Assembly: GCA_009697815.1 (NCBI GenBank)
Contig: WLRQ01000003.1
Coordinates: forward strand, 1 to 64,000
Source of the DNA: Actinomycetota bacterium
GTDB taxonomy: Bacteria > Actinomycetota > Actinomycetes > S36-B12 > CAIYMF01
DNA: 64,000 nt
Direction of reading: 5' to 3'
In this document: positions 1-64,000 of the stretch, piece after piece
Position numbering within the stretch: position 1 is the first letter of the stretch
Layout: each line of letters begins with the position of its first letter
Notes under the pieces: generated by a model
Databases searched by the model: none
Told to the model about the DNA's origin: nothing
The model's input: the letters and a program-made list of their open reading frames with translations, nothing else
Program-made: the position numbers and the translations under genes

Positions 1-2
1 AG

Positions 3-2342
3 TTCAGCACGTGGCAGTTGCGCAACCCGAGCTCGATCACCGGGCTTGCTGACCTGCTCTCTGGAACCCCCGGCTGGACGAAGTACTCCTCGATCACGCC
101 CGGCTCGACCACGTGGTCCGGCGGCAACGTCCTCCTCGGTGGGGCGGGCAACGACCAGATCGCCCTCAACGGGGGTGAGAATGTCGCCAGCGGAAGCACA
201 GCGCTGCGTACCTGCATCAAGGTCACGCATCTCGGGTCGGCATTCACCACCAACTCGGACACCCCGTGCGCCGGCGGACGCGGATACTCCAACATGTCGC
301 TGCTCGCGGCCTTCATGGACGCCGGCACACTGTCGCCGGCCGACCTCCAGTCGGTTCGCGAGCTCGCGTCGACCTCGTCGCCGGTCACCTCGGTGGTCGC
401 GACGGGCACGGCGGTCACCTACACCGCGGCCAACACCTTCGTCGTGGGCGACTCCGTGACCGTCTCGGGTCTCAACCTTGCTGCCTACAACATCACGAAC
501 GCGATCGTCACCGCGGCGACCGCGACCACGTTCACCATCGCGAGCCGTGCTGCGATCATCGTGGCGACGCCCACGACAACTGGCGTGGTGCTGGCCACCG
601 ACACCCTGGTCCTGCCGGGTGCGGAGATCACCTACACGATCGTGCCGGTGAGCCCGCTGCCTGCGGGCATCACCACGGGTGTGCGGATCACGGGCCCGAC
701 TGGGCTGATCGACACGGTCTACGACATGCAGATGGTCAGCTTCGCCGGTGCTGCCGCGAAGCCCCTGATTGCGACGGGCGCCAACCTCTCTGCGCTCACA
801 GCGTCCTCAGGCACCCTCTCGCCGGCCTTCGCCAGTGGGACGTACGCCTACCAGGTGGGCGTGCCTGGCGGCACCAACTCCGTCACCGTCACCCCGACCG
901 CCGCCAATGCCGGCTCGACCATTCTGGTCAACGGTGTCGCGGTTCCCACGGGAACCAGGTCTGGGGGGATCACGCTCACGGCAGGCGCTGCCACCGTTGT
1001 CACGATCGTGGTGACCGCGCCTGATCTGAGGACGACAGCGACGTACACGCTCACCATCGCTCAGGCGGGGTTGACCCCGGCCTTGAGTGTGCCTGTCGGC
1101 ACCGCTGACGGGTTCACGGTGAACGTGACGAACTACAACGCCAACTACTCCTTCACCGAGGTGAGTTCACCCGGTGTGCTCGTGGCTGGCGCGGTGAACG
1201 GCTCGACCCTGCCGCTGACGATCTCCGGACTCACACCGGGCCAGTCTGCGACGGTCGTTGTCACGACAACTCGGCCTAGTTACACCACCGGCACGACATC
1301 GGTGACGGTCGTCGCCGGGCTCGCCGGGCTGACACCCACGTTCTCCACCCCGGTCGCCACGGCCGCCGGGTTTACGGTGAACGTGACCAACTACAACGCC
1401 AACTACACCTTTACCCCCACCACGACCGCTGGGGTGGTCACCCCAGGCACGGTGAACGGCTCGACCCTGCCGCTGACAGTTACCGGCCTCAGCACCGCTC
1501 AGTCGGCTACGGTCACCGTGGCGGTTACCCGTGCCGGCGGCTACCGCGACGCCACGGCAAGTGTGACGGCGACCGCGACCCAGCTCGGATTGGCGCCGAC
1601 GCTCTCGAGCGCGGTGTCAACGGCGAACGGATTCACCACGAGCATCACCAACTACGACCCCCTCTATACCTTCACCTGCACGAGCACGTCGGGGTCGTGC
1701 GCGCTCGGAACTGTGTCGGGTGCGACGCGACCGCTCACCATCACTGGGCTCAGCGCGGGGCAGTCCGCCACGATCACGGTCACGACGACCCGCACGGGCT
1801 ACGCCAACGGTGTCACGACATTGCTCGGCACTGCCGCCGCGCTCAACCCGACGTTCTCCACACCGGTGGGGACAACAACCGGGTTCACGGTGAACGTGAC
1901 TAACTACAACGCCTCCTATACCTTCACGTGCACGACGACAGCGGGAGCGTGCGCACTAGGGACGGCGTCGGGCTCGACGAGGCCCCTCACCGTCACGGGG
2001 CTCACCGCCGGGCAGTCGGCGACCATCACGGTGGGAACCACTCGGACTGGCTACGCCGCCGGGTCCGCACAGGTGACGGCGGCGGCGTTGTTCGCTGCGC
2101 GAATCACAACCCGCTCCACACCGGTGCGTGCCAGCACTTCTCTCACGGTCAACATCACCAACTACGACGCGACCTTCACCTACACGATCACCGCGTCGAG
2201 CGGGACGGTGACGCGCGGCACGGCCGTCGGGTCCACGCTTCCCATCTCGGTGACGGGCCTCACCCGCAATCGCACCACGACGGTGACGATCGTGACCAGT
2301 AAGACTGGCTACGCGTCGAGCACCATCTCGTTCACGGCGTAA
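3..2342 (+). CDS. 3' part of a large secreted repeat protein with an RTX-like motif (5' end outside window)
   Basis: The frame is open from the window edge, so the start is missing; an in-frame TTG at 18 is probably internal. The first part has one RTX-like calcium-binding nonapeptide (GGAGNDQIA), followed by a segment ending in LSPADLQSVREL, which from memory resembles the module after RTX repeats in bacterial haem-peroxidase/haemolysin proteins. Next comes a cadherin-like beta-sandwich (about residues 255-350 counted from the TTG), then five degenerate copies of a domain of about 84 residues sharing GFTVNVTNYNANYTF and GLTAGQSATITV. There is no sortase motif and no C-terminal membrane segment, so the protein is probably secreted or held elsewhere. 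Composition is rich in Thr, Gly, Ala and Val. It is likely a surface or adhesive protein; the catalytic part, if any, lies upstream. Confidence 0.75.
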   Translation, partial: FSTWQLRNPSSITGLADLLSGTPGWTKYSSITPGSTTWSGGNVLLGGAGNDQIALNGGENVASGSTALRTCIKVTHLGSAFTTNSDTPCAGGRGYSNMSLLAAFMDAGTLSPADLQSVRELASTSSPVTSVVATGTAVTYTAANTFVVGDSVTVSGLNLAAYNITNAIVTAATATTFTIASRAAIIVATPTTTGVVLATDTLVLPGAEITYTIVPVSPLPAGITTGVRITGPTGLIDTVYDMQMVSFAGAAAKPLIATGANLSALTASSGTLSPAFASGTYAYQVGVPGGTNSVTVTPTAANAGSTILVNGVAVPTGTRSGGITLTAGAATVVTIVVTAPDLRTTATYTLTIAQAGLTPALSVPVGTADGFTVNVTNYNANYSFTEVSSPGVLVAGAVNGSTLPLTISGLTPGQSATVVVTTTRPSYTTGTTSVTVVAGLAGLTPTFSTPVATAAGFTVNVTNYNANYTFTPTTTAGVVTPGTVNGSTLPLTVTGLSTAQSATVTVAVTRAGGYRDATASVTATATQLGLAPTLSSAVSTANGFTTSITNYDPLYTFTCTSTSGSCALGTVSGATRPLTITGLSAGQSATITVTTTRTGYANGVTTLLGTAAALNPTFSTPVGTTTGFTVNVTNYNASYTFTCTTTAGACALGTASGSTRPLTVTGLTAGQSATITVGTTRTGYAAGSAQVTAAALFAARITTRSTPVRASTSLTVNITNYDATFTYTITASSGTVTRGTAVGSTLPISVTGLTRNRTTTVTIVTSKTGYASSTISFTA
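1068..2339 (+). repeat. five tandem beta-domain repeats of about 250 bp in the secreted protein
   Basis: Five units start near 1068, 1326, 1587, 1842 and 2091. Each begins with a variant of GLTPTFSTPV and carries TNYN(A)NYTFT near its middle and SATITVTTTRTGY near its end. Copies 1, 2 and 4 are closest; copy 5 is the most diverged. Units 3 and 4 carry a Cys pair (TFTC...CALG) absent from the others. The pattern fits tandem duplication and drift. Confidence 0.8.
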
Positions 2343-2349
2343 CGCGACA

Positions 2350-2374
2350 TGCACCAGCCGGTGCGGCTAGTGCA
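2350..2374. terminator. hairpin between convergent genes
   Basis: TGCACCAGCCG pairs with CGGCTAGTGCA across a 3-base loop (11 bp with one G-T wobble). It lies between the stop of the repeat protein and the stop of the VOC gene and covers the latter, so it can serve both directions. It has no clear U tract. Confidence 0.5.
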
Positions 2375-2834
2375 TCGGATGTGACGCGCACAGGGCCGTG
2401 AGGATGAGGTCGTCCTTGGGCTCGATGAGCTCGACCGTCACGCCGTCGGGGTCACGCACGTAGACCATCTTCGTGTCACCCACGAGCTTGGTCTGCCGGG
2501 TGTGGAACACCACCCCGCGTGCGGTCATATCCGCGACCGTGCGGTCAAGGTCGTCGACGGTGACGCAGATGTGGGCGGCCCCGGCATCACAGTTGCGCAG
2601 TTGGTAGCGCTCGCCGACTGGATTGCGGTAGCACAGCAGCTCGATGAGGATGTTCGAGCCGACGAGCAGGGCGACGTCGAGCTCGGTCTCGGGAAGGTCG
2701 GTCTGCAGCGAGATCCTCTCCCCGTCGAGGGAGGAACGGCCGATCTCCCGCAGACCAAGGTTGGTGGAGTACCACGCGGCCGAGCGGTCCAGGTCGGATA
2801 CGGTCAGGCCGATGTGGTGGACTTCGTTGCTCAT
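2367..2834 (-). CDS. VOC (glyoxalase/bleomycin-resistance/dioxygenase) family protein
   Basis: The 155-residue protein has the two beta-alpha-beta-beta-beta modules of the vicinal-oxygen-chelate fold. It opens with VHHIGLTVSDLDRSAAWY, and the second module starts at AAHICVTVDDLDRT. Candidate metal ligands are the His of HHIGLTV, the Glu of ILIELL, the His of AAHICV and the Glu of VTVELIEP, the usual H/E/H/E spacing. The length fits a single-domain lyase, isomerase or dioxygenase, but the substrate cannot be named; methylmalonyl-CoA epimerase-like and glyoxalase-like members look alike at this level. It stands alone. Confidence 0.8.
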   Translation of the reverse strand: MSNEVHHIGLTVSDLDRSAAWYSTNLGLREIGRSSLDGERISLQTDLPETELDVALLVGSNILIELLCYRNPVGERYQLRNCDAGAAHICVTVDDLDRTVADMTARGVVFHTRQTKLVGDTKMVYVRDPDGVTVELIEPKDDLILTALCASHPMH

Positions 2835-3091
2835 GGGGCAGTGCCTCTCGTAGAGGTGGTGCCGGGATGTTTCGCTACATCATGGCGCGCAGTCGCCGGT
2901 CGCGTAAGGGCCTGTGGCGTGGGGCAGAGGGCCCGAGGATGCCTCCGCGACCGCGACGGTGGTGGCCGCGAGGAGATGATCAGCGGCGCTGAGTCAGCCG
3001 CTGGAGGCTGGTATGTCGTCGCTCTTGGGGGTGCAGGTAGGTTTGCGGCTCGAGCTACGTGCCGCTAGTACAGAGATGAGTGGAGTTCTTC

Positions 3092-3418
3092 ATGTCCGTC
3101 ATGGTTGCCCGTTACACCGGGGTCACAGACATCGTCGCCTATCAGGCCGCCGTTGCGCGGCACGAGGCGGCACATGCCGCCATCTGTCCGCCGCGAAGCC
3201 CCTGCCGGATTGAGTCCACAGTGCGACGCCTGCAGAGCGTGGAAGACCCCACCGTGGTCCTCATGATCATCGATGGTGGCACGCCCGAGGCGTGGGCCGC
3301 CTACATGGCCTGCCAACACGCCGAGGCTCACCGCAAGGTCGATCAAGGGCTCGATGAGCATTCCGACCCGGCGACTGTCGAGACCTACACCGAGGTGTCG
3401 TCCGGCACCTACACGTAG
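3092..3418 (+). CDS. small conserved-type hypothetical protein
   Basis: The product is 108 residues. The ATG at 3092 (MSVMVARYTG) is preceded by a purine-rich GAGTGGAG; an upstream in-frame GTG at 3080 would add four residues. It has several His and Cys residues (ARHEAAHAAICPP, MACQHAEAHRK) and no signal peptide or membrane segment. Size and the VTDIVAYQAAVARHE / TVVLMIIDGG pattern would suit a ferredoxin-like alpha/beta barrel such as its convergent neighbour, but I do not recognise the family. Function unknown. Confidence 0.55.
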   Translation: MSVMVARYTGVTDIVAYQAAVARHEAAHAAICPPRSPCRIESTVRRLQSVEDPTVVLMIIDGGTPEAWAAYMACQHAEAHRKVDQGLDEHSDPATVETYTEVSSGTYT

Positions 3419-3470
3419 CCGCCCTTGGCCCTCGCCTTGGAGGGAGCCATCAAGTGGAACGTCACGTACG

Positions 3471-3499
3471 GCCGGAGCCCCGCTCTCAGGGGCCCCGGC
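3471..3499. terminator. convergent terminator hairpin
   Basis: GCCGGAGCCCC and GGGGCCCCGGC form an 11-bp stem with one mismatch around a 7-base loop, between a plus-strand gene ending at 3418 and a minus-strand gene ending at 3521. Confidence 0.6.
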
Positions 3500-3520
3500 T
3501 CGTTGACGCGTGAACGAGAC

Positions 3521-4156
3521 CTAGGAGCCTTCGCCGCGGAACAGGTGGAGCACCCGGTGCTCGACCCGCTCGAGCGGGCTGGTGATCAACGGCTCGACGG
3601 CTGCGGCGAACGCCGCCGAGGCCGGCAGGCTCATCACGGAGTCGGCGGTGGCCTTGTCGGAGTAGAGCCCGAAACCGCGCACCAGGCCTGATCCGCGATC
3701 GACACTCGAGAGCAGCACCCAGGTGCCGGAGACGTTGGTCTTCACGTACTCGAGGAAGTCGTCGTAGGCGGCGAGGACCTCGTCGACCTCGCCGAAGCGT
3801 GCGTGCAGCGTGATCTCGGCGACGGTGAGCTGGGCGCCTTCGACCTTGGCTCCGTCGCCGAAGAAGATGTGGTGGACATCGAACTCGAGCCGCTCAGTCG
3901 GGCCCGTGAGGTGGGGTTCTGCGGCAGTCATGAAGTTCGAGAAGAACGGGACGTTGGTGAAGCCCTCGGGCACGTTGGCGTGTTCGTAGAGCCCGATACC
4001 GCGCAGCATTCCGGTGGTGGGATCTGAGACGACCAGGATCATCCGGGTGTCGGCGACATCGTGCTCGATCGTCTCCACCATGGTGGTGTAGGCATCGTTC
4101 AACTGATCGAAGTGGCCCGGCTTGGCGTGCATGGTGAGCTCGAGAATGGTGGACAC
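3521..4156 (-). CDS. tandem dimeric alpha/beta-barrel (ABM-like) protein
   Basis: The 211-residue protein is two copies of one domain of about 100 residues. Copy 1 begins ILELTMHAKPGHFDQLNDAY and copy 2 begins VAEITLHARFGEVDEVLAAY; both continue through LVRGFGLY-type strands and close with PHLTGPTERLEF or PLITSPLERVEH. This matches the ferredoxin-like fold of the antibiotic-biosynthesis-monooxygenase superfamily fused head to tail, so the protein could form its barrel within one chain. The GTG at 4156 is chosen because AGGGGA lies four bases upstream and the domain starts at once; the frame extends to 4282 without further support. Substrate unknown. Confidence 0.65.
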   Translation of the reverse strand: MSTILELTMHAKPGHFDQLNDAYTTMVETIEHDVADTRMILVVSDPTTGMLRGIGLYEHANVPEGFTNVPFFSNFMTAAEPHLTGPTERLEFDVHHIFFGDGAKVEGAQLTVAEITLHARFGEVDEVLAAYDDFLEYVKTNVSGTWVLLSSVDRGSGLVRGFGLYSDKATADSVMSLPASAAFAAAVEPLITSPLERVEHRVLHLFRGEGS

Positions 4157-4329
4157 GGAATCCCCTGAAGATTGAATCGGCGCAAGTCGCAGAGCGATTC
4201 TGCCTGATGGCGAGATGACCGGATGCGCGGGGCTCGATCCCTGGCCTTCGTCGGGATGGGCCCCGACACCCCTGACCCTCACAAGTCTCGCTCTGGCCAG
4301 CGGGGGTGCCGGTACGTCATCATGGCGGC

Positions 4330-4785
4330 ATGAGCCTCACTGACACCGGCGTATCACACGAGCAGACCGCCAGCCGTGCCTCCCGCCGCACCCGCCGCAT
4401 GGTGATCGTGGGCGCGCTCGCGATCGTTCTGGTTGCCGGGTTGGTGCTCGTGGGCGCCAAGACCAACGGCGCGAGGTCGGGTGCGCTTGTTGCCGGGACT
4501 ATGTCCTGTTCCCCCAGTGGCTCGACCACGTCCGTGACCTTGAAGTGGAAGGACGACGTGGATAGAAGCGCAGGAGCACCAAATGCCGGCACGTTCACCG
4601 TCACGCCAACTACTGGCGACGCCAGCGCTCAGTCCGGTATTGCCGGGAAAGTGGCGAGCGATGAGTACTCCGTCAGTTTCACGGGCACGCGTAAATTTTC
4701 GTGGGCTTTCTCCGTCAGTTTCACGGGATCCGCCCCTCGCTCCTCGGCCATTGTTTACGTCGCAACTTTCTCCTGCCCCGCCTAA
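4330..4785 (+). CDS. single-pass membrane-anchored exported protein, unknown
   Basis: The 151-residue product has a basic cytoplasmic N-terminus (RASRRTRRM), one transmembrane segment or uncleaved signal at about residues 24-44 (IVGALAIVLVAGLVLVG), and an extracytoplasmic beta-rich domain with two Cys (TMSCSPSGS and ATFSCPA) near its ends that could form a disulphide. The ATG at 4330 is preferred over an in-frame start at 4306. A strong terminator lies downstream. No family recognised. Confidence 0.6.
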   Translation: MSLTDTGVSHEQTASRASRRTRRMVIVGALAIVLVAGLVLVGAKTNGARSGALVAGTMSCSPSGSTTSVTLKWKDDVDRSAGAPNAGTFTVTPTTGDASAQSGIAGKVASDEYSVSFTGTRKFSWAFSVSFTGSAPRSSAIVYVATFSCPA

Positions 4786-4941
4786 TCACCCCGATCGGGA
4801 CTGCACCACCATTAGCCAGGTCGTGACAGTCTGATCCGCGCCACGCTTGCGGCCGCGACCCCAGGCGTGCCTTACCGGCTCTGACCTTCGACGAAGCCTG
4901 CCCTGAGGGGCTCGGGCCACCGTCGGATCTCACCGCGGAAA

Positions 4942-4982
4942 GCAACGAACCCCGAGGTCTCGGGAACCTCGGGGTTCGTTGC
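4942..4982. terminator. strong bidirectional intrinsic terminator
   Basis: GCAACGAACCCCGAGGT and its exact complement form a perfect 17-bp stem with a 7-base loop, between the convergent exported protein and rhodopsin genes. It is the longest perfect stem noticed in the window. Confidence 0.85.
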
Positions 4983-5068
4983 GGACCGGCGCCCTCTCCG
5001 GGAGGTGAGCGCGACGGGGTCGGGTGCGGTGGCTGGGCAACCGCGTCGGTGCTGCGTCAGAGAGTTGG

Positions 5069-5887
5069 CTAAGCGGCGGTGCGCGCGCTGGCGGGCTCGT
5101 CCTCGAACTCATCAGCGGCGAAGGCCGGGTTATCGTCAGCGCTCTTCATGCGCGCAATCTTGTAGATGACCAAGCCGTAGAGACACTTGGCGAGGACGTC
5201 TGCAACGGAGTAGCCGACCTGTCGGGCGACGAAGGCGTCGGAACCGTCAAGCCCGAACACCGGGAAGAGGAACGAGATCGGGTAGACGCCCCACGTCGCG
5301 ATGAGGAGTAGGCGGAGACGTCCGACGGTTGCTGAGACCTCGGGCGACTGGCGGTCCAAGGACTTGGTGAGCTGCACGAACAGGACGTAGAGGATGAACA
5401 GGAACGGGATCGTCGAGAGAGCACCCCAGATCATCTTTGGAGCCGTGTCGGCGGCGATCTCACCCGGGTAGCCCAGCACGATCATCAGAGCCGAGGCTGG
5501 GATCAGCTTGTTGAGCAGGGAGGCGCGCGTCACCTTCGGGAGGGCCAGCACCGCGACGGTCTCCAGGAGTAGCAGCGGCACTGTGAGGAGCCAGTCGACG
5601 TAGCGGTAAGCCTCGTTGAATCCCATGGGGGACAGGGCGTAGTCGCCTCCGAGCGTCGTCGGGAGGTAGGCCTCATTGAATGAGTTGAAGATGCGGATGT
5701 AGTGGTAGGCCGCGATGCCGCAGACCATGGCCGAGATGACGAGCGCCTGGCGATAGCGAGGAAGAACGCGACCCTGCGAGACAAGCAGGAAGATCGAGGT
5801 GAACAGCATGGATGCGAGGGCGAAGGAGAAGACGTTATAGACCGTCTGATACTGCCCGTGCGTAAGAGAAGTGATGGCGGAAGACAC
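5069..5887 (-). CDS. light-driven proton-pump rhodopsin, proteorhodopsin/xanthorhodopsin type
   Basis: The seven-helix retinal protein has 272 residues. Helix C reads RYVDWLLTVPLLLLE, giving the DTE triad of outward proton pumps: D98 counter-ion, T102, and E109 proton donor. L106 is the green-absorbing choice at the spectral-tuning site. K234 in ADVLAKCLYG is the retinal Schiff-base lysine, and H62 (YHYIRIF) matches the His that pairs with the counter-ion. Helix E has WGALSTIPF with G155 where xanthorhodopsins keep a small residue that opens the carotenoid site. The C-terminal tail is acidic. The GTG at 5887 has GGAG six bases upstream; the frame continues to 6220 only through the island boundary. 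No carotenoid or retinal gene (crt, blh) is in the window. Confidence 0.93.
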   Translation of the reverse strand: MSSAITSLTHGQYQTVYNVFSFALASMLFTSIFLLVSQGRVLPRYRQALVISAMVCGIAAYHYIRIFNSFNEAYLPTTLGGDYALSPMGFNEAYRYVDWLLTVPLLLLETVAVLALPKVTRASLLNKLIPASALMIVLGYPGEIAADTAPKMIWGALSTIPFLFILYVLFVQLTKSLDRQSPEVSATVGRLRLLLIATWGVYPISFLFPVFGLDGSDAFVARQVGYSVADVLAKCLYGLVIYKIARMKSADDNPAFAADEFEDEPASARTAA

Positions 5888-5965
5888 AGTGGCTCCAGTG
5901 GAATCGCACGTGGATTGCCGTCGTCTCCCGGAACGGCGGACCTCGGCGCGGACCGAGGCGCGACC

Positions 5966-5994
5966 ATAGTGTTGGCAGTGGGAGAACCTTGCAA
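5966..5994 (-). promoter_or_regulatory. candidate rhodopsin promoter
   Basis: On the minus strand, TTGCAA (5989-5994) is followed after exactly 17 bases by CACTAT (5966-5971), about 80 bases before the GTG. The leader contains a CCTCGG/CCGAGG hairpin (5941-5956). It is a match by eye to sigma70-type boxes. Confidence 0.35.
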
Positions 5995-6133
5995 CTTGAA
6001 CACGGCTTGGCGTGTTTGGCGGTGCGGGCATCGAAGTGTGAGTAGAACGCTGGATCGGGCCCACTGCAGTGGTTCCGCCACGTCGCGCACCGAGGACACT
6101 GCGTGGCTCGGGGCGGGCGCATGCGGAGGTCAT

Positions 6134-6182
6134 AGCCTGAGAGAGTGCGCCCGGAGGGACTCGAACCCCCAACCAGCCGGGT
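6134..6182 (-). repeat. distal attachment-site-like copy (orphan tRNA-Arg 3' half)
   Basis: All 49 bases are identical to 10511-10559. It holds the T arm, the acceptor 3' strand and part of the anticodon arm of tRNA-Arg, then diverges at 6183 within the anticodon loop, so it cannot encode a tRNA. Confidence 0.85.
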
Positions 6183-6411
6183 GCAGAAGTGCGTCCCACA
6201 GGGACTCGTTTCGTGTTCATGTTGGGACCTGGAGTCCGGGGGAGTGCCGGACTGAACCGGACGGTGACACCTCTTATGCCGTCAACTGTGCCGTCAGAAT
6301 CGCGCCCCAGTCTGCCCGGGGCTCATTCGCTTGCAGCGTTCAGGCTGCAACGCACGCAACCAGTGCCGCCGTCGGTTGAGTCGGCGCCGCGTGGGTCGCT
6401 TCGTGCGTGGA

Positions 6412-6583
6412 GATCATCGCGCTCGTGCTGTCCGGGCTGGCGCTCGTTCCAGCCGGAGTAGGCGGCCTGCTTCACGATGGAATCGATGTTGCGGACGAGT
6501 ACTTTTTCCAACAGCGGGGTTCCGTCAGGCTTGAACTCATCGACGATCTGGGTGAGGGCACCGATGTTCGGGTCGAGAAGGAA
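6412..6583 (-). pseudogene. hsdR: remnant of type I restriction endonuclease subunit HsdR (C-terminal fragment)
   Basis: About 57 codons read IVDEFKPDGTPLLEKV, then NIDSIVKQAAYSGWNE and RQPGQHE. From memory this is the conserved C-terminal stretch of HsdR (RPDGT..., D-I-D-x-IV, F/YSGW...). The frame runs on in both directions (6323-6631) without further similarity, and full HsdR proteins exceed 900 residues. No hsdM or hsdS was seen. The fragment lies just inside the distal repeat of the island. Confidence 0.55.
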
Positions 6584-6722
6584 CTCCCGCCTCGTCCCGT
6601 GGCTAGGGCGTGACGTCCATCTCGAGTGCACTGGGTGTGAGCCGAGCCAGCGTGAACCGACTGCTCGCTGGTGGCCGTCCCGAGTAGACCTAGTCAGTGG
6701 CCGGGGGCGGGACGACTGTCGA

Positions 6723-7304
6723 TCACCGGGCCTGCGTGGAGATCGGCTTCAGGAAGAACAGACACGAATCGGGGTCGTAGTGGTCCACTGTCGCAACGAA
6801 GTGGAACAAATCGTCGACTCCGACGTAGGGGATGTCGAGATTGGGGAAGTTCAAGTCGAAGAGGTTCACGTCGTCGTACTTGAACAGTGGACCCGTGCCA
6901 GACGATGATCCCTTGTCCCCAGGGGCGATCCCGATGTCGTAACGCGTCGTGTAGTCCTCATGGTTCGTCATCGCCAAGATGCTGCCGTTGAACTCGATGG
7001 TGCGTCCTTCGTACTTGGCAGCGAACGCGACAAGGGAGTACTCGCATTCGCCACCAATTAGCGCGGCCGCGAATTCCTTGTTGTTCTTCGCGTTGATTTC
7101 TTGCTCTGCCGTCGCGGAGGGGGGCGCATACGTCTGGGACGTCTGCGCCTGGCTCGGCTCCTGCGAGGGTGGCGGGCTCGACTGGGTTGGCTGCGCTGCC
7201 GAAGGGGTTGACTGCACCGTCGGCGCGATCGACTCTGGGCTGCTGGCGCAGCCTGCAAGCAGAGCTGCAAGTGCCAGCGTCGGGGCGAGTATTCCGGTCC
7301 GCAT
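6723..7304 (-). CDS. DUF4839-type lipoprotein
   Basis: The 193-residue protein starts with a lipoprotein signal peptide ending in the lipobox LLAGC (Cys about residue 19). A low-complexity Ser/Pro/Gln/Thr linker follows (about residues 20-65), then a domain with the signature YEGRTIEFNGSILAMTNHED, a YDIGIAPGD strand and a C-terminal FFLKPISTQAR. That pattern matches my recollection of DUF4839, common as a small exported domain in Gram-positive bacteria and their mobile elements; its function is unknown. The ATG at 7304 sits in a short leader with GGAGG-like purines. It is inside the tRNA-Arg island. Confidence 0.7.
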   Translation of the reverse strand: MRTGILAPTLALAALLAGCASSPESIAPTVQSTPSAAQPTQSSPPPSQEPSQAQTSQTYAPPSATAEQEINAKNNKEFAAALIGGECEYSLVAFAAKYEGRTIEFNGSILAMTNHEDYTTRYDIGIAPGDKGSSSGTGPLFKYDDVNLFDLNFPNLDIPYVGVDDLFHFVATVDHYDPDSCLFFLKPISTQAR

Positions 7305-7954
7305 CGTCGCCTCCTCTGGTGATCACTACATTTTGGCAGTGTGCGGCTCCGGATGGTCACTTGAAGCACCCTCCTGGACGATCGCCGCTCCTGCACTCGC
7401 GCGCATTCCACCGCTTGCGCATGGAAGGAGTCCAAGGCCGCCCGTGTTCCTCGGCTGAGTCGACTCCCCTCTATCGCGACGCGGTAAGGCAGGGCTCGGC
7501 CACGACCGCGGATCACGTCCGCCAAGGAGTCACCTGCGCGGCTCTCCCTAGTCGTCCTGCCACGGCTTCGGCTCGGAGGCTAGAAACAGGAAGTGGTTCG
7601 GGGTTGCGCGCTCGATCCAGAACTAGTGGGCATCGGGCCCCTGCGACTCAATGACTGTCTTCGCCTCCGCCTCGCTCCACGGCAGACACCTCCAGATGGC
7701 ACACCGGGCACGCGAGGGACCTAATCGTTCCACCGGCAGGAGGCCGGGACTCGGCTCGGCTCGGAGGAGGGCGGGACACCTCGTCTGGAGGTAAACCCAG
7801 GTCGATGCCGAGCTTGGACAGAGGCTGGCAGGGCGCCACAGGCCGATCGGCGGCGGAGATACCGCCAGGAACACTCGATGCGCGGATCTTCTTCACGAGG
7901 GGATCCACATTCGACCATGCGCGGTTCCCTCCCTGGCGTGCCTTGGCAGGGGGG
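7305..7954. other. 650-bp island segment without a supportable gene
   Basis: Short overlapping open frames occur on the minus strand (about 7623-7918), one with a CPVCHLEV motif, but none has a convincing start, homology or consistent codon pattern. It is probably decayed island DNA plus the leader of the lipoprotein gene. Confidence 0.4.
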
Positions 7955-8506
7955 CTACGGACGTGCGTCGCCGAGGCCTTCCTCGACAGAACGGACGTCG
8001 AGGACCACGCACGTCCAGGTCACCTTTGGCCCCACGACCGCGACCCGGTCGCCGACCTTCTTGCCGAGAAGGGCGTGCGACAAGGGGGAGTCCACTGAGA
8101 TCCGCTCTTCGTCGAGGAACGCCTCGACCGGGTGCACCGGTCGGACCCAGATGTGCTCACCGTCGGGCATCTGGATCTGCACTCGGTTTCCGGGCTCGAC
8201 CTGCTCGCAGTCGGTCGGGGCCAGCGTCACTGAGGTGCCCAGCAGGTGCTCGAGGGAGAGCGCCTCGGCGCACAGCCGCTCGAAATCCGCGACGTCGCGC
8301 TCGTCACGCTCACGAAGTGACAGCAGTGGACGCAAGCGACGCAAGTGCACGTCGCGAATCTCCCGCAACCTCTCATCGAGGCTGGCCCGGCCCTGGGGCG
8401 TGAGGGCGATGCTGCCCTCGTGTCCGACAGCGGTGGGGGATCCGACGACGAGGGACGCCGATGGTGCGACGGGCGACGAACGTCGGGTGGGGACGTGGGT
8501 GCTCAT
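7955..8506 (-). CDS. GreA/GreB-family transcription factor, divergent
   Basis: The 183-residue protein has an N-terminal extension of about 30 residues, a helical region (SLDERLREIRDVHLRR... RERDERDVADFERL) in place of the GreA coiled coil, and a C-terminal FKBP-like domain with the family signature ISVDSPLSHALLGKKVGDRV. Acidic residues of the coiled-coil tip, needed for RNA cleavage in GreA, are only partly matched (RDVADFE), so it may bind the RNA polymerase secondary channel with altered activity. Its ATG overlaps the terC stop in ATGA, so it is translated with terC and falls under the same riboswitch. Confidence 0.8.
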   Translation of the reverse strand: MSTHVPTRRSSPVAPSASLVVGSPTAVGHEGSIALTPQGRASLDERLREIRDVHLRRLRPLLSLRERDERDVADFERLCAEALSLEHLLGTSVTLAPTDCEQVEPGNRVQIQMPDGEHIWVRPVHPVEAFLDEERISVDSPLSHALLGKKVGDRVAVVGPKVTWTCVVLDVRSVEEGLGDARP

Positions 8507-9516
8507 GACGAACCTCCTGTTGGGGTGGTGCGGGTGGGCTGGTGGCGGGTGGGGCCCAGGTCATCGGGAGCCGGATCGACGGGCGGTGTGACGACCGCGT
8601 CGGTAAGGGTGGGGCGAGTGGCACGAAGACTGGCGACCACGGAGATCGTCAGGATGAGCACGACGACCCCGAGCGAGGTCAAGGTCGGGACCTTCCAGAC
8701 CTCGAGCAGCAGCATCTTGGCGCCGACCCACACGAGCACGGCCGAGAGGCCGAGCTTGAGATAGGCGAAGCGGTGGATGAGGTCGGCCAGCAAGAAGTAC
8801 ATCGAGCGCAGGCCGAGGATCGCGAACGCGTTGGAGGTGATGACGAGGAAGCTCTCCTGTGTCACGGCGAAAATCGCGGGGATCGAGTCGACGGCGAAGA
8901 TGACGTCGGTCACCTCGATGAGGACCAGGACGGTGAAGAGTGGAGTTGCCACCCACTTACGGCCCTGACGAATCCAGAACCGCTGCCCGTGGTAGTGGTC
9001 CGTGGTCGGCACCACGCGCCGAATGAAACGGACCAAGCGACTGTTTCCCGGGTCGGAGTGACTATTGCGCGACGTGGCCATCCGCCACCCGGTGACGACG
9101 AGGAAGGCGCCGAAGACGTAGAGGATCCAGGAGAACTCCGCAATGAGAGTGGCACCTGCGCCGATGAGCAACGTGCGCAGGACGAGTGCGCCGAGCACTC
9201 CGTAGAACAGCACCCGGTGCTGGTATTCGCGCGGCACCGCGAAGTAGCTGAACATGATCGCGAACACGAAGACGTTGTCGACGGCCAGTGACTTCTCGAT
9301 GACGTAGCCGGCGAAATACTGAGCGCCGTAGTCGGCACCGTAGATCGCCCACACGACGCCCCCGAAGGCCACGCCGAGCGCAACCCAGACGGCGCTCCAG
9401 ATCGCAGCCTCACGGACCCTGATGACGTGTGCGCGACGGTGCGCAAGCAGGTCGACGAGCAGCATGATCACGATGACCGCGAGAACCGCGAGCCATCCCC
9501 AAAGAGGAACCGACAT
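8503..9516 (-). CDS. terC: TerC/Alx-family integral membrane metal transporter
   Basis: The 337-residue protein has about nine transmembrane helices. Two family motifs carry acidic residues in membrane helices: EKSLAVDNVFVF (about 74-85) and EVTDVIFAVDSIPAI (about 205-220). TerC/Alx proteins are linked to manganese export and homeostasis in several bacteria, and the yybP-ykoY-type riboswitch upstream supports that role here. The C-terminal 40 residues are a Pro/Thr-rich cytoplasmic tail. SD GGAGG lies seven bases before the ATG at 9516. First gene of the terC-gre operon within the tRNA-Arg island. Confidence 0.9.
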   Translation of the reverse strand: MSVPLWGWLAVLAVIVIMLLVDLLAHRRAHVIRVREAAIWSAVWVALGVAFGGVVWAIYGADYGAQYFAGYVIEKSLAVDNVFVFAIMFSYFAVPREYQHRVLFYGVLGALVLRTLLIGAGATLIAEFSWILYVFGAFLVVTGWRMATSRNSHSDPGNSRLVRFIRRVVPTTDHYHGQRFWIRQGRKWVATPLFTVLVLIEVTDVIFAVDSIPAIFAVTQESFLVITSNAFAILGLRSMYFLLADLIHRFAYLKLGLSAVLVWVGAKMLLLEVWKVPTLTSLGVVVLILTISVVASLRATRPTLTDAVVTPPVDPAPDDLGPTRHQPTRTTPTGGSS

Positions 9517-9560
9517 TCACATACCTCCGACGCAGGGGCGCGTGCGCCCGCCTGATGTCG

Positions 9561-9670
9561 AAGGTCTCCCGCCGCCGCGACCCATTACTGGCCGCGACCC
9601 ACCATGCCGGACACTGATCCACAGGGGCGGTGTCGTACTGACGACATAGCGGCGAGGGGGTACTCCCCTT
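9561..9670 (-). ncRNA. yybP-ykoY family (Mn2+) riboswitch aptamer
   Basis: On the minus strand the aptamer opens with AAGGGGAGTA (9661-9670) and closes with GGGAGACCTT (9561-9570). The outer AAGG and CCTT pair as P1. The GGGGAGTA and GGAGACC internal loops are the two conserved metal-binding segments of this family, and CGTCAGTACGAC lies between them. It stands 44 bases before terC, the family's commonest downstream gene. The intervening GGGCGCACGCGCCC hairpin lies just before the terC ribosome binding site, which suggests control of translation or early termination. Confidence 0.85.
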
Positions 9671-9684
9671 CTGATTGCTCCTCA

Positions 9685-9713
9685 AGAGTGCGGGGAGCGA
9701 GTCACCTTGTCAA
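9685..9713 (-). promoter_or_regulatory. promoter of the riboswitch-terC-gre operon
   Basis: A consensus TTGACA (9708-9713) stands 17 bases from CACTCT (9685-9690). The predicted start falls a few bases before the aptamer P1. Confidence 0.6.
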
Positions 9714-9743
9714 CTCCGAAGCGCGATCACGCGCCCTGCTGCG

Positions 9744-10448
9744 TCAGCGGTTCATGATCGAGAGCAGGCGCAGCAGTTCGAGGTAGAGCCAGATGATCGA
9801 CGATGCCGGGGACATCCCGAGCGACTACGTTTAGGAGCGGGGCGCGCCCGAGGCGATCGCACGGTCAGCGATGCCGATGGCGCAGAGTGCGAGGCCCAAA
9901 CCCGAAACGCCTTAGAAGCCCAAGCCGCCGCCGACTCCCATCACCCTGGCAACGACTGATGCGAGCGAGATCACGAGGTAGTCGATCGCCAGGCCGGAGA
10001 ATAGCTTGACCGAGCGCGATGCCTTGAGCCCGAACGGCGTTGAATAGGCGACCAGCATTCCGATCTAGTCGCCGATGGTGCCGAGAACGGCCTGGGTGAT
10101 GAGTGCGAAGTTGCCGCCCTGGCCCGTTGCTATGTGGGAGAACGCGCCGACAATGAGTCCGAGGACGGCGCTGTAGCCGAGTGCGAGAGCAGAGCTGACC
10201 GGGGCGCGGCGGGCGACGTAGATGCCGAGGAACATCGAGAAGACAAACAGGCCGAGGTAGATGGCCAAGCTGCCTGACAGGAAGATCCAGCCGGGGACGC
10301 GGAACACCACGACGGCACCCAGGCAGGCACCAGTGGTGACGATGACGTCGGGGAGGGTAAGCGTGCCCTGGTCCGGGCCGCGCGTTCGATCCTGGCGAAG
10401 GACCGGATTCTCACCGCTCAGCAGTGGATCTCGGCTATTCGCGATCAA
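9744..10448 (-). pseudogene. Bax inhibitor-1/YccA-family membrane protein, nonsense-riddled
   Basis: The intact N-terminal part (127 codons from the ATG at 10448) has NPVLRQ, TLTLPDVIVTTGACLG and several hydrophobic helices, including NFALITQAVLGTIGD. The same frame then continues through four stops (10065 TAG, 9912 TAA, 9831 TAA, 9825 TAG) and still encodes family features: MLVAYSTPFGLKASRSVKLF, IASGAP and the conserved terminus WLYLELLRLLSIMNR before a TGA at 9744. A stretch before the last helix is missing compared with the usual family length of about 250. It lies next to the attachment site in the island. Confidence 0.85.
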
Positions 10449-10510
10449 TCACGCATCTCCGGGAGCCGCTGGGTCGGGTCAAGAAGTCACCTATCCGTGC
10501 AGCAGACCCG

Positions 10511-10559
10511 AGCCTGAGAGAGTGCGCCCGGAGGGACTCGAACCCCCAACCAGCCGGGT
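10511..10559 (-). repeat. proximal attachment-site-like copy within tRNA-Arg
   Basis: This 49-bp copy is identical to 6134-6182. It includes the last 37 bases of the tRNA gene and 12 bases downstream of it. Identity stops inside the anticodon loop. Confidence 0.85.
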
Positions 10560-10595
10560 AGAAACCGGCTGCTCTATCCGTTGAGCTACGGGCGC
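10523..10595 (-). tRNA. tRNA-Arg (anticodon TCT)
   Basis: The 73-base minus-strand cloverleaf has acceptor GCGCCCG paired with CGGGCGC and discriminator A. The D arm contains AGCTCAACGGATAGAGC, the anticodon stem GCCGG/CCGGC encloses TTTCTAC (anticodon TCT), and the T loop is TTCGAGT. The CCA is not encoded. Its 3' half is the integration target of the adjoining island. Confidence 0.95.
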
Positions 10596-10784
10596 CGTGC
10601 CCCGATGTGTGAGGCGACGACGACATTGTGCCGTGTCAGGGGTGTGGCCTTCCACAGCGCGCCACGGCAGCCATTCGTCCACATGGACCCACTGAGCGCA
10701 CTCGCCCGTGTGGCTGGGTACCCGGCAGGGTCAGGCTCCTCGGATCGGTGCGGCCGGTCCTCGATCAGAAGGGGAAGGCCCGAC

Positions 10785-11270
10785 ATGCAGTCAACGGTCA
10801 CGCTCTCGGGAAATGTCGTCACGGATGTCACGCTGCGCAGCACCACTGGCGGCTCGGTCGCCAACTTCAGGATGGCGGTGAGCAACGGATATTTCGACAA
10901 GCGCACCCAGCAGTACGTCGAGCGCACCACCTTCCTGAACGTGTCGGCCTGGCGCCAGTTGGGGGAGAACGTCGCCGCCTCCCTTGTGAAGGGCCACCCG
11001 GTTGTGGTGGTGGGCCGACTTCGCCAGCGTGAGTTCGAGCGTGAAGGACAGCGCATCACGGTCGTCGAGGTCGATGCCGACGCCGTTGGACACGATCTGA
11101 GCCGGGGGGAGGGCACCTTTCGTCGCAATACCCGCGGGCCGCAGACCTCCGACCTTGCGCAGGTCGCGTGGGCCATGCCCGGCGCGGGTACCCCGGACCT
11201 CGACGGCTCCAACCCCGACCATGCCCACGCGGGCGTAGGTTCGCCACTTGCCGCGGAATCCGCGGCCTGA
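10785..11270 (+). CDS. ssb: single-stranded DNA-binding protein, SSB family paralogue
   Basis: The 161-residue protein has an N-terminal OB fold: MQSTVTLSGNVVTDVTLRST, then VANFRMAVSN, TFLNVSAWRQLGENVAASL and HPVVVVGRLRQREFE, all SSB signatures. The C-terminal 55 residues are variable and lack the acidic DDDIPF tip that recruits partner proteins, so this is probably the accessory SSB seen in many actinobacteria and not the essential replication SSB. The ATG at 10785 follows AAGGGGAAGG. It precedes ettA with a 23-base gap that contains the ettA -10 box. Confidence 0.88.
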   Translation: MQSTVTLSGNVVTDVTLRSTTGGSVANFRMAVSNGYFDKRTQQYVERTTFLNVSAWRQLGENVAASLVKGHPVVVVGRLRQREFEREGQRITVVEVDADAVGHDLSRGEGTFRRNTRGPQTSDLAQVAWAMPGAGTPDLDGSNPDHAHAGVGSPLAAESAA

Positions 11271-11279
11271 CCCACCCCG

Positions 11280-11285
11280 TAGGAT
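11280..11285 (+). promoter_or_regulatory. -10 box of a leaderless ettA transcript
   Basis: TAGGAT ends eight bases before the ATG at 11294 and no Shine-Dalgarno is present. Confidence 0.5.
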
Positions 11286-11293
11286 CTGGCCTT

Positions 11294-12991
<1,698 letters not shown>

Positions 12992-13057
12992 GCCTGTGAC
13001 ACATCAGATCCGACGCCGCGCGCGGCGCACCTCGCCTCACGCGGCGCGCGTCACCCC

Positions 13058-13714
13058 ATGACCTCTCTGCGGATGGCCAAGGACGAGGCCTCCTACCTCG
13101 CGGCATACCTCGCTCGCGTCGTGGGCTGGGACGAGCGCGCCGCGGTGCGGTTGCAGGCTCGCGGCGGTGTGGTGGGCATCTATTCACCGAGCCCGCTCGA
13201 CGTACTCGCACTCGTGGTCCTGCCGCTCGCCGAGGCCGTCGTTGATCCGTTCGACTCCACTGTGTCGGCCGGCCGGCTCCGCGATGTGATCGGTGACGTC
13301 TCACGCCTTGCCCCCGTCTCTGACCTCGTGATCCCCGACTCTGTCACCGGGTCTGCATCACTAGCTGTCCTTCCCCCGACGGTGAATTGGCACCAGGGCG
13401 AACGCGGGATCGCGGGGGATATCTCAGCCAAAGTTGACGCCGCCGTCGCGGCCTTCCGGCTCTCGGTTCCCGCCACCGGCTCCTTCCATGCGGAGCTCCT
13501 CGCCGAAGCCACATGGGATGCCCCTGGGTGGGGCGCCCTGCCGATGCGTGCACTGCATGCGGCCCGGCTGCACGGGTTCCTGGCACATCCGGGGGCGCGG
13601 GTCGAGTCGGCCACCACCACCGGTTGGAAGAGGCTCGTCACCCCGGGTGGGCAGGTCTTCGTCCGCAGCGAGTCGGGGCCGGTGCGCCTGAGCCTGGTAC
13701 CGACGTTGCGCTGA
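13058..13714 (+). CDS. conserved-type actinobacterial hypothetical protein
   Basis: The 218-residue soluble-looking protein has no signal peptide, membrane segment or known motif. The N-terminal half is alpha/beta (DEASYLAAYLARVVGWDERAAVRL... VVGIYSPSPLDVLALVVLPL) and the C-terminal part ends in strands (VTPGGQVFVRSESGPVRLSLV). Codon use fits its neighbours and the frame is well bounded, so it is a real gene; I cannot name a function. It begins 66 bases after ettA, past a GC-rich palindrome (GCCGCGCGCGGC), and may share its transcript. Confidence 0.7.
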   Translation: MTSLRMAKDEASYLAAYLARVVGWDERAAVRLQARGGVVGIYSPSPLDVLALVVLPLAEAVVDPFDSTVSAGRLRDVIGDVSRLAPVSDLVIPDSVTGSASLAVLPPTVNWHQGERGIAGDISAKVDAAVAAFRLSVPATGSFHAELLAEATWDAPGWGALPMRALHAARLHGFLAHPGARVESATTTGWKRLVTPGGQVFVRSESGPVRLSLVPTLR

Positions 13715-13732
13715 TCTCCTAGGTGCGCGCAG

Positions 13733-14170
13733 TCACTCGCCGGCGTCGGCCAGTGATTCCAGCGCGGGGAGGGCGGCAGAGAGCAACTGCCGTTCATCGG
13801 TTGTGAGGCGCTCCACGCTCGCGCGCACGACCAAGGCTCGGTCCTTGCGAGCCTTGGTCAACATCCGTCGCCCTGCTGGAGTGACCTCGAGGAATGACGA
13901 GCGGCGATCGGACTCATCCGAACTCCGTCTCGCATATCCCTCCTCCTCGAGCACCGCGATGATGCGCGAGAGTGTCGCGGGGGTGATTCCCTCGATCTTG
14001 GCCAGATCACCGAGCCGTGTCGGCCCCTGGTCGACAACGATGGCAAGGGCGCTGATCGAACTCGCACCGAGGGGCAGCTTCGTGCGGCGGCGAGTCGTAC
14101 GCGTGATCCGCGCCAATGCCGCGGCGAGACGCTCGATCTCCGCGGCGTCACCGAGTGGCGAGGCGGTCAT
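13733..14170 (-). CDS. MarR-family transcriptional regulator
   Basis: The 145-residue protein has winged helix-turn-helix architecture. Helices carry SISALAIVVDQGPTRLGDLA then the recognition region EGITPATLSRIIAVLEEEGY, and the wing is ARRSSDESDRRSSFLEVTPAG, with dimerisation helices at both ends. MarR proteins usually repress their own operon and release DNA on binding small phenolic ligands. The start overlaps the stop of the upstream MFS gene in a 4-base ATGA, so the two form one operon, and an inverted repeat before the MFS gene is the likely operator. Confidence 0.9.
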   Translation of the reverse strand: MTASPLGDAAEIERLAAALARITRTTRRRTKLPLGASSISALAIVVDQGPTRLGDLAKIEGITPATLSRIIAVLEEEGYARRSSDESDRRSSFLEVTPAGRRMLTKARKDRALVVRASVERLTTDERQLLSAALPALESLADAGE

Positions 14171-16029
14171 AGTCCCTGCTGGCGATTGGCGGCGGGATCA
14201 CCTGATGGTGGGCCCGCGTCCGAGGCCGTGGTGGCCGGGCCGTCGGCGGTGGGGTCGCCCTCGATCAGGTGGTAGTCGCGCGGCTCTTCCCCGAGACGCT
14301 CTCCGCTCGTGGCGCTCGACGTCGACGAGCGGTGGCCCGTGAGCCAGGATGCCGTCGCGGCGATGGTCATCATGCAGGCCCCGATGATGAATACCAGGGT
14401 GAGCCCATCTTGGAAGGGCCGAGACAACAGTGACGGGAAGAGGTCGATGCCCAGCAGCGCATCGACATTCACACTCGGCAACTGATGAAGCACCCCGCTT
14501 GGCTCGAGCAGGGTGCCGAGTGGGTTGATCCCAAGGAACGCGGAGAACAGGGTGCCAACCGGCGGGGCTGACCCCAACTGGTTCGCCAGTGTGCTCGGCA
14601 CCCCCTGGCCGCTGAGCCCTGCGCTCAACGATGCGGGCAGCCTGCCGGCGAGCCCGATCACCAGGAGGGAGAAGAAGACCCCGATCGAGAGCGCCGACCC
14701 CGCGGTGTAGTTCGTCATGCGCATCCCCGAGGCAACGCCTCGTCTCGCCGCGGGGACACTGTTCATGATCACCGTCGCATTGGGCGAGCTGAACATACCG
14801 GCTCCGACGCCGTTGAAGAAGATCAGAAGCGCAAACTCGGGGTAAGGGAAGTCGACGGGCACGAGGGTCAACCCTATGAAGGCCAGCACCGAGATGACCG
14901 CTCCGGCGACGGCGAACGGGCGGCCCCCGAAACGATCGCTAAGCCATCCCGAGACGGGCCCTGCGACCAGGAATCCCACAGTGAGGGGGAGTAGGAACAC
15001 GCTGGCCCATAGGGGTGCGCTGTCGAATGAGTATCCGTGTGCGGGCAGCCAGATGCCCTGCAGCCAGATGATGAGCACCAACTGCATGCCCCCGCGGGAC
15101 ACAGCTGCCATCAACCCCGCGAGGTTGCCAAAGGTGAAAGCTCGGATTCGGAACAAGGTGAGATCGAACATCGGATCGAGGACACGCGACTCGATGGCGA
15201 CGAAGGCCGCGAGTAGGGCGAGGCCCCCGATGAGCGCGGACAGCACCCAGGGATTCGTCCACCCCATGGGATTGCCGCCGTAGGGCTGCACGCCGTAGGT
15301 GACCCCGGCGAGTATGAGCCCGAGCCCCAGCGCGAAGGAGATGTTCCCCGGGATATCGATTCGCCCCTTGTGGCGTTCGCCGATCTCGTGCAGGGACGTG
15401 TACGCCCAGATGGCGCCGAGCACCCCAACCGGGACCGTGACCCAGAAGACCGCTCGCCAGTGCCACTGCGAGACCACGCCCCCGATGATGAGGCCGAGGA
15501 ACGATCCGGAGATCACCGCGATCTGATTGACCCCTAGCGCCATACCCCGCTGACGGACAGGGAAGGAGTCGGTGAGGATGGCCGTGGCGTTGGCCAGCAG
15601 CATCGCAGCCCCGACAGCCTCAACTGCGCGCCATCCGATGAGCCAGAGTGCACCTGCGCCTCCCTGCCAGGGTACGAGCGAGAGTGCGACGGAGGCGAAG
15701 GCGAACACGAGGAAGCCGAGGTTGTAGATCCGAACCCGGCCCATGATGTCGCCGAGCCGCCCGAATGTGACGACGAGCATGCCCGAGACGAGCAGGAACC
15801 CCGTCAGCATCCAGAGCAGGTAGCTCACATTGGCCGGGTCGAGCGGGTTGAGGTTGATGCCGCGGAAGATTGCCGGGAGAGAGATGAGCACGATCGACCC
15901 GTTGATCGTGGCCATCGACATGCCGACCGTGGTGTTGGTCAGCACGACCCACTTGTATCGAGGGTGGTCGCGGGCTATGCCCCGGCCTGCGGCGCGTCGA
16001 TCGGCGCGGCGGATGGCGGAGAATCCCAT
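14167..16029 (-). CDS. DHA2-type MFS efflux transporter (14 helices)
   Basis: The product has about 620 residues. Fourteen predicted helices and the early motif GRLGDIMGRVRIYNLGF (MFS motif A) fit the drug:H+ antiporter-2 family; other landmarks are WRAVEAVGAAMLLANATAIL and VNQIAVISGSFLGLIIGG. A long periplasmic loop lies between the last two helices and a hydrophilic tail of about 70 residues ends the protein. The ATG at 16029 is chosen because the palindromic operator lies just upstream; a TTG at 16065 would place the operator inside the gene. It probably exports a toxic compound sensed by MarR. Confidence 0.88.
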   Translation of the reverse strand: MGFSAIRRADRRAAGRGIARDHPRYKWVVLTNTTVGMSMATINGSIVLISLPAIFRGINLNPLDPANVSYLLWMLTGFLLVSGMLVVTFGRLGDIMGRVRIYNLGFLVFAFASVALSLVPWQGGAGALWLIGWRAVEAVGAAMLLANATAILTDSFPVRQRGMALGVNQIAVISGSFLGLIIGGVVSQWHWRAVFWVTVPVGVLGAIWAYTSLHEIGERHKGRIDIPGNISFALGLGLILAGVTYGVQPYGGNPMGWTNPWVLSALIGGLALLAAFVAIESRVLDPMFDLTLFRIRAFTFGNLAGLMAAVSRGGMQLVLIIWLQGIWLPAHGYSFDSAPLWASVFLLPLTVGFLVAGPVSGWLSDRFGGRPFAVAGAVISVLAFIGLTLVPVDFPYPEFALLIFFNGVGAGMFSSPNATVIMNSVPAARRGVASGMRMTNYTAGSALSIGVFFSLLVIGLAGRLPASLSAGLSGQGVPSTLANQLGSAPPVGTLFSAFLGINPLGTLLEPSGVLHQLPSVNVDALLGIDLFPSLLSRPFQDGLTLVFIIGACMMTIAATASWLTGHRSSTSSATSGERLGEEPRDYHLIEGDPTADGPATTASDAGPPSGDPAANRQQGL

Positions 16030-16048
16030 GGGGCTATCTTGGTCAGGA

Positions 16049-16070
16049 TTAGTTGCTTCATGCAAACTAA
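16049..16070 (-). promoter_or_regulatory. candidate MarR operator of the MFS-marR operon
   Basis: The inverted repeat TTAGTT-N10-AACTAA, extended by GC/GC on the inner side (TTAGTTGC ... GCAAACTAA), starts 20 bases upstream of the MFS ATG. It is AT-rich in a GC-rich neighbourhood. Size and position fit a MarR dimer site. Confidence 0.55.
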
Positions 16071-16136
16071 ATTTCCGGCGTGTCCGAGATGTGTCCCAGA
16101 GGTGTCCCAGCGCCCGATCACGAACGAGTGCGTGGC

Positions 16137-16532
16137 TCAGCCCGCGGCGGTATTGACCATCGCGTCTGCCGCTGTGACGAGATAGGCGCGCAACTCCTGC
16201 TCCATGCCGGGGTCGAGTCCGTGAACCGCGATGGCGTGATCAAGTGCGGCCCCCATGTGGGTCAGCCAGCGATCGCGAGCGGCCACGTCGATGACGTAGG
16301 GGTGGTGACGCATCCGCAGTCGAGGGTGGCCTCGCTCGTCGGAATAGGTGGTCGGTCCGCCCCAGTACTGCTCGAGAAACATCCGCAGCCTGATCTCGGC
16401 TGGCTCGAGGTCGGCATCGGGGTACATCGGCCGCAGGGCCGGGTCTGCGCCCACGCCCTCGTAGAACCGGTGCACGAGTGTTGTGAAGAACGGCGCGCCG
16501 CCCATCTGCTCATACGGTGTGGGCTGCGACAT
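16137..16532 (-). CDS. glbO: truncated haemoglobin, group II (GlbO type)
   Basis: The 131-residue 2-on-2 globin starts TPYEQMGGAPFFTTLVHRFYEGV. The distal region has FLEQYWGGPTTYSDERGHPRLRMRHHPYVI, in which YWGGP and the proximal His of RHHP are group II hallmarks, and it ends WLTHMGAALDHAI. These haem proteins bind O2 and NO and have been tied to oxygen delivery or NO/peroxide detoxification in actinobacteria. A CACAAT box six bases before the ATG suggests a leaderless transcript. Confidence 0.92.
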   Translation of the reverse strand: MSQPTPYEQMGGAPFFTTLVHRFYEGVGADPALRPMYPDADLEPAEIRLRMFLEQYWGGPTTYSDERGHPRLRMRHHPYVIDVAARDRWLTHMGAALDHAIAVHGLDPGMEQELRAYLVTAADAMVNTAAG

Positions 16533-16538
16533 GAGTCC

Positions 16539-16544
16539 ATTGTG
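16539..16544 (-). promoter_or_regulatory. -10 box of a leaderless globin transcript
   Basis: CACAAT on the minus strand ends six bases before the ATG at 16532. Confidence 0.4.
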
Positions 16545-16573
16545 CCGCGTCTGTTCCGGCTCGCTCGTCAGGC

Positions 16574-18079
16574 CTAGGACGCCAGCCGTCGTGGCTCGAC
16601 CTGATCAAGGGCCTCAGCGCTATCGCGGATATTGCGCAGCATCGATCCGAAGATGATCCCGTGGAACGGGGCGACGCTTCGCCAGTAGAGGTGTCCGGGA
16701 ACGCCCTGCGGGTGGAATAGTGCCCGCTGGGTATAGACGGTCACGGGCCGACCTCGTGACCCACCCTCGGTGTGGATCCGAAGCTCGAGCCAGGCCAGGC
16801 CTGGCATCCGGAACTCACCCCGGAGCCTGAGCAACTGCTCGGGGATTCGCTCCTCGACGCGCCAGAAGTCGAGTGGGTCGCCCACGCGCAACCGATCGGG
16901 GTCGCGGCGCCCTCGCGCCAGCCCAACCCCGCCGGAGAACCGGTCGATCCAGCCGCGCGCCGCCCACGCGAGGGGGAATGAGTAGTACCCGCGTTCGCCG
17001 CCGAGACCTTCGATCACCTTCCAGAGCGAGTTCGGGCTCGAGTGCACCACGGTTGAGCGCTCATCGAGGTACATCGAGCCGCCTGCCCAGTCTGGGTCCG
17101 AGGGCAGCGGGTCGCTCGGTGCACCGGGCAGGCTCGAGCTCGACCAGGTGGTGTGCACGTCGGCCTGTTGGATCTTGCTCAATGCGAGGTGGACCGCGCG
17201 CTCGTAGGGCACGAGCCCCTCGGGTGGATCGGGGATGTACTGGGCGATGTCGTGCTCATGGCAGACGGTGCGCATGGTCAGGCTCTCGACAAGCGGCTTC
17301 GCCATCGCGCGCGGGACCGGCGTGATCAGGCCCACCCACCTGCTTGAGAGGCGCGGGGTGAGCACCGGCATCGGCAGCACGAGGCGCTTGCGCAGCCCCG
17401 CCGTTTGGGCGAAGCCGCGCATCATGCCCTCGTAGCTCATGACATCGGGCCCACCGAGTTCGAAGGTGCGATTTACCTCAGGCGGCAGGCCGGCAGCGGC
17501 GACGAGGTAGTAGAGGACATCCCGGATTGCCATCGGCTGGGTGGGGGTGCGCACCCACGACGGGGTGACCATCACCGGAAGTCGCTCACTGAGATAGCGC
17601 ACCATCTCAAAACTCACTGAGCCGCTCCCGATGATGACGGCGGCTCGCAGTTCGGCGGTGGGGACGCCACTGGCGAGCAGGATCTCGCCGACCTCCCGGC
17701 GACTGCGCATGTGCCGGCTGAGGGATTCAGGGGCGATGTCTGGTTGGAGGGCGCCCAGGTAGACGATCCGCTTGACTCCCTGATCGCGCGCATTGGACGC
17801 GAACAGGCGGGCGATGTGGCGCTCGACCTCGTCGTAGCCCACGCCACTCATAAGTGAGTGGAGCAGGTAGTAAGCGGCGTCGATCCCCTCGAGGGATGCC
17901 TTGACGGAGTCCGGGTTGCCGGCGTCTCCCGCGACCACCTCGACGTCGCCCACCCACGTGCGGTCGGCGAGGCGCTCGGGATGGCGCGCCAAGACTCGGA
18001 CTTCGTGGCCGGCGGCGAGCAGTTCGGGCACGAGGCGCCCGCCGATGTAGCCGGTCGCCCCGGTGACCAAACAGCGCAT
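16574..18079 (-). CDS. NAD(P)-binding SDR/NmrA-type protein with C-terminal DUF2867
   Basis: The 501-residue protein has an N-terminal Rossmann domain (MRCLVTGATGYIGGRLVPELL, with the GxxGxxG of extended SDRs, then AYYLLHSLM and KRIVYLGAL) of about 320 residues. The C-terminal part (about 350-495) is a START/DUF2867-like domain (DPLDFWRVEERI, LRLRGEFRMPGLAWLEL, RSVAPFHGIIFGSMLRNI). E. coli YbjT has the same layout. It is probably an NAD(P)-dependent reductase or isomerase acting on a hydrophobic ligand; the substrate is unknown. Confidence 0.85.
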   Translation of the reverse strand: MRCLVTGATGYIGGRLVPELLAAGHEVRVLARHPERLADRTWVGDVEVVAGDAGNPDSVKASLEGIDAAYYLLHSLMSGVGYDEVERHIARLFASNARDQGVKRIVYLGALQPDIAPESLSRHMRSRREVGEILLASGVPTAELRAAVIIGSGSVSFEMVRYLSERLPVMVTPSWVRTPTQPMAIRDVLYYLVAAAGLPPEVNRTFELGGPDVMSYEGMMRGFAQTAGLRKRLVLPMPVLTPRLSSRWVGLITPVPRAMAKPLVESLTMRTVCHEHDIAQYIPDPPEGLVPYERAVHLALSKIQQADVHTTWSSSSLPGAPSDPLPSDPDWAGGSMYLDERSTVVHSSPNSLWKVIEGLGGERGYYSFPLAWAARGWIDRFSGGVGLARGRRDPDRLRVGDPLDFWRVEERIPEQLLRLRGEFRMPGLAWLELRIHTEGGSRGRPVTVYTQRALFHPQGVPGHLYWRSVAPFHGIIFGSMLRNIRDSAEALDQVEPRRLAS

Positions 18080-18132
18080 GGTCTTAGTCTGCAGTGGGGA
18101 GGCCGAGGTCGCACGCCCAAGGCGTGGTGGCC

Positions 18133-19110
18133 TCACACGCGGGGCGTGTTACCGGTGGAGCCGTATCCGGAGGAGCCCGATGATCCTGTGGGGCCGGGGA
18201 GGGTGCCACGTTGCAGAACCGGGACGCGTACCCCGGCGGCGTCGAAGGCGAGCTTGACGCGTTCGCGCAACGCGCGCGCCGCGACCATCTGCTGGTCCGG
18301 TGCCGCCTTGGCCGTGATGCGGATGAACACGGCATCGCCACTGACGCTCTCGACACCCGCATAGATCGGAGTGCCGAACAGGATCGCGTCGTACGAGGGA
18401 TCGGCGTCCATCGCGGCCCCGACTTCCTCGACGATCCGCCGTACCCGGTCGAGATCTTCGTTGTACGCGATAGGAACGTCGACAACGGCCATAGTCCAGC
18501 CCTGCGAACGGTTTCCGACTCGCAGGATCTCGCCATTGCGGACGTACCAGACGATTCCCGACATGTCGCGCACGCGCGTGACCCGGAGCGTGACCTCCTC
18601 AACCGTGCCGATCGCCGGACCGAGATCGACGAAGTCGCCCACGCCGTATTGGTCCTCCAGTACGAGGAAGATCCCCGAGAGGAAGTCCTTCACCATCGTC
18701 TGCGCGCCGAACCCGAGCGCCACGCCGATGACGCCCGCACTTGCCAGGAGCGGACCGAGATTCACGCCGATCTGTGCGAGGACGACGAGCGATGCAACCC
18801 CGAACACGGTGAACGTCGCGGTGCTCTTGAGCAGCTGGCCCATGGCTTCCGCACGCTGTTCGCGACGCGCGCCCATGAGCACCGAGGTGAGTTCCTGGGT
18901 GTGCTCGGCGGCCCGCGCCTGTCCGGGGCGTTCCTCTCGCAGGCGACCCTTGGCGTTGTTGGTGATGCGGTGGATGATCCGCACGAGAAGCCACCAGAGC
19001 AGGAACGACAACGCAACCGTGACGATGATCACGAGCGCATTCGTCGAGAGCCATGCGCCGATCTGGAGTCTGATCGAATCCACGTTCGTGGCGGCCAGCA
19101 AAGGGTGCAT
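18133..19110 (-). CDS. MscS-family mechanosensitive ion channel
   Basis: The 325-residue protein has two N-terminal helices (LSTNALVIIVTVALSFLLWW and a helix near residue 95-115), then the pore helix and conserved core GVIGVALGFGAQTMVKDFLSGIFLVLEDQYGVGDFVDLG, the MscS signature. A cytoplasmic beta domain follows (VEEVTLRVTRVRDMSGIVWYVRNGEI) and the C-terminus is Gly/Ser-rich. It releases solutes on hypo-osmotic shock. The -10 TAGGCT lies seven bases before the start. Confidence 0.92.
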   Translation of the reverse strand: MHPLLAATNVDSIRLQIGAWLSTNALVIIVTVALSFLLWWLLVRIIHRITNNAKGRLREERPGQARAAEHTQELTSVLMGARREQRAEAMGQLLKSTATFTVFGVASLVVLAQIGVNLGPLLASAGVIGVALGFGAQTMVKDFLSGIFLVLEDQYGVGDFVDLGPAIGTVEEVTLRVTRVRDMSGIVWYVRNGEILRVGNRSQGWTMAVVDVPIAYNEDLDRVRRIVEEVGAAMDADPSYDAILFGTPIYAGVESVSGDAVFIRITAKAAPDQQMVAARALRERVKLAFDAAGVRVPVLQRGTLPGPTGSSGSSGYGSTGNTPRV

Positions 19111-19117
19111 GGCTGGA

Positions 19118-19123
19118 AGCCTA
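19118..19123 (-). promoter_or_regulatory. -10 box of a leaderless mscS transcript
   Basis: TAGGCT on the minus strand ends seven bases before the ATG at 19110, between the MscS gene and the end of the peptidase gene. Confidence 0.45.
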
Positions 19124-19125
19124 GG

Positions 19126-21204
19126 TCAGGACAGTCGCAGACCGGTCCAACGCGCGGTGAAGGCGAGCATCTCCGCACTCTCCTCGACCGACTTCGAGAC
19201 CGAGCGGGCCCCGTGACCCACATCGCTCGCGGCGCGGATGAGGATCGGCCGGGTGCCGCTGGAGGCGTGTTGGAGCGCGGCGCACAGCTTGCGTCCGTGC
19301 ATGGGGTCGGTGCGGGTGTCGTTGTCGAACACCATGAACAATGTGGCTGGGTAGTCGACGCCCTCCATCACGTGGTGGTAGGGGGAATAGCTGAGCAGCC
19401 AGTCGAGCTCCTCGGGCACGGCGGGGTCGCCGTACTCCACCGTCCAGGTAGGCCCGAGCTGCGAGGTCACGTAGCGCACCATGTCCAGCAGTGGAGCCAT
19501 GCAGACCACGGTGCCGTAGAGGTCGGGGCGTTGCGTGAGGGCTGCGCCGACAAGTAGCCCGCCGTTGCTGCCGCCGGACACTGCGAGGTGCTCGCGCGAA
19601 GTCCAGCCTTCGTCGGTGAGCCACTGGGCCGCGGCGTGGAAGTCGTCGAAGACATTCTGCTTGTTGCCGAGCATGCCGTCGCGGTGCCAGTCCTCGCCCT
19701 CTTCGCCGCCGCCGCGGATGCCCGCGACGGCATACACGCCTCCGGCCTCGACCCACGCGAGCATCGTGGCTGAGTAGCCCGGCTGCATCGAGATCCCGAA
19801 ACCGCCATAGCCGTAGAGGATTGTGGGCCGCGGCCGGTCGGGGATCTCGGTGGGGGAGAGCACGAACATGCGTACCTCGGTGCCGTCGGCCGAGGTGTAG
19901 GTGACCTGTCGACTGTGCACGCGAGGCACCTCGACCGTGCCGGGAGGTGAGGCGTACAGGGCAACCTCACCGGTGCGCGCGTCATAGGAGTAGACGTTGG
20001 GCAGCGTCGTGTAGTCGGTGTAGACGAACCAGATCATCGGGCCGCCGTCGGGGCGCTCGACGAGGCCCCCCAGTGTGCCGACCCCGGGCAGGGGGATGCG
20101 TCCGACGAACTCGCCCGTGGCGAGGTCGTGCAGCGTGAGATCTCCGACGGTGTGCCTGGTCCACGACACGGCCAGGAGCGGGCGCTCGAGGTCGTCGCCG
20201 TCGAGGATCGCGTAGTCCTCGACGACGGCGTCGGGGTCTTCGGGGATGAGATCGACCCAGTGCTCGATGGTCGGGGTGGTGGGGTCGGCAACGGCGATGC
20301 GACCTCGGGGTGCGTCGCGGTCGGTGGAGATGTAGGCGCGCCCGTCGCGCCCGAAGTGCAGGGAGGTCTGGGCATCGACGTCGATCTGCACCTCGACCAG
20401 CAGCGGCGCCTCGGGGGAGGACGTGGTGAGGTCGGCGATCCACAGGTCGTTGCGGGGCTCGGTGCCCTCCGAGCTTGAGATCTGGAGCCAGCGTCCGTCG
20501 CGGCTCACGGATGCGCCGTAGTAGTTGGTGGCGACGAGGCCATCGCCGAACACCATGACGTCGGTGTCGGGGTCGGTGCCCACGCGGTGCAGCCACACGC
20601 GGCGGTGGAACTGCTGTTCATCCTCGGGCAGCAATGCCGGGTCGAGCCGGCGCACGTAGTAGTACGACTCGCCGCCCGGGAGCCAGGCGATGGGGGAGTA
20701 GCGGGCCCGGTCGATCGGGCCGTCGACGACCTCGCCGGTGACGACATCCATCACCCGGACGATCGACTCCTCGGTGCCGCCCTCGGACAGCTGGTAGGCC
20801 AGCAGGTGGCCTTCCTTGCTCGGCTGCCAGGAGTCGAGGGTGGTGAGGCCACTCGGATCGATCGCCATGGGGTCGAGCAGGATCCGCTCGGTGCCGTCAG
20901 GGTCGATCGTCCAGAGCACGGCAAACTGCTGATCCCCGGTGCGCCGCATGAAGAAACAGCGATCGTCGCGGAAGTAGGGCGGTGAGATGCCGCCGGCCGA
21001 CAGTAGCTCGCCGACGCGCGCGCGGAAGTGGTCGACGGTGGTCCACTCGTCCGATTCCGCTGCGAAGAGCGCGGACTGCGCGGCGGACCACTCAACCGTG
21101 CGTTCGTCATCGGACTTCTCGAGCCACCGGTAGGGGTCGGCGACGAGCCGGCCGTGGAGATCCTCGACGAGGTCGAGGCGCGGGGCATCGGGATATGTCG
21201 GCAC
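19126..21204 (-). CDS. prolyl oligopeptidase family serine peptidase (S9A)
   Basis: The 692-residue cytoplasmic enzyme has an N-terminal seven-blade beta-propeller (about residues 70-410, with many WxxD and GRWLQIS blades) and a C-terminal alpha/beta hydrolase. The nucleophile Ser is in VSGGSNGGLL, the Asp in FDNDTRTDPMHGRK and the His in SDVGHGARS. The N-terminal DPYRWLEKSDDERT is the family signature. It cleaves short peptides after proline (or basic residues, as in oligopeptidase B). TAGGGT six bases before the GTG suggests a leaderless message; it diverges from malQ. Confidence 0.92.
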   Translation of the reverse strand: MPTYPDAPRLDLVEDLHGRLVADPYRWLEKSDDERTVEWSAAQSALFAAESDEWTTVDHFRARVGELLSAGGISPPYFRDDRCFFMRRTGDQQFAVLWTIDPDGTERILLDPMAIDPSGLTTLDSWQPSKEGHLLAYQLSEGGTEESIVRVMDVVTGEVVDGPIDRARYSPIAWLPGGESYYYVRRLDPALLPEDEQQFHRRVWLHRVGTDPDTDVMVFGDGLVATNYYGASVSRDGRWLQISSSEGTEPRNDLWIADLTTSSPEAPLLVEVQIDVDAQTSLHFGRDGRAYISTDRDAPRGRIAVADPTTPTIEHWVDLIPEDPDAVVEDYAILDGDDLERPLLAVSWTRHTVGDLTLHDLATGEFVGRIPLPGVGTLGGLVERPDGGPMIWFVYTDYTTLPNVYSYDARTGEVALYASPPGTVEVPRVHSRQVTYTSADGTEVRMFVLSPTEIPDRPRPTILYGYGGFGISMQPGYSATMLAWVEAGGVYAVAGIRGGGEEGEDWHRDGMLGNKQNVFDDFHAAAQWLTDEGWTSREHLAVSGGSNGGLLVGAALTQRPDLYGTVVCMAPLLDMVRYVTSQLGPTWTVEYGDPAVPEELDWLLSYSPYHHVMEGVDYPATLFMVFDNDTRTDPMHGRKLCAALQHASSGTRPILIRAASDVGHGARSVSKSVEESAEMLAFTARWTGLRLS

Positions 21205-21210
21205 TCGATC

Positions 21211-21216
21211 ACCCTA
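21211..21216 (-). promoter_or_regulatory. -10 box of a leaderless oligopeptidase transcript
   Basis: TAGGGT on the minus strand ends six bases before the GTG at 21204. Confidence 0.45.
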
Positions 21217-21315
21217 GGAGTGCGACGGGCCCCGGGCGTGGACCCTCGGAGTGTGGTGTGTCACCGCAGTGCAGGGTCAGTGGTGCGGCGACATTCCACC
21301 CGACAGGATGAGTTC

Positions 21316-23490
21316 GTGAACATCGACCTCGCCGAGCTCGCGGCGGCACATGGTGTGGCGACCGAGTTCTGGGATCAGGCGGGCCAGCACCACGACGTGT
21401 CGGAGGAGACGGTCGTCGCGGTGCTCGCGGCCCTCGACGTCGAGGCTGGCACCGCCGAGCAGGTGGCTGCCGCGAAAGCCGAGCACCTGCTTCGAGATTG
21501 GCGCAGAACCCTGGCGCCGGTGTACGTCCGGCGCGAGGATGAGGAATCCACGGCGTGGGTGCATGTCCCGCATGGCGCGGGTGTGCGGATGTGGGTCGAT
21601 CTCGAGGATGGCGGCGCGCGGATCGATCTCTCGCAGGTCGATCGGTGGGTCGACCCTGTGGAGGTCGATGGCGCGATGGTGGGCGAGGCGACGTTCGCAC
21701 TCCCAAACGACCTGCCCACGGGGTGGCACCGCCTCGGGGTCGAGATCACGGCGGCAGCAGCCGAGCAGGCCTCGACGAGTCTGGTGATCACACCGCACCA
21801 CCTCGAACTACCGGAGCGCCTCACCCGTAGTAGGGGTTGGGGCTTCGCCGCGCAGTTGTACTCGGTGCGATCGCATCAGTCCTGGGGGCTCGGCGATCTC
21901 TCCGACCTCTCCGAGCTTGCGCAATGGAGTGGCCGCGATCTCGGTGCCGACTTCGTCCTTGTCAACCCACTTCATGCGGCCTCGCCCGTGCCCCCGATGG
22001 CGCCGTCGCCCTATCTCCCGGTGACTCGCCGGTTCGCCAACCCCATCTACCTTCGGGTTGAGGCGATCCCTGAGTTCGCCCAACTCGCTGACCTCGACCG
22101 CGTCGAGTGCGACTCGCTCGCGGGCTCAGTGAGGCCGATGAACGCCTCGCCCGAATTGCTTGATCGTGATCGCGTCTGGGCGGCGAAGAGGCGCGCGCTC
22201 GAGCTCGTTCACCGCGTCCCATTGACCTCCGAACGCTCTGCTGCCTATGAGGCTTTCCGTGAGAGGGAGGGAGAGGGCCTCGCGGACTTCGCCCTGTGGT
22301 GCGCGCTCGCCGATACCTATGGCCAGCCGGCGTCGTGGCCCATAGATCTCGCCGATCCGCATGGCGCGGCCGCCTCGCTCGCTCGAGAGACGCTGGCTGG
22401 GCTCGTCGATTTCCACACGTGGTGCCAGTGGGCGCTCGACGCGCAACTGGCCGCGGCACAAGCCGCCGCACGCGAGTCGGGGATGTCGATCGGGATCATG
22501 CACGACCTCGCCGTCGGCGTTCACCCCGAGGGCGCCGACTCCTGGGCGCTGCGCGATGTGCTCGCGCGCGGGATTGCGGTGGGCGCTCCGCCGGACATGT
22601 ACAACCAGATCGGGCAAGACTGGTCGCAACCACCGTGGCGCCCCGATTCCCTTGCAGAACAAGGGTTTGTGCCCTACCGAGACATGTTGCGCACGGTGCT
22701 GAGGCATTCCGGTGGAATCCGTGTCGACCATGTCCTGGGGTTGTTCCGGCTGTGGTGGATACCCCGAGGCATGTCCTCGGGTCAGGGCACCTACGTCCGT
22801 TACGACCACGACGCCCTCGTGGGAATCCTGGCGCTCGAGGCGCAGCGGGCCGGCGCGGTCGTGATCGGGGAGGACCTCGGCACTGTCGAGTCATGGGTGC
22901 AGGACGTCCTGCGCGACCGAGGTGTGCTCGGCACGTCGATCCTGTGGTTTGAGAACGAGGCCGACGGCACCCCTCGGGCCCCCGAGCACTGGCGGGAGCT
23001 CGCACTCGCGAGCGTGACGACCCACGACCTTCCCCCTACGGCCGGGTACCTCGAGGGGGAGCACGTGCGCCTGCGTCACGAGCTCGGGTTGCTGGCCACG
23101 TCCTACGACGACGAGCTCGCGGGACATCGACGCACCCTCGAGGCGTGGACGGGCGCACTTGCGGCGGCGGGTTTGCTTGCGGACGAGCACGCCGACGCGG
23201 ACACCGGGTACACCATGGGGGCAGGGGATGTTGACGGCATCGTCGAGGCGCTCCACCGCTATCTCGCCATGACACCGGCCAGGCTGCTTGCGATCTCTCT
23301 CGCCGATGCCGTCGGTGATCGTCGGGCCCAGAACCAGCCCGGTACCGACCAGGAGTACCCCAACTGGCGGGTTCCGCTCACCGACGCGGCCGGTCGGGTC
23401 GTGCTTCTCGAGGACCTCCCTGGGATCGAGTTGCTGAACCGGCTTGTGAGCCACATCGCCAGTGGATCGAACGTAAGATCACCCTCATGA
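21316..23490 (+). CDS. malQ: 4-alpha-glucanotransferase (amylomaltase, GH77)
   Basis: The product is 724 residues, the longer actinobacterial/enteric form with an N-terminal beta-rich extension of about 250 residues. GH77 signatures: GFAAQLYSVRSHQSWGLGDL, DFVLVNPLHA, GIRVDHVLGLFRLWW with the nucleophile Asp, VIGEDLGTV with the general acid Glu, and SVTTHDLPPTAGY with the stabilising Asp. It transfers maltooligosaccharide segments between alpha-glucans in maltose/glycogen metabolism. The GTG at 21316 is preferred over longer forms because AGGATG precedes it and the family N-terminus begins there. Confidence 0.93.
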   Translation: MNIDLAELAAAHGVATEFWDQAGQHHDVSEETVVAVLAALDVEAGTAEQVAAAKAEHLLRDWRRTLAPVYVRREDEESTAWVHVPHGAGVRMWVDLEDGGARIDLSQVDRWVDPVEVDGAMVGEATFALPNDLPTGWHRLGVEITAAAAEQASTSLVITPHHLELPERLTRSRGWGFAAQLYSVRSHQSWGLGDLSDLSELAQWSGRDLGADFVLVNPLHAASPVPPMAPSPYLPVTRRFANPIYLRVEAIPEFAQLADLDRVECDSLAGSVRPMNASPELLDRDRVWAAKRRALELVHRVPLTSERSAAYEAFREREGEGLADFALWCALADTYGQPASWPIDLADPHGAAASLARETLAGLVDFHTWCQWALDAQLAAAQAAARESGMSIGIMHDLAVGVHPEGADSWALRDVLARGIAVGAPPDMYNQIGQDWSQPPWRPDSLAEQGFVPYRDMLRTVLRHSGGIRVDHVLGLFRLWWIPRGMSSGQGTYVRYDHDALVGILALEAQRAGAVVIGEDLGTVESWVQDVLRDRGVLGTSILWFENEADGTPRAPEHWRELALASVTTHDLPPTAGYLEGEHVRLRHELGLLATSYDDELAGHRRTLEAWTGALAAAGLLADEHADADTGYTMGAGDVDGIVEALHRYLAMTPARLLAISLADAVGDRRAQNQPGTDQEYPNWRVPLTDAAGRVVLLEDLPGIELLNRLVSHIASGSNVRSPS
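23474..23479 (+). promoter_or_regulatory. -10 box inside the end of malQ
   Basis: TAAGAT ends seven bases before the ATG at 23487, so the downstream membrane protein may have its own leaderless transcript. Confidence 0.45.
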
Positions 23491-23852
23491 CTACGTCCCC
23501 CCGCGTCCACATCCGCACGCGCGCCGCTGCCGCTGCGTTCGTTTCCCTCGTTGCGTTCGTCCTCATGGCGAACCCCGCGATGGCCGAGGACCGCGGGGAT
23601 TCCGGCGACCCGATGTCTATTGGTCAGGTCTTGCTGATCTTCGCGGGGATCCCGATCCTCGTCGTTGCCCTTGTGTGGCTCCTCGTCGCTGCGCCCGGCT
23701 GGACCCGCGCCGGGCGCACGGGAGCCCCCGAGGTGTGGTCGGGTGACCCGGTCGCACTAGGCGGATCGCCGGCTGCGGACGCCGCACCTGCGGCGATCGG
23801 CAGCGAGCCACCCACGAACGAGTCAGCCGGGGGTGCCAGTGCAACCTGGTGA
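23487..23852 (+). CDS. small exported membrane protein, unknown
   Basis: The 121-residue protein has an N-terminal signal-like segment (AAAAAFVSLVAFVLMANPAMAED, probable cleavage after AMA), a transmembrane helix at about residues 45-67 (VLLIFAGIPILVVALVWLLV) and a Pro/Ala/Gly-rich cytoplasmic tail. It overlaps the malQ stop by four bases and the next gene by about 20. It is commonly paired with DUF5130-type genes in actinobacteria as far as I recall. Function unknown. Confidence 0.65.
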   Translation: MTTSPRVHIRTRAAAAAFVSLVAFVLMANPAMAEDRGDSGDPMSIGQVLLIFAGIPILVVALVWLLVAAPGWTRAGRTGAPEVWSGDPVALGGSPAADAAPAAIGSEPPTNESAGGASATW

Positions 23853-24228
23853 CGGATTCACGTCTGAGCAGCGCGCCGAGCTCGCGCACCTGCTCGCGTC
23901 TGCGGATGCCGCCTCCGGGCTCTCGTTCCGCCTCCGTGTCGGCGGCTTGGCCGAGGGTCGCACCAGCGCCGAGGATGCACTCGCCGCCGAGGGCGTGCGC
24001 GCCTCGGACACCGTGCTGATTGCGATCGACCCTGGCTCACGCGTCCTTGAGATCGTCACAGGCACTCGGGCCGCGGCTCGACTCACTGATCGATCGTGCG
24101 CCCTCGCCGCGCTCGCGATGACCTCCTCGTTCTCGGCGGGCGATCTCGTGGGCGGTATCCGCAACGGGATTCAGGTGCTCGCCGATCACGCCGCCGCGCA
24201 GCCAACCGTGCACCTCGACACGTTCTAG
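23833..24228 (+). CDS. DUF5130/TPM-like protein
   Basis: The 131-residue product starts at a GTG inside the preceding gene. The fold resembles TPM domains: FTSEQRAELAHLLASADAAS, GLSFRLRVGGL, ASDTVLIAIDPGSRVLEIVTG and the conserved core LTDRSCALAALAMTSSFSAGDLVGGIRNG. The last motif is what I recall of DUF5130 proteins of actinobacteria. No signal peptide. Translational overlap with the upstream membrane protein suggests joint action at the membrane. Confidence 0.65.
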   Translation: MPVQPGDGFTSEQRAELAHLLASADAASGLSFRLRVGGLAEGRTSAEDALAAEGVRASDTVLIAIDPGSRVLEIVTGTRAAARLTDRSCALAALAMTSSFSAGDLVGGIRNGIQVLADHAAAQPTVHLDTF

Positions 24229-24302
24229 GGCTGGCCCGCGCGTCGTTCTGGCCTGTATCTCACCGGGTATGTTCGCCGCGACAAGACGAGGAGATCGACA
24301 CC

Positions 24303-25526
24303 GTGGTCGACGTACGCCCCTTCCGCGCCCTGCGCCCCCAGCCCGAGCTCGCCCCCAGACTCGTGTCACCGCCCTATGACGTGGTCGATGTCGAAGAGGC
24401 GCGAGCCTATGCCGCTGGCGATCCCGACTCCTTTCTGCGCATTTCGCGCCCCGAGATCGACTTTCCGTCGAGCCTCGACGCCCATGCCGACGAGGTCTAC
24501 GCCCAGGGCCGACGCAATCTCGAGGAGTTCCAGGCCCGCGGCGTTCTCGTTCGCGACGAGGTGCCGACCTACTCGGTCTACCGCCAGGTGATGGGCGGTG
24601 TCGTCCAGGTCGGGGTCGTGGCTGTGGTCGCGGTCGCCGACTACGACGCCCAGCGGATTCGCATCCACGAGTACACCCGACCCGACAAGGAGCTCGACCG
24701 CGTCCGTCACATTGACGCCCTCGACGCACAGGACGAGCCGGTGTTCCTGATCTCGAGGCGGTCGGCCGATGTCGACGCAGTGCTGGCCCAGGTCACCGCG
24801 CGCGAGCCGGCGGTCGACCTCGTCTCACGGGACGGGATCTCGCACACCGTCTGGGTCGTCGATGATCCCGCTGAGGTCGGCGCGCTGCGCCTGGCCCTGG
24901 CCGCCACTGGAGATCTCTATGTCGCCGACGGGCACCACCGCAGCGCGGCGGCGTCGCGCGTCCATGCGCAGCGGGTGGACGCGAGCGGTGAACACGACGC
25001 CTTCATGGCCGTGATCTTCCCGCTTGATTCGGTGCATGTCATGGCCTACAACCGCGTCGTGGCCGACCTCCTCGGCCGCACGCCAGCGAGCTTCCTCGAG
25101 GCAATGGGCGAGCACTTCGACATCGTTGAGTCACCGGTGGCAGTGCTGCCACGTCGTCGCCATGAATTCGGGGTGCATCTCGCGGGTCAGTGGTACGTCG
25201 CCACCGCGCGCGACGAGGTGGTCGACGAGGGCGACGAGTTGGGCTGCCTCGACGTCTCGGTGCTGCAGGAACGCGTGCTCGCGCCATTGCTGGGCATCGA
25301 GAACCCCCGCACCGACGAGCGCATCGCGTTCGTCGGGGGTATCCGCGGCACTGCCGAGATCGAGCGACTGGTGTCCTCGGGCGCGGCCGAGGTCGGGTTC
25401 ACACTGTTCCCGACCTCGACTCACGAACTCGTCGTCGTGGCCGACGCCGGAATGGTGATGCCGCCGAAGTCGACGTGGTTCGAGCCCAAGCTCGCGAGTG
25501 GGCTGTTCGTTCACACGATCAACTAG
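24303..25526 (+). CDS. DUF1015 family protein
   Basis: The 407-residue protein starts at a GTG (VVDVRPFRALRPQPELAPRL) preceded by GAGGAG. Family hallmarks are the N-terminal VSPPYDVV, HEYTRPDKELDR, VADGHHRSAAASRVH and the late FTLFPTSTHELVVVADAG plus MPPKSTWFEPKLASGLFVH. DUF1015 proteins share the ParB/SerK-like fold; an archaeal relative phosphorylates free serine, and bacterial members often neighbour serine-biosynthesis genes. No serine gene is adjacent here, so that role remains unproven. Its stop shares a CTAG palindrome with the convergent M20 gene. Confidence 0.85.
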   Translation: MVDVRPFRALRPQPELAPRLVSPPYDVVDVEEARAYAAGDPDSFLRISRPEIDFPSSLDAHADEVYAQGRRNLEEFQARGVLVRDEVPTYSVYRQVMGGVVQVGVVAVVAVADYDAQRIRIHEYTRPDKELDRVRHIDALDAQDEPVFLISRRSADVDAVLAQVTAREPAVDLVSRDGISHTVWVVDDPAEVGALRLALAATGDLYVADGHHRSAAASRVHAQRVDASGEHDAFMAVIFPLDSVHVMAYNRVVADLLGRTPASFLEAMGEHFDIVESPVAVLPRRRHEFGVHLAGQWYVATARDEVVDEGDELGCLDVSVLQERVLAPLLGIENPRTDERIAFVGGIRGTAEIERLVSSGAAEVGFTLFPTSTHELVVVADAGMVMPPKSTWFEPKLASGLFVHTIN

Positions 25527-26884
25527 CCGAGCAGTTTCCTCGCGGCGTGTACATGGAAGTCGCTGGCGAGCGCGATGTCGGCGACATGGATCCGCTCGTC
25601 CTTGTTGTGGAAGCCGGCCTCGACGATGTCGGTGGGGGTGCTCAGGAACGGGCTGTATCCGTAGGCCACCGTGGCGAACTCCCGTCGGAGGTGCACGGAG
25701 TCGGTGAACCCGGTGCACAGCACTGGCAGGGGCTCGGCGGCGAGACGGTCGGTGACGTAGTCGCGGATGACCTCCCAAAGCGGGCCCGCGGCCTCGGACG
25801 CATTGCCGTGCACAGGGGGCTCAGCGAGCGAGAGTTCATAGGAGACGTCGTCGCCGAGCCGCAGTCGCACCGCCGCAAGTACCTCCTCGACTGTGGTCCC
25901 TGGGAGGGTGCGGCAGTCGATCTCGACGGCGGCACGCGCGGGCATGACATTGCGGGCGAGAGATCCATGAAGGATTGTCGGGGCCATCGTCGTACCGGCG
26001 ATCGCCGGAATCGCGTGCTCCCACATCGGGTGCAGGGCCGAGGCCTCGCGCAGTGCTTCCCTCAGGCCGAGCCGGTGCACGGCGTCGTCACCGAGCAGTG
26101 CCGCGAGCATTGAGCGGACGGCAGGGTGGTCGATCGGCTCGGCCTGGCCTTGGCCGATGCGGCGCAGGAGTTCACCGAGCAGGGGCACCGCGTTCTGCCC
26201 GAGTGTCGGCATCGACGCGTGGCCGGCCTCGCCGTGCGCATCGACCCTGATGGGGCAGGTGCCCTTCTCGCCCACGGCCACCTCGACGACCAGTCGACCG
26301 TCGCGCAGGGCGAACGGGAGGCCGCCACCCTCGTTGAGGGCGAAGTCGGTGGCGATGTCCGGCCGCTCGTTGACCAGCCAGTTCATGCCGACCTCGGCCG
26401 AGCCGTCCTCCTCGTCGGCGACGATGAGCAGGAGCAGGTCGCCGCGGCCACGCCAGCCCGAGCGAGCCAGGGAGGCGAGCGCCGCGGCCCGTGCGGCCAC
26501 CTCGTTCTTCATGTCGACCGCGCCGCGTCCCCACAGGTAGCCGTCATCGTCGAGGACTCCGGCGAAGGGTGGGTGCGTCCAGTCGCGAGGGTCGGCGGGG
26601 ACGACGTCGCTGTGCCCGACGAAGGCGAGCGACGGCCCGCCACCCGTTCCGGCGATGCGAGCGAGGAGGTTGGCCCTCGCGGGGTCGCGTGCCACGATCT
26701 CGACCTCGACGCCATTGGATTCGAGATAGGCGGCAATGAGATCGGTCACCGCGGTCTCGTTACCGTTGGTGGAGTCGACGCGGATCAGGTCGGTCGCGAG
26801 CGAGATCGACTCGGCTCGGCGCCGGTCGTCCTCGCCGTCGGGAGTCGGACTCGGTGTCCCCTCGGCTGGCCGTGTGGCGCTCAT
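25523..26884 (-). CDS. M20/M25/M40-family metallopeptidase (ArgE/DapE-like)
   Basis: The 453-residue di-zinc amidohydrolase/peptidase has metal and catalytic residues in FVGHSDVV (His, Asp), GRGAVDMKNEVA (bridging Asp), IVADEEDGS (catalytic Glu-Glu) and a C-terminal FHNKDERI region (His). The lid dimerisation domain lies at about residues 210-320 (HGEAGHASMPTLGQNAV). It is usually annotated as an acetylornithine deacetylase/succinyl-diaminopimelate desuccinylase relative; carboxypeptidase activity is equally possible. TAGCCT six bases before the ATG suggests a leaderless message. Confidence 0.9.
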   Translation of the reverse strand: MSATRPAEGTPSPTPDGEDDRRRAESISLATDLIRVDSTNGNETAVTDLIAAYLESNGVEVEIVARDPARANLLARIAGTGGGPSLAFVGHSDVVPADPRDWTHPPFAGVLDDDGYLWGRGAVDMKNEVAARAAALASLARSGWRGRGDLLLLIVADEEDGSAEVGMNWLVNERPDIATDFALNEGGGLPFALRDGRLVVEVAVGEKGTCPIRVDAHGEAGHASMPTLGQNAVPLLGELLRRIGQGQAEPIDHPAVRSMLAALLGDDAVHRLGLREALREASALHPMWEHAIPAIAGTTMAPTILHGSLARNVMPARAAVEIDCRTLPGTTVEEVLAAVRLRLGDDVSYELSLAEPPVHGNASEAAGPLWEVIRDYVTDRLAAEPLPVLCTGFTDSVHLRREFATVAYGYSPFLSTPTDIVEAGFHNKDERIHVADIALASDFHVHAARKLLG

Positions 26885-26890
26885 GGGTGC

Positions 26891-26896
26891 AGGCTA
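26891..26896 (-). promoter_or_regulatory. -10 box of a leaderless M20 peptidase transcript
   Basis: TAGCCT on the minus strand ends six bases before the ATG at 26884. Confidence 0.45.
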
Positions 26897-26952
26897 TCGA
26901 GGTGGGCAACGGGGTGGCCCACGTGCTCGGACGAGACTCCCTGCATCTGCCC

Positions 26953-26968
26953 TGTGGCACAGGTCACG
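26953..26968 (+). promoter_or_regulatory. CRP-like site upstream of sdhCAB
   Basis: TGTGGCACAGGTCACG keeps the GTG-N8-CAC core of actinobacterial CRP sites, about 95 bases before sdhC. It is an imperfect match found by eye; CRP control of respiratory genes is known in mycobacteria. Confidence 0.35.
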
Positions 26969-27062
26969 CCGGAAGGGCGCCTCCAGGGCTCGGCGCGGAC
27001 CCCCCTCACCTGACACACTCACCCCGGACCACTGGACCGACGAAAGACAGGCAGGAAGCCGC

Positions 27063-27854
27063 ATGGCCACGACCGGCATCGAATCACCGGGACGAGCGCA
27101 GATCGGGGTCAAGACCCTGCGCACCGACCGTTGGTGGATAGCGCCGCTTCTGACATTCCTCGCGTTGACCGCGTTTGTGGTCTATTCGGGCTGGCGGGTC
27201 TTCAGCAACCAGTACTACTTCGCCGAGCCGTACATCTCCGTGTACTACTCCCCGTGTATCACCACCACCTGCGTGCCGGGGTCGGGCTTCGGTGATGGGT
27301 TCGTCTCGTGGTGGGCGCTGTCACCCGCGCTGCTCACGGCCTGGATCCCGCTGGCCTTCCGGTTCACTTGCTACTACTACCGCAAGGCCTACTTCCGGTC
27401 GTTCTGGCTCTCGCCGCCCGCGTGCGCCGTCGCCGAGCCCCACGGGAAGTACACCGGCGAGCGTCGCCTCCCGCTGATCCTCAACAACGGTCACCGCTAC
27501 GCCTTCTACCTCGGACTCCTGCTGAACGTGGTCCTCACGTGGGATGCGATCATCGCCTTCCGCAACTCTGAGGGCCAGTGGGGCCACATGGGTCTGGGCA
27601 CCGTGATCCTCGTCGCCAACGCTGTGTGCCTGTGGATGTACAGCCTGTCGTGCCACTCATGTCGCAATGCGGTCGGCGGGCGCATCACCCACTTCTCCAA
27701 GCACCCGCTGCGCTACCGCATGTGGACCTTGATCTCGAAGCTGAACACGCGCCACATGCAGTGGGCCTGGATCTCGTTGTGCACCGTGGTGCTGGCCGAC
27801 TTCTACGTCTACCTTCTCGCCTCGGGTCGGATCTCCGACCTCACGTTCTTCTAG
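27063..27854 (+). CDS. sdhC: succinate dehydrogenase (Sdh1 type) membrane subunit
   Basis: The single 263-residue anchor has about five transmembrane helices (first at 25-45) and precedes the flavoprotein and iron-sulfur genes. Sequence features match mycobacterial Sdh1 anchors: YYSPCITTTCVPG (C65, C70), RFTCYYYRKAYFRSFW, NNGHRYAFY and SLSCHSCRNAVGGR (C197, H198, C200). These Cys/His residues could hold a metal cluster in or near the membrane, as reported for M. smegmatis Sdh1. It passes electrons from succinate to menaquinone. The ATG at 27063 follows GGCAGGAAG. Confidence 0.88.
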   Translation: MATTGIESPGRAQIGVKTLRTDRWWIAPLLTFLALTAFVVYSGWRVFSNQYYFAEPYISVYYSPCITTTCVPGSGFGDGFVSWWALSPALLTAWIPLAFRFTCYYYRKAYFRSFWLSPPACAVAEPHGKYTGERRLPLILNNGHRYAFYLGLLLNVVLTWDAIIAFRNSEGQWGHMGLGTVILVANAVCLWMYSLSCHSCRNAVGGRITHFSKHPLRYRMWTLISKLNTRHMQWAWISLCTVVLADFYVYLLASGRISDLTFF

Positions 27855-27900
27855 ACACTCACCTCTGTTCGACCAGCGTGACTTGCGGAAAAGGACATCC

Positions 27901-29787
27901 ATGACCGACCTCGAGCGCCACTCCTACGACGTTGTCGTGATCGGAGCCGGCGGAGCTGGCCTCCGCGCGGCTATCGAGGCGCGCAGCCATGGCAAGCGCA
28001 CCGCCATCGTGTGCAAGTCGCTGTTCGGCAAGGCCCACACCGTCATGGCTGAGGGTGGTATTGCCGCGGCCATGGGCAATGTGAACTCCAAGGACAACTG
28101 GCAGGTCCACTTCCGCGACACGATGCGGGGCGGAAAGTTCCTCAACTCCTGGCGCATGGCCGAACTCCACGCCAAGGAGGCGCCGCAGCGTGTCTGGGAG
28201 CTCGAGACCTACGGAGCCCTCTTCGACCGCACGCCCGAGGGCAAGATCAGCCAGCGGAACTTCGGCGGACACGAGTACCCCCGCCTCGCCCACGTCGGCG
28301 ACCGCACCGGCCTTGAGCTGATCCGCACCCTGCAGCAGAAGATCGTCTCGCTGCAGCAGGAGGACTTCCACGCCACCGGCGACTACGAGTCGCACATCAA
28401 GGTCTTCGCCGAGTGCACGATCACACGCCTACTCACTGACGAGTCCGGCGCGATCGCGGGTGCCTACGGCTACTTCCGCGAGACGGGCGACTTCGTCCTG
28501 TTCGAGTCGCCCGCGGTGGTGCTTGCCACCGGCGGTATCGGCAAGTCCTTCAAGGTCACCAGCAACTCCTGGGAGTACACCGGCGACGGCCACGCGCTCG
28601 CCATGCGCGCCGGCGGCAGCACCTTGAACATGGAGTTCATCCAGTTCCACCCCACGGGCATGGTCTGGCCGCCCTCGGTCAAGGGCATCCTGGTCACCGA
28701 GTCGGTGCGCGGCGACGGCGGTGTGCTCACTAACTCTGAGGGCACCCGGTTCATGTTCGACTACATCCCGGACGTGTTCAAGGACAAGTACGCGACCACC
28801 CCCGAAGAGGGTGATCGCTGGTACACCGACCCCGACAACAACCGTCGCCCACCCGAGTTGCTGCCCCGTGACGAAGTGGCTCGCGCCATCAACTCCGAGG
28901 TCAAGGCCGGTCGGGGCACGCCTCACGGCGGTGTCTACCTCGATGTCTCGAGCCGCCTTCCCGCCGAGACGATCCGCAAGAAGCTGCCCTCGATGTACCA
29001 CCAGTTCAAGGAACTGGCCGACGTCGACATCACGGCTGTTCCGATGGAGGTCGGCCCGACGTGTCACTACGTCATGGGTGGCGTCGAGGTCGAGCCCGAC
29101 ACCGGCTCGGCGAAGGTGCCCGGCCTGTTTGCAGCGGGTGAGGTCTCCGGCGGTATGCACGGCTCGAACCGTCTTGGCGGCAACTCGCTCTCGGATCTCC
29201 TCGTCTTTGGCCGCCGTGCCGGGCTCGGTGCCGCCGAGTACGTCGAATCGCTCGGCGAGAGTCGTCCGCAGGTGACCGACGCGATGGTCGCGGCCGCCGA
29301 GCTCGAAGCTCTGGCACCGTTTACCACCGAGGGCGGCGAGAACCCCTACACGATCCACTCCGAGCTCCAGGAATCGATGAACGACCTCGTGGGGATCATC
29401 CGCACGCAGGCGGAGGTCGAGCAGGCACTCGAGCGGCTCGAGGGTTTCAAGGCCCGCGTGGCCCATGTCACCGTCAAGGGCGGGCGCGCGTTCAACCCGG
29501 GCTGGCACCTCGCACTCGACCTGAAGAACATGCTGCTCGTCTCCGAGTGCGTGGCTCGCGCCGCTCTCGAACGCCAGGAGAGCCGTGGCGGTCACACCCG
29601 CGAGGACTACCCGGTGATGAGCCCCGAATGGCGCCAGGTCAACATCGTGTGCCGCGCCGACGGCGACGGGGCTGCGATTGTTCGTCAGCCTCTCGTCCCG
29701 ATGCGTGAAGACCTCCTCGACCTGTTCGACGTCGATGAACTGAAGAAGTACCTGACCGAGGCCGAGCTCCCGAAGGGTGCGCACTGA
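27901..29787 (+). CDS. sdhA: succinate dehydrogenase/fumarate reductase flavoprotein subunit
   Basis: The product is 628 residues. The FAD Rossmann motif is VVVIGAGGAGLRAAIEA, and the covalent flavin His lies in FGKAHTVMAEGGIAAA. Active-site blocks include FIQFHPTGM, TESVRGDGGVLTN, and GGVEVEPDTGS followed by FAAGEVSGGMHGSNRLGGNSL. The length fits the Sdh1/B-type enzyme. It is 46 bases after sdhC and its stop overlaps the sdhB start by one base; the SD is AAAAGGA. It catalyses succinate to fumarate at the cytoplasmic face. Confidence 0.96.
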   Translation: MTDLERHSYDVVVIGAGGAGLRAAIEARSHGKRTAIVCKSLFGKAHTVMAEGGIAAAMGNVNSKDNWQVHFRDTMRGGKFLNSWRMAELHAKEAPQRVWELETYGALFDRTPEGKISQRNFGGHEYPRLAHVGDRTGLELIRTLQQKIVSLQQEDFHATGDYESHIKVFAECTITRLLTDESGAIAGAYGYFRETGDFVLFESPAVVLATGGIGKSFKVTSNSWEYTGDGHALAMRAGGSTLNMEFIQFHPTGMVWPPSVKGILVTESVRGDGGVLTNSEGTRFMFDYIPDVFKDKYATTPEEGDRWYTDPDNNRRPPELLPRDEVARAINSEVKAGRGTPHGGVYLDVSSRLPAETIRKKLPSMYHQFKELADVDITAVPMEVGPTCHYVMGGVEVEPDTGSAKVPGLFAAGEVSGGMHGSNRLGGNSLSDLLVFGRRAGLGAAEYVESLGESRPQVTDAMVAAAELEALAPFTTEGGENPYTIHSELQESMNDLVGIIRTQAEVEQALERLEGFKARVAHVTVKGGRAFNPGWHLALDLKNMLLVSECVARAALERQESRGGHTREDYPVMSPEWRQVNIVCRADGDGAAIVRQPLVPMREDLLDLFDVDELKKYLTEAELPKGAH

Positions 29788-30575
29788 TGGGCTACAAAGC
29801 ACGATTCAAGGTCTGGCGCGGAGATAAGTCAGGCGGAGGTCTCGAGGACTTCTCCGTCGATGTCAACGAGGGCGAGGTCGTTCTCGACATCGTCCACCGT
29901 CTCCAGGCGACCGACGCGCCCGATCTTGCTGTTCGCTGGAACTGCAAGGCCGGCAAGTGTGGCTCCTGCAGCGCCGAGATTAACGGCCGTCCGCGACTGA
30001 TGTGCATGACGCGCATGAGTACATTCGCCGAGGACGAGACCATCACCATCACGCCGATGCGTACCTTCCCCGTGATTCGTGACCTCGTCACCGACGTGTC
30101 ATACAACTACGAGAAGGCCCGCATGGTTCCGGCGTTCTCGCCGCCCGCGGACCTTGAGCCGGGCGACTACCGGATGGCGCAGGTCGACGTCGAGCGCAGC
30201 CAGGAGTTCCGCAAGTGCATCGAGTGCTTCCTGTGCAACGACACCTGCCACGCGGTGCGTGACCACGAGGAGAACAAGACGTCCTTCTCGGGGCCGCGAT
30301 TCCTCATGCGCATCTCCGAACTCGACATGCACCCGCTCGACACCGTCGATCGCCGTGAGGTCGCTGTCCAGGAGCACGGTCTGGGCTACTGCAACATCAC
30401 CAAGTGCTGCACCGATGTGTGCCCCGAGCACATCAAGATCACCGACAACGCGATCATCCCGCTGAAGGAGCGCGTCGCCGACAAGAAGTACGACCCGATC
30501 TTCTCGATCGCGTCACTGTTCGGAAAGACCAAAGAGCGGGCGCGACGCACGCCCCCTCCGGGCAAGAACGCCTGA
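29787..30575 (+). CDS. sdhB: succinate dehydrogenase iron-sulfur subunit
   Basis: The 262-residue protein has three cluster motifs: CKAGKCGSCSAEI followed by a Cys for the [2Fe-2S] centre, then CIECFLCNDTC and CNITKCCTDVCPEH for the [4Fe-4S] and [3Fe-4S] centres. The fold is an N-terminal plant-ferredoxin domain (about 1-115) and a C-terminal helical domain. It transfers electrons from SdhA FAD to the membrane subunit. A 13-bp terminator stem follows the operon. Confidence 0.95.
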   Translation: MGYKARFKVWRGDKSGGGLEDFSVDVNEGEVVLDIVHRLQATDAPDLAVRWNCKAGKCGSCSAEINGRPRLMCMTRMSTFAEDETITITPMRTFPVIRDLVTDVSYNYEKARMVPAFSPPADLEPGDYRMAQVDVERSQEFRKCIECFLCNDTCHAVRDHEENKTSFSGPRFLMRISELDMHPLDTVDRREVAVQEHGLGYCNITKCCTDVCPEHIKITDNAIIPLKERVADKKYDPIFSIASLFGKTKERARRTPPPGKNA

Positions 30576-30598
30576 GCGATTCATTCGCTCGCGAGGAC

Positions 30599-30628
30599 GC
30601 GGCACGGACCCAATAGGGTCCGTGCCGC
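30599..30628 (+). terminator. terminator of sdhCAB
   Basis: GCGGCACGGACCC and GGGTCCGTGCCGC form a perfect 13-bp stem with an AATA tetraloop, 24 bases after the sdhB stop. A smaller GAGCG/CGCTC hairpin precedes it. No U tract, as is usual in high-GC actinobacteria. Confidence 0.8.
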
Positions 30629-30675
30629 TCGCGTGTGGCGGGGCCACGCCCGCGGTCATGGCCCACAAGGGCCGG

Positions 30676-30681
30676 TAAGGT
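30676..30681 (+). promoter_or_regulatory. -10 box of a leaderless fdhD transcript
   Basis: TAAGGT ends six bases before the ATG at 30688, just after the sdh terminator. Confidence 0.5.
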
Positions 30682-30687
30682 TGCCCC

Positions 30688-31542
30688 ATGCCTGATTCCC
30701 GCAGCCCGGCAGCCTCGATGGCCGCTCGTGTTCGCGTCGTCAGGTACGGCCCGTCGGCCCCCGACGACCGGGCGGACTTCGTGGTGGTCGAGGAGCCGCT
30801 GCGGGTTCACCTCGAGCAGCGCGGGCTCCAACATCTGCTCGGCTCCACGATGCGCACCCCGGGGCACGATCTCGAGCTGGCTGCTGGTCTCGCGGTCGGC
30901 GAGGGTGTGGTGCGCGTGACCCAGGACCTGCTGACGGTGCGTCCCTGCCGCGATGGTCGACGGGCCGCGGCCAACGACGTCACGGTGGTCCTCGCTGAGC
31001 ATGTGAGCATCGACCACGGCCGACTCGGCCGCGTGTCGACCCCCTCGAGTGCATGCGGGCTCTGCGGCCGCGATGAGATCGAGGCGATTGTGGCGGCCGC
31101 ACCGCGCGTCACGCGGTCGGTGAGCCTCGACCCTGAGGTTCTCGCCTCGCTACCTGATCACATGCGCGAGCGCCAGAGTGTGTTTCGTCGCACGGGCGGG
31201 CTCCACGCGGCGGCCCTCGCCACTGCTGCCGGCGAGATCATGGTTGTCCGTGAGGATGTCGGGCGCCACAACGCGGTCGATAAGGTCATCGGACATGCGG
31301 TGATGCACGCGGTGTCGGCGGACGTTCTGGTCGTGAGCGGGCGAGCGGGGTTCGAGATCGTGCAGAAGGCAGCGATGGCGGGTATCCCGGTGGTGGCCTC
31401 GGTGTCGGCACCCACGTCACTGTCGGTCGAGATCGCCCAGGCCTGTGGCATCACCCTTGCCGCATTCGTGCGCGAGGGTCGCCTCAATATCTACTCCGGC
31501 GCCGAGCGCCTCACGAGCATGAAGGATGTCGCATCATGGTGA
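30688..31542 (+). CDS. fdhD: FdhD sulfurtransferase (formate dehydrogenase accessory)
   Basis: The 284-residue protein has the CxxC pair in SSACGLCGRDEIEA that carries persulfide sulfur from IscS to the bis-MGD cofactor. Other family blocks are VREDVGRHNAVDKVIGHA, VVSGRAGFEIVQKAAMAGIP and SVSAPTSLSVEIAQ. The N-terminal MRTPGHDLELAAGLAVGEGV region binds the cofactor. Its end overlaps the start of the molybdo-oxidoreductase gene by seven bases, so the two are one unit and FdhD most likely sulfurates that enzyme's cofactor. Confidence 0.94.
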   Translation: MPDSRSPAASMAARVRVVRYGPSAPDDRADFVVVEEPLRVHLEQRGLQHLLGSTMRTPGHDLELAAGLAVGEGVVRVTQDLLTVRPCRDGRRAAANDVTVVLAEHVSIDHGRLGRVSTPSSACGLCGRDEIEAIVAAAPRVTRSVSLDPEVLASLPDHMRERQSVFRRTGGLHAAALATAAGEIMVVREDVGRHNAVDKVIGHAVMHAVSADVLVVSGRAGFEIVQKAAMAGIPVVASVSAPTSLSVEIAQACGITLAAFVREGRLNIYSGAERLTSMKDVASW

Positions 31543-33818
31543 AGCGGGCACCGCGCGAGGATCTTGCGCAGGACCGGCCCAGTGTCAGCGCCCCCGCTAC
31601 ATCGGGCGTGGGAAACAAGGCGGTACTGAGCCTCACCCATGAACTGCTCACCAAACTCGGGTTGCGACGTGGCGCGACCCTGTTGAGGGTTGTCAACCAG
31701 AAGGATGGTTTCGACTGCCCGGGTTGTGCGTGGCCCGACCCCGACACCCGGCACAAGCTCGAGTTCTGCGAGAACGGGGTCAAAGCGATCGCAGAGGAGG
31801 CCACGCCGCGACGGGTGGACCGTGCCTTCTTCGCCGAGCACTCGGTTGCCGACCTTGGCCAGCGCAGCGACTACTGGCTCGGCCAGCAGGGTCGGCTCAC
31901 CGAGCCGATGCTGCTGCGTGAGGGGGCCGCCCACTACGAGCCGATCACCTGGGATGAGGCCTACTCGGTGATCGCCGAGGAGATGGGTGCGCTGGCATCC
32001 CCGGATGAGGCCGTCTTCTACACCTCAGGCCGCACGAGTAACGAAGCCGCGTTCCTCTACCAACTCGTTGCGCGGATGTTCGGCACCAACAATCTGCCGG
32101 ACTGTTCGAACATGTGCCATGAGTCCAGTGGTACCGCATTGACGCAGACCCTCGGCATCGGCAAGGGCGAGGTCACCCTCGAGGGACTCGACGCTGCTGG
32201 GCTGGTCGTCATCTGCGGCCAGAACCCTGGCACCAACCACCCTCGGATGCTCACCGCACTCGAGAAGGCCAAGAGCACCGGCACCCGCATCGTTGCGGTA
32301 AACCCGCTGCCCGAGGCCGGGTTGCTCGCCTTCGCGAACCCGCAGAAGCCCGGAGCCTACGTCGGACGCAGCACCGAGATCGCCGACCGCTTCCTGCAGA
32401 TCCGACTCGGTGGCGACCAGGCGCTGTTCGCGGCTGTGGGTCAGCTGATCCTCGAGGCCGAGGACGCCGCACCGGGAACCGTGCTCGATCACGCCTTCAT
32501 CGCCCAACACACGAGTGGGTTCGACGCCTATGCCGCCCATGTGCGAGCCGTCGAGCGCGACACCGTGATTCGCGCGACGGGCCTGGCATGGGATGACATC
32601 GTTGCCCTGGCGGAGGAGATTCGCACGGCTAAATCGGTCGTGATCTCTTGGGCCATGGGTGTGACACAGCACCGCGATGCCGTGGCGACGATCCGTGAGT
32701 TCGTCAATGTCCTTCTCCTACAAGGGAATATCGGACGCCTTGGTTCCGGCGTGTGCCCGGTTCGCGGGCACTCCAATGTGCAGGGTGATCGCACAATGGG
32801 CATCTCCCCGAAGATGCCCGACCAGTGGCTGACCCGCCTCGGTGCGCACTTCGAGTTCGAGCCGCCGCGTGTGCACGGGCTCGACACGGTGGATTCGATC
32901 CGCGCGATGCGCGATGGTGCCGTGCGCGTGTTCTTCGCCCTCGGTGGCAACTTCGTACGGGCCTCATCCGATTCCGATGTCACCGAGGCAGCGATGCGTC
33001 GCACGGCACTCTCGGTGCAGGTCTCGACCAAGCTCAACCGTTCACACACTGTCACCGGCCGTCGGGCCCTGATCCTCCCGACCCTCGGGCGCACCGACCG
33101 CGACCGCACCCGGGGTCGCGAGCAACTCGTGTCGGTCGAGGACTCCATGCTTCTCGTGCACTCCTCGCGCGGCCGGCTCCAGCCGGCGTCCGAGCACCTG
33201 CGTTCGGAGGTCGACATCGTGGCTCAGCTGGGCGCGCGACTCCTGCCGGACGCTGCGGACTGGGAGGGCATGACCTCCGACTACGCGAACGTGCGCAAGC
33301 ACATCGAGGCTGTTGTCCCGGGTTTCGAGGACTTCGAGAACCGGCTGGCCCGTCCGGGTGGGTTCATGCTGCCGCACGGTCCGCGCGATGAGAGGCGATT
33401 CGACACCTCGGATGGGTTCGCGCAGTTCTCGGTGAACGAGTTGCGTCCGCTGGAGATCCCCGAGGGCCGTCTCCTGCTCCAGACTCTGCGCAGCCACGAT
33501 CAGTTCAACACCACGATCTATGGACTCGACGACCGCAACCGGGGTATCAAGAACGGCCGTCGCGTGGTGTTCGTCAATCCCGACGATCTCATCGCCTTGG
33601 GCATCGCGGACGAGTCCTACGTCGACATCGTCAGCGAGTGGGTCGATGGCGAACGCCGGGCCCCGGGGTTCCGCGTCGTGTCCTACCCCACCACCCGGGG
33701 GTGCGCCGCAGCATATTTCCCCGAGGCCAATGTGCTCGTGCCGCTCGACAGTGTTGCCGAGGGCAGCAACACCCCCACGAGCAAGGCGATCGTGATCCGG
33801 CTCGAGCCGGTCACCTAA
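31536..33818 (+). CDS. FdhF/YdeP-family molybdopterin oxidoreductase
   Basis: The 760-residue protein follows fdhD. N-terminal NQKDGFDCPGCAWPDPD and LEFCENGVKAIAEEATP are the YdeP-subfamily signature; the usual four-Cys [4Fe-4S] motif of formate dehydrogenases is absent in its standard form. The molybdenum-site region is CSNMCHESSGTALTQTLGIG. Cofactor-binding blocks include GQNPGTNHPRML, LGSGVCPVRGHSNVQGDRTMG and SHDQFNTTIYG, with a C-terminal molydopterin-dinucleotide-binding domain. Family members are called formate dehydrogenase-like; the true substrate is unknown in most cases. No NAD- or quinone-linked partner is adjacent. Confidence 0.9.
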   Translation: MVKRAPREDLAQDRPSVSAPATSGVGNKAVLSLTHELLTKLGLRRGATLLRVVNQKDGFDCPGCAWPDPDTRHKLEFCENGVKAIAEEATPRRVDRAFFAEHSVADLGQRSDYWLGQQGRLTEPMLLREGAAHYEPITWDEAYSVIAEEMGALASPDEAVFYTSGRTSNEAAFLYQLVARMFGTNNLPDCSNMCHESSGTALTQTLGIGKGEVTLEGLDAAGLVVICGQNPGTNHPRMLTALEKAKSTGTRIVAVNPLPEAGLLAFANPQKPGAYVGRSTEIADRFLQIRLGGDQALFAAVGQLILEAEDAAPGTVLDHAFIAQHTSGFDAYAAHVRAVERDTVIRATGLAWDDIVALAEEIRTAKSVVISWAMGVTQHRDAVATIREFVNVLLLQGNIGRLGSGVCPVRGHSNVQGDRTMGISPKMPDQWLTRLGAHFEFEPPRVHGLDTVDSIRAMRDGAVRVFFALGGNFVRASSDSDVTEAAMRRTALSVQVSTKLNRSHTVTGRRALILPTLGRTDRDRTRGREQLVSVEDSMLLVHSSRGRLQPASEHLRSEVDIVAQLGARLLPDAADWEGMTSDYANVRKHIEAVVPGFEDFENRLARPGGFMLPHGPRDERRFDTSDGFAQFSVNELRPLEIPEGRLLLQTLRSHDQFNTTIYGLDDRNRGIKNGRRVVFVNPDDLIALGIADESYVDIVSEWVDGERRAPGFRVVSYPTTRGCAAAYFPEANVLVPLDSVAEGSNTPTSKAIVIRLEPVT

Positions 33819-33866
33819 GCGGCTGCCTCGCCGCGGCTGCCTCGACCAGGGCTGAGATGATCGGGT

Positions 33867-35279
33867 GTGAAGATCCCGCGGCCCGCCGCACCCACGGCCC
33901 CAGGCCCCGCCGGTGGCGTGATGATGCGCTCGATCGGGCTGATCCGTCGCGATCCCCTGGCCTTCCTGGCCCAGATGCGCGAGGCCTACGGCGACGTGCT
34001 GCAGTTTCCGATCCCGTCGCCGCCCACCTACCTGGTGACGGACCCCGAGGCTGTGCGCCGGGTACTGGTCACCAATGCCAAGGGGTATGGCAAACGCACC
34101 TTGCAGTACACGACCCTCTCACTGGTCACCGGGGAGGGTCTGCTCACCGCCGACACCGAGGCCTGGCGGCCACAACGGCGGCTGGTGCAGCCCGCGTTCC
34201 ATCACGCCTCACTCGAACTCGTGGCGACCCACGTGCGCGACGCGGTCGACCGACTCGTCGATCGTTGGGCCGAGCGCGACGGTGAGGTGGTCGATGTCGA
34301 CGAGGCGATGATGCACCTCACCCTCGAGGTCGTGGGTGCCGCACTGTTCGGTGCAGACCTCTCGGGTGACGCCCGTCACCTCGCCGAGGCCACGCTGGAT
34401 GCACTTGAGGTCGTGGTGAAGAAGGCGCGCAGCCCGTTCTCGCTGCCGCTGCGCTTCCCGACTCCCACGAACATCGTGCTCAGACGCGCGGTGAGGGTAC
34501 TCGATAGGGCAGTGGAGTCGATACTTGTTCAGCGGCAAGGGAATCCGCTGATCGATGGTCAGGCGCCACGAGACATGCTCGATCTCCTTCTCGCTGCTCA
34601 CGATGACGATGGTTCTACCCTCTCGCGTCGGCAGATCCGAGATCAGGTGGTCACGTTCATCGTCGCCGGACACGAGACGGTGGCCAGTACCCTCACCTGG
34701 GCGTGGCACCTGCTCTCGACGAACCCCGGCCCGGCACGCCAGCTTCGCGACGAGGTCGACGCGGTGTGCGGCCCCGCGGGCCCCACGTTCGACGATCTCG
34801 CGCGCCTCCCGTGGACGACCGCGGTGCTCGACGAGGTGCTGCGTCTGTATCCGCCGGCCTGGTTGGTGACCCGGCGGTCGTTGGTTCCCGACGTGCTGGC
34901 CGGCGTCGAGATCGCGGCCGGATCTCTCGTGATCGTGAGCCCGTGGCTCGTCCATCGTGATGTGAACGCCTGGCCCGATCCGGAGATATTCGACCCGTCG
35001 CGTTTCCTCGACGAATCCGGGATACGCCGGCGCGATGTGCTCACCTCGCCGGCCTACCTACCGTTCGGCGCCGGGCCGCGGATGTGTATTGGGCGCGATA
35101 TGGCGCTCCTCGAGGGTGTTCTCGTCCTCGCCGGCCTCGCGTGCAGGGTGGACCTCGAGCCGCTCGAGCCGCCTCCGAGAGCCGTGCCGCTGGTGACTAT
35201 CCGTCCGGCGGCAGGGCTTCCGATGCGACTGCGCATCCGCCCCGACCGCGTACGTTCGGGGAGTACCTCTCCGTCCTGA
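33867..35279 (+). CDS. cytochrome P450
   Basis: The 470-residue protein has a proline-rich start (MKIPRPAAPTAPGPAGG) and no membrane anchor. The I-helix oxygen-binding motif is AGHETVAST, the K-helix ExxR is DEVLRLYPPAW, and the haem Cys loop is FGAGPRMCIGRDMAL. The length, the PPAWLVTRRSL segment and the overall pattern resemble CYP102/CYP4-like class enzymes that hydroxylate fatty acids or other lipophilic compounds. No ferredoxin or reductase gene is close by. The GTG at 33867 has TGAGAT about 12 bases upstream. Confidence 0.93.
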   Translation: MKIPRPAAPTAPGPAGGVMMRSIGLIRRDPLAFLAQMREAYGDVLQFPIPSPPTYLVTDPEAVRRVLVTNAKGYGKRTLQYTTLSLVTGEGLLTADTEAWRPQRRLVQPAFHHASLELVATHVRDAVDRLVDRWAERDGEVVDVDEAMMHLTLEVVGAALFGADLSGDARHLAEATLDALEVVVKKARSPFSLPLRFPTPTNIVLRRAVRVLDRAVESILVQRQGNPLIDGQAPRDMLDLLLAAHDDDGSTLSRRQIRDQVVTFIVAGHETVASTLTWAWHLLSTNPGPARQLRDEVDAVCGPAGPTFDDLARLPWTTAVLDEVLRLYPPAWLVTRRSLVPDVLAGVEIAAGSLVIVSPWLVHRDVNAWPDPEIFDPSRFLDESGIRRRDVLTSPAYLPFGAGPRMCIGRDMALLEGVLVLAGLACRVDLEPLEPPPRAVPLVTIRPAAGLPMRLRIRPDRVRSGSTSPS

Positions 35280-35301
35280 TCATCGACGTGCGAGGCAGTG
35301 A

Positions 35302-35700
35302 TTAGCGCTGACGTGCGGCCCAGTCGCGCACAATGTCGCGCACCGAGAGCATGCCGCTGACCTCATTGCCCTCGAGCACCACGAGATGCCGGAATCCGCC
35401 TCGCATCATGGCGTCTGCGGCCTGGCCCAGCGTCCAGTCCGAGGTCGCGTAGACGATGTCGGTGGTCTGGTGTTCCTGTGCCGTCTCGATGTCGGGGTCT
35501 TGCCCCGCCGCGATCGAGACCAGGATGTCGCGTTCGGTGATGATGCCCGCGCCCGCGCTGTCGGTGTCGATCACGACGGCGGCTCCGACCTTGCGGTCGG
35601 TCATGGCCTGCGCGATCTGACGCAGGGTGTGGCCCGGTCCGACGGTGAGGACCTCGCGATTCATCGAGGTGGCCACAGTGGTGTTCTCATCGATCTGCAT
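35302..35700 (-). CDS. tandem CBS-domain protein
   Basis: The 132-residue protein is two CBS motifs (a Bateman module) and nothing else: TVGPGHTLRQIAQAMTDRKVGAAVVID... GIITERDIL, then ATSDWTLGQAADAMMRGGFRHLVVLEG... GMLSVRDIVRDW. Such proteins bind AMP, ATP or S-adenosyl compounds and regulate partner enzymes. Good SD (GGAAGGGAG) before the ATG at 35700. It diverges from the membrane protein gene to its right; no partner is evident. Confidence 0.88.
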   Translation of the reverse strand: MQIDENTTVATSMNREVLTVGPGHTLRQIAQAMTDRKVGAAVVIDTDSAGAGIITERDILVSIAAGQDPDIETAQEHQTTDIVYATSDWTLGQAADAMMRGGFRHLVVLEGNEVSGMLSVRDIVRDWAARQR

Positions 35701-35809
35701 GTGGGCTCCCTTCCGATCTGGGTCAAGAACCCGACTGTGACAGTGTTCTCAGGGAGTGTCCATCACAATCGCACAATCGGTGCTCCCCATCGTCATGGAC
35801 ACTGGTGGC

Positions 35810-36649
35810 ATGACCAAGGGCTGGAGCGACACGCGAGCCCTCCTCATCGCCCTGATGTGGATCCCCGCGACCCTCTGGCTCGACCGCTCGGTCTCAACCG
35901 CCGGCCAGCTCGCTCTGGGGGCCCTCACCTGGGTTCTGCTGCTGTGGTGGCTCTCGCACGAGCGTGACCTCGTCCGGGCCCAGACCCTCGTGGTGGTTGT
36001 GCTCGCGACGATCGTGGAGTACGTCTTCTCAGGCTGGTTGGGGGTGTATCTCTACCGGCTCGACCATGTGCCCGCCTATGTCCCGCCGGGCCACGGCTTG
36101 GTCTACCTCGCTGCCTTGACCTTCGGCCGACTGCCAGCGGTCCGCCGCCACGCGTCGCTGGCAATCAAGGCCACTGTGGTGCTGGCCGGCGCCTGGGCAC
36201 TGTGGGGACTCGCGCTTTCGCCCCGTCGCGATGTGCTCGGATTCCTCTGGTACCTATGCCTTCTCGGCTTCTTGCGTTGGGGCAGGTCGACTCTGCTCTA
36301 CGTCGGCGCGTTCGTCGCGGTGAGTTACCTGGAGATCCTGGGCACGACCTGGGGCGTATGGACCTGGCAGCCCGTCGACACGATCATGGGCTGGGTGTCG
36401 ATGGGCAACCCGCCGAGTATCGCCGCGGGAGGCTATGGCTGGTTCGACCTCTACGCGGTGCTGCTGGCACCTGCGCTGGTGCGGCTGTACCGAACTCGTC
36501 GCGGGCGTCCGCGTCCCACCGGGCTAGCGCAGGGCAGAGATCACGAGGTCGTGGAGCAGCCCGTTGGTCGAGACGCCACTGCCGCGATCGGGGCCGTCGA
36601 TGCCATCGACACCGGTGAAGCGTCCACCCGCCTCGGTGACCACGAGTGA
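35810..36649 (+). CDS. polytopic membrane protein, unknown
   Basis: About 279 residues with roughly seven hydrophobic helices (from TRALLIALMWIPATLWL, TWVLLLWWLS, TLVVVVLATIVEYVFSGWLGVYLY and others) and charged or aromatic turns such as HVPAYVPPGHGLVYL and ETLGTTWGVWTWQP-like stretches. Earlier in-frame starts at 35756 and 35795 are possible; none has a clear SD. The last 42 codons run antisense to hisN, and this hydrophilic tail may be an accident of a shifted stop. Family not recognised. Confidence 0.6.
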   Translation: MTKGWSDTRALLIALMWIPATLWLDRSVSTAGQLALGALTWVLLLWWLSHERDLVRAQTLVVVVLATIVEYVFSGWLGVYLYRLDHVPAYVPPGHGLVYLAALTFGRLPAVRRHASLAIKATVVLAGAWALWGLALSPRRDVLGFLWYLCLLGFLRWGRSTLLYVGAFVAVSYLEILGTTWGVWTWQPVDTIMGWVSMGNPPSIAAGGYGWFDLYAVLLAPALVRLYRTRRGRPRPTGLAQGRDHEVVEQPVGRDATAAIGAVDAIDTGEASTRLGDHE

Positions 36650-37315
36650 CACCCCCGCGACGTCGTAGAGGTTGAGTTCGGGCTCGGCGGCGATATCGAC
36701 CGATCCCTCGGCAACCAGGACATGGCTCCAGAAGTCGCCGTAGGCACGTGTGCGCCAGACCGAGGCCATGAGGGAATCCCACTGGGGCTGCCGATTCTGG
36801 GGCACCCAGGTGATGTCGGAGTAGGACAGTGACGCGTCGGCGAGCGCAGACACCTGGGAGACGGCGAGCTGGCGCGGGTGTGCTGATCCGGGCTCGGTGA
36901 CCCAAGCACCCCCTCCGAGCGTGGCCCACCAGCGCCGTGCCAGTGCCGGAGCGGAGACGACCCCGACGATGATGCGACCGTCGGCGTCCTGCAGCCCGAT
37001 CACCGTGGCCCACACGGGAACTCCGCGCACGAAGTTCTTCGTGCCATCCACGGGGTCGACGATCCATCGTCGGCCGTTCACGCCCGCGATCTCGCCGTAC
37101 TCCTCCCCGAGCACCCCGTCGTGCTGGCGCTCGGCCTCGACCAGATCGCGAACCGCGCGCTCGACGGCCTTGTCGGCGTCGCTCACGGGGGTGAGGTCGG
37201 GTTTGGTTTCCACGACGAGGTCGCGGGCGTTGAACCTGTCCATCGTGATGGCATCCGCGCGGTCGGCCATGAGCATGGCCAGCGCGAGATCTGACGAGTG
37301 CGGGGTTGTGGTCAC
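36524..37315 (-). CDS. hisN: histidinol-phosphatase, inositol-monophosphatase family
   Basis: The 263-residue Mg-dependent phosphatase has metal-site motifs GVLGEEYGE, RWIVDPVDGTKNFVRGVPVWA (the DPIDGT motif) and ELNLYDVAGVSLVVTEAGGRFT. The combination YSDITWVPQNRQPQW is typical of actinobacterial HisN, which dephosphorylates histidinol phosphate in histidine synthesis; a general inositol or fructose bisphosphatase role is the alternative. The GTG at 37315 has TAGCCT seven bases upstream. Its 3' end overlaps a convergent gene by 126 bases. Confidence 0.87.
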   Translation of the reverse strand: MTTTPHSSDLALAMLMADRADAITMDRFNARDLVVETKPDLTPVSDADKAVERAVRDLVEAERQHDGVLGEEYGEIAGVNGRRWIVDPVDGTKNFVRGVPVWATVIGLQDADGRIIVGVVSAPALARRWWATLGGGAWVTEPGSAHPRQLAVSQVSALADASLSYSDITWVPQNRQPQWDSLMASVWRTRAYGDFWSHVLVAEGSVDIAAEPELNLYDVAGVSLVVTEAGGRFTGVDGIDGPDRGSGVSTNGLLHDLVISALR

Positions 37316-37322
37316 GTGCGCG

Positions 37323-37328
37323 AGGCTA
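37323..37328 (-). promoter_or_regulatory. -10 box of a leaderless hisN transcript
   Basis: TAGCCT on the minus strand ends seven bases before the GTG at 37315. Confidence 0.5.
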
Positions 37329-37418
37329 CCGGGACTGACGCGTTCTCCGAGCGAGTCCCTCAAGACGACGGTGTCGCGTAGCGTCGGGAGCCAGAGCGCA
37401 ACGAGCCGGAGGCCGCAC

Positions 37419-37895
37419 ATGTTCGACACCATCCTGGGTTTACCCCTACACCCGCTCGTCGTGCACGTGGTCGTGGTGCTGCTGCCGCTGGCCTGCGTCG
37501 GGGCGGTCGCCATCGCGATTGTGCCGGGGTGGAACCGGCGCTTCGGGATTCTCGTCGTGGGGTGTGCGTTCGTCGCCACCGGCGCCGCAGTGTTGGCCAA
37601 GGAGAGCGGCGAGCGACTCGCCTCCAGGGTGGGGCTCCCGATCACTCACGCTGCTGAGGCGAAGTGGGTACCGGTGTTCTCGGGCCTGTTGTTCCTGGCG
37701 GTGGCCGCCCTGTGGTGGTACGACCGGTCCCAGCCTGAGCGTCGTGCGAATGTCACGAAGGCGATCGCGGTCGTCACGGTCGTCGTGGCCGTAATCGCAC
37801 TGGGGTGGGTTGCCGTGGCTGGGCACTCCGGAGCCACCGACGTATGGACGAAGGTCATCCAGAGCACGACCCCAGGGGCCTACCCGTCAGAGTGA
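37419..37895 (+). CDS. DUF2231 membrane protein
   Basis: The 158-residue protein has four transmembrane helices and the family opening MFDTILGLPLHPLVVHVVVVLLPLA. His pairs (LHPLVVH at the first helix, GLPITHAAEAKW between helices 2 and 3) are conserved in DUF2231 and suggest metal or haem contact, though the role is not established. Strong SD GGAGG before the ATG at 37419. Diverges from hisN. Confidence 0.85.
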   Translation: MFDTILGLPLHPLVVHVVVVLLPLACVGAVAIAIVPGWNRRFGILVVGCAFVATGAAVLAKESGERLASRVGLPITHAAEAKWVPVFSGLLFLAVAALWWYDRSQPERRANVTKAIAVVTVVVAVIALGWVAVAGHSGATDVWTKVIQSTTPGAYPSE

Positions 37896-37911
37896 GCGAG
37901 CCTGGTTCCCG

Positions 37912-38955
37912 CTAGCGGGGGGACTCATCGAGCGGCGGAGTGTCGTCGGTGCCGGCTCGGCTTCGCAGGAGGCGGCGCAGGGATACCAGGCGCGCTTGGC
38001 CACCACTGCCGGCGCGTCCGAGGGCCACCCAGTCGTCGAGGCCACACTCGACCTCGTCATGGGTGCAGGCGCGGGGACATTGCTCGGTGCCCGCACCGAG
38101 ATCAGGGAAGGCGAGGATCACCCGTTGCGGATCGACATGGGCCAGCCCGAATGAGCGAACGCCCGGAGTGTCGACCACCCATCCACCGCTCGGAAGTCGA
38201 AGTGCCACAGCCGATGTCGAGGTGTGACGTCCCCTTCCGGTGACCTCATTGACATGGCCGGTGGTGCGCGCCGCGTCCGGAACGAGAGCGTTGACGAGGG
38301 TGGACTTCCCCACGCCCGAGTGCCCGATCAGAACTGAGACCCGGCCTGAGAGTCGCTCGAGGAGGGCGGCGACCTCGATCGGGTCTGTGCCGTCCTGGCG
38401 GGTCACGACGAAGGGGACGTCGAGCGCACCGTAGGACTCGAGCAGTGAGTTGGCGGGGCGCAAGTCGCTCTTGGTGAGAACCAGGAGGGGTGAGAGGCCC
38501 GAGTCGTAGGCCGCGACGAGGCAGCGGTCGATCATGCGCGGACGGGGTTCGGGATCGGCTAGCGCAGTGACCAGCACCAGTTGGTCGGCATTGGCCACGA
38601 GCACGCGCTCGATCGGATCCTCATCGTCGGCACTGCGGCGCAAGGAGGTCGTGCGGGTCTCGACCCGTACGACGCGCGCGAGGGTGTCGGGGGTGCCGCT
38701 GAGATCACCAACCAGGGCGACGCGGTCGCCGACGACGACGCCCTTGCGGCCGAGCTCGCGGGCCTTGACCGCGTAGACCTCTACCCCGGGATCGTCAGGG
38801 AGCCCGAGAACGATCGTGAACCGCCCGCGGTCGACGGCGACCACGAAGCCGCCTCCGGCATCGTCGTGGCTCGGGCGCTCTTTGCTCCGCGGCCGCGATT
38901 TGCCCCGCCCGGGGCGAATCCGGACGTCGTCCTCGTCGAGCTCGCGGCGGCTCAC
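37912..38955 (-). CDS. rsgA: ribosome small-subunit-dependent GTPase A
   Basis: The 347-residue circularly permuted GTPase has an OB-fold N-terminal part ([26 protein letters not shown]... [11 protein letters not shown]), then G4 VLTKSDL, G1 [14 protein letters not shown] and G3 DTPGV (order G4-G1-G3). The C-terminal zinc knuckle is [12 protein letters not shown]. The basic N-terminal extension ([14 protein letters not shown]) is typical of actinobacteria. It releases late-assembly factors from the 30S subunit. The GTG at 38955 overlaps the aroA stop in GTGA, so the two are translationally coupled. Confidence 0.94.
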
Positions 38956-40307
38956 GCGGTGCGGCCGCCCTGGCCGAGCATGGCCTGCCACATACCGGGG
39001 AAGTCCGGAAGGGTCTTGCCCGTCGTGGCGATGTCGACGACCTCGACCCCCGGAATCACCAGCCCGATCACGGCTCCCGCGGTGGCCATGCGGTGGTCGT
39101 CGTAAGTCTGGAAGAGTCCGCCATGGAGGGGCCGTGGACGGATCACCAGTGAATCGGGAGTCTCCTCGACGTCGCCCCCGAGGCCAGTGATCTCGCGTGC
39201 CAGGGCCGCGAGTCGATCGGTCTCGTGCCCGCGCAGGTGTCCGATCCCGCGCAGGTGGGACGGGGTGGAGGCCAGGGCGCAGATCGCCGCGAGCACGGGG
39301 GTGAGCTCGCCGACATCGCGCAGGTCGGCGTCGAGCCCGATCAGCGTGTCACCGCCGCGAACGGTCAGCCTTGCTCCTCCGAGCCCTGTTCGTCCGAGCC
39401 CTGTGCCTGCGGCTTCTGTGCCGGTGAACTCCACGTGTGCGCCCATGTGCACGAGGAGTCGGCGCAGGGCGTCACCGGCCTGTGTCGTGTGCGCTGGCCA
39501 TCCCGGCACGGTGACCGACCCGCCCGTGACGACCGCTGCGGCGAGGAACGGTGCGGCGTTGGAGAGGTCGGGCTCGACGTGCCGGTCGAGTGCGTGGATC
39601 GGGCCGGGCCTGACCGTCCACGACGCCGAGGTGGGGTCGTCGGCGTCGACCTCGACGTCGACCCCGTGCTCGCGGAGCAGATCGACGCTCATCTCGATAT
39701 GCGGCATCGAGGGCACGGGTGCCCCCCGGTGGTGCACCACGAGTCCGCGTTCGAATCGGGGGGCCGAGAGCAGCAACGCACTCACGAACTGGCTCGAGGC
39801 GGAGGCATCGAGGGTGACCTCACCACCGCGAACCGAGCCGGTTCCCTTGACGGTGAACGGGAGTGTGCGACGGGCATCGTCGTCGATGAACACGCCGAGG
39901 GATTCCAGGGCGCTGATGACGCCCCCCATGGGTCTGACTCGGGCCCGAGGGTCGCCGTCGAACCTGGTGTCGCCATGGGCGAGGGCTGCTACCGGGGGCA
40001 TGAAGCGCATCACGGTGCCGGCGAGGCCGCAGTCGATGTGGGCAGGACCGAGCAATGCCGCCGGATCGATCGCGAGGGATTCGTCGCTCTCGAGGCCCCG
40101 GATCCCGACCCCGAGTGCCTCCAGGGCCTTGCCCATCAAGATCGTGTCACGTGCTCGCAGGGCACCGGAGATCCGCGAGGGTCCGTCGGCCAGCGCAGCC
40201 AGGATGAGCGCTCGGTTGGTGAGCGACTTTGATCCGGGCACGCAGACCACGGCATCGACCGGCCCGAGTGCCAGCGGTGCCGGCCACGGATGGTCGTCTG
40301 ATCCCAC
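38952..40307 (-). CDS. aroA: 3-phosphoshikimate 1-carboxyvinyltransferase (EPSP synthase)
   Basis: The 451-residue enzyme converts shikimate-3-phosphate and PEP to EPSP in the chorismate pathway. Signatures are [38 protein letters not shown] (with LAGTVMR where sensitive class I enzymes have LGNAGTAMR) and the C-terminal [15 protein letters not shown]. The GTG at 40307 is chosen because TACGAT lies seven bases upstream, as in other leaderless genes here; a 14-residue longer form from an ATG at 40349 has no SD. Confidence 0.94.
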
Positions 40308-40314
40308 GGCCCGA

Positions 40315-40320
40315 ATCGTA
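40315..40320 (-). promoter_or_regulatory. -10 box of a leaderless aroA-rsgA transcript
   Basis: TACGAT on the minus strand ends seven bases before the GTG at 40307. Confidence 0.5.
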
Positions 40321-40388
40321 CTTGTTCGCGGGCCACTCCTTTCCGACATCGGCCCGTCGGCTCGCTCCGATACGGCATGCTCGCCTCC

Positions 40389-41195
40389 ATGTGTGGGAGG
40401 TATGCGGCCAGTCGCAACGTCGACGACCTCAGGGTGGAGTTCGAGCTAGCGGCGGTTCCCGAGCGCGCACTAGCCCCAGATTGGAACGTCGCGCCCACCA
40501 AGGAGGTCTACGCCGTCATCGGGCGCCAGGGGCCCGGGGGTGCTGGCGGGTCCGAGGTTCGTCGTGAGCTCGCGATCGCGCGCTGGGGGCTGGTGCCCTC
40601 CTGGGCCAAGGACCCTTCGATCGGCAACCGAATGATCAACGCCCGTGCAGAGACGGTCGACTCCAAGCCCGCGTTTCGGCGTGCGTTCGCCAAGCGACGC
40701 TGCCTGGTGCCGGCGGATGGCTACTACGAGTGGTACATCCCGTCCCAGGGCCCGACAGGACGTGGCTCGCGGCCGCTCAAGCAGCCGTTCCTTATTCATC
40801 GGGCCGACGGCGGAATGATGGCCATGGCGGGTCTCTACGAGATCTGGCGCGATCCCTCGCGGGCACAGGATGACTCCCCAGACGATGCCGAGGGCTGGCT
40901 CACGACAGTCACGGTGATCACCACTGCCGCGGAGGTGGCTATCGGCCAGATCCACGACCGCATGCCGCTACTCCTCGAGCGCGACCGCTGGAACCGGTGG
41001 CTCGACCCTTCATTCGACGGCTCCCAGGGTGATCTCCGTGATCTCCTCCGACCTCCTGTGCCGGGGGCACTCGAGGCCCATCCGGTCTCGACGGCGGTGA
41101 ACTCCGTCCGCAACAACGGGCCAGATCTCCTCCTGCCGATCGGGGCCGAGGTCGAGGTCGCCGTCGAAGAGCAGGACGCGCCCGGTCTGTTCTGA
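40389..41195 (+). CDS. SOS-response-associated peptidase (SRAP/HMCES/YedK)
   Basis: The 268-residue protein starts MCGRY: after Met removal the Cys becomes the N-terminal residue that forms a thiazolidine crosslink with abasic sites in single-stranded DNA, so the ATG at 40389 is the required start even though the frame extends 12 bases upstream. Other motifs are [45 protein letters not shown] and the active His of [12 protein letters not shown]. It shields abasic sites during replication. It lies between aroA and sigR, as in many actinobacteria. Confidence 0.94.
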
Positions 41196-41235
41196 GGTGT
41201 GTGGTCGGAGGGTATGCCCCGCTGTGGCAGGCCGG

Positions 41236-41262
41236 GGAATGTCGGGGGTGGTCGCGGTTGTT
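41236..41262 (+). promoter_or_regulatory. candidate SigR autoregulatory promoter
   Basis: GGGAAT (41235-41240) is followed after 19 bases by GTT (41260-41262); another GTT lies at 16 bases. The SigR/SigH consensus is GGAAT-N18-GTT. It sits about 40 bases upstream of the long-form GTG start of sigR. Confidence 0.5.
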
Positions 41263-41300
41263 GGCACCGAGTACCGATGCCGCCCAGGAGAGGGGCCACT

Positions 41301-42023
41301 GTGCTCGTCCTCACGACTTTCGAGGATCGTCTTGGACTGCTTGAGCAGGTCAGCGGTGCGTCCGCGCCACTACGCTCTGCCCTGATGACCCAGGACAGCG
41401 CTCCCGAGACCCCTGCCGACGACGTCGTCGAGACCCTCGACGAGCGCAACGCGCGGTTCGAGCGTGACGCCCTCCCTTTCCTCGATCAGCTCTACGCTGC
41501 GGCACTGCGGATGACGCGCAACCCCTCGGATGCCGAGGATGTGCTTCAGGAGACCTTCGTCCGCGCCTTCTCGGCCTTTCACCAGTACCGCGACGGCACC
41601 AATCTCAAGGCCTGGCTCTATCGGATCCTCACCAACACCTTCATCAACGGCTATCGCAAGAAGCAGCGTGAGCCGCTGCAGTCCAACACCGATGACATCG
41701 AGGACTGGCAGATGGCCCGAGCCGAGGCGCACACCTCGACCGGTCTGCGGTCCGCCGAGGCCGAGGCCCTCGACCATCTGCCCGATTCCGATGTCAAGGA
41801 TGCACTTCAGGCCATCCCGGAGGACTTCCGCATCGCGGTCTACCTCGCTGATGTCGAGGGCTTTGCCTACAAAGAGATCGCCGAGATCATGGGTACGCCC
41901 ATCGGCACGGTGATGTCACGGCTCCACCGCGGGAGACGCCTCTTGCGCGATCTGCTCGAGGACTACGCCCGCGAGCGTGGCTTCGTCCCGGCTGCGGCGC
42001 AATCGGCTGGTGAGGGTTCATGA
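41301..42023 (+). CDS. sigR: thiol-oxidative-stress sigma factor SigR/SigH (ECF)
   Basis: The core protein begins at ATG 41385 (212 residues). Region 2 is [26 protein letters not shown] with the -10-contacting [22 protein letters not shown]. Region 4 is [48 protein letters not shown]. The ATG has no Shine-Dalgarno, whereas an in-frame GTG at 41301 has AGGAGAGG eight bases upstream and adds 28 residues, so I annotate the long form. Streptomyces makes a comparable extended, unstable SigR' from its induced promoter. It drives thioredoxin and mycothiol genes when RsrA is oxidised. Overlaps rsrA in ATGA. Confidence 0.9.
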
Positions 42024-42310
42024 GTTGCGGCGGCCACCACGACACGCCCTGTGGCGAGGTCCTCGACGCAGTCTCGGCTTATCTCGACGGTGAGATGACC
42101 GAGCACGAGCGCGAGCGGATCTCCACCCATGTCGAGGAGTGCAGCCCGTGCCTGCGCGAGGTGGGGATCTACCAGGAGGTCAAGCTGCTCGTCGCACGTT
42201 CCTGCGGGTGTGATCACGTGCCCGAGGAGGTCCGGTCGCGGGTCCTGGGCCGCATACGCGCGGTCTCGGTCCAATGGCGTACCGACTCTCTCGACCCATC
42301 CGAGAGCTGA
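42020..42310 (+). CDS. rsrA: redox-sensing zinc anti-sigma factor RsrA/RshA
   Basis: The 96-residue ZAS-family protein has the zinc motif H37-x3-C41-x2-C44 in [10 protein letters not shown] plus C3 and C11 (MSCGG and TPCGEV). This is the same spacing as S. coelicolor RsrA, in which oxidation of these thiols to a disulphide expels zinc and frees SigR. Start codon overlaps the sigR stop. A long terminator hairpin follows. Confidence 0.95.
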
Positions 42311-42325
42311 CCTGGCCCGAGAATG

Positions 42326-42358
42326 ACGATGGCCCACCCCATGGGGGTGGGCCATCGT
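42326..42358. terminator. bidirectional terminator between rsrA and the bL37 gene
   Basis: ACGATGGCCCACCCC and its exact complement form a 15-bp stem around ATG. It separates the converging sigR-rsrA and bL37 genes. Confidence 0.8.
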
Positions 42359-42381
42359 GAGGATCGGGGGGTGCTACTGCC

Positions 42382-42456
42382 TCAGGCGTTCGGGCGGTTG
42401 CCGTGGTTGGCCCCGCTCTTCTTGCGGCTACGACGCTTGCGACCACGCTTGCTCAT
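42382..42456 (-). CDS. 24-residue ribosomal protein bL37 (AURKAIP1/COX24-type)
   Basis: The very short basic protein MSKRGRKRRSRKKSGANHG (then NRPNA) matches mycobacterial bL37, a 24-residue peptide of the 50S subunit, in length and pattern (KRGRKxRxRKxSxANHGxRPN). AGGAG stands seven bases before the ATG at 42456. It is near sigH/sigR in mycobacteria too. It is too short for most gene finders. Confidence 0.9.
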   Translation of the reverse strand: MSKRGRKRRSRKKSGANHGNRPNA

Positions 42457-42563
42457 GACTGGCTCCTGTGTGTACCGACGCTGAGGACTATGGGCCGGCA
42501 GTATGCCCGGCCTCGTGGCGGTCAGTCTCCCACACCGGGTGACCTCCCGGCGACGGCAGGTGC

Positions 42564-43235
42564 TCAACCTGCCAATCGACGGTTGACCGCGGCCAGCACC
42601 GACCGGGCCACTGCGTCCTCGGCATCGCCGCGAACAAGGGCGCTGCCGCACAGGATTTGGTCGCCGAGGCGGGGAATAGTCACATTCACCGTGGTGACGG
42701 CGACTTCGCGCGTACCCATCTCCAACACCTGGGAGGTCTCGATCTGTGCGGGGATGCCGAGGAGATCGGTGAGTGCGGCCAGAGTGGCCGTGGCCACGAT
42801 GCGGGCCCGGTGGACCTGGGAGGACGGCCCGCTGGCGCGACCGGAGAAGACGCTGCCCGCGATGGCGAGCACCACCGAGATCTCGCTCTCGCCCTCACTG
42901 TTGCGCACCGTGATGCTCGTGAGGGCGGGGCGGGGGAGTGACTGCTCGGCTGGCTCCGCATCGGAGGGCGTCGATGTCGCGCCTCCGGGGACATCGGAGT
43001 TGTCGTCGGCGATCTGGACGACGCTCACGATTCGGTGGTCGATGTCGAGGTCGAACTGCGCCATGGCGACGGACTGCACGTCACGGACGACCTGCTTGGC
43101 CGCTTTGCCGGGGCTGGCAAGGACGTGTACCTCGGTGGGTCGGGCGTCGGGGCCGGTCACGACGCTCGCCTCGCGGATCCCGGGGATCGCGCGGAGCGAC
43201 ACCTCGAGCTCGGGGAGCAGGCGCAGTGCGGTCAT
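42564..43235 (-). CDS. conserved-type hypothetical, second gene of a two-gene unit
   Basis: The 223-residue protein has two alpha/beta halves joined by a Pro/Ser/Thr-rich linker near residue 80-95. The N-terminal half (LLPELEVSLRAIPGIREASVVTGPDARPTEVHVLAS... KQVVRDVQSVAMAQFDLDIDHRIVSVVQI) looks like a small ferredoxin-like or ACT-like domain. The second (ITVRNSEGESEISVVLAIAGSVFSG... RIVATATLAALTDLLG) is a second alpha/beta domain ending RGDAEDAVARSVLAAVNRRL. No signal peptide or membrane helix. Overlaps the upstream gene in ATGA. I do not recognise a named family. Confidence 0.65.
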   Translation of the reverse strand: MTALRLLPELEVSLRAIPGIREASVVTGPDARPTEVHVLASPGKAAKQVVRDVQSVAMAQFDLDIDHRIVSVVQIADDNSDVPGGATSTPSDAEPAEQSLPRPALTSITVRNSEGESEISVVLAIAGSVFSGRASGPSSQVHRARIVATATLAALTDLLGIPAQIETSQVLEMGTREVAVTTVNVTIPRLGDQILCGSALVRGDAEDAVARSVLAAVNRRLAG

Positions 43236-43753
43236 GAGTCCTCCGGGGAGACGGACGGACGCAAGTCCGGCCGCGTCGAGGTGGTCGCAGGGTGATCGGT
43301 GATCTGGGTGGCACTGGTGACGCGGATGGAACTGTCCTGCTTACTGTCAGCCACGACGGTAAGCCCGGTGAACGGCAAAAGCGGCTGTGGCGCGCCGGAG
43401 TCGACGTGATCAGACCCGGTTGCCGGCTCGCCACCGTCGACGGGCTCTCGGGTCGTGCCATGCGCGCGCGACCAGGAGGTGGCGCTGGCCGAGACGGAGG
43501 CAGCGGCGTCACGTTCGGACTCCGCCAGGTTCGCGAGCAGGTCGGGGAGCACGGTCGCGAGGTGGTCGGACAGGCCGCGCACGGACTCGCGCTGCCACCA
43601 GCGCAGGGTGCGGGCGGTGGCCTCGTCGATCGAGCCGGCCAACTCGGCCTCAGCGATTTCCAGGTCAAAGCGTGCGCTCGCGGGGTCAGTCCGCACGGCC
43701 ACGAGGGCGCTCAGTAGTTCCGCATAGGCGCCCGAACGACGAGGGTCGGCCAT
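43232..43753 (-). CDS. helical hypothetical protein, first gene of a two-gene unit
   Basis: The product is 173 residues from the ATG at 43753, with GGAGG-type purines about 10 bases upstream. The first 100 residues are strongly helical (AYAELLSALVAVRTDPASARFDLEIAEAELAGSIDEATARTLRWWQRESVRGLSDHLATVLPDLLANLAESERD), and the rest is low-complexity Ser/Thr/Pro. It diverges from the HD-GYP operon across a 750-bp control region, so shared regulation is possible. Function unknown. Confidence 0.65.
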   Translation of the reverse strand: MADPRRSGAYAELLSALVAVRTDPASARFDLEIAEAELAGSIDEATARTLRWWQRESVRGLSDHLATVLPDLLANLAESERDAAASVSASATSWSRAHGTTREPVDGGEPATGSDHVDSGAPQPLLPFTGLTVVADSKQDSSIRVTSATQITDHPATTSTRPDLRPSVSPEDS

Positions 43754-43859
43754 GGGGCAGGCACCTCCTGTGCTGGGAGGGCCAGGCCGCACATGGCGGA
43801 CTCCCTCTGCTGGTGGTCGAACACTAGTGAAGGCCTCACGCCCCGTAAGCAGGGCCCGT

Positions 43860-43924
43860 GCCCCATTCGCCCGAATGGGGCATCTGGTGACACTGCGTAG
43901 CCAAACGTCCGAAATTCGGATGTT
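43860..43924. promoter_or_regulatory. paired palindromic operators (candidate)
   Basis: The first palindrome is GCCCCATTCG-CC-CGAATGGGGC (43860-43881, perfect). The second is AACGTCCGAA and TTCGGATGTT about a central A (43904-43924, one mismatch). Both combine TTCG and CGAA in opposite order and stand about 110-170 bases from the start of the leftward gene. Likely protein-binding sites; the first could also be a terminator-like hairpin. Confidence 0.4.
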
Positions 43925-43926
43925 GG

Positions 43927-44059
43927 GGCGGTGTCAGGTCCAGCCAAGCTTGTCCGAGGGGTCACAACGGCACCACGTGGGGCACAAGACACTTGACGCC
44001 ACAGGGTCCTCTCCTGCCACAGTGGTCTCTGCAACCCCATAATGTGGGGAGACACCGCC
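43927..44059 (+). ncRNA. possible structured RNA or leader
   Basis: GGCGGTGTC (43927-43935) and GACACCGCC (44051-44059) are a perfect 9-bp complement enclosing 115 bases that themselves hold local helices (CCACGTGG; CCCCA/TGGGG at 44035-44049). It matches no RNA family I know. Both orientations are possible. Confidence 0.25.
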
Positions 44060-44325
44060 GTGCCCCGGCGCGGTGGGCCCACGTCCACCACCAGCGCCAC
44101 GACATAGGTATCGGCAGCAATCACCACAACTCAATAGCGGCAGGAACGGGATCGGCAGTCGGGGAGAGGAACTTCTGCATCGTCGACGGGCACACCTCTG
44201 CGTGCCCGTGAGCGAAACAGGGACTTCGTACTTCACGGCGAGAGCCGGTAGATCGCGAGCGGAGCGGAGTGCGCACGGGCGAACAGCGGTGCCCGTGACA
44301 CGCATCGCGAGGAGTTGGTCATCTC

Positions 44326-44391
44326 ATGAAGAAGATCGTCGCCGTCGTTGAGCGCATGCTCTCGACAGAGGCGCACTGGTCCTGGCGTTAA
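44326..44391 (+). CDS. 21-residue micro-ORF in the HD-GYP leader
   Basis: ATG AAG AAG ATC GTC begins a 21-codon frame ending TGG CGT TAA (C-terminal AHWSWR). GAGGAG lies 11 bases upstream, slightly far. It could be a leader peptide or chance; no similarity recognised. Confidence 0.25.
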   Translation: MKKIVAVVERMLSTEAHWSWR

Positions 44392-44418
44392 TCGCCCGGT
44401 GCCATCAGTGAGTGAAGT

Positions 44419-44445
44419 TCAATTTCGGGCCTTGGCTGCCGATCC
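44419..44445 (+). promoter_or_regulatory. sigma28/FliA-WhiG-like promoter of the HD-GYP operon (candidate)
   Basis: TCAA (44419-44422), exactly 15 bases, then GCCGATCC (44438-44445). This fits the TCAA/TAAA-N15-GCCGATAN pattern of sigma28 factors. It is about 60 bases before the ATG at 44504. Confidence 0.4.
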
Positions 44446-44503
44446 CGATCCTGCCGACATCGAGTGACCGGTGTGCTCCACCGCGCCAGAGAGGATCGAC
44501 CAG

Positions 44504-45961
44504 ATGCGCGACCTGCCGATCAGGTCCCGGCTGTACGTGGCCGCGGTCGTGGTTGTCGGCATGCTTGTGCTGGTCGTCGGAATTCGCAACGTCGCGATTG
44601 GCGACCTCAGCACCGTGCTGATCCTGGCCACCTTGTTCGTCATGATGAACTTCCTCAAGAGCCCGTTGCGTCGCGGTGTCGCGGTGCGCGAGGGGATCGA
44701 CATCAGCGTGCAGATGCCCATCTCGATGGCCTCGGTGCTGTTGCTGGGCCCATTCGGTGCGCCCATCGTTGCGGCGTCGATGGCCCTGACCCCGAACACT
44801 CCGTGGTTCAAGCGACTGTTCAACGGCGGTATGGCCGCGATCACCGCTTGGGTGGCCAGTGAGGCCTACCTTCGCGTCGGCGGCCACCCCATCAACGTCG
44901 ATTTCACCTTCTCGCCGCGTCACGTGCTGCTCCCGGTGATCGTGACCGCCCTGGTGATGGAGTTGGTCAACGGTCTGCTCATGGTGGCCGTGATCGCTCT
45001 GACTGAAAGGGTTTCCCCGATCCGCGTGTGGTTCGGGACGCTCTCGGAGTCGGCGTTCCCGATGTTCATCTACTCGATCTTCGGCCTCATGCTCGCGGTG
45101 GTGTGGTCCTACGTCGGGCCGATCTCGGCCGCTCTCGTGCTCGCGCCACTGATGGTCGCGCGCTGGGTCTTCGCCCAGTTCGCAGCGCGCCAGGAGGCTT
45201 ACGAAGCCACCATGCGTTCGCTGATCCAGGCGGTGGAGACCAAGGACGCCTACACCCGCGGCCACTCCGAGCGGGTCTCGCGTGCGTCCGTCCTGATCGG
45301 TCGACGATCGGGCATGCGCGAGGATCGCGTCGCCACCCTGCGCTATGCGGGCATGCTGCACGATGTTGGCAAGCTCGGCGTGCCGACCTTGGTGCTTCAG
45401 AAGGCGGGGCGCCTGAGCGAGGAAGAGTTCGACGCCATCCAGCAGCATCCTTCACGTGGACGTGAGATCACCAAGGAGCTCGAGTTCCTCGGCGAGGCGG
45501 TCGAGGGCATCCACCTTCATCACGAGCGCATCGATGGCCGTGGGTACCCGCTCGGCCTCAAGGGCATGGAGATCCCTGAGTTCGCGCGCATCATCGCGGT
45601 CGCCGACGCCTTCGACTCCATGACCACGACGCGGTCATACCGCGGTGCCCGCAGTGTCGAGGACGCCGTGCTCGAACTTCGTCGCTGCAAGGGCTCGCAG
45701 TTCGACCCGGACTTGGTAGAGGCTCTCGTCGAGGGCATCGAGGTCGACGGATGGGATGCCACTGACACCATGCCGAGTGATCTTCCGGTCGCGTTGCCCG
45801 GTGCCTCGGAGATCGGGGTCCCCTCCTTCGGAAGTGACGACGACGACCCCACCGCGGCCCGCCAGTTGGGGATCGGCGGTCCTGCCGGGGCCGCGGCGAT
45901 CCCCGATGATGCCTCCGAACTCGACGCCCTGATGGACGTCTCGGGCGAGGAACGTCGATGA
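44504..45961 (+). CDS. membrane-anchored HD-GYP c-di-GMP phosphodiesterase
   Basis: The 485-residue protein has an N-terminal membrane sensor of about 6-7 helices (residues about 10-210, no recognised MASE type), a short coiled linker, then an HD-GYP domain (about 225-410). Catalytic motifs are intact: TRGHSERVSR, MLHDVGKLGVP, EGIHLHHERIDGRGYPLGLKG with the GYP triad, and AVADAFDSMTTTRSYRG. The C-terminal 75 residues are acidic and disordered. It should hydrolyse c-di-GMP. The ATG at 44504 has GAGAGGA upstream; its stop overlaps the next gene in ATGA. Confidence 0.9.
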   Translation: MRDLPIRSRLYVAAVVVVGMLVLVVGIRNVAIGDLSTVLILATLFVMMNFLKSPLRRGVAVREGIDISVQMPISMASVLLLGPFGAPIVAASMALTPNTPWFKRLFNGGMAAITAWVASEAYLRVGGHPINVDFTFSPRHVLLPVIVTALVMELVNGLLMVAVIALTERVSPIRVWFGTLSESAFPMFIYSIFGLMLAVVWSYVGPISAALVLAPLMVARWVFAQFAARQEAYEATMRSLIQAVETKDAYTRGHSERVSRASVLIGRRSGMREDRVATLRYAGMLHDVGKLGVPTLVLQKAGRLSEEEFDAIQQHPSRGREITKELEFLGEAVEGIHLHHERIDGRGYPLGLKGMEIPEFARIIAVADAFDSMTTTRSYRGARSVEDAVLELRRCKGSQFDPDLVEALVEGIEVDGWDATDTMPSDLPVALPGASEIGVPSFGSDDDDPTAARQLGIGGPAGAAAIPDDASELDALMDVSGEERR

Positions 45962-47301
45962 AGGACGATCGCGAGCTCCGCGCGGCAGGCCCACTGCTGA
46001 TTGCCGCTGCTCTGGTGGTTGTCGCATCCGTCACGATCACAGCGGCGGCGCAGCCTGAGAGCAGTGCCTCCAGCGACGTCTGGCGCATCTCGCTGGCCTT
46101 CGCACTATTCATCGCTGTGGGCGAGATCCTGCGCATCACCCTGCCCGGTGGTCGCCAGACTGCCCCGCTCGCCTCTGCCGGAGCTCTGGCCTTCGCACTT
46201 CTGCCGGGCTTCCTCGGGGCTGAGGGGGTCTTCGGGGCCGAGGGGATCTTCGGGTCGCCCGAGGACATGAGCGCCGGACGTCTGGCGGCTGCGGCCGCGC
46301 TCGCCGTCACGGTGGTCACCGTCGGCTCGGTGGTGGGCGCCTTCCCGAGGGCTCTCGTCGGGCGCGGGATGCATCTGGACGAACTGGCCCGGCGCATCCT
46401 CACCACGATGTTCGCGGCGGCGTTGTTCCGCCCGCTCATCCGCGTCCTGCAGCCTGATGTCAACCAGCACGCCTGGAAGATCGCGGTGGCGATGACGTTC
46501 GCGGCGGCGCTCGCCGGGATCCTGGATGCGGTCCTGGCCGCCGCCGTGCGCGCTAGTCAGTCCCGTTCACCGTTCCGCACCGCTGTGGTCGACGAGTTCC
46601 GTGCCCTGGCAGGTATCGCGTCCGCCATCGCAGCGACCGGAGTCCTGATCGCCCTGGCTGCGCCGCAAATGGGGTTCCTGGCCCTTCCGGTGTTCGCTGT
46701 GCCCCTGCTGCTCACCCAGTTCTCCTTCCGCAGGTACGCGACGATCGAAGCGACCTACCTGCAGACCATCCGGTCCTTGTCGAAGGTCACTGAGGTGGGC
46801 GGTTACACCGAGACCGGGCACTCCCGGCGGGTGAGCCGGCTTGCGGTCACGGTCGGACGTGAGATGGGCGTCAGCGAGCGCGACCTCACCGATCTTGAGT
46901 ACGCCGCGCTCATGCACGACATCGGCCAGCTCTCGCTCCCCGAGCCAATCCCCGGCGGAGCGACGACCTTGGTCGCACCTGTCGACCAGCGACGGATCGC
47001 CGAGCTGGGAGCGGCGGTCATCCGCCAGACAGGTGTTCTCGACAACGCGGCAAATATCGTCGAGCGGCAGTCCGACCCGTACCGCCCGCATCGCGGCAGC
47101 CTGGATCCCGACCTCCCGCTTGAGAGCCGGATCATCAAGGCGGTCAATGCCTATGACGATCTCGTGGGCGCCTCGCTCGAGAGTGACCGCAAGCTGCAGG
47201 CGATCGGTCGTCTCGAGCTCGGTGTCGACCGCGAATTCGATCCGGCCGTCGTCGACGCCCTCGCGCGCATCATCGAGCGCCAGACCGAATACGCGTACTA
47301 A
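45958..47301 (+). CDS. membrane protein with degenerate HD-GYP domain
   Basis: The 447-residue protein is a paralogue of the preceding gene: about seven N-terminal helices, then an HD domain from about residue 265 (YLQTIRSLSKVTEVGGYTETGHSRRVSRL). It keeps the HD pair (LMHDIGQLSLP) but the second half lacks the HHE...DGxGYP block, reading IVERQSDPYRPHRG instead. It has VNAYDDLVGAS in place of ADAFDSMT. It is therefore probably inactive and may sense or regulate, perhaps as a heteromeric partner of the active protein translated from the same message. Confidence 0.82.
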   Translation: MKDDRELRAAGPLLIAAALVVVASVTITAAAQPESSASSDVWRISLAFALFIAVGEILRITLPGGRQTAPLASAGALAFALLPGFLGAEGVFGAEGIFGSPEDMSAGRLAAAAALAVTVVTVGSVVGAFPRALVGRGMHLDELARRILTTMFAAALFRPLIRVLQPDVNQHAWKIAVAMTFAAALAGILDAVLAAAVRASQSRSPFRTAVVDEFRALAGIASAIAATGVLIALAAPQMGFLALPVFAVPLLLTQFSFRRYATIEATYLQTIRSLSKVTEVGGYTETGHSRRVSRLAVTVGREMGVSERDLTDLEYAALMHDIGQLSLPEPIPGGATTLVAPVDQRRIAELGAAVIRQTGVLDNAANIVERQSDPYRPHRGSLDPDLPLESRIIKAVNAYDDLVGASLESDRKLQAIGRLELGVDREFDPAVVDALARIIERQTEYAY

Positions 47302-47398
47302 CCCCGACGGACCCGCTCGCGAGCGTCAAGGTGCGCACCGAGGATCGCCCGGCGTGCCAGGATGACCCGACACACGTGATCGATATGCAGGAGGACCC

Positions 47399-47614
47399 GT
47401 GGCCATCGAGATCCATGCCGAAATGGTCGCCAATGTGATCCAGATCCTGGTGACGGCCGATGAGCAGGTCGCGGCCGGCGACACGCTGCTGATCCTGGAG
47501 TCGATGAAGATGGAGATCCCTGTACTGGCCGAGGATGGCGGAACCGTGTCCGAAGTCCGGGTTCGTGAGGGCGATGTCGTCCAAGAGGGCGACGTCCTCG
47601 TCGTTCTGGGCTAG
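47399..47614 (+). CDS. small biotin/lipoyl-attachment domain protein (TB7.3-like)
   Basis: The 71-residue protein is a complete biotinyl domain with the ESMKMEIPV lysine motif, opening with AIEIHAEMVANVIQILV and closing with EVRVREGDVVQEGDVLVVL. M. tuberculosis Rv3221c (TB7.3), found in the same neighbourhood of sigH and pdtaS, has the same size and layout. It may carry biotin for a carboxylase encoded elsewhere, or have a free-standing role. Strong SD AGGAGGA before the GTG at 47399. Confidence 0.9.
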   Translation: MAIEIHAEMVANVIQILVTADEQVAAGDTLLILESMKMEIPVLAEDGGTVSEVRVREGDVVQEGDVLVVLG

Positions 47615-47697
47615 GAGCCCCGCTCCCAAGCGAACTCTCCGCTGTATTGCGCGCCCAAGTCCTCAAGCAATGCCCCTTGGCGGTCGATGCCTCTCAC

Positions 47698-48900
47698 GTG
47701 ACGCAGACTGTCGAATCACCTCAGGCCGCCCCGGCGCCGGAGCACCGAGAGTGGGAGCCCGTGCCCCAGCCTGGCCAACGTGATCTAGATGCCGTTGCCC
47801 GCGACCCCCACACCCCGAGTGGGCCTGTGTCCGTGCTCCCACTGCTGCGCGCCCTCGTCGAGAGCGGCGGATCTGACCTGCACTGCAAGGTGGGCTCCGC
47901 CCCCCGGGTACGCGTCGACGGTGTCCTTCGCCAGTTGACCGAACTGGAGCTTCGCCCTGAGGACACCGAGCATTTCGTCCGCGAGGTGCTGCGCGCCGAT
48001 CTCATCGAGGAGTTCGCTCGAACCAACGAGGCGGATTTCGCCTACGGCATCGAAGGGGTGGGTCGCTTCCGGGTCAACGCCTTCCGTCAGCGCGGCTACG
48101 CGGGCCTGGTCTTCCGCCGGGTGTCCCTGGGCGCCATCGCCCTTGATGACCTTGGGCTGCCGGCAGTTCTGTCGGCGCTGTCACTCGAACCTCGCGGGCT
48201 CGTCCTGGTCACCGGCCCCACCGGTTCGGGCAAGTCGACGACCCTCTCGGGCATGGTCGACCACATCAACCTCCACCGAGACGCTCACATTGTCACGATC
48301 GAGGACCCGATCGAAGTCATGCATGTCGACAAGCGCAGCATGATCAATCAACGCGAGGTTCGCGTCGACACGGCGGACTTCTCCGCCGCCCTGCGTGCCG
48401 CCATGCGCCAGGACCCCGATGTCATCCTGGTGGGCGAGATGCGCGACCAGGAGACGGTCAAAGCGGCGCTGGCGGCGTCCGAGACCGGCCACTTCGTGAT
48501 GTCGACCCTGCACACGACCGATGCACAGGAAACCATCGCGCGTGTCATCGACTTCTTCCCACCGCATGAGCAGGCGCAGGTGCGACTCTCCCTGGCCAGT
48601 TCACTTCGCGGCATCCTGTGCCAGCGACTGGTTCCGCGTGCCGATGGCCAAGGCCGTTGCGTGGCGATGGAGATCTGCATCAACACCGGTCGGGTGGCCG
48701 ACGCGATCGCAGACCCTGACAAGACCAACTCGATCCACTCGCTGATCGCCGAGGGTGGCTTCTACGGGATGCAGACCTTCGACCAGCACCTCATGGTGCT
48801 CTTCCGTGACGGGGTCATCTCCCTTGACGCGGCGCTCGACGCCTCGACGAGCCCGCACGACCTCATGGTCGAACTTCGACGTCTCGGCCTCATCAGCTGA
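47698..48900 (+). CDS. pilT: PilT/PilU-like type IV pilus ATPase
   Basis: The product has about 400 residues with an N-terminal extension of about 40. The PAS-like N-terminal domain has SGGSDLHCKVGSAPRVRVDG. The RecA domain has Walker A TGPTGSGKSTTLSGM, the Asp box IVTIEDPIEVMH, Walker B QDPDVILVGEMRDQETVKAAL, the His box VMSTLHTTDAQETI and the IDFFPPHEQAQVR segment of retraction ATPases. The C-terminal AIRNLIRE of PilT is replaced by SIHSLIAEGGFYGMQTFDQHL. No other pilus gene is in the window. The start is uncertain: the GTG at 47698 lacks an SD, and an in-frame TTG at 47647 is an alternative. Confidence 0.85.
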   Translation: MTQTVESPQAAPAPEHREWEPVPQPGQRDLDAVARDPHTPSGPVSVLPLLRALVESGGSDLHCKVGSAPRVRVDGVLRQLTELELRPEDTEHFVREVLRADLIEEFARTNEADFAYGIEGVGRFRVNAFRQRGYAGLVFRRVSLGAIALDDLGLPAVLSALSLEPRGLVLVTGPTGSGKSTTLSGMVDHINLHRDAHIVTIEDPIEVMHVDKRSMINQREVRVDTADFSAALRAAMRQDPDVILVGEMRDQETVKAALAASETGHFVMSTLHTTDAQETIARVIDFFPPHEQAQVRLSLASSLRGILCQRLVPRADGQGRCVAMEICINTGRVADAIADPDKTNSIHSLIAEGGFYGMQTFDQHLMVLFRDGVISLDAALDASTSPHDLMVELRRLGLIS

Positions 48901-49002
48901 TCATCCAGATCCCCTTCACCATCCGATCGCCGAGCCGCGCTCAGCCACGTCAGCGGGACGCCACGCGCGGTTCGCGTAGCGCACACGCGGCCTCGGGGCC
49001 GC

Positions 49003-49008
49003 TAGCGT
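49003..49008 (+). promoter_or_regulatory. -10 box of a leaderless pdtaS transcript
   Basis: TAGCGT ends seven bases before the GTG at 49016 and supports that start over the GTGs at 49007 and 49010. Confidence 0.5.
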
Positions 49009-49015
49009 GGTGGTC

Positions 49016-50455
49016 GTGGCCAGGTTCGACGATGTCGCGCGCGAGCGCACCGATCTGTCCGAGGCCGACCTTGACCACCTGCGGAGCCTGGTCGCCGACT
49101 GGACTCTTCTCGCTGATCTTGCTTTCGCAGATCTCGTCCTGTGGCTCCCGACCTGGAACGGCGGCGGGTTCGTCGCGGCCGACCAGGTGCGTCCGACCAC
49201 CGGGCCCACCGGACTGTTCGACGACATCGTGGGCGAGTACACCGCGCGGGGTCGCCGCCCCATGCTCGACCGCGCGGTGTCTGCGCGCGCGGTGATCGCT
49301 GAGCGGGGAACCACCGGGCCGGCGAAGATCGAAGCCATTCCGGTGATGCGCGACGGTCATCTTGTCGGAGTGGTCGAGCGCCACTCGTCGCTCTCTGGCC
49401 GCGAATTCGGGCCGCTCGAGCAGGCCTATCTCAAGGCTGCGGACGAGTTGGCGGACATGGTCGTCGACGGAACCTTCCCACCGTCACAACCGTTGGCGCG
49501 CACGGGATCACAGCCGCGGGTGGGCGACGGGTTCATCCGGGTCGACACCCAGGGTGTGGTCGAGTTCGCCAGCCCCAACGCGCGTTCGGCGTTCCACCGG
49601 CTCGGACTGGCCACCGATCTGGTCGGCGTTGACCTCGCGCGCACCAGCGCCAAACTCGCGCGTCGTCCCGGACCGGTCGACGAGGCACTGGCAGTGATCG
49701 CGTCGGGGCGTGCCGCGGGGGGTGCCGAGGTCGAGAACGCAGGCGCGGTGATCACGTTGCGAGGTGTGCCGCTACATCACGGTGGACGTCGCACCGGCGG
49801 ACTGGTACTCGTGCGCGATGCCACCGAGATTCGACGACGCGACAGGGCGTTGCTGAGCAAGGACGCCACGATTCGCGAGATCCATCACCGGGTGAAGAAC
49901 AATCTTCAGACCGTCGCCGCGCTGCTGCGGCTTCAGGCCCGACGCATTGACATTCCCGAGGCGCGCGCGGCACTCGAGGAGGCCGTGCGACGGGTCGGCG
50001 CGATTGCGGTGGTGCACGAGACCCTCGCGCACACACCCGGCGAACGGGTTGATGCCGACGAGGTCGCAGATCGCCTCATCGCGTTGGTACGCGACATGTC
50101 GCTGACCTCCAGATCGGTGTCGGTCACGCGCACGGCCAGCTTCGGGATCCTGCCCGCTGAGGTGGTCACACCGTTGGCGATGGCGCTCGGAGAACTCCTA
50201 CAGAACGCCGTCGAGCACGGGGGCGGGGCCGACGTGCACCTGATCCCGGCCCGACAAGACTCCTGGCTCCTGGTTGAGGTCATCGACGAGGGCCCGGGTA
50301 TTCGCGAGGACGTCGATCCTTTTGCGACCGGGCGACTCGGACTACAGATCGTCCGGACCCTCGTCAGCGACGAGCTCGGCGGCGAACTCGAACTCGGCCC
50401 AGGCCCTGGAGGCACCGGCACCTGCGTACGGGTGAGGATTCCGCTCTCGGGCTGA
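49016..50455 (+). CDS. pdtaS: PdtaS-type sensor histidine kinase (HisKA_2)
   Basis: The 479-residue cytoplasmic kinase has no membrane helix. A GAF-like sensory domain covers about 1-150, a PAS domain about 165-270, then HisKA_2 with the phospho-acceptor in IREIHHRVKNNLQTVAALLRLQARR and an HATPase_c domain (LGELLQNAVEHG N box, VIDEGPGI, TGRLGLQIVRTLV). The layout is that of M. tuberculosis PdtaS, which signals to the ANTAR RNA-binding regulator PdtaR; no pdtaR is adjacent here. Position before whiB is conserved. Confidence 0.92.
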   Translation: MARFDDVARERTDLSEADLDHLRSLVADWTLLADLAFADLVLWLPTWNGGGFVAADQVRPTTGPTGLFDDIVGEYTARGRRPMLDRAVSARAVIAERGTTGPAKIEAIPVMRDGHLVGVVERHSSLSGREFGPLEQAYLKAADELADMVVDGTFPPSQPLARTGSQPRVGDGFIRVDTQGVVEFASPNARSAFHRLGLATDLVGVDLARTSAKLARRPGPVDEALAVIASGRAAGGAEVENAGAVITLRGVPLHHGGRRTGGLVLVRDATEIRRRDRALLSKDATIREIHHRVKNNLQTVAALLRLQARRIDIPEARAALEEAVRRVGAIAVVHETLAHTPGERVDADEVADRLIALVRDMSLTSRSVSVTRTASFGILPAEVVTPLAMALGELLQNAVEHGGGADVHLIPARQDSWLLVEVIDEGPGIREDVDPFATGRLGLQIVRTLVSDELGGELELGPGPGGTGTCVRVRIPLSG

Positions 50456-50496
50456 GGCCACGTGAGTGCGGCGACGGCTGTTCGGCGCCGTGTGAG

Positions 50497-50754
50497 CTAG
50501 AGGCCGGCGCGTGCCGCGCGAGCGCGGGCGTTGCGGCGCTTGAGCGCGCGTCGCTCGTCCTCGGACAGGGCACCCCAGACACCCGCGTCCTGGCCGCTCT
50601 CGAGCGCCCAGGTCAGGCAGGTGGAGACCACCGGACAGCGACGACAGACCGCCTTGGCCTCCTCGATCTGCATCAGCGCGGGGCCGGTGTTGCCGATCGG
50701 GAAGAACAGCTCGGGGTCTTCGTCACGGCAGGCTGCCTCGTGGCGCCAGTCCAT
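50497..50754 (-). CDS. whiB: WhiB-family [4Fe-4S] transcription factor (WhiB1-like)
   Basis: The 85-residue protein has cluster ligands C9, C37, C40 and C46 (EAACRDED and VCRRCPVVSTC), the turn motif GVWGAL where the family has G[V/I]WGG, and a basic C-terminus (ERRALKRRNARARAAR). WhiB1 binds the main sigma factor and responds to NO in mycobacteria. SD AGGAGG lies six bases before the ATG. A CRP-type palindrome lies 68 bases upstream. It converges with pdtaS, as in mycobacteria. Confidence 0.95.
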   Translation of the reverse strand: MDWRHEAACRDEDPELFFPIGNTGPALMQIEEAKAVCRRCPVVSTCLTWALESGQDAGVWGALSEDERRALKRRNARARAARAGL

Positions 50755-50821
50755 GATCTTCCTCCTGGTATTCCGGCGATGTAGTGCCGGAGTAGTTCCT
50801 GATGGTGCCTGATGGGCGTTG

Positions 50822-50837
50822 TGTGAACGCCGTCACA
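50822..50837 (-). promoter_or_regulatory. CRP-family operator of whiB
   Basis: TGTGAACGCCGTCACA is a perfect TGTGA-N6-TCACA palindrome, 68 bases upstream of whiB. A TTGACA hexamer (50849-50854, minus strand) lies beside it. The M. tuberculosis whiB1 promoter is controlled by the CRP homologue Rv3676, so the arrangement is probably conserved. Confidence 0.7.
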
Positions 50838-51030
50838 AGCCTTGTCCGTGTCAATGGCACCGGCCCGGAGGTCGGCAATCTTCAACCTGGATGTGTCGGC
50901 GCAACGGGGGCAGCCGACATGAAGGAGCCTCACATACCGAGTGCACGCTGTCCAGGCTTGTGGGTCCAGTGTTGCGGATGGGACCTGTCGTCTTGGTCAC
51001 ATCCAGAGCCGATAAGCGGGAAATCCTGGC

Positions 51031-51975
51031 TCAAATGAGGACTCTCAGCGCTCGCGGGACCGATTGAAAGGTGACAACAGACACCTGGCCCGCAGCGTCA
51101 CCGTCGATCTGGAGGGGGGTGGGGCGCGAGGCTACGACGGTGAACTCGGACTGGTCGTGCAGGGTAAGCAGCCCGGCGAACGGGTAGCGCATGCGACGGC
51201 GTTGCAGCATCCGGCTCACGTTCCCGAGCGTGTGGAGCACCGCGAGACTCCGGGGCGCGAACAAGTCGAGCCCGGTGTCGAAGGAGGCATGTGGGCACGG
51301 ATCCACGGGAAGTGGGCCCAGGAAGGTCCACGGTGAAGAGTTGGCGATGATGGTGAGGAAGATTCCTTCGATGTCCTGTACCCCTGCCCGGCGGACGGTC
51401 AGTGCCGGTTCGTGGCGCTCGGTGCGCAGCAGAATCTGCCGCAGAGCAGTGTTGAAGTAGCGGATCGGGGTGGCCTCATGTCCTTCGGCTCGCTGACGTT
51501 CCATCTCCTCGACGATCTCGGCGTCGACCCCGAGCCCGGCATTGCAGGCGAACCAACGTTGGCGATCGTCATAGAGGGCGAGCCCGAGCCCAATCGTGCG
51601 AGTGCGCTCCTCCTCCAGTGCTTCGATCAGCACCCCGGTGGCCTCGACGGGATCAGCCGGCAACCCGAGGCTGCGCGCGACCACGTTCGCGCTGCCGCCG
51701 GGGAGGGTGCCCAGGATCGGGACATCAGGCCCTGGGCCGTCAGCGAGCAGGCCGTTGACGACCTCGTTGACCGTACCGTCGCCGCCGAGTGCGAGAACCA
51801 CTTCGACCCCGTCTAGCCGCGCCTGCCGGGCGAGGTCGGTGGCATGTGCTCGACGCGTGGTGTCGGCCACCGCCAGCTCCATCCTGGCGGTTGAGGACAG
51901 CGCACGGACGATCACCTCACGGGTGCGCGCACCCGTGGTGGTGGCGCGTGGGTTGACGATCAACAGTGCGCGCAT
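51031..51975 (-). CDS. diacylglycerol kinase family (DAGK catalytic domain) lipid kinase
   Basis: The 314-residue protein begins MRALLIVNPRATTTGARTRE. The nucleotide-binding glycine motif is LALGGDGTVNEVVNGLL, and TLPGGSANVVARSLGLP is the second family block. The C-terminal beta-sandwich includes GIFLTIIANSSPWTFLG and PLQIDGDAAG. Related enzymes phosphorylate diacylglycerol, sphingosine or undecaprenol-linked lipids. The ATG at 51975 is preferred because TAGCCT lies six bases upstream; a GTG two codons earlier is possible. Confidence 0.9.
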   Translation of the reverse strand: MRALLIVNPRATTTGARTREVIVRALSSTARMELAVADTTRRAHATDLARQARLDGVEVVLALGGDGTVNEVVNGLLADGPGPDVPILGTLPGGSANVVARSLGLPADPVEATGVLIEALEEERTRTIGLGLALYDDRQRWFACNAGLGVDAEIVEEMERQRAEGHEATPIRYFNTALRQILLRTERHEPALTVRRAGVQDIEGIFLTIIANSSPWTFLGPLPVDPCPHASFDTGLDLFAPRSLAVLHTLGNVSRMLQRRRMRYPFAGLLTLHDQSEFTVVASRPTPLQIDGDAAGQVSVVTFQSVPRALRVLI

Positions 51976-51981
51976 GGGCAC

Positions 51982-51987
51982 AGGCTA
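51982..51987 (-). promoter_or_regulatory. -10 box of a leaderless lipid-kinase transcript
   Basis: TAGCCT on the minus strand ends six bases before the ATG at 51975. Confidence 0.45.
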
Positions 51988-52053
51988 CGACCTCACCTCT
52001 CACCCGTGCCGCGCCTGTCGAGGTTGGACAATCCTTCTGGCAGGCTGAGTACC

Positions 52054-52479
52054 GTGAGTGATACGCAGGTTCCTGACCCCCGTGACGCCTCGGCCGCCGC
52101 CGACCGCCGTCCGGTGCCGCTCATCGCGGCGATCGTCATCGCACTCGTCGAGGCCGTGGCATTGGTCGTCCACTGCGTGGCCATCGCGATCTCGGCGTCG
52201 AATACACCGGGCACCGTGTCGGCGGCTCCCGTCGAGATCGTGATCTATCTCGTGTTCGCCGTCGGCATCCTGGCGTGCGGGCGCGGGCTGTGGCGGCGTC
52301 GCCGGTCGGCGCGCACCCCCTTCGCCGTCGTGCAGATGTTCGGGCTTGTCGTCGGGTGGACGCTCACCTCAGGCGACGGTGATCTCACCCAACGGATCGG
52401 GATGCTCGTTCTCGCCGTATCGGTCGTGGCGATCGCGTTGGTGATCAGCCCGCAGGTCGGTCAGTCGCTCGAGTCCTGA
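52054..52479 (+). CDS. small four-helix membrane protein, unknown
   Basis: The 141-residue protein has four transmembrane segments: VPLIAAIVIALVEAVALVVHCVAIAI, VEIVIYLVFAVGILACGRGLW, VVQMFGLVVGWTLTSG and IGMLVLAVSVVAIALVIS. Cytoplasmic loops are basic (WRRRRSARTP). The GTG at 52054 is preferred over a frame opening at 52006. It overlaps the end of the convergent GNAT gene by 19 bases. Resembles small actinobacterial membrane proteins of unknown role. Confidence 0.7.
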   Translation: MSDTQVPDPRDASAAADRRPVPLIAAIVIALVEAVALVVHCVAIAISASNTPGTVSAAPVEIVIYLVFAVGILACGRGLWRRRRSARTPFAVVQMFGLVVGWTLTSGDGDLTQRIGMLVLAVSVVAIALVISPQVGQSLES

Positions 52480-53048
52480 GATGTGGTTGCGAGGGCTACC
52501 AGGGCCTCGCCGCTGAGTCGGTGCACCGTCCACTCGTCCATGGCCACCGCGCCGATTGAGCGGTAGAAACTCAGGGCGGGCTCGTTCCAATCGAGCACTG
52601 ACCACTCGAGGCGACGGTAGCCACGGTCGAGGCAAACCTTCGCGAGGGTCTGGAGCAGCGCCGTGCCGTAACCGCGCCCGCGCAGGTGCGGGCGCACGTA
52701 GAGATCCTCGAGATAGACGCCGTGGGTTCCCGTCCAGGTCGAGGTGTTGAGGAACCACAGGGCGATCGCCCCGAGTGTGGTGCCCTCGCCCGGGTGGTCG
52801 ATCACGTGGGCGTAGGCCGCGGGTGCGCCGCTGGGGGTATGTGCCGCCACACCGGGCGCACCGCCGGTGCCGCCGAAGAGCAGGGCGGTGAGCTGCTCGA
52901 CGGTGGTCACCACGCTGTCGGCCGCGCGCTCATACTCCGCGAGCTTGCCGATGAGTGCCAGGATCTCGGGGACGTCCCCGACAGTGGCGGGCCGGATCCG
53001 TCCAGCGAACGGTTCACGGCTCTGCTCCTTGCCCAATTCAGTGGCCAT
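52461..53048 (-). CDS. GNAT-family N-acetyltransferase
   Basis: The 195-residue protein has an acetyl-CoA-binding motif A in LEDLYVRPHLRGRGYGTALLQTLAKVCLDRG, with the R/QxxGxG/A turn as RGRGYG, then YRRLEWSVLDWNEPALSFYRSIGA (motif B). The pattern with WTGTHGVYLEDLYV and DWNEPA is close to the diamine (spermidine/thialysine) acetyltransferase-like group; the substrate is not certain. Five bases downstream of the PAS gene, so co-transcribed with it. Confidence 0.9.
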   Translation of the reverse strand: MATELGKEQSREPFAGRIRPATVGDVPEILALIGKLAEYERAADSVVTTVEQLTALLFGGTGGAPGVAAHTPSGAPAAYAHVIDHPGEGTTLGAIALWFLNTSTWTGTHGVYLEDLYVRPHLRGRGYGTALLQTLAKVCLDRGYRRLEWSVLDWNEPALSFYRSIGAVAMDEWTVHRLSGEALVALATTSQDSSD

Positions 53049-53053
53049 GGGTG

Positions 53054-53863
53054 CTACTGGGCGGCCCGGCGGTTGTCGATGACATCGCTGACATCGGTGA
53101 TCGACCCCTGCCAGTGGGTGATCACGCCGGACTCGTCGCGAATCGCGCTGGTGCGGTCGATCACCTGGCGGATGCTGCCGTCGCGCGTGACGAGGCGGTA
53201 CTCCATATCGATGACGTCGACGGTGCCGTCATACATCCTCTGGACACTCGCCATCACTGCCGGGCGATCGTCCTCATGTACGAAGTCGGGGAAGGAGAAG
53301 AGCCCGGCTCTGGCATCCTCGACGCTGTAGCCGAAGCGGATGACATTGGAGGAGGTGTAGACCTTCTCGAACGACTCGTTCGCCAGGGTGAGGTGGAGCA
53401 CAGTGCTGCTCTCGGCCACGATGATGTTGGCGTAGTTCAGTTCATCCTCGAGGCGCTTGCGATCGGTGATGTCGGTGGAGATGCCGGCCATGCCGAGCAG
53501 CCGTCCGGTGCCGTCGAAAACCGGGCGCTTCACTGTCCAGTAGGTGCGCTTCTCACCGGTGGCCTTGATGACGTTGTGTTCCTCGCGCTCGACGAGTGCT
53601 CCGTCGGCCATCACCTGACGGTCGTTGGTGCGGAGCTCCTCAGACAGGGCGAGGTCAAAGAAGGCGCTGTCGTCCTTGCCCCTGATCTGCTCGAGCGTGG
53701 CGCCGAACACGGCCTGAACCGCCTTGTTGGCGTAGACATAGCGGCCCTGGAGGTCTTTCGAATAGACGGCCGCGTCCATGTCGTCGAGCAGCGCCCGAAG
53801 GCCGGCGTTCTCCTCGCGTAGGCGAGCGAGCTCCGCGTCGGGCGCGATCGTTGATTCGGACAA
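53054..53863 (-). CDS. two-PAS-domain protein without output domain
   Basis: The 269-residue protein has an N-terminal short coiled coil (DAELARLREENAGLRALLDDMD), PAS1 (about 25-135: AVYSKDLQGRYVYANKAVQAVFG... GMAGISTDITDRKR) and PAS2 (about 145-262: ESFEKVYTSSNVIRFGYSVEDA... WQGSITDVSDV). It ends directly after PAS2, so it has no kinase, GGDEF, EAL or DNA-binding part; it may act through a partner, possibly the GNAT enzyme translated next. The TTG at 53863 has GGAGG five bases upstream. Confidence 0.85.
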   Translation of the reverse strand: MSESTIAPDAELARLREENAGLRALLDDMDAAVYSKDLQGRYVYANKAVQAVFGATLEQIRGKDDSAFFDLALSEELRTNDRQVMADGALVEREEHNVIKATGEKRTYWTVKRPVFDGTGRLLGMAGISTDITDRKRLEDELNYANIIVAESSTVLHLTLANESFEKVYTSSNVIRFGYSVEDARAGLFSFPDFVHEDDRPAVMASVQRMYDGTVDVIDMEYRLVTRDGSIRQVIDRTSAIRDESGVITHWQGSITDVSDVIDNRRAAQ

Positions 53864-53969
53864 GGGAGCCTCCGCGGGGGGAAGAACTGACGCCGGTGTG
53901 AGTCCAGTGCATCATGGCGTGCGGAGGACCTCATTGGCGAGCGGCCCAGGTCTCCGTGTAGTCAACGCC

Positions 53970-54653
53970 TCACACGACCAGGCGTACCAGCGGGATGGCG
54001 ATGAGCGAGGTGAGCACCGCGGCCGATCCCATAGCGATCGACGATGCTGCCCCGGTGAGATCACCCTCGTGAAGGGCCTCGGCTGTTCCCTGTCCGTGGG
54101 AGATGGTGCCCAGTGCCTCACCGCGGGCCTCGGCGCGGGTGATCCTCATCCTGGTGAGCAGCCACGGGCCGAACATGCTTCCCACGAGGCCGGTGATGAT
54201 CACGAAGCCAGCCGTGAGGGTGGGGTCGGCGTCGATCTTCGGGGCGAGTGCGATGGCGATGGGCGCCGTGACGGACTTGATGCTCAGCGCTGCCTGCAGC
54301 TCCGGAGAGAGCCCGAGCAACTTCGCACATCCGATCGCCGCAATCATCGTGGAGAACGTGCCGGAGACGAGCCCCACGCAGAATGGCAGCGCATCCTTGA
54401 TGAGCACATGGCGGTGGCGGTAGAGCGGCACGGCCAGCGCCACCGTGGCGGGGCCGAGTAAGTACGTCATGATCGATTTCGCTTGGCTGTAGCCCGACAG
54501 GTCGATATGGGTTCCCCAGAGAACCAGCATCACCAGAGGGGTGCTCAGGAATACCGGCACGGTGAGCGGTGAGGGGTAGCGGCGCCCGATCGCCCTGCTC
54601 ACGGCGTAGGCGCCGATCGTGATCGCGATGCAGTAGACCGTCAGGAGGGTCAT
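53970..54653 (-). CDS. lrgB: LrgB-family membrane protein
   Basis: The 227-residue protein has about six to seven helices and the LrgB core LLGPATVALAVPLYRHRHVLIKDALPF, SIKSVTAPIAIALAP and GLVGSMFGPWLLTRMRI, followed by GTISHGQGTAEAL. With LrgA it forms a holin/antiholin-like pair; in some bacteria the pair transports pyruvate or glycolate or affects autolysis. Start ATG overlaps the lrgA stop by four bases. Confidence 0.92.
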   Translation of the reverse strand: MTLLTVYCIAITIGAYAVSRAIGRRYPSPLTVPVFLSTPLVMLVLWGTHIDLSGYSQAKSIMTYLLGPATVALAVPLYRHRHVLIKDALPFCVGLVSGTFSTMIAAIGCAKLLGLSPELQAALSIKSVTAPIAIALAPKIDADPTLTAGFVIITGLVGSMFGPWLLTRMRITRAEARGEALGTISHGQGTAEALHEGDLTGAASSIAMGSAAVLTSLIAIPLVRLVV

Positions 54654-55078
54654 GAGCCCTCCGGCGGGTGACTGCGCAGCAGCCTCGACACCGTGCCCCC
54701 CGTCACCATGATTCCGACAATGGCGCTGGCGATGAGGGTGGCGAGGATCGCGGCGCCCTCGGTGCGCAGGAGAGTGCCATAGGCCATGAGCCCCACCGCG
54801 ATCGGCACGAAGAAGAACGCCAGGTGTCGGGTGAAAATCGCGGCGCTCGCTGCGAACCACTCAATCCGTACAACTCGCGTCAGCAGAAGGGCGAGCAGGA
54901 TCAGCATTCCGACGAGGTTGCCGGGTAGTGGTAAGTGCATCCAGGACGCCAGATACTCGCCGGCGATGTTGAGGGCCACGAGGCCGAGCACCTGCAAGGC
55001 GAGTAGGGCGACGTCGGCCGGGCGTGGCATCTCGATCCTGCGCCGACGGGGATCAGGGGCAGGGGGTGTGGTTGACAC
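54650..55078 (-). CDS. lrgA: LrgA/CidA-family membrane protein
   Basis: The 142-residue protein has four helices and the family motif WMHLPLPGNLVGMLILLALLL, then FFVPIAVGLMAYGTLL. Partner of LrgB encoded directly after it. The GTG at 55078 has TAGATT eight bases upstream. It follows the giant surface-protein gene by 37 bases in the same direction, so readthrough from it is possible. Confidence 0.92.
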   Translation of the reverse strand: MSTTPPAPDPRRRRIEMPRPADVALLALQVLGLVALNIAGEYLASWMHLPLPGNLVGMLILLALLLTRVVRIEWFAASAAIFTRHLAFFFVPIAVGLMAYGTLLRTEGAAILATLIASAIVGIMVTGGTVSRLLRSHPPEGS

Positions 55079-55086
55079 AGACAGGA

Positions 55087-55092
55087 AATCTA
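55087..55092 (-). promoter_or_regulatory. -10 box of a leaderless lrgAB transcript
   Basis: TAGATT on the minus strand ends eight bases before the GTG at 55078. Confidence 0.45.
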
Positions 55093-55115
55093 CACGGGTG
55101 GCGCCGCGCTGCCAC

Positions 55116-58100
55116 CTAGATGTGCGGCACCGTGAGCTCGAGCGTGACGGCGAACACCATCAGGGCGAGCACTCGGTAGAACGGGGCCTTGAATCTGGGG
55201 CGGAGGTACCACCGGGTATCACCGGGGTGGGCCTTGCGACCGAACAACTTGAGGACGTCGATCAGGAAGACGGGCACCACCGCGAGCATGAAACCCCAAC
55301 GGGCCATCTCGACGCCGGGCTCGAAGATCTGGCCGATCCCGATGACCACCAGGGCCCCGAGGGCAAGCTCGACCATCAGCTTCGGCAGGCCGGACGGGAT
55401 CACCTGCCAGAGCTTGGGCTGGTTCTTGATCCCGCCGAAGAACATCCCGAGTAGGTGGGGCACCGTCAGCATGGCCGCCGCCGCATAGAGCTGCCAGACG
55501 TTTCCGACCAGCGCTACGGACACGAACGCGAACAGGGATCCCTTGATCAGCAGCGCGATCGTCTTGTGGAGCTTGGTCGCCTCTTCATTCGAGGTCTTGG
55601 AGTATCGCGCCAACCTCTCGGAGAACCAGCGGTTGGCGACCTCGTCGATCGTGACCCGAACAATCATCGCGATGACGACGACCAACCCAATGAGGCGCGC
55701 ATCGGACATGATCGGCAGTTCGAGCTCATGCATCGGTGACAGCATCAGGACGATCTTGATCATTGCCCAGCCGGCCACGAGCGGCGCCACGACGAAATCG
55801 GCGATGCGCTCGAGCCAGGCTGCGATGGTGCTCGGCGGGGGACGTCGGTAGTTGCGGATGTAGGTCGCCAGAATGCCTGGGGCACAGCCCATGAGAAGGA
55901 TGCCCAGGATGTACCTGATGTCGCCGAGTCCTGTGACACCGCCGCCGATGAGGACGCTCAGGGCGTAGATTCCCGTCGCGAATACTCCCGCCAACGCGTC
56001 GAGACATCCGACGGCAACGATGGCGGCGACGATCCAGGTGGCTGGAGGGAGCGATTGCCCGCCGGCGTCGTTCGCGGCGATGACGCCGAGCGCGATACCG
56101 AGAGCCGGCAAGAGGAGCGAGAAGCCACCGAGGACGGCGCGCATGGGCGCGGCATCGGCGATGATGCGGCTGGCCAGCGGTGATCTTGAGTGGGTGAAGG
56201 TCACCAGATACACCGTGATCGCCTCCAGAGCGTGGTGGCTGAAGATCCTCATCCCGCGAACCCGGTCGCGCCAGCGCTTGTGCTTGGTCTTCTCCCCTTG
56301 CTGCCGGTGCTCAAGCTCTTCGAGGCCGTCGACATTCCCCTCCTGCTGGCCACCCTCGTTCCCGCCGCTGTGTCCGCCGCCACCGGCCAGGGACAACAGA
56401 CTGGCGGTGGCCACCGCGGCCACGGTCAGCGTGACGGGGTTGTCGAGTGCGTGGAAGGTGTTGAGCGCACCTTCGACCGGCTCGCGGGTGGGGTCACCGG
56501 CGCCATTTGCGGACACCACACCGTCGGAGTCGACCTTGAAGCCGATGCGCCCCTCGACCTTGCTGCCATCGGCGTTAACACCTCGGGCGAGCAGCGTGTG
56601 TTCGCCCGATTCGAGACCGCTCGGGATCGCCAACGTGGCGGTGTAGTCACCTGCCGCATCGATCTTCTCGTCCAGGAGTTTGATCTGGTTGGAGAAGGCC
56701 CACGCGTCGATGCCGGTGCCCGGCTTCAGATGGGCGGCCGTGATCATGAATTGGGCGACCCCCAACTTGAGTCCGATCGCCGACTTGAGGTCGAGGATGA
56801 TCGGAGGGATGACGGGAGGCTTGGGGAGGTCGACTGGGCTCGAGAGGGAGGTGGCTGGGCCAAGACCGGCTTCGTTGCGGGCCGAGACGCGAGCCTGTAC
56901 CGAGTCTCCGAGGGAGGCGTCGAGTGAGACAGGGGAGATGGTGGCGACCACCTGCGTCCACGAGGAACTCGCCGACTTGCGGTACTCGACCATGTAGTCG
57001 ATCACGGGTGATCCGCCGACATCGAGCGGCGGCGTCCAGGCGATCGCGACCTTCGTGCCGGTAAGAGTGCCTGTGATCGACGCGATCGCGCCCGGAACAG
57101 TGAACGGGGTGATCGGGTCGCTCACCGCGCCAGCAGCTGCGTCGCCGGCCTCGTTCTGCGCCGTCACAGTGAGGGTGTAGGGGGTGCCGTTGGTGAGCCC
57201 CGTGCAGGTAGTGGTGGTGGCGGTGCCCGACACCGGACAGGTGCTCACCGCAGCCGAGGGCTCGGCCGAGGAGGCGCTGACTCGATAGCCGGTGATGTCA
57301 GAGCCCCCGTCGTCGGTGGGGGCCTTCCAGGTCAGGGCGATGGTGCCGTTGCCGGCGACGCCTGCCAAGGCGGTGGGAGTGCCCGGGACGGTGAGCGGGG
57401 TGACCGAGGTGGAGGGGATGCTCGCCTTGGAATCACCGATCGAGTTCTGGGCGATCACCGTGACGGTGTAACGCATGCCATTGGCCATACCGGTGCACAG
57501 GGCGGTGGTGTCTGTGGGCGTGGGCGTGACGGTGGGGCTCGCTGCGCCAGCGCCGATCACGCAGGGGCCGCCCAGGGGCGAGGTTGTCACCACGTAGGCG
57601 GTGATCGGGGATCCCCCGTCGGTGGCTGGGGGAGTCCAGGTGACAGCCAGGGTGGTGTCGCCGGGGACTGCGACCACCGACGTGGGAGCACCGGGAACCG
57701 TGATCGGTGTGATGACGGCACTCGAGGTGCCCGTCGCGGAATAGCCCGCCGCGTTGACGGCAAGGACAGTGACCGTATACGCGGCTCCGTTGGTGAGCCC
57801 CGTGCACCTGACGGCTGTCGCGGAACCGACGGCGGGGCACGAGCCAGCCGTTGCCGTGGGCGAGGTGGAGGATGCGGTGACGCTGTATTGGGTGATGGGC
57901 GCGCCGCCGTCGTCGACCGGGGGAGTCCACGTGAGGTCGATGAGGGCATCGCCCGCGGTGCCGGAGACGGAATCGGGAGCACCCGGGATGGTGCGCGGTG
58001 CGATGGCGGCGCTGAGGGCACCCCTGGCCACACCCACCGCAGCGTTCTGAGCGGTGACGGTGAAGGTGTACGAGGTTCCGTTGGTGAGACCTGTACACGT

Positions 58101-61100
58101 GGCGGTGGTGCCCAACGGTGGAGCGTCAATCACGCAGATTCCATCGGCAGGCTCGACCGTGATCGTGTAGCCGGTGATCGGCGAGCCGCCGTCATAGGGT
58201 GCCGTCCACGCCAAGCGGATGGCAGTGTTGTCGGGCTTGGGGGCTTTGAGGAGCGGCGCTCCCGGCACGGTGCGCGGTGTCGAGGCGGGGCTGAGACCGC
58301 CCGTGGCGGAGTCGCCCACGATGTTCTGTGCGATCACGGTGAAGACGTAGGTCGCGCCGTTAGTCAGGCCGCTGCAGATGCTGGTGATCGCGCCTGTCAC
58401 ACCGTCGGCGACGGGGGCGTCGCACGTGCCGGTGGATGTTGACGCGCCAGAGGCTGGCGAGGTGATGCTCGTGACGGCCACCACGTAGCCGGTGATCGCT
58501 GAGCCGCCGTCATCGGCCGGGGCCGTCCAGCCCAGTGTGATCGTGCCGTCTCCCGGCGCGGCGGTATCGACAGTGGGGGCGCCCGGGATCGTGCGAGGTG
58601 TGATCGGATCGCTCTCCGCACTCGGGGCGGAATCTCCCGCGATGTTCTGGGCGATCACGTTGAAGGTGTAGGCAGTTCCGTTCGCGAGGTTCCTGCAGGT
58701 CACGGAGGTGGCGGCGCCGACGACGACACAGGATCCGGCCGGCGACGTGGGCGAGGTGGTCACGACGTACCCGGTGACCACCGAACCGCCATTGTCGGCC
58801 GGTGCGCTCCAGGTGAGGTCGACCGTGGTGTCGTGGGGGGTTCCGGTGACGGTGGTGGGTGATCCCGGCACGCTGCGCGGGGTCACAGCGGCACTGTCGC
58901 CGCCGACGAGTGAGTCGCCCGCCGCGTTGTGAGCCTTGACGGTGAACGTGTACGACCTACCGTTTGTCAGCCCCGTGCAGCTGGCGCTTCGGGTGACCGT
59001 GATGACGGTGCAGTAGCCATCGGCTGGGGTGGTCACGACGGAGTACCCGTTGATCACCGAGCCACCGCTGTCGGATGGGGCCGCCCAGGACAACTCCACG
59101 GAAGCGTCGCCCGCTACTGCGCCCACAGCCGTGGGCGCGCTTGGGGTGGTGCGCGGCGTCGCTGCGGGACTCGTGCCCCCGGTGACCGACTCCCCGGCGA
59201 TGTTGTGTGCGAAGACGGTGAAGGTGTAAGGCGTGCCATTGGTCAGCCCCGAGCAGAGCGCCGTGACACCCGATACCTGGCAGGATCCGTTGGCCGGTGA
59301 GGGTTGCACGGTGTAGGACGTGATCTGTGAACCGCCATCGTCGGTCGGGACGCTCCAGATGAGAGCTACCGAGCCCTCACCCTCAGTGCCGGCGACGTTG
59401 GATGGGGCTCCGGGCACGGTTCGCGGTGTCACCTCGGGGCTCGAGCCGCCGGTGAGGGATGCCCCGGCAACGTTCAGGGCCAGAACTGTCACGGTGTACG
59501 GGGTGCCGTTATCCAGTCCCTCGCAGACCGCCGTTGTCGTGGTTCCGTTGGTGACGCACGACACCGGCGACCCCGGCGGGGTCGTGGCCGCAGAGGCGGT
59601 GACGGCGTAGCCGGTGATGGCCGAGCCGCCGTTGTCGCTCGGTGGAGTCCAGGTGACTGTCACCGAGCTGTCATCCGGTGTCACGGTGTCGACGGTGGGC
59701 GCGCCGGGCACAGTCCGCGGTGTCGCAGCATCGCTGGCGATACTGGGATCTGACGAACCCGCGATGTTCTGCGCGACGACCGTGACGGTGTAGGGCGTGC
59801 CGTTCGTCAAGCCCGTGCAGGTCACGGTGTTGGCCGCGCCAGCGACGAGACACGAACCGGGCTCGGACGCGGGGGTGGTCGTCACCGAGTAGCCGGTGAT
59901 CGGCGAGCCGCCGTCGAAAATCGGTTCTGCCCACGACAGAGCCAAGGTCGTGTCGCCCGCTACGGCCGTCACGGAGGTGGGAACGTCGGGAACGGTGCGC
60001 GGGATGATCGGGTCGAGGTTTGCCCCGCCCGTCACGGAGGCTCCCGCCGCGTTATGCGCTGTCACGGTGAATGTGTAGCCAATGCCGTTGCGCAGTCCCG
60101 TGCATTGCGCGGTCGTCGAGGTGCCGACCCCGACACAGGATGCGCCAGCGTCGGCGGGCGCCACGGTGACTGAGTAGCTCGAGACCGCGTCACCGCCATT
60201 GTCGTCCGGGGCGATCCACGAGAGCCTGGCCGCGCGGTCATCTTCAATCCCGGTCACACCCGAGGGGGGCCCAGGCAGGGTGCGCGGAATGATCGGATCG
60301 GCGTTGGTGCCGCCGGTAAGAGACGGGCCCGCCGAGTTATGGGCGATCACTGTGAACGTGTACGAGGTTCCGTTCGACAGGCCCGTGCAGGTGGCGCTGG
60401 TGCCGACGACAACGCACGATCCGCCCGTGGGGTCGTGGGTCTCGGTGTACTCGGTGATGGGAGATCCGCCGGTGTCGACCGGGGGAGTCCACGTCAGGGC
60501 TGCCGTGTGGTTGCCCACATCACCGCGGACGCCGGTCGGGGGATCCGGGACGGTGCGAGGTGTGCCGCTGACGGTCGTGACCGCGCCGAGCCCGACCACA
60601 TTGCGCGCCTGAACGCCCAGGGTGTACGAGGTGCCGTTGGTGAGGCCGTCAACGACGGCCGACCCGGAGTCGCCCGCGACGTCGGCCGTCAGTTCGGGGT
60701 GGCCGACCACCTCGATGTGGTAGCCGGTGACGGGGATATCGCCGTTGGATGTGGGGGCGTCCCAGGCGAGCGTGAGCTCTCGCCCACCGGGCTCTGCGGT
60801 GAGGTTGCGTGGGGTGAGCGGTGGCGGCCACGAGGTGACCGTCACCGCATCGGATGAGGTTGCCCCGATCGAGGTCCTCACGGTGACTCTCATCGAGACC
60901 GGCACAGCGTTCGTCAGGCCCGACACCACGACGGAGCGGGTCGCCCCGACGAGCGAGGCGGCCGACGCGGTGATCGTGGCACCAGCGGCGGGCACTGGTG
61001 TCCAGACGCCGGTGGGCTGCTCGATCTCGATCGACCTCGAGGTGATGGGCGCGCCGCCGTCGGCCGGATCCGTCCATGTCAGTGTGGCTTCGCGGTCGCC

Positions 61101-62249
61101 GGGGGTCGATGTGAGGTCGACGACCGTGCCTGGATTGATCGCCGCCGTGAGGTTGATCGTCGAGGTGAGTTGTTCGATCGGCGCCTGCCCGGCGAGCCCG
61201 CCGTATTCCACGACATACGAGGCCAGGGTGGTGCTCGCTAATCCATCGCTCCACAGGCCCGTGCTCGCGCTGAACATCCCGAAATTGGAACTTCTGGTGG
61301 TGACCCCGGGGCCGCAGTCGTTGGGCTCCCTCAGAACGACAGGGGTCACTCCACTGGCGGAAGCTTGGATCCAGGCATTGAACTGAGACCTGCCTGCCAC
61401 CACAGCGGGAAGTGATGCGGCATAGGTGCAGGTATTGGACCGGAGCCCCTGCTCGGTCAGCGGCTGACCTTTCTCGGGGCCGGCAACCCAGTACCAGTGG
61501 CCCTCCGATGTGGTGTCGGTGGCGTAGGTCGTGGTTCCCGTGGCGGCGTTGATCGGGGCAGACGCGTCCGAGGCGCCGAGCCAACCACCGCTATTGACCT
61601 TTGCGCGGAGAAAGTCGAACTCGTTTTGGCTGGTGACGGTGACGAGGTATCCCGTGAGCCCGTTGAAGGCGCGGCTCGCCGTCGCGGTCTGTGCATCAGC
61701 CCAGGTGACGGCTGAGCCGGTGACGATCTCGTAGTAGTGCCCGTTCTCGACGTTGTACGCGGCTCCGCCTCGCGTTGCCGTGACGGTGATCGTGCCCGTC
61801 TGCGCAACAGCCGGTACGGGCGTCGTGGTGGTGACGCTCAGGCTGGCCAGTGCTGCGTTGACTGCGGCAACGGATCCTTCGATCCCGATGGTGCTTCCGG
61901 TCAGCGGGTAGCCCGTGATCTGCGAGGTCGATCCTTGATCGACGGCGATTGTGCCGAGTGTGGACTTCACGACGACCCGGACGTTGCCTGCGAAGCCGTC
62001 GCTCACGGACACTCCCGGGACCGCGACCGTGCTGCCGCTGGTGACGGTGACATCGGTTGGAGCCGCGATCGCGGCCGCCCCTGCGGCCGCCTGCGAGACC
62101 ATCGGCACGGCGACTGCGGCTACCAGTGCGGCCGCGCCGACAAGATATCGGCGCACCACCGCGGGCGCCGGCCAGAAGGTGATCCGTGGTGAGCGGTGCG
62201 GGTGACCAGCGCGGCGTGGCGAGCGGTGTCTCGCTGAACGCGATGCCAC
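55116..62249 (-). CDS. giant surface protein: C-type-lectin domain, 15 FN3 domains and polytopic membrane domain
   Basis: The 2377-residue protein begins with a signal peptide ending near residue 60 (YLVGAAALVAAVAVPMVSQAAA), then a cadherin/Ig-like strand region (65-160). A C-type-lectin-fold domain follows (about 165-350) with WADAQTATASRAFNGLTGYL, TVTSQNEFDFLRAKV, GWLGASD, EGHWYWVAGPEKG and a Cys pair. Fifteen FN3 domains run from about 375 to 1810, then a beta domain (1811-1930), a first transmembrane helix (about 1937-1957), a Gly/Gln/charged linker, and a polytopic domain of roughly nine to ten helices (about 2005-2377). The GTG at 62249 has GGAGG five bases upstream. Such a chain would project a lectin tip about 15 domains from a multi-pass anchor; the membrane domain's activity is unknown. 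Confidence 0.85.
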   Translation of the reverse strand: MASRSARHRSPRRAGHPHRSPRITFWPAPAVVRRYLVGAAALVAAVAVPMVSQAAAGAAAIAAPTDVTVTSGSTVAVPGVSVSDGFAGNVRVVVKSTLGTIAVDQGSTSQITGYPLTGSTIGIEGSVAAVNAALASLSVTTTTPVPAVAQTGTITVTATRGGAAYNVENGHYYEIVTGSAVTWADAQTATASRAFNGLTGYLVTVTSQNEFDFLRAKVNSGGWLGASDASAPINAATGTTTYATDTTSEGHWYWVAGPEKGQPLTEQGLRSNTCTYAASLPAVVAGRSQFNAWIQASASGVTPVVLREPNDCGPGVTTRSSNFGMFSASTGLWSDGLASTTLASYVVEYGGLAGQAPIEQLTSTINLTAAINPGTVVDLTSTPGDREATLTWTDPADGGAPITSRSIEIEQPTGVWTPVPAAGATITASAASLVGATRSVVVSGLTNAVPVSMRVTVRTSIGATSSDAVTVTSWPPPLTPRNLTAEPGGRELTLAWDAPTSNGDIPVTGYHIEVVGHPELTADVAGDSGSAVVDGLTNGTSYTLGVQARNVVGLGAVTTVSGTPRTVPDPPTGVRGDVGNHTAALTWTPPVDTGGSPITEYTETHDPTGGSCVVVGTSATCTGLSNGTSYTFTVIAHNSAGPSLTGGTNADPIIPRTLPGPPSGVTGIEDDRAARLSWIAPDDNGGDAVSSYSVTVAPADAGASCVGVGTSTTAQCTGLRNGIGYTFTVTAHNAAGASVTGGANLDPIIPRTVPDVPTSVTAVAGDTTLALSWAEPIFDGGSPITGYSVTTTPASEPGSCLVAGAANTVTCTGLTNGTPYTVTVVAQNIAGSSDPSIASDAATPRTVPGAPTVDTVTPDDSSVTVTWTPPSDNGGSAITGYAVTASAATTPPGSPVSCVTNGTTTTAVCEGLDNGTPYTVTVLALNVAGASLTGGSSPEVTPRTVPGAPSNVAGTEGEGSVALIWSVPTDDGGSQITSYTVQPSPANGSCQVSGVTALCSGLTNGTPYTFTVFAHNIAGESVTGGTSPAATPRTTPSAPTAVGAVAGDASVELSWAAPSDSGGSVINGYSVVTTPADGYCTVITVTRSASCTGLTNGRSYTFTVKAHNAAGDSLVGGDSAAVTPRSVPGSPTTVTGTPHDTTVDLTWSAPADNGGSVVTGYVVTTSPTSPAGSCVVVGAATSVTCRNLANGTAYTFNVIAQNIAGDSAPSAESDPITPRTIPGAPTVDTAAPGDGTITLGWTAPADDGGSAITGYVVAVTSITSPASGASTSTGTCDAPVADGVTGAITSICSGLTNGATYVFTVIAQNIVGDSATGGLSPASTPRTVPGAPLLKAPKPDNTAIRLAWTAPYDGGSPITGYTITVEPADGICVIDAPPLGTTATCTGLTNGTSYTFTVTAQNAAVGVARGALSAAIAPRTIPGAPDSVSGTAGDALIDLTWTPPVDDGGAPITQYSVTASSTSPTATAGSCPAVGSATAVRCTGLTNGAAYTVTVLAVNAAGYSATGTSSAVITPITVPGAPTSVVAVPGDTTLAVTWTPPATDGGSPITAYVVTTSPLGGPCVIGAGAASPTVTPTPTDTTALCTGMANGMRYTVTVIAQNSIGDSKASIPSTSVTPLTVPGTPTALAGVAGNGTIALTWKAPTDDGGSDITGYRVSASSAEPSAAVSTCPVSGTATTTTCTGLTNGTPYTLTVTAQNEAGDAAAGAVSDPITPFTVPGAIASITGTLTGTKVAIAWTPPLDVGGSPVIDYMVEYRKSASSSWTQVVATISPVSLDASLGDSVQARVSARNEAGLGPATSLSSPVDLPKPPVIPPIILDLKSAIGLKLGVAQFMITAAHLKPGTGIDAWAFSNQIKLLDEKIDAAGDYTATLAIPSGLESGEHTLLARGVNADGSKVEGRIGFKVDSDGVVSANGAGDPTREPVEGALNTFHALDNPVTLTVAAVATASLLSLAGGGGHSGGNEGGQQEGNVDGLEELEHRQQGEKTKHKRWRDRVRGMRIFSHHALEAITVYLVTFTHSRSPLASRIIADAAPMRAVLGGFSLLLPALGIALGVIAANDAGGQSLPPATWIVAAIVAVGCLDALAGVFATGIYALSVLIGGGVTGLGDIRYILGILLMGCAPGILATYIRNYRRPPPSTIAAWLERIADFVVAPLVAGWAMIKIVLMLSPMHELELPIMSDARLIGLVVVIAMIVRVTIDEVANRWFSERLARYSKTSNEEATKLHKTIALLIKGSLFAFVSVALVGNVWQLYAAAAMLTVPHLLGMFFGGIKNQPKLWQVIPSGLPKLMVELALGALVVIGIGQIFEPGVEMARWGFMLAVVPVFLIDVLKLFGRKAHPGDTRWYLRPRFKAPFYRVLALMVFAVTLELTVPHI
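56820..61127 (-). repeat. array of 15 fibronectin type III repeats (about 285 bp each)
   Basis: Each unit follows the FN3 pattern: W(T)xPxDxGGSxITxY, then GLTNGTxYTxTVxAxNxAG, then a hinge of the form TPRTVPGAPT. Units 3-14 (12 in a row) carry one Cys before and one in CTGLTNGT, a regular pair that could form a disulphide within each domain. Units 1, 2 and 15 lack it and are the most diverged. Confidence 0.9.
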
Positions 62250-62504
62250 TCACCCTCCAACGGGCCGGTGAACGAGACCTCTCGTGAGGTCTGGAACGGG
62301 CTGACTCGGCCTGGCACGTCCCAAGACCGAGGGCGGGCGATGACCGGTGGAAGACCGGACGGGTTCCGCGGCCGCGTGATGGGGGGACGCAGGCTGCACG
62401 ATACGCGAAATTCGGCCTCGGGAGACTGACCGTCCTGAGGGAAATTGAGTGAAAACCGAGGGTCTGGCCGCGAGCTCACGCGGCGGGGGCCAACCCCTCC
62501 GGGC

Positions 62505-62927
62505 TCAGGGAAGTTCACCCGCTGGGCCGGCGGCGCTCGAGGAGGCATCCGTGTGATGGTGCACGAGCGTCCAGCCCTGGGGCTCGCGTCGGAAGATGTT
62601 GGTCGCACGGTGTGTGAGGCTCACGCTCTCCCCGTTGATGACGTGATCGAGACCGTGCTCGGTGCACGCCGTGTAGCCCATGTCGGTGCCCTCCACCATG
62701 TGCACATCGGACACCTCGATCCGACCGCCCAGACGAATCGCTGCCGAGCGCGCGAACTCGGCGGTGACGGCCGCGCTCCCGGTGATGAAGCCACCGAACG
62801 GCCCGGCGTAGGTGACGTCATCGTGCGTCGACCACAGCGCCTGGACTGGTGCGGGATCTCCCGTGAGCATCACGTTGAGGGCTTCATACAGGCGGTCATG
62901 CGCTGATGCGAGTGTGTCGTCGGCCAT
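62505..62927 (-). CDS. SnoaL/NTF2-like protein
   Basis: The 140-residue cone-shaped alpha+beta fold is recognised from LASAHDRLYEALNVMLTGDPAPVQALWSTHDDVTYAGPFGG, AAVTAEFARSA, and the closing strands SLTHRATNIFRREPQGWTLVHHHTD. Family members are ketosteroid-isomerase-like enzymes or small-ligand-binding proteins; the substrate is not evident. It follows an ABM-like gene by 32 bases in the same direction. Confidence 0.82.
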   Translation of the reverse strand: MADDTLASAHDRLYEALNVMLTGDPAPVQALWSTHDDVTYAGPFGGFITGSAAVTAEFARSAAIRLGGRIEVSDVHMVEGTDMGYTACTEHGLDHVINGESVSLTHRATNIFRREPQGWTLVHHHTDASSSAAGPAGELP

Positions 62928-62959
62928 GGGGTGTCCCTCGGTATGGAGTAATCGCGCGG

Positions 62960-63244
62960 TCAGGCTGTCTGGTAGATCGTGAGTTCAGCGAGATGCTCCT
63001 CGGGGGCGTTGTCGAAGCCGCCCTCGAGTCCGCTGAGTGCTGACATGAGCCGGTCGACGACGAACGTCTCGAATGCCTGCCGGGATTCCCACACCGCGCT
63101 GATGATCCATCCACCATCACAAGGTCCGGCGGCGCTGGAGATCTGACCGGCAGGAAGGTTGCCACCAGGGTGAACGGCGTCGAGAACCACCGCGTACTGA
63201 TCCGCTGTACCTCCGGCGTAGAAATGGGTGATCAGGAACGGCAT
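62960..63244 (-). CDS. ABM-like dimeric alpha/beta-barrel protein
   Basis: The 94-residue protein MPFLITHFYAGGTADQYAVV, with PAGQISSAAGPCDGGWIISAVWESRQAFETFVVDRL and ELTIYQTA, fits the antibiotic-biosynthesis-monooxygenase or EthD-like fold. SD GGAGA precedes the ATG at 63244. Probably one unit with the SnoaL-like gene downstream. Confidence 0.75.
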   Translation of the reverse strand: MPFLITHFYAGGTADQYAVVLDAVHPGGNLPAGQISSAAGPCDGGWIISAVWESRQAFETFVVDRLMSALSGLEGGFDNAPEEHLAELTIYQTA

Positions 63245-63312
63245 GGGGTCTCCTTACCAGCGCGTTCGGCTGTGCGCGGTCGTCGTAGGTGGGTGATCGA
63301 GAATACCGGTGA

Positions 63313-63341
63313 GGCCTCCGACCGGCGTACCGGTGGAGGCC
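63313..63341 (-). terminator. terminator of sodN
   Basis: On the minus strand GGCCTCC-ACCGG pairs with CCGGT-C-GGAGGCC around a TACG tetraloop (12 bp with a one-base bulge), about 70 bases after the sodN stop. Confidence 0.65.
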
Positions 63342-63411
63342 CCATGGCGCAATCTGTGATCAGCCCCGTGTCCCAGCGTAGAACGCCGCGGGCAATCGGG
63401 ACGAGTTTGTA

Positions 63412-63813
63412 CTAAGCCTTCTTGGTCTCCCAGAAGATCTCGGCGATCTCGTCGATCTTGGCGATCAAGTTGTCGGCGACGGCGACGTCCAGGCTGCCCT
63501 TGGTGCCACCGGCACCGGCGAGCTTGGTGGCCTCGTTGAACAGCCCGTTCAAGTTCGGGTACTTCTCGAAGTGCGGGGCCTTGAAGTAGTCGGTCCACAG
63601 CACCCAGAGGTGGTGCTTGACGAGGTCCGAGCGCTCCTCCTTGATGGAGACTGCGCGACCCTGGAAGACGGGGTCGGTGCTCGCGTGGTATTTCTCGATG
63701 CAGGCCTTCACCGACTGCGCCTCGATCTTGGCCTGCGCGGGGTCGTAAACACCGCAGGGCAGGTCGCAGTGGGCGTGAACGGTGACGGTGGGGGAGAACA
63801 GGCGACGCAACAT
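63412..63813 (-). CDS. sodN: nickel superoxide dismutase
   Basis: The 133-residue precursor has a 14-residue propeptide (MLRRLFSPTVTVHA) directly followed by the nickel hook HCDLPCGVYDP. After cleavage this gives His1, Cys2, Cys6 and Tyr9, the complete Ni-binding and catalytic set. The mature length of about 119 residues fits the four-helix NiSOD family. The ATG at 63813 is chosen because the propeptide length fits; the frame runs further to 63969. Its processing protease SodX is encoded divergently. Confidence 0.95.
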   Translation of the reverse strand: MLRRLFSPTVTVHAHCDLPCGVYDPAQAKIEAQSVKACIEKYHASTDPVFQGRAVSIKEERSDLVKHHLWVLWTDYFKAPHFEKYPNLNGLFNEATKLAGAGGTKGSLDVAVADNLIAKIDEIAEIFWETKKA

Positions 63814-63907
63814 GAAGGGCCTCTCGTCGTCGATATGGATCGGATCGGGCTCATCGGGGAGACTACTCCCGCGGGCTTGAGCCAGCACCAGGGAGGGGCG
63901 GTTGCGG

Positions 63908-64000
63908 ATGGGAGTCGGCCGGGCCGTGTCGTGGCCCCTCCTACGTGTCGCGGTCTCGGGTGACTCCATGGGGCCGACGCTCTCCGCGGGCGACTGGCTC
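63908..64000 (+). CDS. sodX: SodX, NiSOD maturation protease (S26 signal-peptidase-like), 5' end only
   Basis: The first 31 codons are visible before the window ends. VAVSGDSMGPTLSAGDWL is the signal-peptidase I box (SGxSMxPTLxxGD), with the Ser before Met as nucleophile. The protein starts MGVGRAVSWPLL, so there is no long N-terminal membrane anchor before the catalytic box, as in SodX proteins that trim the NiSOD propeptide. Divergent from sodN with a 94-base gap. TTG at 63902 is an alternative start. Confidence 0.75.
   Translation, partial: MGVGRAVSWPLLRVAVSGDSMGPTLSAGDWL

Follow-up and report, generated by a model that had tools for sequence, protein, structure and literature searches.

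Results

The terC–gre locus

The window, the whole stretch of DNA analyzed here, comprises 64,000 nt of a draft, 2.66-Mb actinobacterial genome in 112 contigs. On its minus strand, reading from 9713 to 7955, lie a –35 element, a weak candidate –10 element, a putative riboswitch aptamer, a Shine–Dalgarno (SD) element (GGAGG, 9528–9524), terC and a gre-like gene. The –35 element, read in the sequence, is a perfect TTGACA (9708–9713), and its position is kept in genus relatives: TTGACA or TTGACG lies 46–48 nt 5' of the aptamer in same-genus genomes G000, G003, G006 and G008. After a 17-nt spacer comes CACTCT (9685–9690), a weak –10 candidate matching TATAAT at two of six positions. Hence, the consensus promoter described in an earlier note on this DNA holds for its –35 half and not for its –10 half. 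A generic promoter scan of the locus did not list a promoter at 9713–9685 of the minus strand.

Gene terC (8503–9516) encodes a TerC-family metal exporter of 337 aa (PF03741, 186.2 bits, 5.8e-55). Downstream, the gre-like gene (7955–8506) encodes a protein of 183 aa, predicted to be a Gfh1-like factor of the RNA polymerase secondary channel (PF01272, 5.1e-13). The stop codon of terC and the start codon of the gre-like gene share the sequence ATGA at 8503–8506. With the aptamer in front (9673–9558), this overlap bears out the translational coupling of terC and gre behind a riboswitch that the earlier note had proposed. The same note placed the operon on an island, a reading we dropped. G+C content is even across the window (0.638–0.689 per 4 kb), and the two Phage_integrase matches of the genome sit on other contigs (C27 and C102). 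No integrase or transposase was found among the Pfam families listed (25 of 72) for 50 ORFs of the window.

Several neighboring genes were also noted. A Bax-inhibitor-1-like gene (10068–10448, minus strand; PF12811, 49.9 bits, covering only half of the profile) separates the riboswitch from tRNA-Arg(TCT) (10522–10595); the remainder of its frame (about 9750–10067) contains stop codons, and the gene looks decayed. A bacteriorhodopsin-like gene (5069–6220, minus strand) is near the operon, and a nickel superoxide dismutase gene, among the 50 ORFs scanned, is elsewhere in the window.

A predicted alx-like aptamer upstream of terC

We aligned 20 homologous leaders and analyzed them against a hand-written structure, a three-way junction made up of P1.1, loop L1, P1.2, P3.1, loop L3, P3.2 and P4. 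In the window, the 5' strand of P1.1 is AAGG (9667–9670), paired in 92.5% of alignment cells. It is followed by the 5' strand of L1, GGAGUA (GGAGTA in DNA; 9661–9666), and then by CCCC, which can pair with GGGG instead. The 5' strand of L3, GUCGUCA (GTCGTCA in DNA; 9639–9645), falls in invariant or near-invariant columns, and the 3' strand of L3, CCGG (9610–9607), and the segment GAGACCTT (9568–9561) were read in the sequence. The letters GGGGAGTA, GTCGTCA, CCGG and GAGACC also precede terC or gre in homologous loci, and 24 columns of the alignment are invariant.

Across the 20 leaders, 82.4% of cells were paired in the three-way junction, compared to 69.2% for shuffled alignments. The covariation score was 0.437, versus 0.207 for shuffled and at most 0.148 for slid controls, with changes on both sides in 17 of 25 pairs. 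Pairing was strong in helices 1, 4 and 5 (92.5, 99 and 95.8%, respectively), with L1 and L3 closed by P1.1, and weakest in P3.1 (61.8% of cells, in an alignment made from sequence alone). Folded as a single sequence, the window leader was unremarkable (z –1.16). Based on these comparisons and on the match to the Escherichia coli alx leader described below, the leader at 9558–9673 (minus strand) is classed as an alx-like yybP-ykoY riboswitch aptamer, in agreement with the yybP-ykoY-type element that the earlier note had seen before terC. We also considered the P2-less aptamer as a novel architecture, and rejected the idea when alx proved to be without P2 as well in the alignment to our model.

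A second hairpin is predicted around L1. By script count, 62 of the 76 leaders in the order to which this bacterium belongs (the order, below) have [CT]CC directly after GGGGAGTA, and GGGG is predicted to pair with the CCC after the L1 motif. This hairpin could be a second element of the OFF state.

A dedicated covariance model recovers leaders missed by RF00080

From the 20 leaders, we built a covariance model, R1. R1 scored the window at 79.4 bits (E = 2.3e-17), a circular result given that the window is a training row; the independent evidence is the covariation, the alx match and the matches across genomes of the class. Two E. coli leaders known to answer Mn2+, both outside the training set, were matched: alx with 44 bits (E = 9.4e-10) and mntP with 16 bits (E = 0.01). 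Among 17 loci with TerC proteins of at least 57% identity (L003–L019), the motif or an R1 score of at least 34 bits was seen in 16; L007 has neither.

The Rfam model RF00080, which the earlier note had put forward as a check, gave no match in the window at the gathering cut-off and none at E ≤ 10 on 9300–9900. It also gave zero matches across the whole genome of this bacterium, and none at E ≤ 10 in 19 loci with homologous leaders. Yet RF00080 is equally silent on the E. coli alx leader (L046 3875–4001; nothing at E ≤ 10), and it scores mntP at 44.9 bits, just below the cut-off of 45. Because RF00080 misses the known alx leader, its silence on the window is a property of the model, and falling below its curated cut-off says something about the detection tool, not the RNA. 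A covariance-model search without a match, which the earlier note had named as a refuting outcome, is thus not diagnostic when made with RF00080. RF00080 thus seems blind to an alx-like branch of yybP-ykoY, one for which 168 of the 246 class genomes give an R1 match, and due to this gap the Mn2+ regulons of the class are probably under-annotated.

A covarying helix is predicted to mask the SD

The strand CCUUCGAC (9557–9564) has two predicted partners. Its CCUU forms the 3' strand of P1.1 by pairing with AAGG; alternatively, the strand can act as an anti-SD, pairing over 8 bp (9564–9557) in the ligand-free fold with GUCGGAGG (9524–9531), the SD of terC, with the start codon 7 nt on. For the window leader, the predicted energy of the OFF fold was –89.1 kcal/mol, compared to –80.2 kcal/mol with P1.1 enforced.

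Does this alternative pairing hold in other genomes? We compared duplexes of the anti-SD strand across the 76 order leaders. With the leader's own downstream DNA, the best duplex averaged –13.3 kcal/mol, versus –10.6 kcal/mol with the DNA of other leaders and –10.2 kcal/mol with shuffled DNA; the own duplex was stronger than the mean mismatched partner in 67 of 76 cases. Sixty-two of the leaders stand in front of terC or gre. In 47 of these the helix was unbroken over at least 7 bp, compared to 16.5% of shuffles, and in 55 of the 62 an SD-like motif lay within it. Two of the 62, genus relatives G003 and G008 among them, needed a bulge. Outside P1.1, the pairs of the helix exchange freely (G-C/C-G and T-A/G-C/C-G/A-T); one such position is G-C in 35 terC/gre leaders, C-G in 19 and G-T in 6. 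In ligand-free minimum free energy folds, CCUU paired with the downstream SD side in 59 of the 62 leaders and upstream in one. The scan for terminator-like sites found none. The covarying helix between the P1.1 strand and the terC SD, together with the lack of a terminator-like site in that scan, identifies the leader, as modeled, as a translational ON switch. In vivo, switching would presumably run in the direction described for E. coli mntP, where Mn frees the ribosome binding site (PMC11647493).

The gre-like protein resembles Gfh1

PF01272, the GreA/GreB C-terminal domain, was matched by the gre-like product with 49.2 bits (cut-off 26.9). It was the only domain found; the N-terminal GreA/B Pfam domain was not matched. 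A profile made from 12 Gre proteins and compared with the PDB ranked Gfh1 best (1.5e-18), followed by GreA (1.8e-13) and then GreB. The AlphaFold2 model of the protein (mean pLDDT 87.5) has an N-terminal coiled coil of helices 37–62 and 69–91, with pLDDT mostly >90 there, and its tip at 63–68. In Foldseek, RNA polymerase-bound Gfh1 (3aoi) came first (E = 8.3e-12), and an integrative GreA–RpoB model (9a7t) was nearly equal (9.3e-12), so that the fold alone does not decide between Gfh1 and GreA. Taking sequence and fold together, the protein is nearer Gfh1 than GreA.

The coiled coil carries an acidic tip, RDERD (residues 67–71), in which D68 is invariant and E69 nearly so across 36 rows. In an alignment by eye, the family has V72 and F75 at the places of Asn47 and Tyr50 of GreA. 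The GreA letters used for this placement are seen in L044. Both features of cleavage-promoting GreA/GreB, namely the N-terminal Pfam domain and the Asn/Tyr pair that contacts backtracked RNA, are therefore missing. By sequence and model, the protein looks like a Gfh1-type anti-cleavage factor rather than GreA or GreB.

Gfh1 and the actinobacterial Gre paralogue Rv3788 inhibit catalysis, and their physiological role has been called unknown (PMC4598747). Rv3788 does not stimulate cleavage, and it is without Asn47 and Tyr50, which the binding of backtracked RNA requires (PMC3132773). Deinococcus Gfh proteins enhance pausing in a manner closely related to Mn2+, according to a review (PMC6722170). 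Given the Gfh1-like profile and fold, these precedents make Gfh1-type action under Mn2+ our best inference for the gre-like protein, which would bind RNA polymerase and alter transcription.

Riboswitch and gre are linked repeatedly across the order

Searched with the Gre profile, 246 genomes of the class fell into 10 that scored at least 122 bits and a remainder of which the next scored 49. At E 1e-20, the profile found 45 genes in 43 of the 166 genomes analyzed from the order, and R1 (E ≤ 1e-5) matched in 60 of the 166. A same-strand R1 match lies upstream of 36 of the 45 gre genes (26 of 35 once the 10 loci used to train R1 are removed). These fall into two arrangements: 25 genes have the riboswitch 34–397 nt upstream with no terC between, and 11 have it 1020–1361 nt upstream, behind terC. 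Of the nine gre genes without a match, three (L152, L177 and L192) stop at a contig end just upstream. The other six (L158, L162, L168, L175, L190 and L191) showed no riboswitch down to E of about 0.8–0.9 with filters off, and are genuine absences.

Starting from the riboswitch instead, the following gene could be assigned for 76 of the 77 matches in the order: gre in 26 cases, terC alone in 25, terC–gre in 11 and another gene in 14. Pairing of terC with gre is thus recurrent (11 of 36 riboswitch–terC units), and another 26 riboswitches lead to gre without terC. The earlier note would have given up its idea had gre been absent from other riboswitch–terC loci; instead, the idea is better supported than its author knew, and gre is no passenger of riboswitch–terC. 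Moreover, six genomes (G276, G301, G305, G309, G329 and G330) have separate riboswitch–terC and riboswitch–gre units. Mapped onto a tree built from 82 Gre rows, the three contexts of gre (preceded by terC, directly after the riboswitch, or lacking it) require at least nine changes; this tree was quickly made and its inner branches are weakly supported, and its starred branches alone force just one change per group.

Beyond the order, riboswitch–terC–gre occurs in G064 and G076, and G095 has terC–gre with the leader position past the contig end. Class leaders outside the order mostly precede terC (15 of 19), with no gre within 1.5 kb. As a negative control, distant Gre-like loci of other classes carried a riboswitch in 0 of 14 cases, these loci being drawn from 34 matches listed across 30 genomes out of 346. 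We therefore dropped the extension to other actinobacterial classes; the absence from these loci shows the riboswitch–gre link to be lineage-restricted. No report of a Gre-family target under yybP-ykoY was found in our searches of open-licence PMC. Within that literature, sensor and protein fold are each known, and their repeated connection is new.

Two loci differ in what separates riboswitch and gre. In G020 (L042, about 1174–1390) and G009 (L040, about 1194–1420), a short unrelated ORF lies between them, overlapping or abutting the start of gre; it gives the impression of a remnant or leader peptide in the place of terC. Downstream of the riboswitch–gre unit of G041, there is a SAM-IV riboswitch (109.8 bits; L043 3117–3230).

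Other targets of the riboswitch

Most riboswitch targets are of the TerC and GDT1 types, that is, Mn2+ exporters. Also found behind the riboswitch in the order are genes for membrane proteins of the PGPGW type, antiporters of the GDT1 type, baeRF family 3 proteins and a single Na_Ca_ex protein; Pfam was run on seven of these targets. GDT1/UPF0016 antiporter genes follow riboswitch matches in L222, L221 and L223 (G003, G014 and G036), two identified by Pfam and the third by motif, and the Na_Ca_ex gene is in L227 (G011). Matches before baeRF family 3 genes occur in L209, L229 (G015) and L218 (G038); Pfam confirmed PF18845 (archaeo-eukaryotic release-factor-like) for L209 and L218. Such targets may link Mn2+ to translation. 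Three "other" targets (G310:C456, G302:C1 and G009:C14) were set aside as doubtful or false riboswitch matches.

A PGPGW-like motif was found downstream of 21 of the 76 order leaders (by motif, with two confirmed by Pfam PF09656). Its position varies: the gene can stand by itself, on either side of gre, after terC, or in the middle of a terC–gre pair. Examples of PGPGW (PF09656) genes among L028/L199–L224 are L182 (downstream offset 1121), L204 (offset 164) and L160 (offset 226). From these arrangements, PGPGW genes appear to recur as a third module of Mn2+-riboswitch units.

Discussion

A switch that may couple Mn2+ export to transcription

Our analysis yields aptamer homology and covariation, a covarying anti-SD helix, the operon structure, recurrence of riboswitch and gre with and without terC, and a Gfh1-like fold. 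The reading that we consider likely is that an Mn2+-responsive, alx-like translational switch co-controls TerC and a Gfh1-type RNA polymerase factor. When Mn2+ is low, CCUUCGAC would pair with the terC SD GUCGGAGG, and terC, its SD masked, would be translated poorly, as would gre by way of the ATGA overlap. With Mn2+ in excess, L1 and L3 would dock around the metal, P1.1 (AAGG/CCUU) would form and the SD would be freed, so that TerC, for export, and the Gre factor would be made together. The latter may then enter the secondary channel of RNA polymerase and adjust catalysis, through pausing or inhibition, as Mn2+ competes with Mg2+.

Mn2+ lowers polymerase fidelity, and the same switch might instead deliver a cleavage-promoting proofreader that repairs Mn2+-induced misincorporation, as the earlier note had hinted. 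The conserved acidic tip, with D68 invariant and E69 nearly so over 36 rows, fits such a protein. Nonetheless we judge this role unlikely, in view of a profile and fold nearer Gfh1 than GreA and of V72 and F75 in place of Asn47 and Tyr50, two residues that Rv3788, which does not promote cleavage, is likewise without (PMC3132773). Nor is it probable, in our estimate, that a yybP-ykoY fold here answers mainly to another signal, such as alkaline pH or a different divalent metal. Alkaline pH favors Mn binding by the mntP switch (PMC11647493), and one target belongs to the Na_Ca_ex family and two to baeRF family 3. Against this, the Mn2+ class has these same L1 and L3 loops, and exporters of the TerC or GDT1 type make up most targets.

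Two further explanations are already contradicted by the comparative data. The riboswitch could serve terC only, leaving gre an unselected operon neighbor; consistent with this, terC is the target most often seen in the class (outside the order it follows 15 of 19 leaders, gre being absent within 1.5 kb), and the window's gre has terC between it and the riboswitch. However, 25 of 45 gre genes have a riboswitch 34–397 nt upstream and no terC, gre's own SD is the masked one in these terC-free units, and six genomes keep two separate units; we hold a passenger gre to be very improbable. Even less credible, indeed close to excluded, is a chance resemblance of the motif with no structured regulator behind it. 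The blank RF00080 search and the single-sequence z of –1.16 are what that explanation would expect, but it is at odds with the covariation in both aptamer and anti-SD helix, the 24 invariant columns over 20 loci and the alx match.

If co-control of TerC and a Gfh1-type factor is correct, one RNA sensor adjusts both metal export and transcription. More broadly, and with somewhat less than even confidence, we suggest that the secondary-channel factor belongs to an Mn2+-stress regulon and retunes the polymerase to an Mn2+-rich cytoplasm, with PGPGW as a third, freely combining module. A metal riboswitch before a Gfh1/Rv3788-type factor, in many genomes and in shifting gene orders, would name the condition in which that factor is needed, Mn2+ excess. 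The role of such factors, described as unknown in PMC4598747, would become testable with purified parts.

Comparison with known systems

The window leader shares with E. coli alx and mntP (RF00080) the L1 strands GGGGAGUA and GAGACC, the L3 strands GUCGUCA and CCGG, the P1.1 closure and a TerC-family target. Compared with the yybP-ykoY class, it is missed by RF00080, and its three-way junction does not have the P2 hairpin that canonical members add. In addition, the CCC after GGGGAGUA in leaders of this type can form an alternative hairpin, and the gene under control is of the Gre family, reached either directly or by way of terC. The predicted masking of the SD is reminiscent of E. coli mntP, whose ribosome binding site is masked without Mn (PMC11647493). 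Actinobacterial terC leaders of the class are already known, as exemplified by Corynebacterium glutamicum cg2157 (terC), which has an observed 5'-UTR and scored 49.13 bits with an earlier version of RF00080; the description of that locus in PMC3890552 mentions no Gre gene.

Gfh1 of Thermus and Deinococcus is the best match of the gre-like protein both by PDB profile and by fold, the latter in its RNA polymerase-bound form. The gre-like protein differs from it in sequence (about 30% identity), in its tip, RDERD, and in having its gene under a riboswitch; we know of no riboswitch for Gfh1. Rv3788 of Mycobacterium tuberculosis is likewise an actinobacterial Gre paralogue, one without cleavage activity that inhibits nucleotide addition (PMC3132773, PMC4598747). 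By score, the riboswitch-type proteins appear to form another family: the 10 genes of this type in the class score 122 bits or more with the Gre profile, as against 49 or less for all the rest.

Follow-up and report, generated by a model that had tools for sequence, protein, structure and literature searches.

Surface proteins are normally anchored to the cell by a single transmembrane helix or a sortase motif. In the sortase-anchored (LPXTG) and single-helix FN3/Ig adhesins of Gram-positive bacteria, N-terminal adhesive domains are exported through Sec, followed by an FN3 stalk, a juxtamembrane Ig-like domain and a C-terminal anchoring element. Large adhesive or sensory ectodomains also precede polytopic membrane domains, as is the case for 7TMR-DISM receptors and the adhesion GPCRs of animals. 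Myxosortase (CPBP) is reported to be a polytopic membrane protein that deals with exported surface proteins (PMC11980579).

The giant gene described here shares features with each of these systems. It lies in a 64,000-nucleotide stretch of DNA (the window, by which we mean the whole stretch that was analysed). Its parts and two neighbouring genes are as follows.

55116..62249, minus strand: whole open reading frame, 2,377 amino acids (reading frame)
62082..62249, minus strand: signal-peptide region with a long basic n-region and a hydrophobic core at residues 36-54 (hydropathy 1.94 and sequence)
61194..61757, minus strand: C-type-lectin-like domain, about residues 165-352, with EPN...WSD
56823..61127, minus strand: 15 FN3 domains (Pfam fn3 E=4e-164, spacing and Cys positions)
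56517..56795, minus strand: juxtamembrane Ig-like domain with the motifs IPSGLESGEHTLLARG / IPSGLESGEHTLL (sequence)
56379..56447, minus strand: TM1, residues about 1939-1957, preceded by a recurring ALDNP motif (hydropathy)
56253..56378, minus strand: charged linker, cytosolic by prediction (sequence and topology argument)
55119..56252, minus strand: conserved polytopic domain, residues 2000-2377, predicted N-in/C-out (hydropathy, AF2 model, charge bias and conservation)
54650..55078, minus strand: lrgA, 37 bp downstream of the giant ORF (Pfam LrgA E=6e-26)
53970..54860, minus strand: lrgB (Pfam LrgB E=4e-65)

The 2,377 codons form one open reading frame without an internal stop, which bears out the single-chain fusion of lectin, FN3 and polytopic domains, with its 15 FN3 repeats, proposed in the preliminary description. 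Pfam fn3 scores above cut-off in 15 stretches (E=4e-164), identifying an FN3 array, and the same number of Trp-bearing B-strand motifs recur in it at intervals of 90-107 residues. About 12 of the 15 domains contain a Cys pair, 9-22 residues apart, which suggests a disulfide-stabilised stalk. The motif of the Ig-like domain recurs in relatives as PSGLEAGTHT and PPGFHS; a regular expression for it finds 15 of 61 loci, the pattern being so strict that it overlooks the window's own copy. With its adhesive N-terminus, FN3 stalk, juxtamembrane Ig-like domain and C-terminal anchor, the giant protein resembles sortase-anchored and single-helix adhesins. Unlike these, it has no LPXTG motif that we could see, and its anchor is polytopic, with near-invariant charges. 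The usual sortase-substrate ending of LPXTG, hydrophobic stretch and basic tail is absent, as the chain runs out in the polytopic domain and finishes with VPHI.

The assignment of the lectin-like tip is weak on its own. The window's domain falls below the cut-off for Lectin_C (E=0.22), its best PDB matches are C-type lectins (E=0.06), its structure model has a pLDDT of 40, and it keeps EPN but has WSD in place of WND. Support comes from its homologue in an independent genome (L039/L065), which is 35% identical (E=1e-39), scores better against Lectin_C (E=2e-4, 22.4 bits, with the cut-off at 22.6) and has both EPN and WND intact.

The C-terminal domain (residues 2000-2377) defines a family for which we could not identify known relatives. 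Its close relatives mostly show 9-11 hydropathy peaks and divergent members fewer, and an AlphaFold2 model built from 33 sequences is all-helical (pLDDT 84, pTM 0.83), in keeping with the earlier estimate of about ten membrane helices. The domain has no significant match among Pfam, NCBIfam, PHROGs and PADLOC profiles, the last of which speaks against a role in defence, and none among PDB sequences, profile searches included. Foldseek of the model against the PDB returned nothing significant (best E=0.23, probability 0.21, TM-score about 0.2); GPCR chains appeared with non-significant E-values only, and the viral matches in BFVD were all non-significant. A plasmid or viral origin was considered and set aside, since neither plasmids nor viral contigs gave a match. 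Open-licence papers yielded no description of the family or of a system of this design. The preliminary description had likewise known of none, and neither a named family covering the C-terminal domain nor evidence of an assembly error behind the fusion emerged. As far as these searches reach, the polytopic module thus appears to be undescribed, although membrane-held adhesins are already known. It offers a defined target for structure work, having no Pfam or NCBIfam entry and no structural relative that we could find.

The domain recurs across genomes with E-values down to 1e-170, and 61 distinct members with a near-complete domain could be aligned. Members share about 375 residues with D33, R38, D85, R133, D152 and R213 (domain numbering), placed C-terminally after an ectodomain, TM1 and a linker. 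The window's protein has all of these and matches the family profile with E=7e-136, a value to which its own presence among the profile's sequences contributes. The domain occurs in 41 of 166 genomes of the order and also in other orders, with 20 of 395 genomes in the class sample and 8 of 396 in the phylum sample. Scanning 84,980 species genomes yielded 34 loci, all labelled Actinomycetota and one of them Acidimicrobiales, so the family probably extends to a second class of the phylum; the scan relied on two peptide patterns, which distant relatives elsewhere could escape. Carriers look like mostly aquatic actinobacteria, many of them with isolate names that suggest lake, reservoir or bay samples. 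Seven loci (L069, L072, L074, L078, L079, L084 and L096) are titled Bifidobacterium breve yet encode this aquatic-actinobacterial family, and their label is probably wrong. In two others, the domain is spread across two frames (L055:9819-11233 in G067 and L057:8017-10261 in G032), as pseudogenes or through sequence errors.

While the membrane domain is constant, what precedes it is not. In 58 of the 61 members, the polytopic domain ends no more than about 12 residues from the C-terminus. The ectodomains comprise lectin plus FN3, FN3, Gly-rich ALK/LTK, EPTP/DUF6242, Big_2/He_PIG and low-complexity acidic or Ser/Thr/Pro-rich types; FN3 is found in 6 of 47 complete members, the window's included. 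The lectin-FN3-polytopic order that the preliminary description proposed to look for elsewhere is present in L039/L065, as a protein of 1,900 residues. Several clades carry an ectodomain of only about 150-450 residues, mostly of low complexity. L154 and the L155 pair have little or none and no obvious secreted neighbour; the latter (L155:830-3937) consists of tandem domain copies of 499 and 480 residues, whose N-termini are rich in Ala, Arg and Gly and in which an ectodomain is not evident. Three members have the polytopic domain at the N-terminus, with an NHL/SGL beta-propeller after its last helix. In three Acidimicrobiia-like loci (L156-L158), a secreted-type gene stops at, or no more than a few bases away from, the point where the domain-plus-propeller gene starts, and the three share the same oxidoreductase and MFS-like genes further downstream.

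In acI-like genomes of family f31 (so labelled from genome size and kin; single-contig genomes of 1.3-1.6 Mb are among them) and in G033, the same parts are encoded separately. The membrane protein here has about 550-595 residues and consists of a signal peptide, TM1 and the polytopic domain, in most cases with an Ig-like domain bearing a PPGFHS-type motif. L053 and L137-L142, seven loci in total, all have a secreted-type gene upstream whose last bases are shared with the start of the membrane-protein gene, the overlap being exactly 4 bp each time. The three upstream passengers readable at length measure 2,014-3,974 residues and contain fn3, List_Bact repeats, Gly-rich and Big_13 regions (Pfam); the partners in L141 and L142 are cut by contig ends. 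Most split passengers end in an Ala/Lys/Glu-rich, coiled-coil-like stretch followed by a GLKPGQKxxVxV tail, while the shorter partner in L139 (257 residues) has a different tail. One genome (G171) has two split pairs, in which the membrane proteins are 91% identical and the giants about 28%. In the tree, split members fall into at most two groups, and the window's protein forms a long branch inside the fused clade. That domain and giant passenger are fused in one lineage and translationally coupled in another is the strongest evidence for their cooperation.

The neighbourhoods of a distant branch tie the family to surface-structure operons once more. In L144-L146 and L092, divergent members directly follow a SipW/archaeal-type signal peptidase (TIGR02228 E=3e-15 in L146), with a collagen-like protein downstream in L144-L146. 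Several TasA-like (LNSGSAVEFGQG) secreted proteins are encoded upstream of the peptidase and the divergent member in L144-L146 and L092; TasA-like is our reading of them, and the L092 protein had no match among NCBIfam models. Likeness to the TasA/SipW fibre operons of Bacillus is confined to this branch and does not extend to the window's locus. We know of no counterpart of the polytopic protein in tapA-sipW-tasA. At four other loci, the domain gene stands beside a membrane protein of about 640 residues (L041:12111-14030, L064:2921-4867, L068:9707-11629 and L084:1036-2940), which we take to be a putative CASTOR/POLLUX-like ion channel.

Charge bias allows the topology of the domain to be predicted. 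Lys and Arg average 2-4 in the N-terminal, C-D, E-F, G-H and I-J loops and are near zero in the A-B, B-C, D-E, F-G and H-I loops and at the C-terminus. Given this alternation, helix B (residues 72-84 and 86-102, broken at the conserved D85) must form a hairpin. The model and the charges together predict an N-in/C-out domain whose 10 helices, with one probable hairpin among them, make 11 crossings. An ectodomain before TM1, as in most members, and one after the last helix, as in the propeller form, both agree with this orientation. The giant protein is like 7TMR-DISM receptors and adhesion GPCRs in that a large ectodomain leads into a polytopic domain; it differs from them in its about 11 rather than seven crossings by model and charge bias, the lack of a cytosolic output domain in the members scanned and the lack of a fold match, and we rejected both as relatives.

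The best-conserved charged residues D33 (60/60), D85 (59/61), R133 and D152 (both 61/61) all lie at the predicted cytosolic face; R38 is kept in 56 of 61. Columns in which at least 70% of the weighted sequences have one charge class number 13, and of these 12 are cytosolic, one is mid-membrane and none is on the outer side; these sides are predicted partly from the same Lys and Arg residues that count as conserved, and the acidic D33, D85, D152 and E203 agree with them. As these charges stay constant beneath very different ectodomains, the module is probably more than an anchor, with a conserved cytosol-facing site that may be active. The preliminary description had taken polar residues as a hint in this direction, and the near-invariant charges across the 61 members sustain it. 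For the most part, conservation falls outside the stretches that it cited: MRIFSHHALEAI is not conserved except for its acidic position 10, and in RNYRRPPPST it is mainly the arginines that are.

Based on these observations, we lean towards the view that the polytopic module is a common Actinomycetota platform that anchors or assembles large Sec-exported surface proteins. The giant chain would be exported N-terminus first via Sec, a step predicted, like the topology, from sequence; ectodomains of the family begin with hydrophobic, signal-peptide-like segments. This would place the lectin-like tip and the probably disulfide-stabilised FN3 stalk outside the cell. At 3-4 nm per domain, 15 FN3 domains would span roughly 50 nm and so reach through the wall of a monoderm cell. 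TM1 would then bring the chain back into the membrane, the linker would be cytosolic, and the 11 crossings of the polytopic domain would hold the stalk. In acI-like genomes, a separate secreted passenger would be translationally coupled to the membrane-domain gene; gene overlap and tail conservation suggest that the Ig-like/TM portion of the module is the probable docking site of the passenger's conserved C-terminal tail. The anatomy of the domains argues for anchoring, and their conservation for a further activity, by which the module probably helps to place, retain or assemble the surface structure. Against a platform, 11 crossings seem excessive for anchoring alone, L154 and the L155 pair have scant ectodomain, and ectodomains are short and of low complexity in several clades. 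Only tentatively would we go as far as a surface-assembly system of planktonic Actinomycetota, in which an 11-crossing machine with a cytosol-facing catalytic or coupling site handles giant passengers, fused or coupled, that it recognises by their tails.

Few freshwater bacteria are as abundant as the acI lineage and its actinobacterial kin. A conserved membrane module tied to giant exported proteins implies that their streamlined genomes are partly spent on surface structures, with a bearing on how these cells attach and how they resist grazing and phages. The split and fused pairs make the role of the module testable.

Alternatively, the protein may be an ectodomain-gated transporter, channel or sensor, whose stalk binds glycans or feels force while the polytopic domain moves a solute or signals. 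Ten or more helices, the near-invariant charges on their cytosolic side and the putative ion-channel-like neighbour at four loci are compatible with this. However, the model matches no transporter or receptor fold, no cytosolic output domain was recognised among the members scanned, linkers are variable and often Gly/Ser-rich, and ectodomains are exchangeable or come from a gene of their own; we regard such gating as unlikely. The protein may be a transporter, self-exporter or signalling device, as raised in the preliminary description, but nothing speaks positively for one: the ectodomains begin with hydrophobic, signal-peptide-like segments, and the searches found no ATPase, cytosolic output domain or transporter fold.

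The polytopic domain could also be a membrane enzyme that processes, lipidates or glycosylates its own passenger or neighbours, in a role like that of exosortase, myxosortase or a membrane glycosyltransferase. Exosortase/archaeosortase, rhombosortase and myxosortase (CPBP) are likewise polytopic and tied to exported surface proteins. In contrast to them, the family lacks the catalytic Cys/His, is fused to its passenger and shows no match in sequence or fold. Its invariant acidic and basic residues, the signal peptidase adjoining the distant branch and an EExxxR motif reminiscent of CPBP proteases would suit an enzyme; yet EExxxR occurs in 27 of 61 members and is not family-wide, no Cys or His column is conserved at 40% or more, solved enzymes provide no fold match, and the conserved charges face the cytosol by prediction, whereas passengers are processed at the outer side. 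An enzyme seems unlikely. A myxosortase-like CPBP protease was rejected on the EExxxR count and the missing His column, and exosortase/archaeosortase for want of a conserved Cys column and an NCBIfam match.

A purely passive anchor, in which the domain is a large hydrophobic plug and conserved residues serve only its own folding, would account for the constant C-terminal position across diverse surface proteins, and the conserved Asp and Arg could be structural salt bridges. The conservation pattern argues against it, with charges gathered on a single face and 97-100% conservation of four of them among members that share as little as about 20-30% identity, and we consider it very unlikely. An artefact of assembly or binning is hardly credible: none of the other 16 genomes in the taxonomic family carries the domain, but misassembly, misbinning and chimerism are ruled out by the continuous frame, the syntenic flanks and the equal architecture in L039/L065. 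HK, WhiB, DAGK, GNAT and, beyond the giant gene, SodN, malic enzyme and ADH stand in an order shared with genus relatives, to which the flanking genes are 65-95% identical where contigs extend far enough.

The lrgAB genes are adjacent membrane genes, with lrgA starting 37 bp past the stop of the giant ORF as originally described. A partnership with the polytopic domain was rejected: neither gene is found in the 119 other family loci fetched, which leaves the linkage raised in the preliminary description unsupported, and a profile comparison of LrgB with the domain reveals no similarity (hhalign probability 0.1%). As the linkage recurs nowhere, lrgAB gives no clue to function and probably neighbours the giant gene only incidentally. 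Within the genus, lrgB is without a real match. The block PAS-lrgB-lrgA-giant-SnoaL (window 53054-62927) between GNAT and SodN is present only in this genome of the genus, either lost in its relatives or acquired here; in one relative (L177), the GNAT-SodN interval measures about 0.7 kb.
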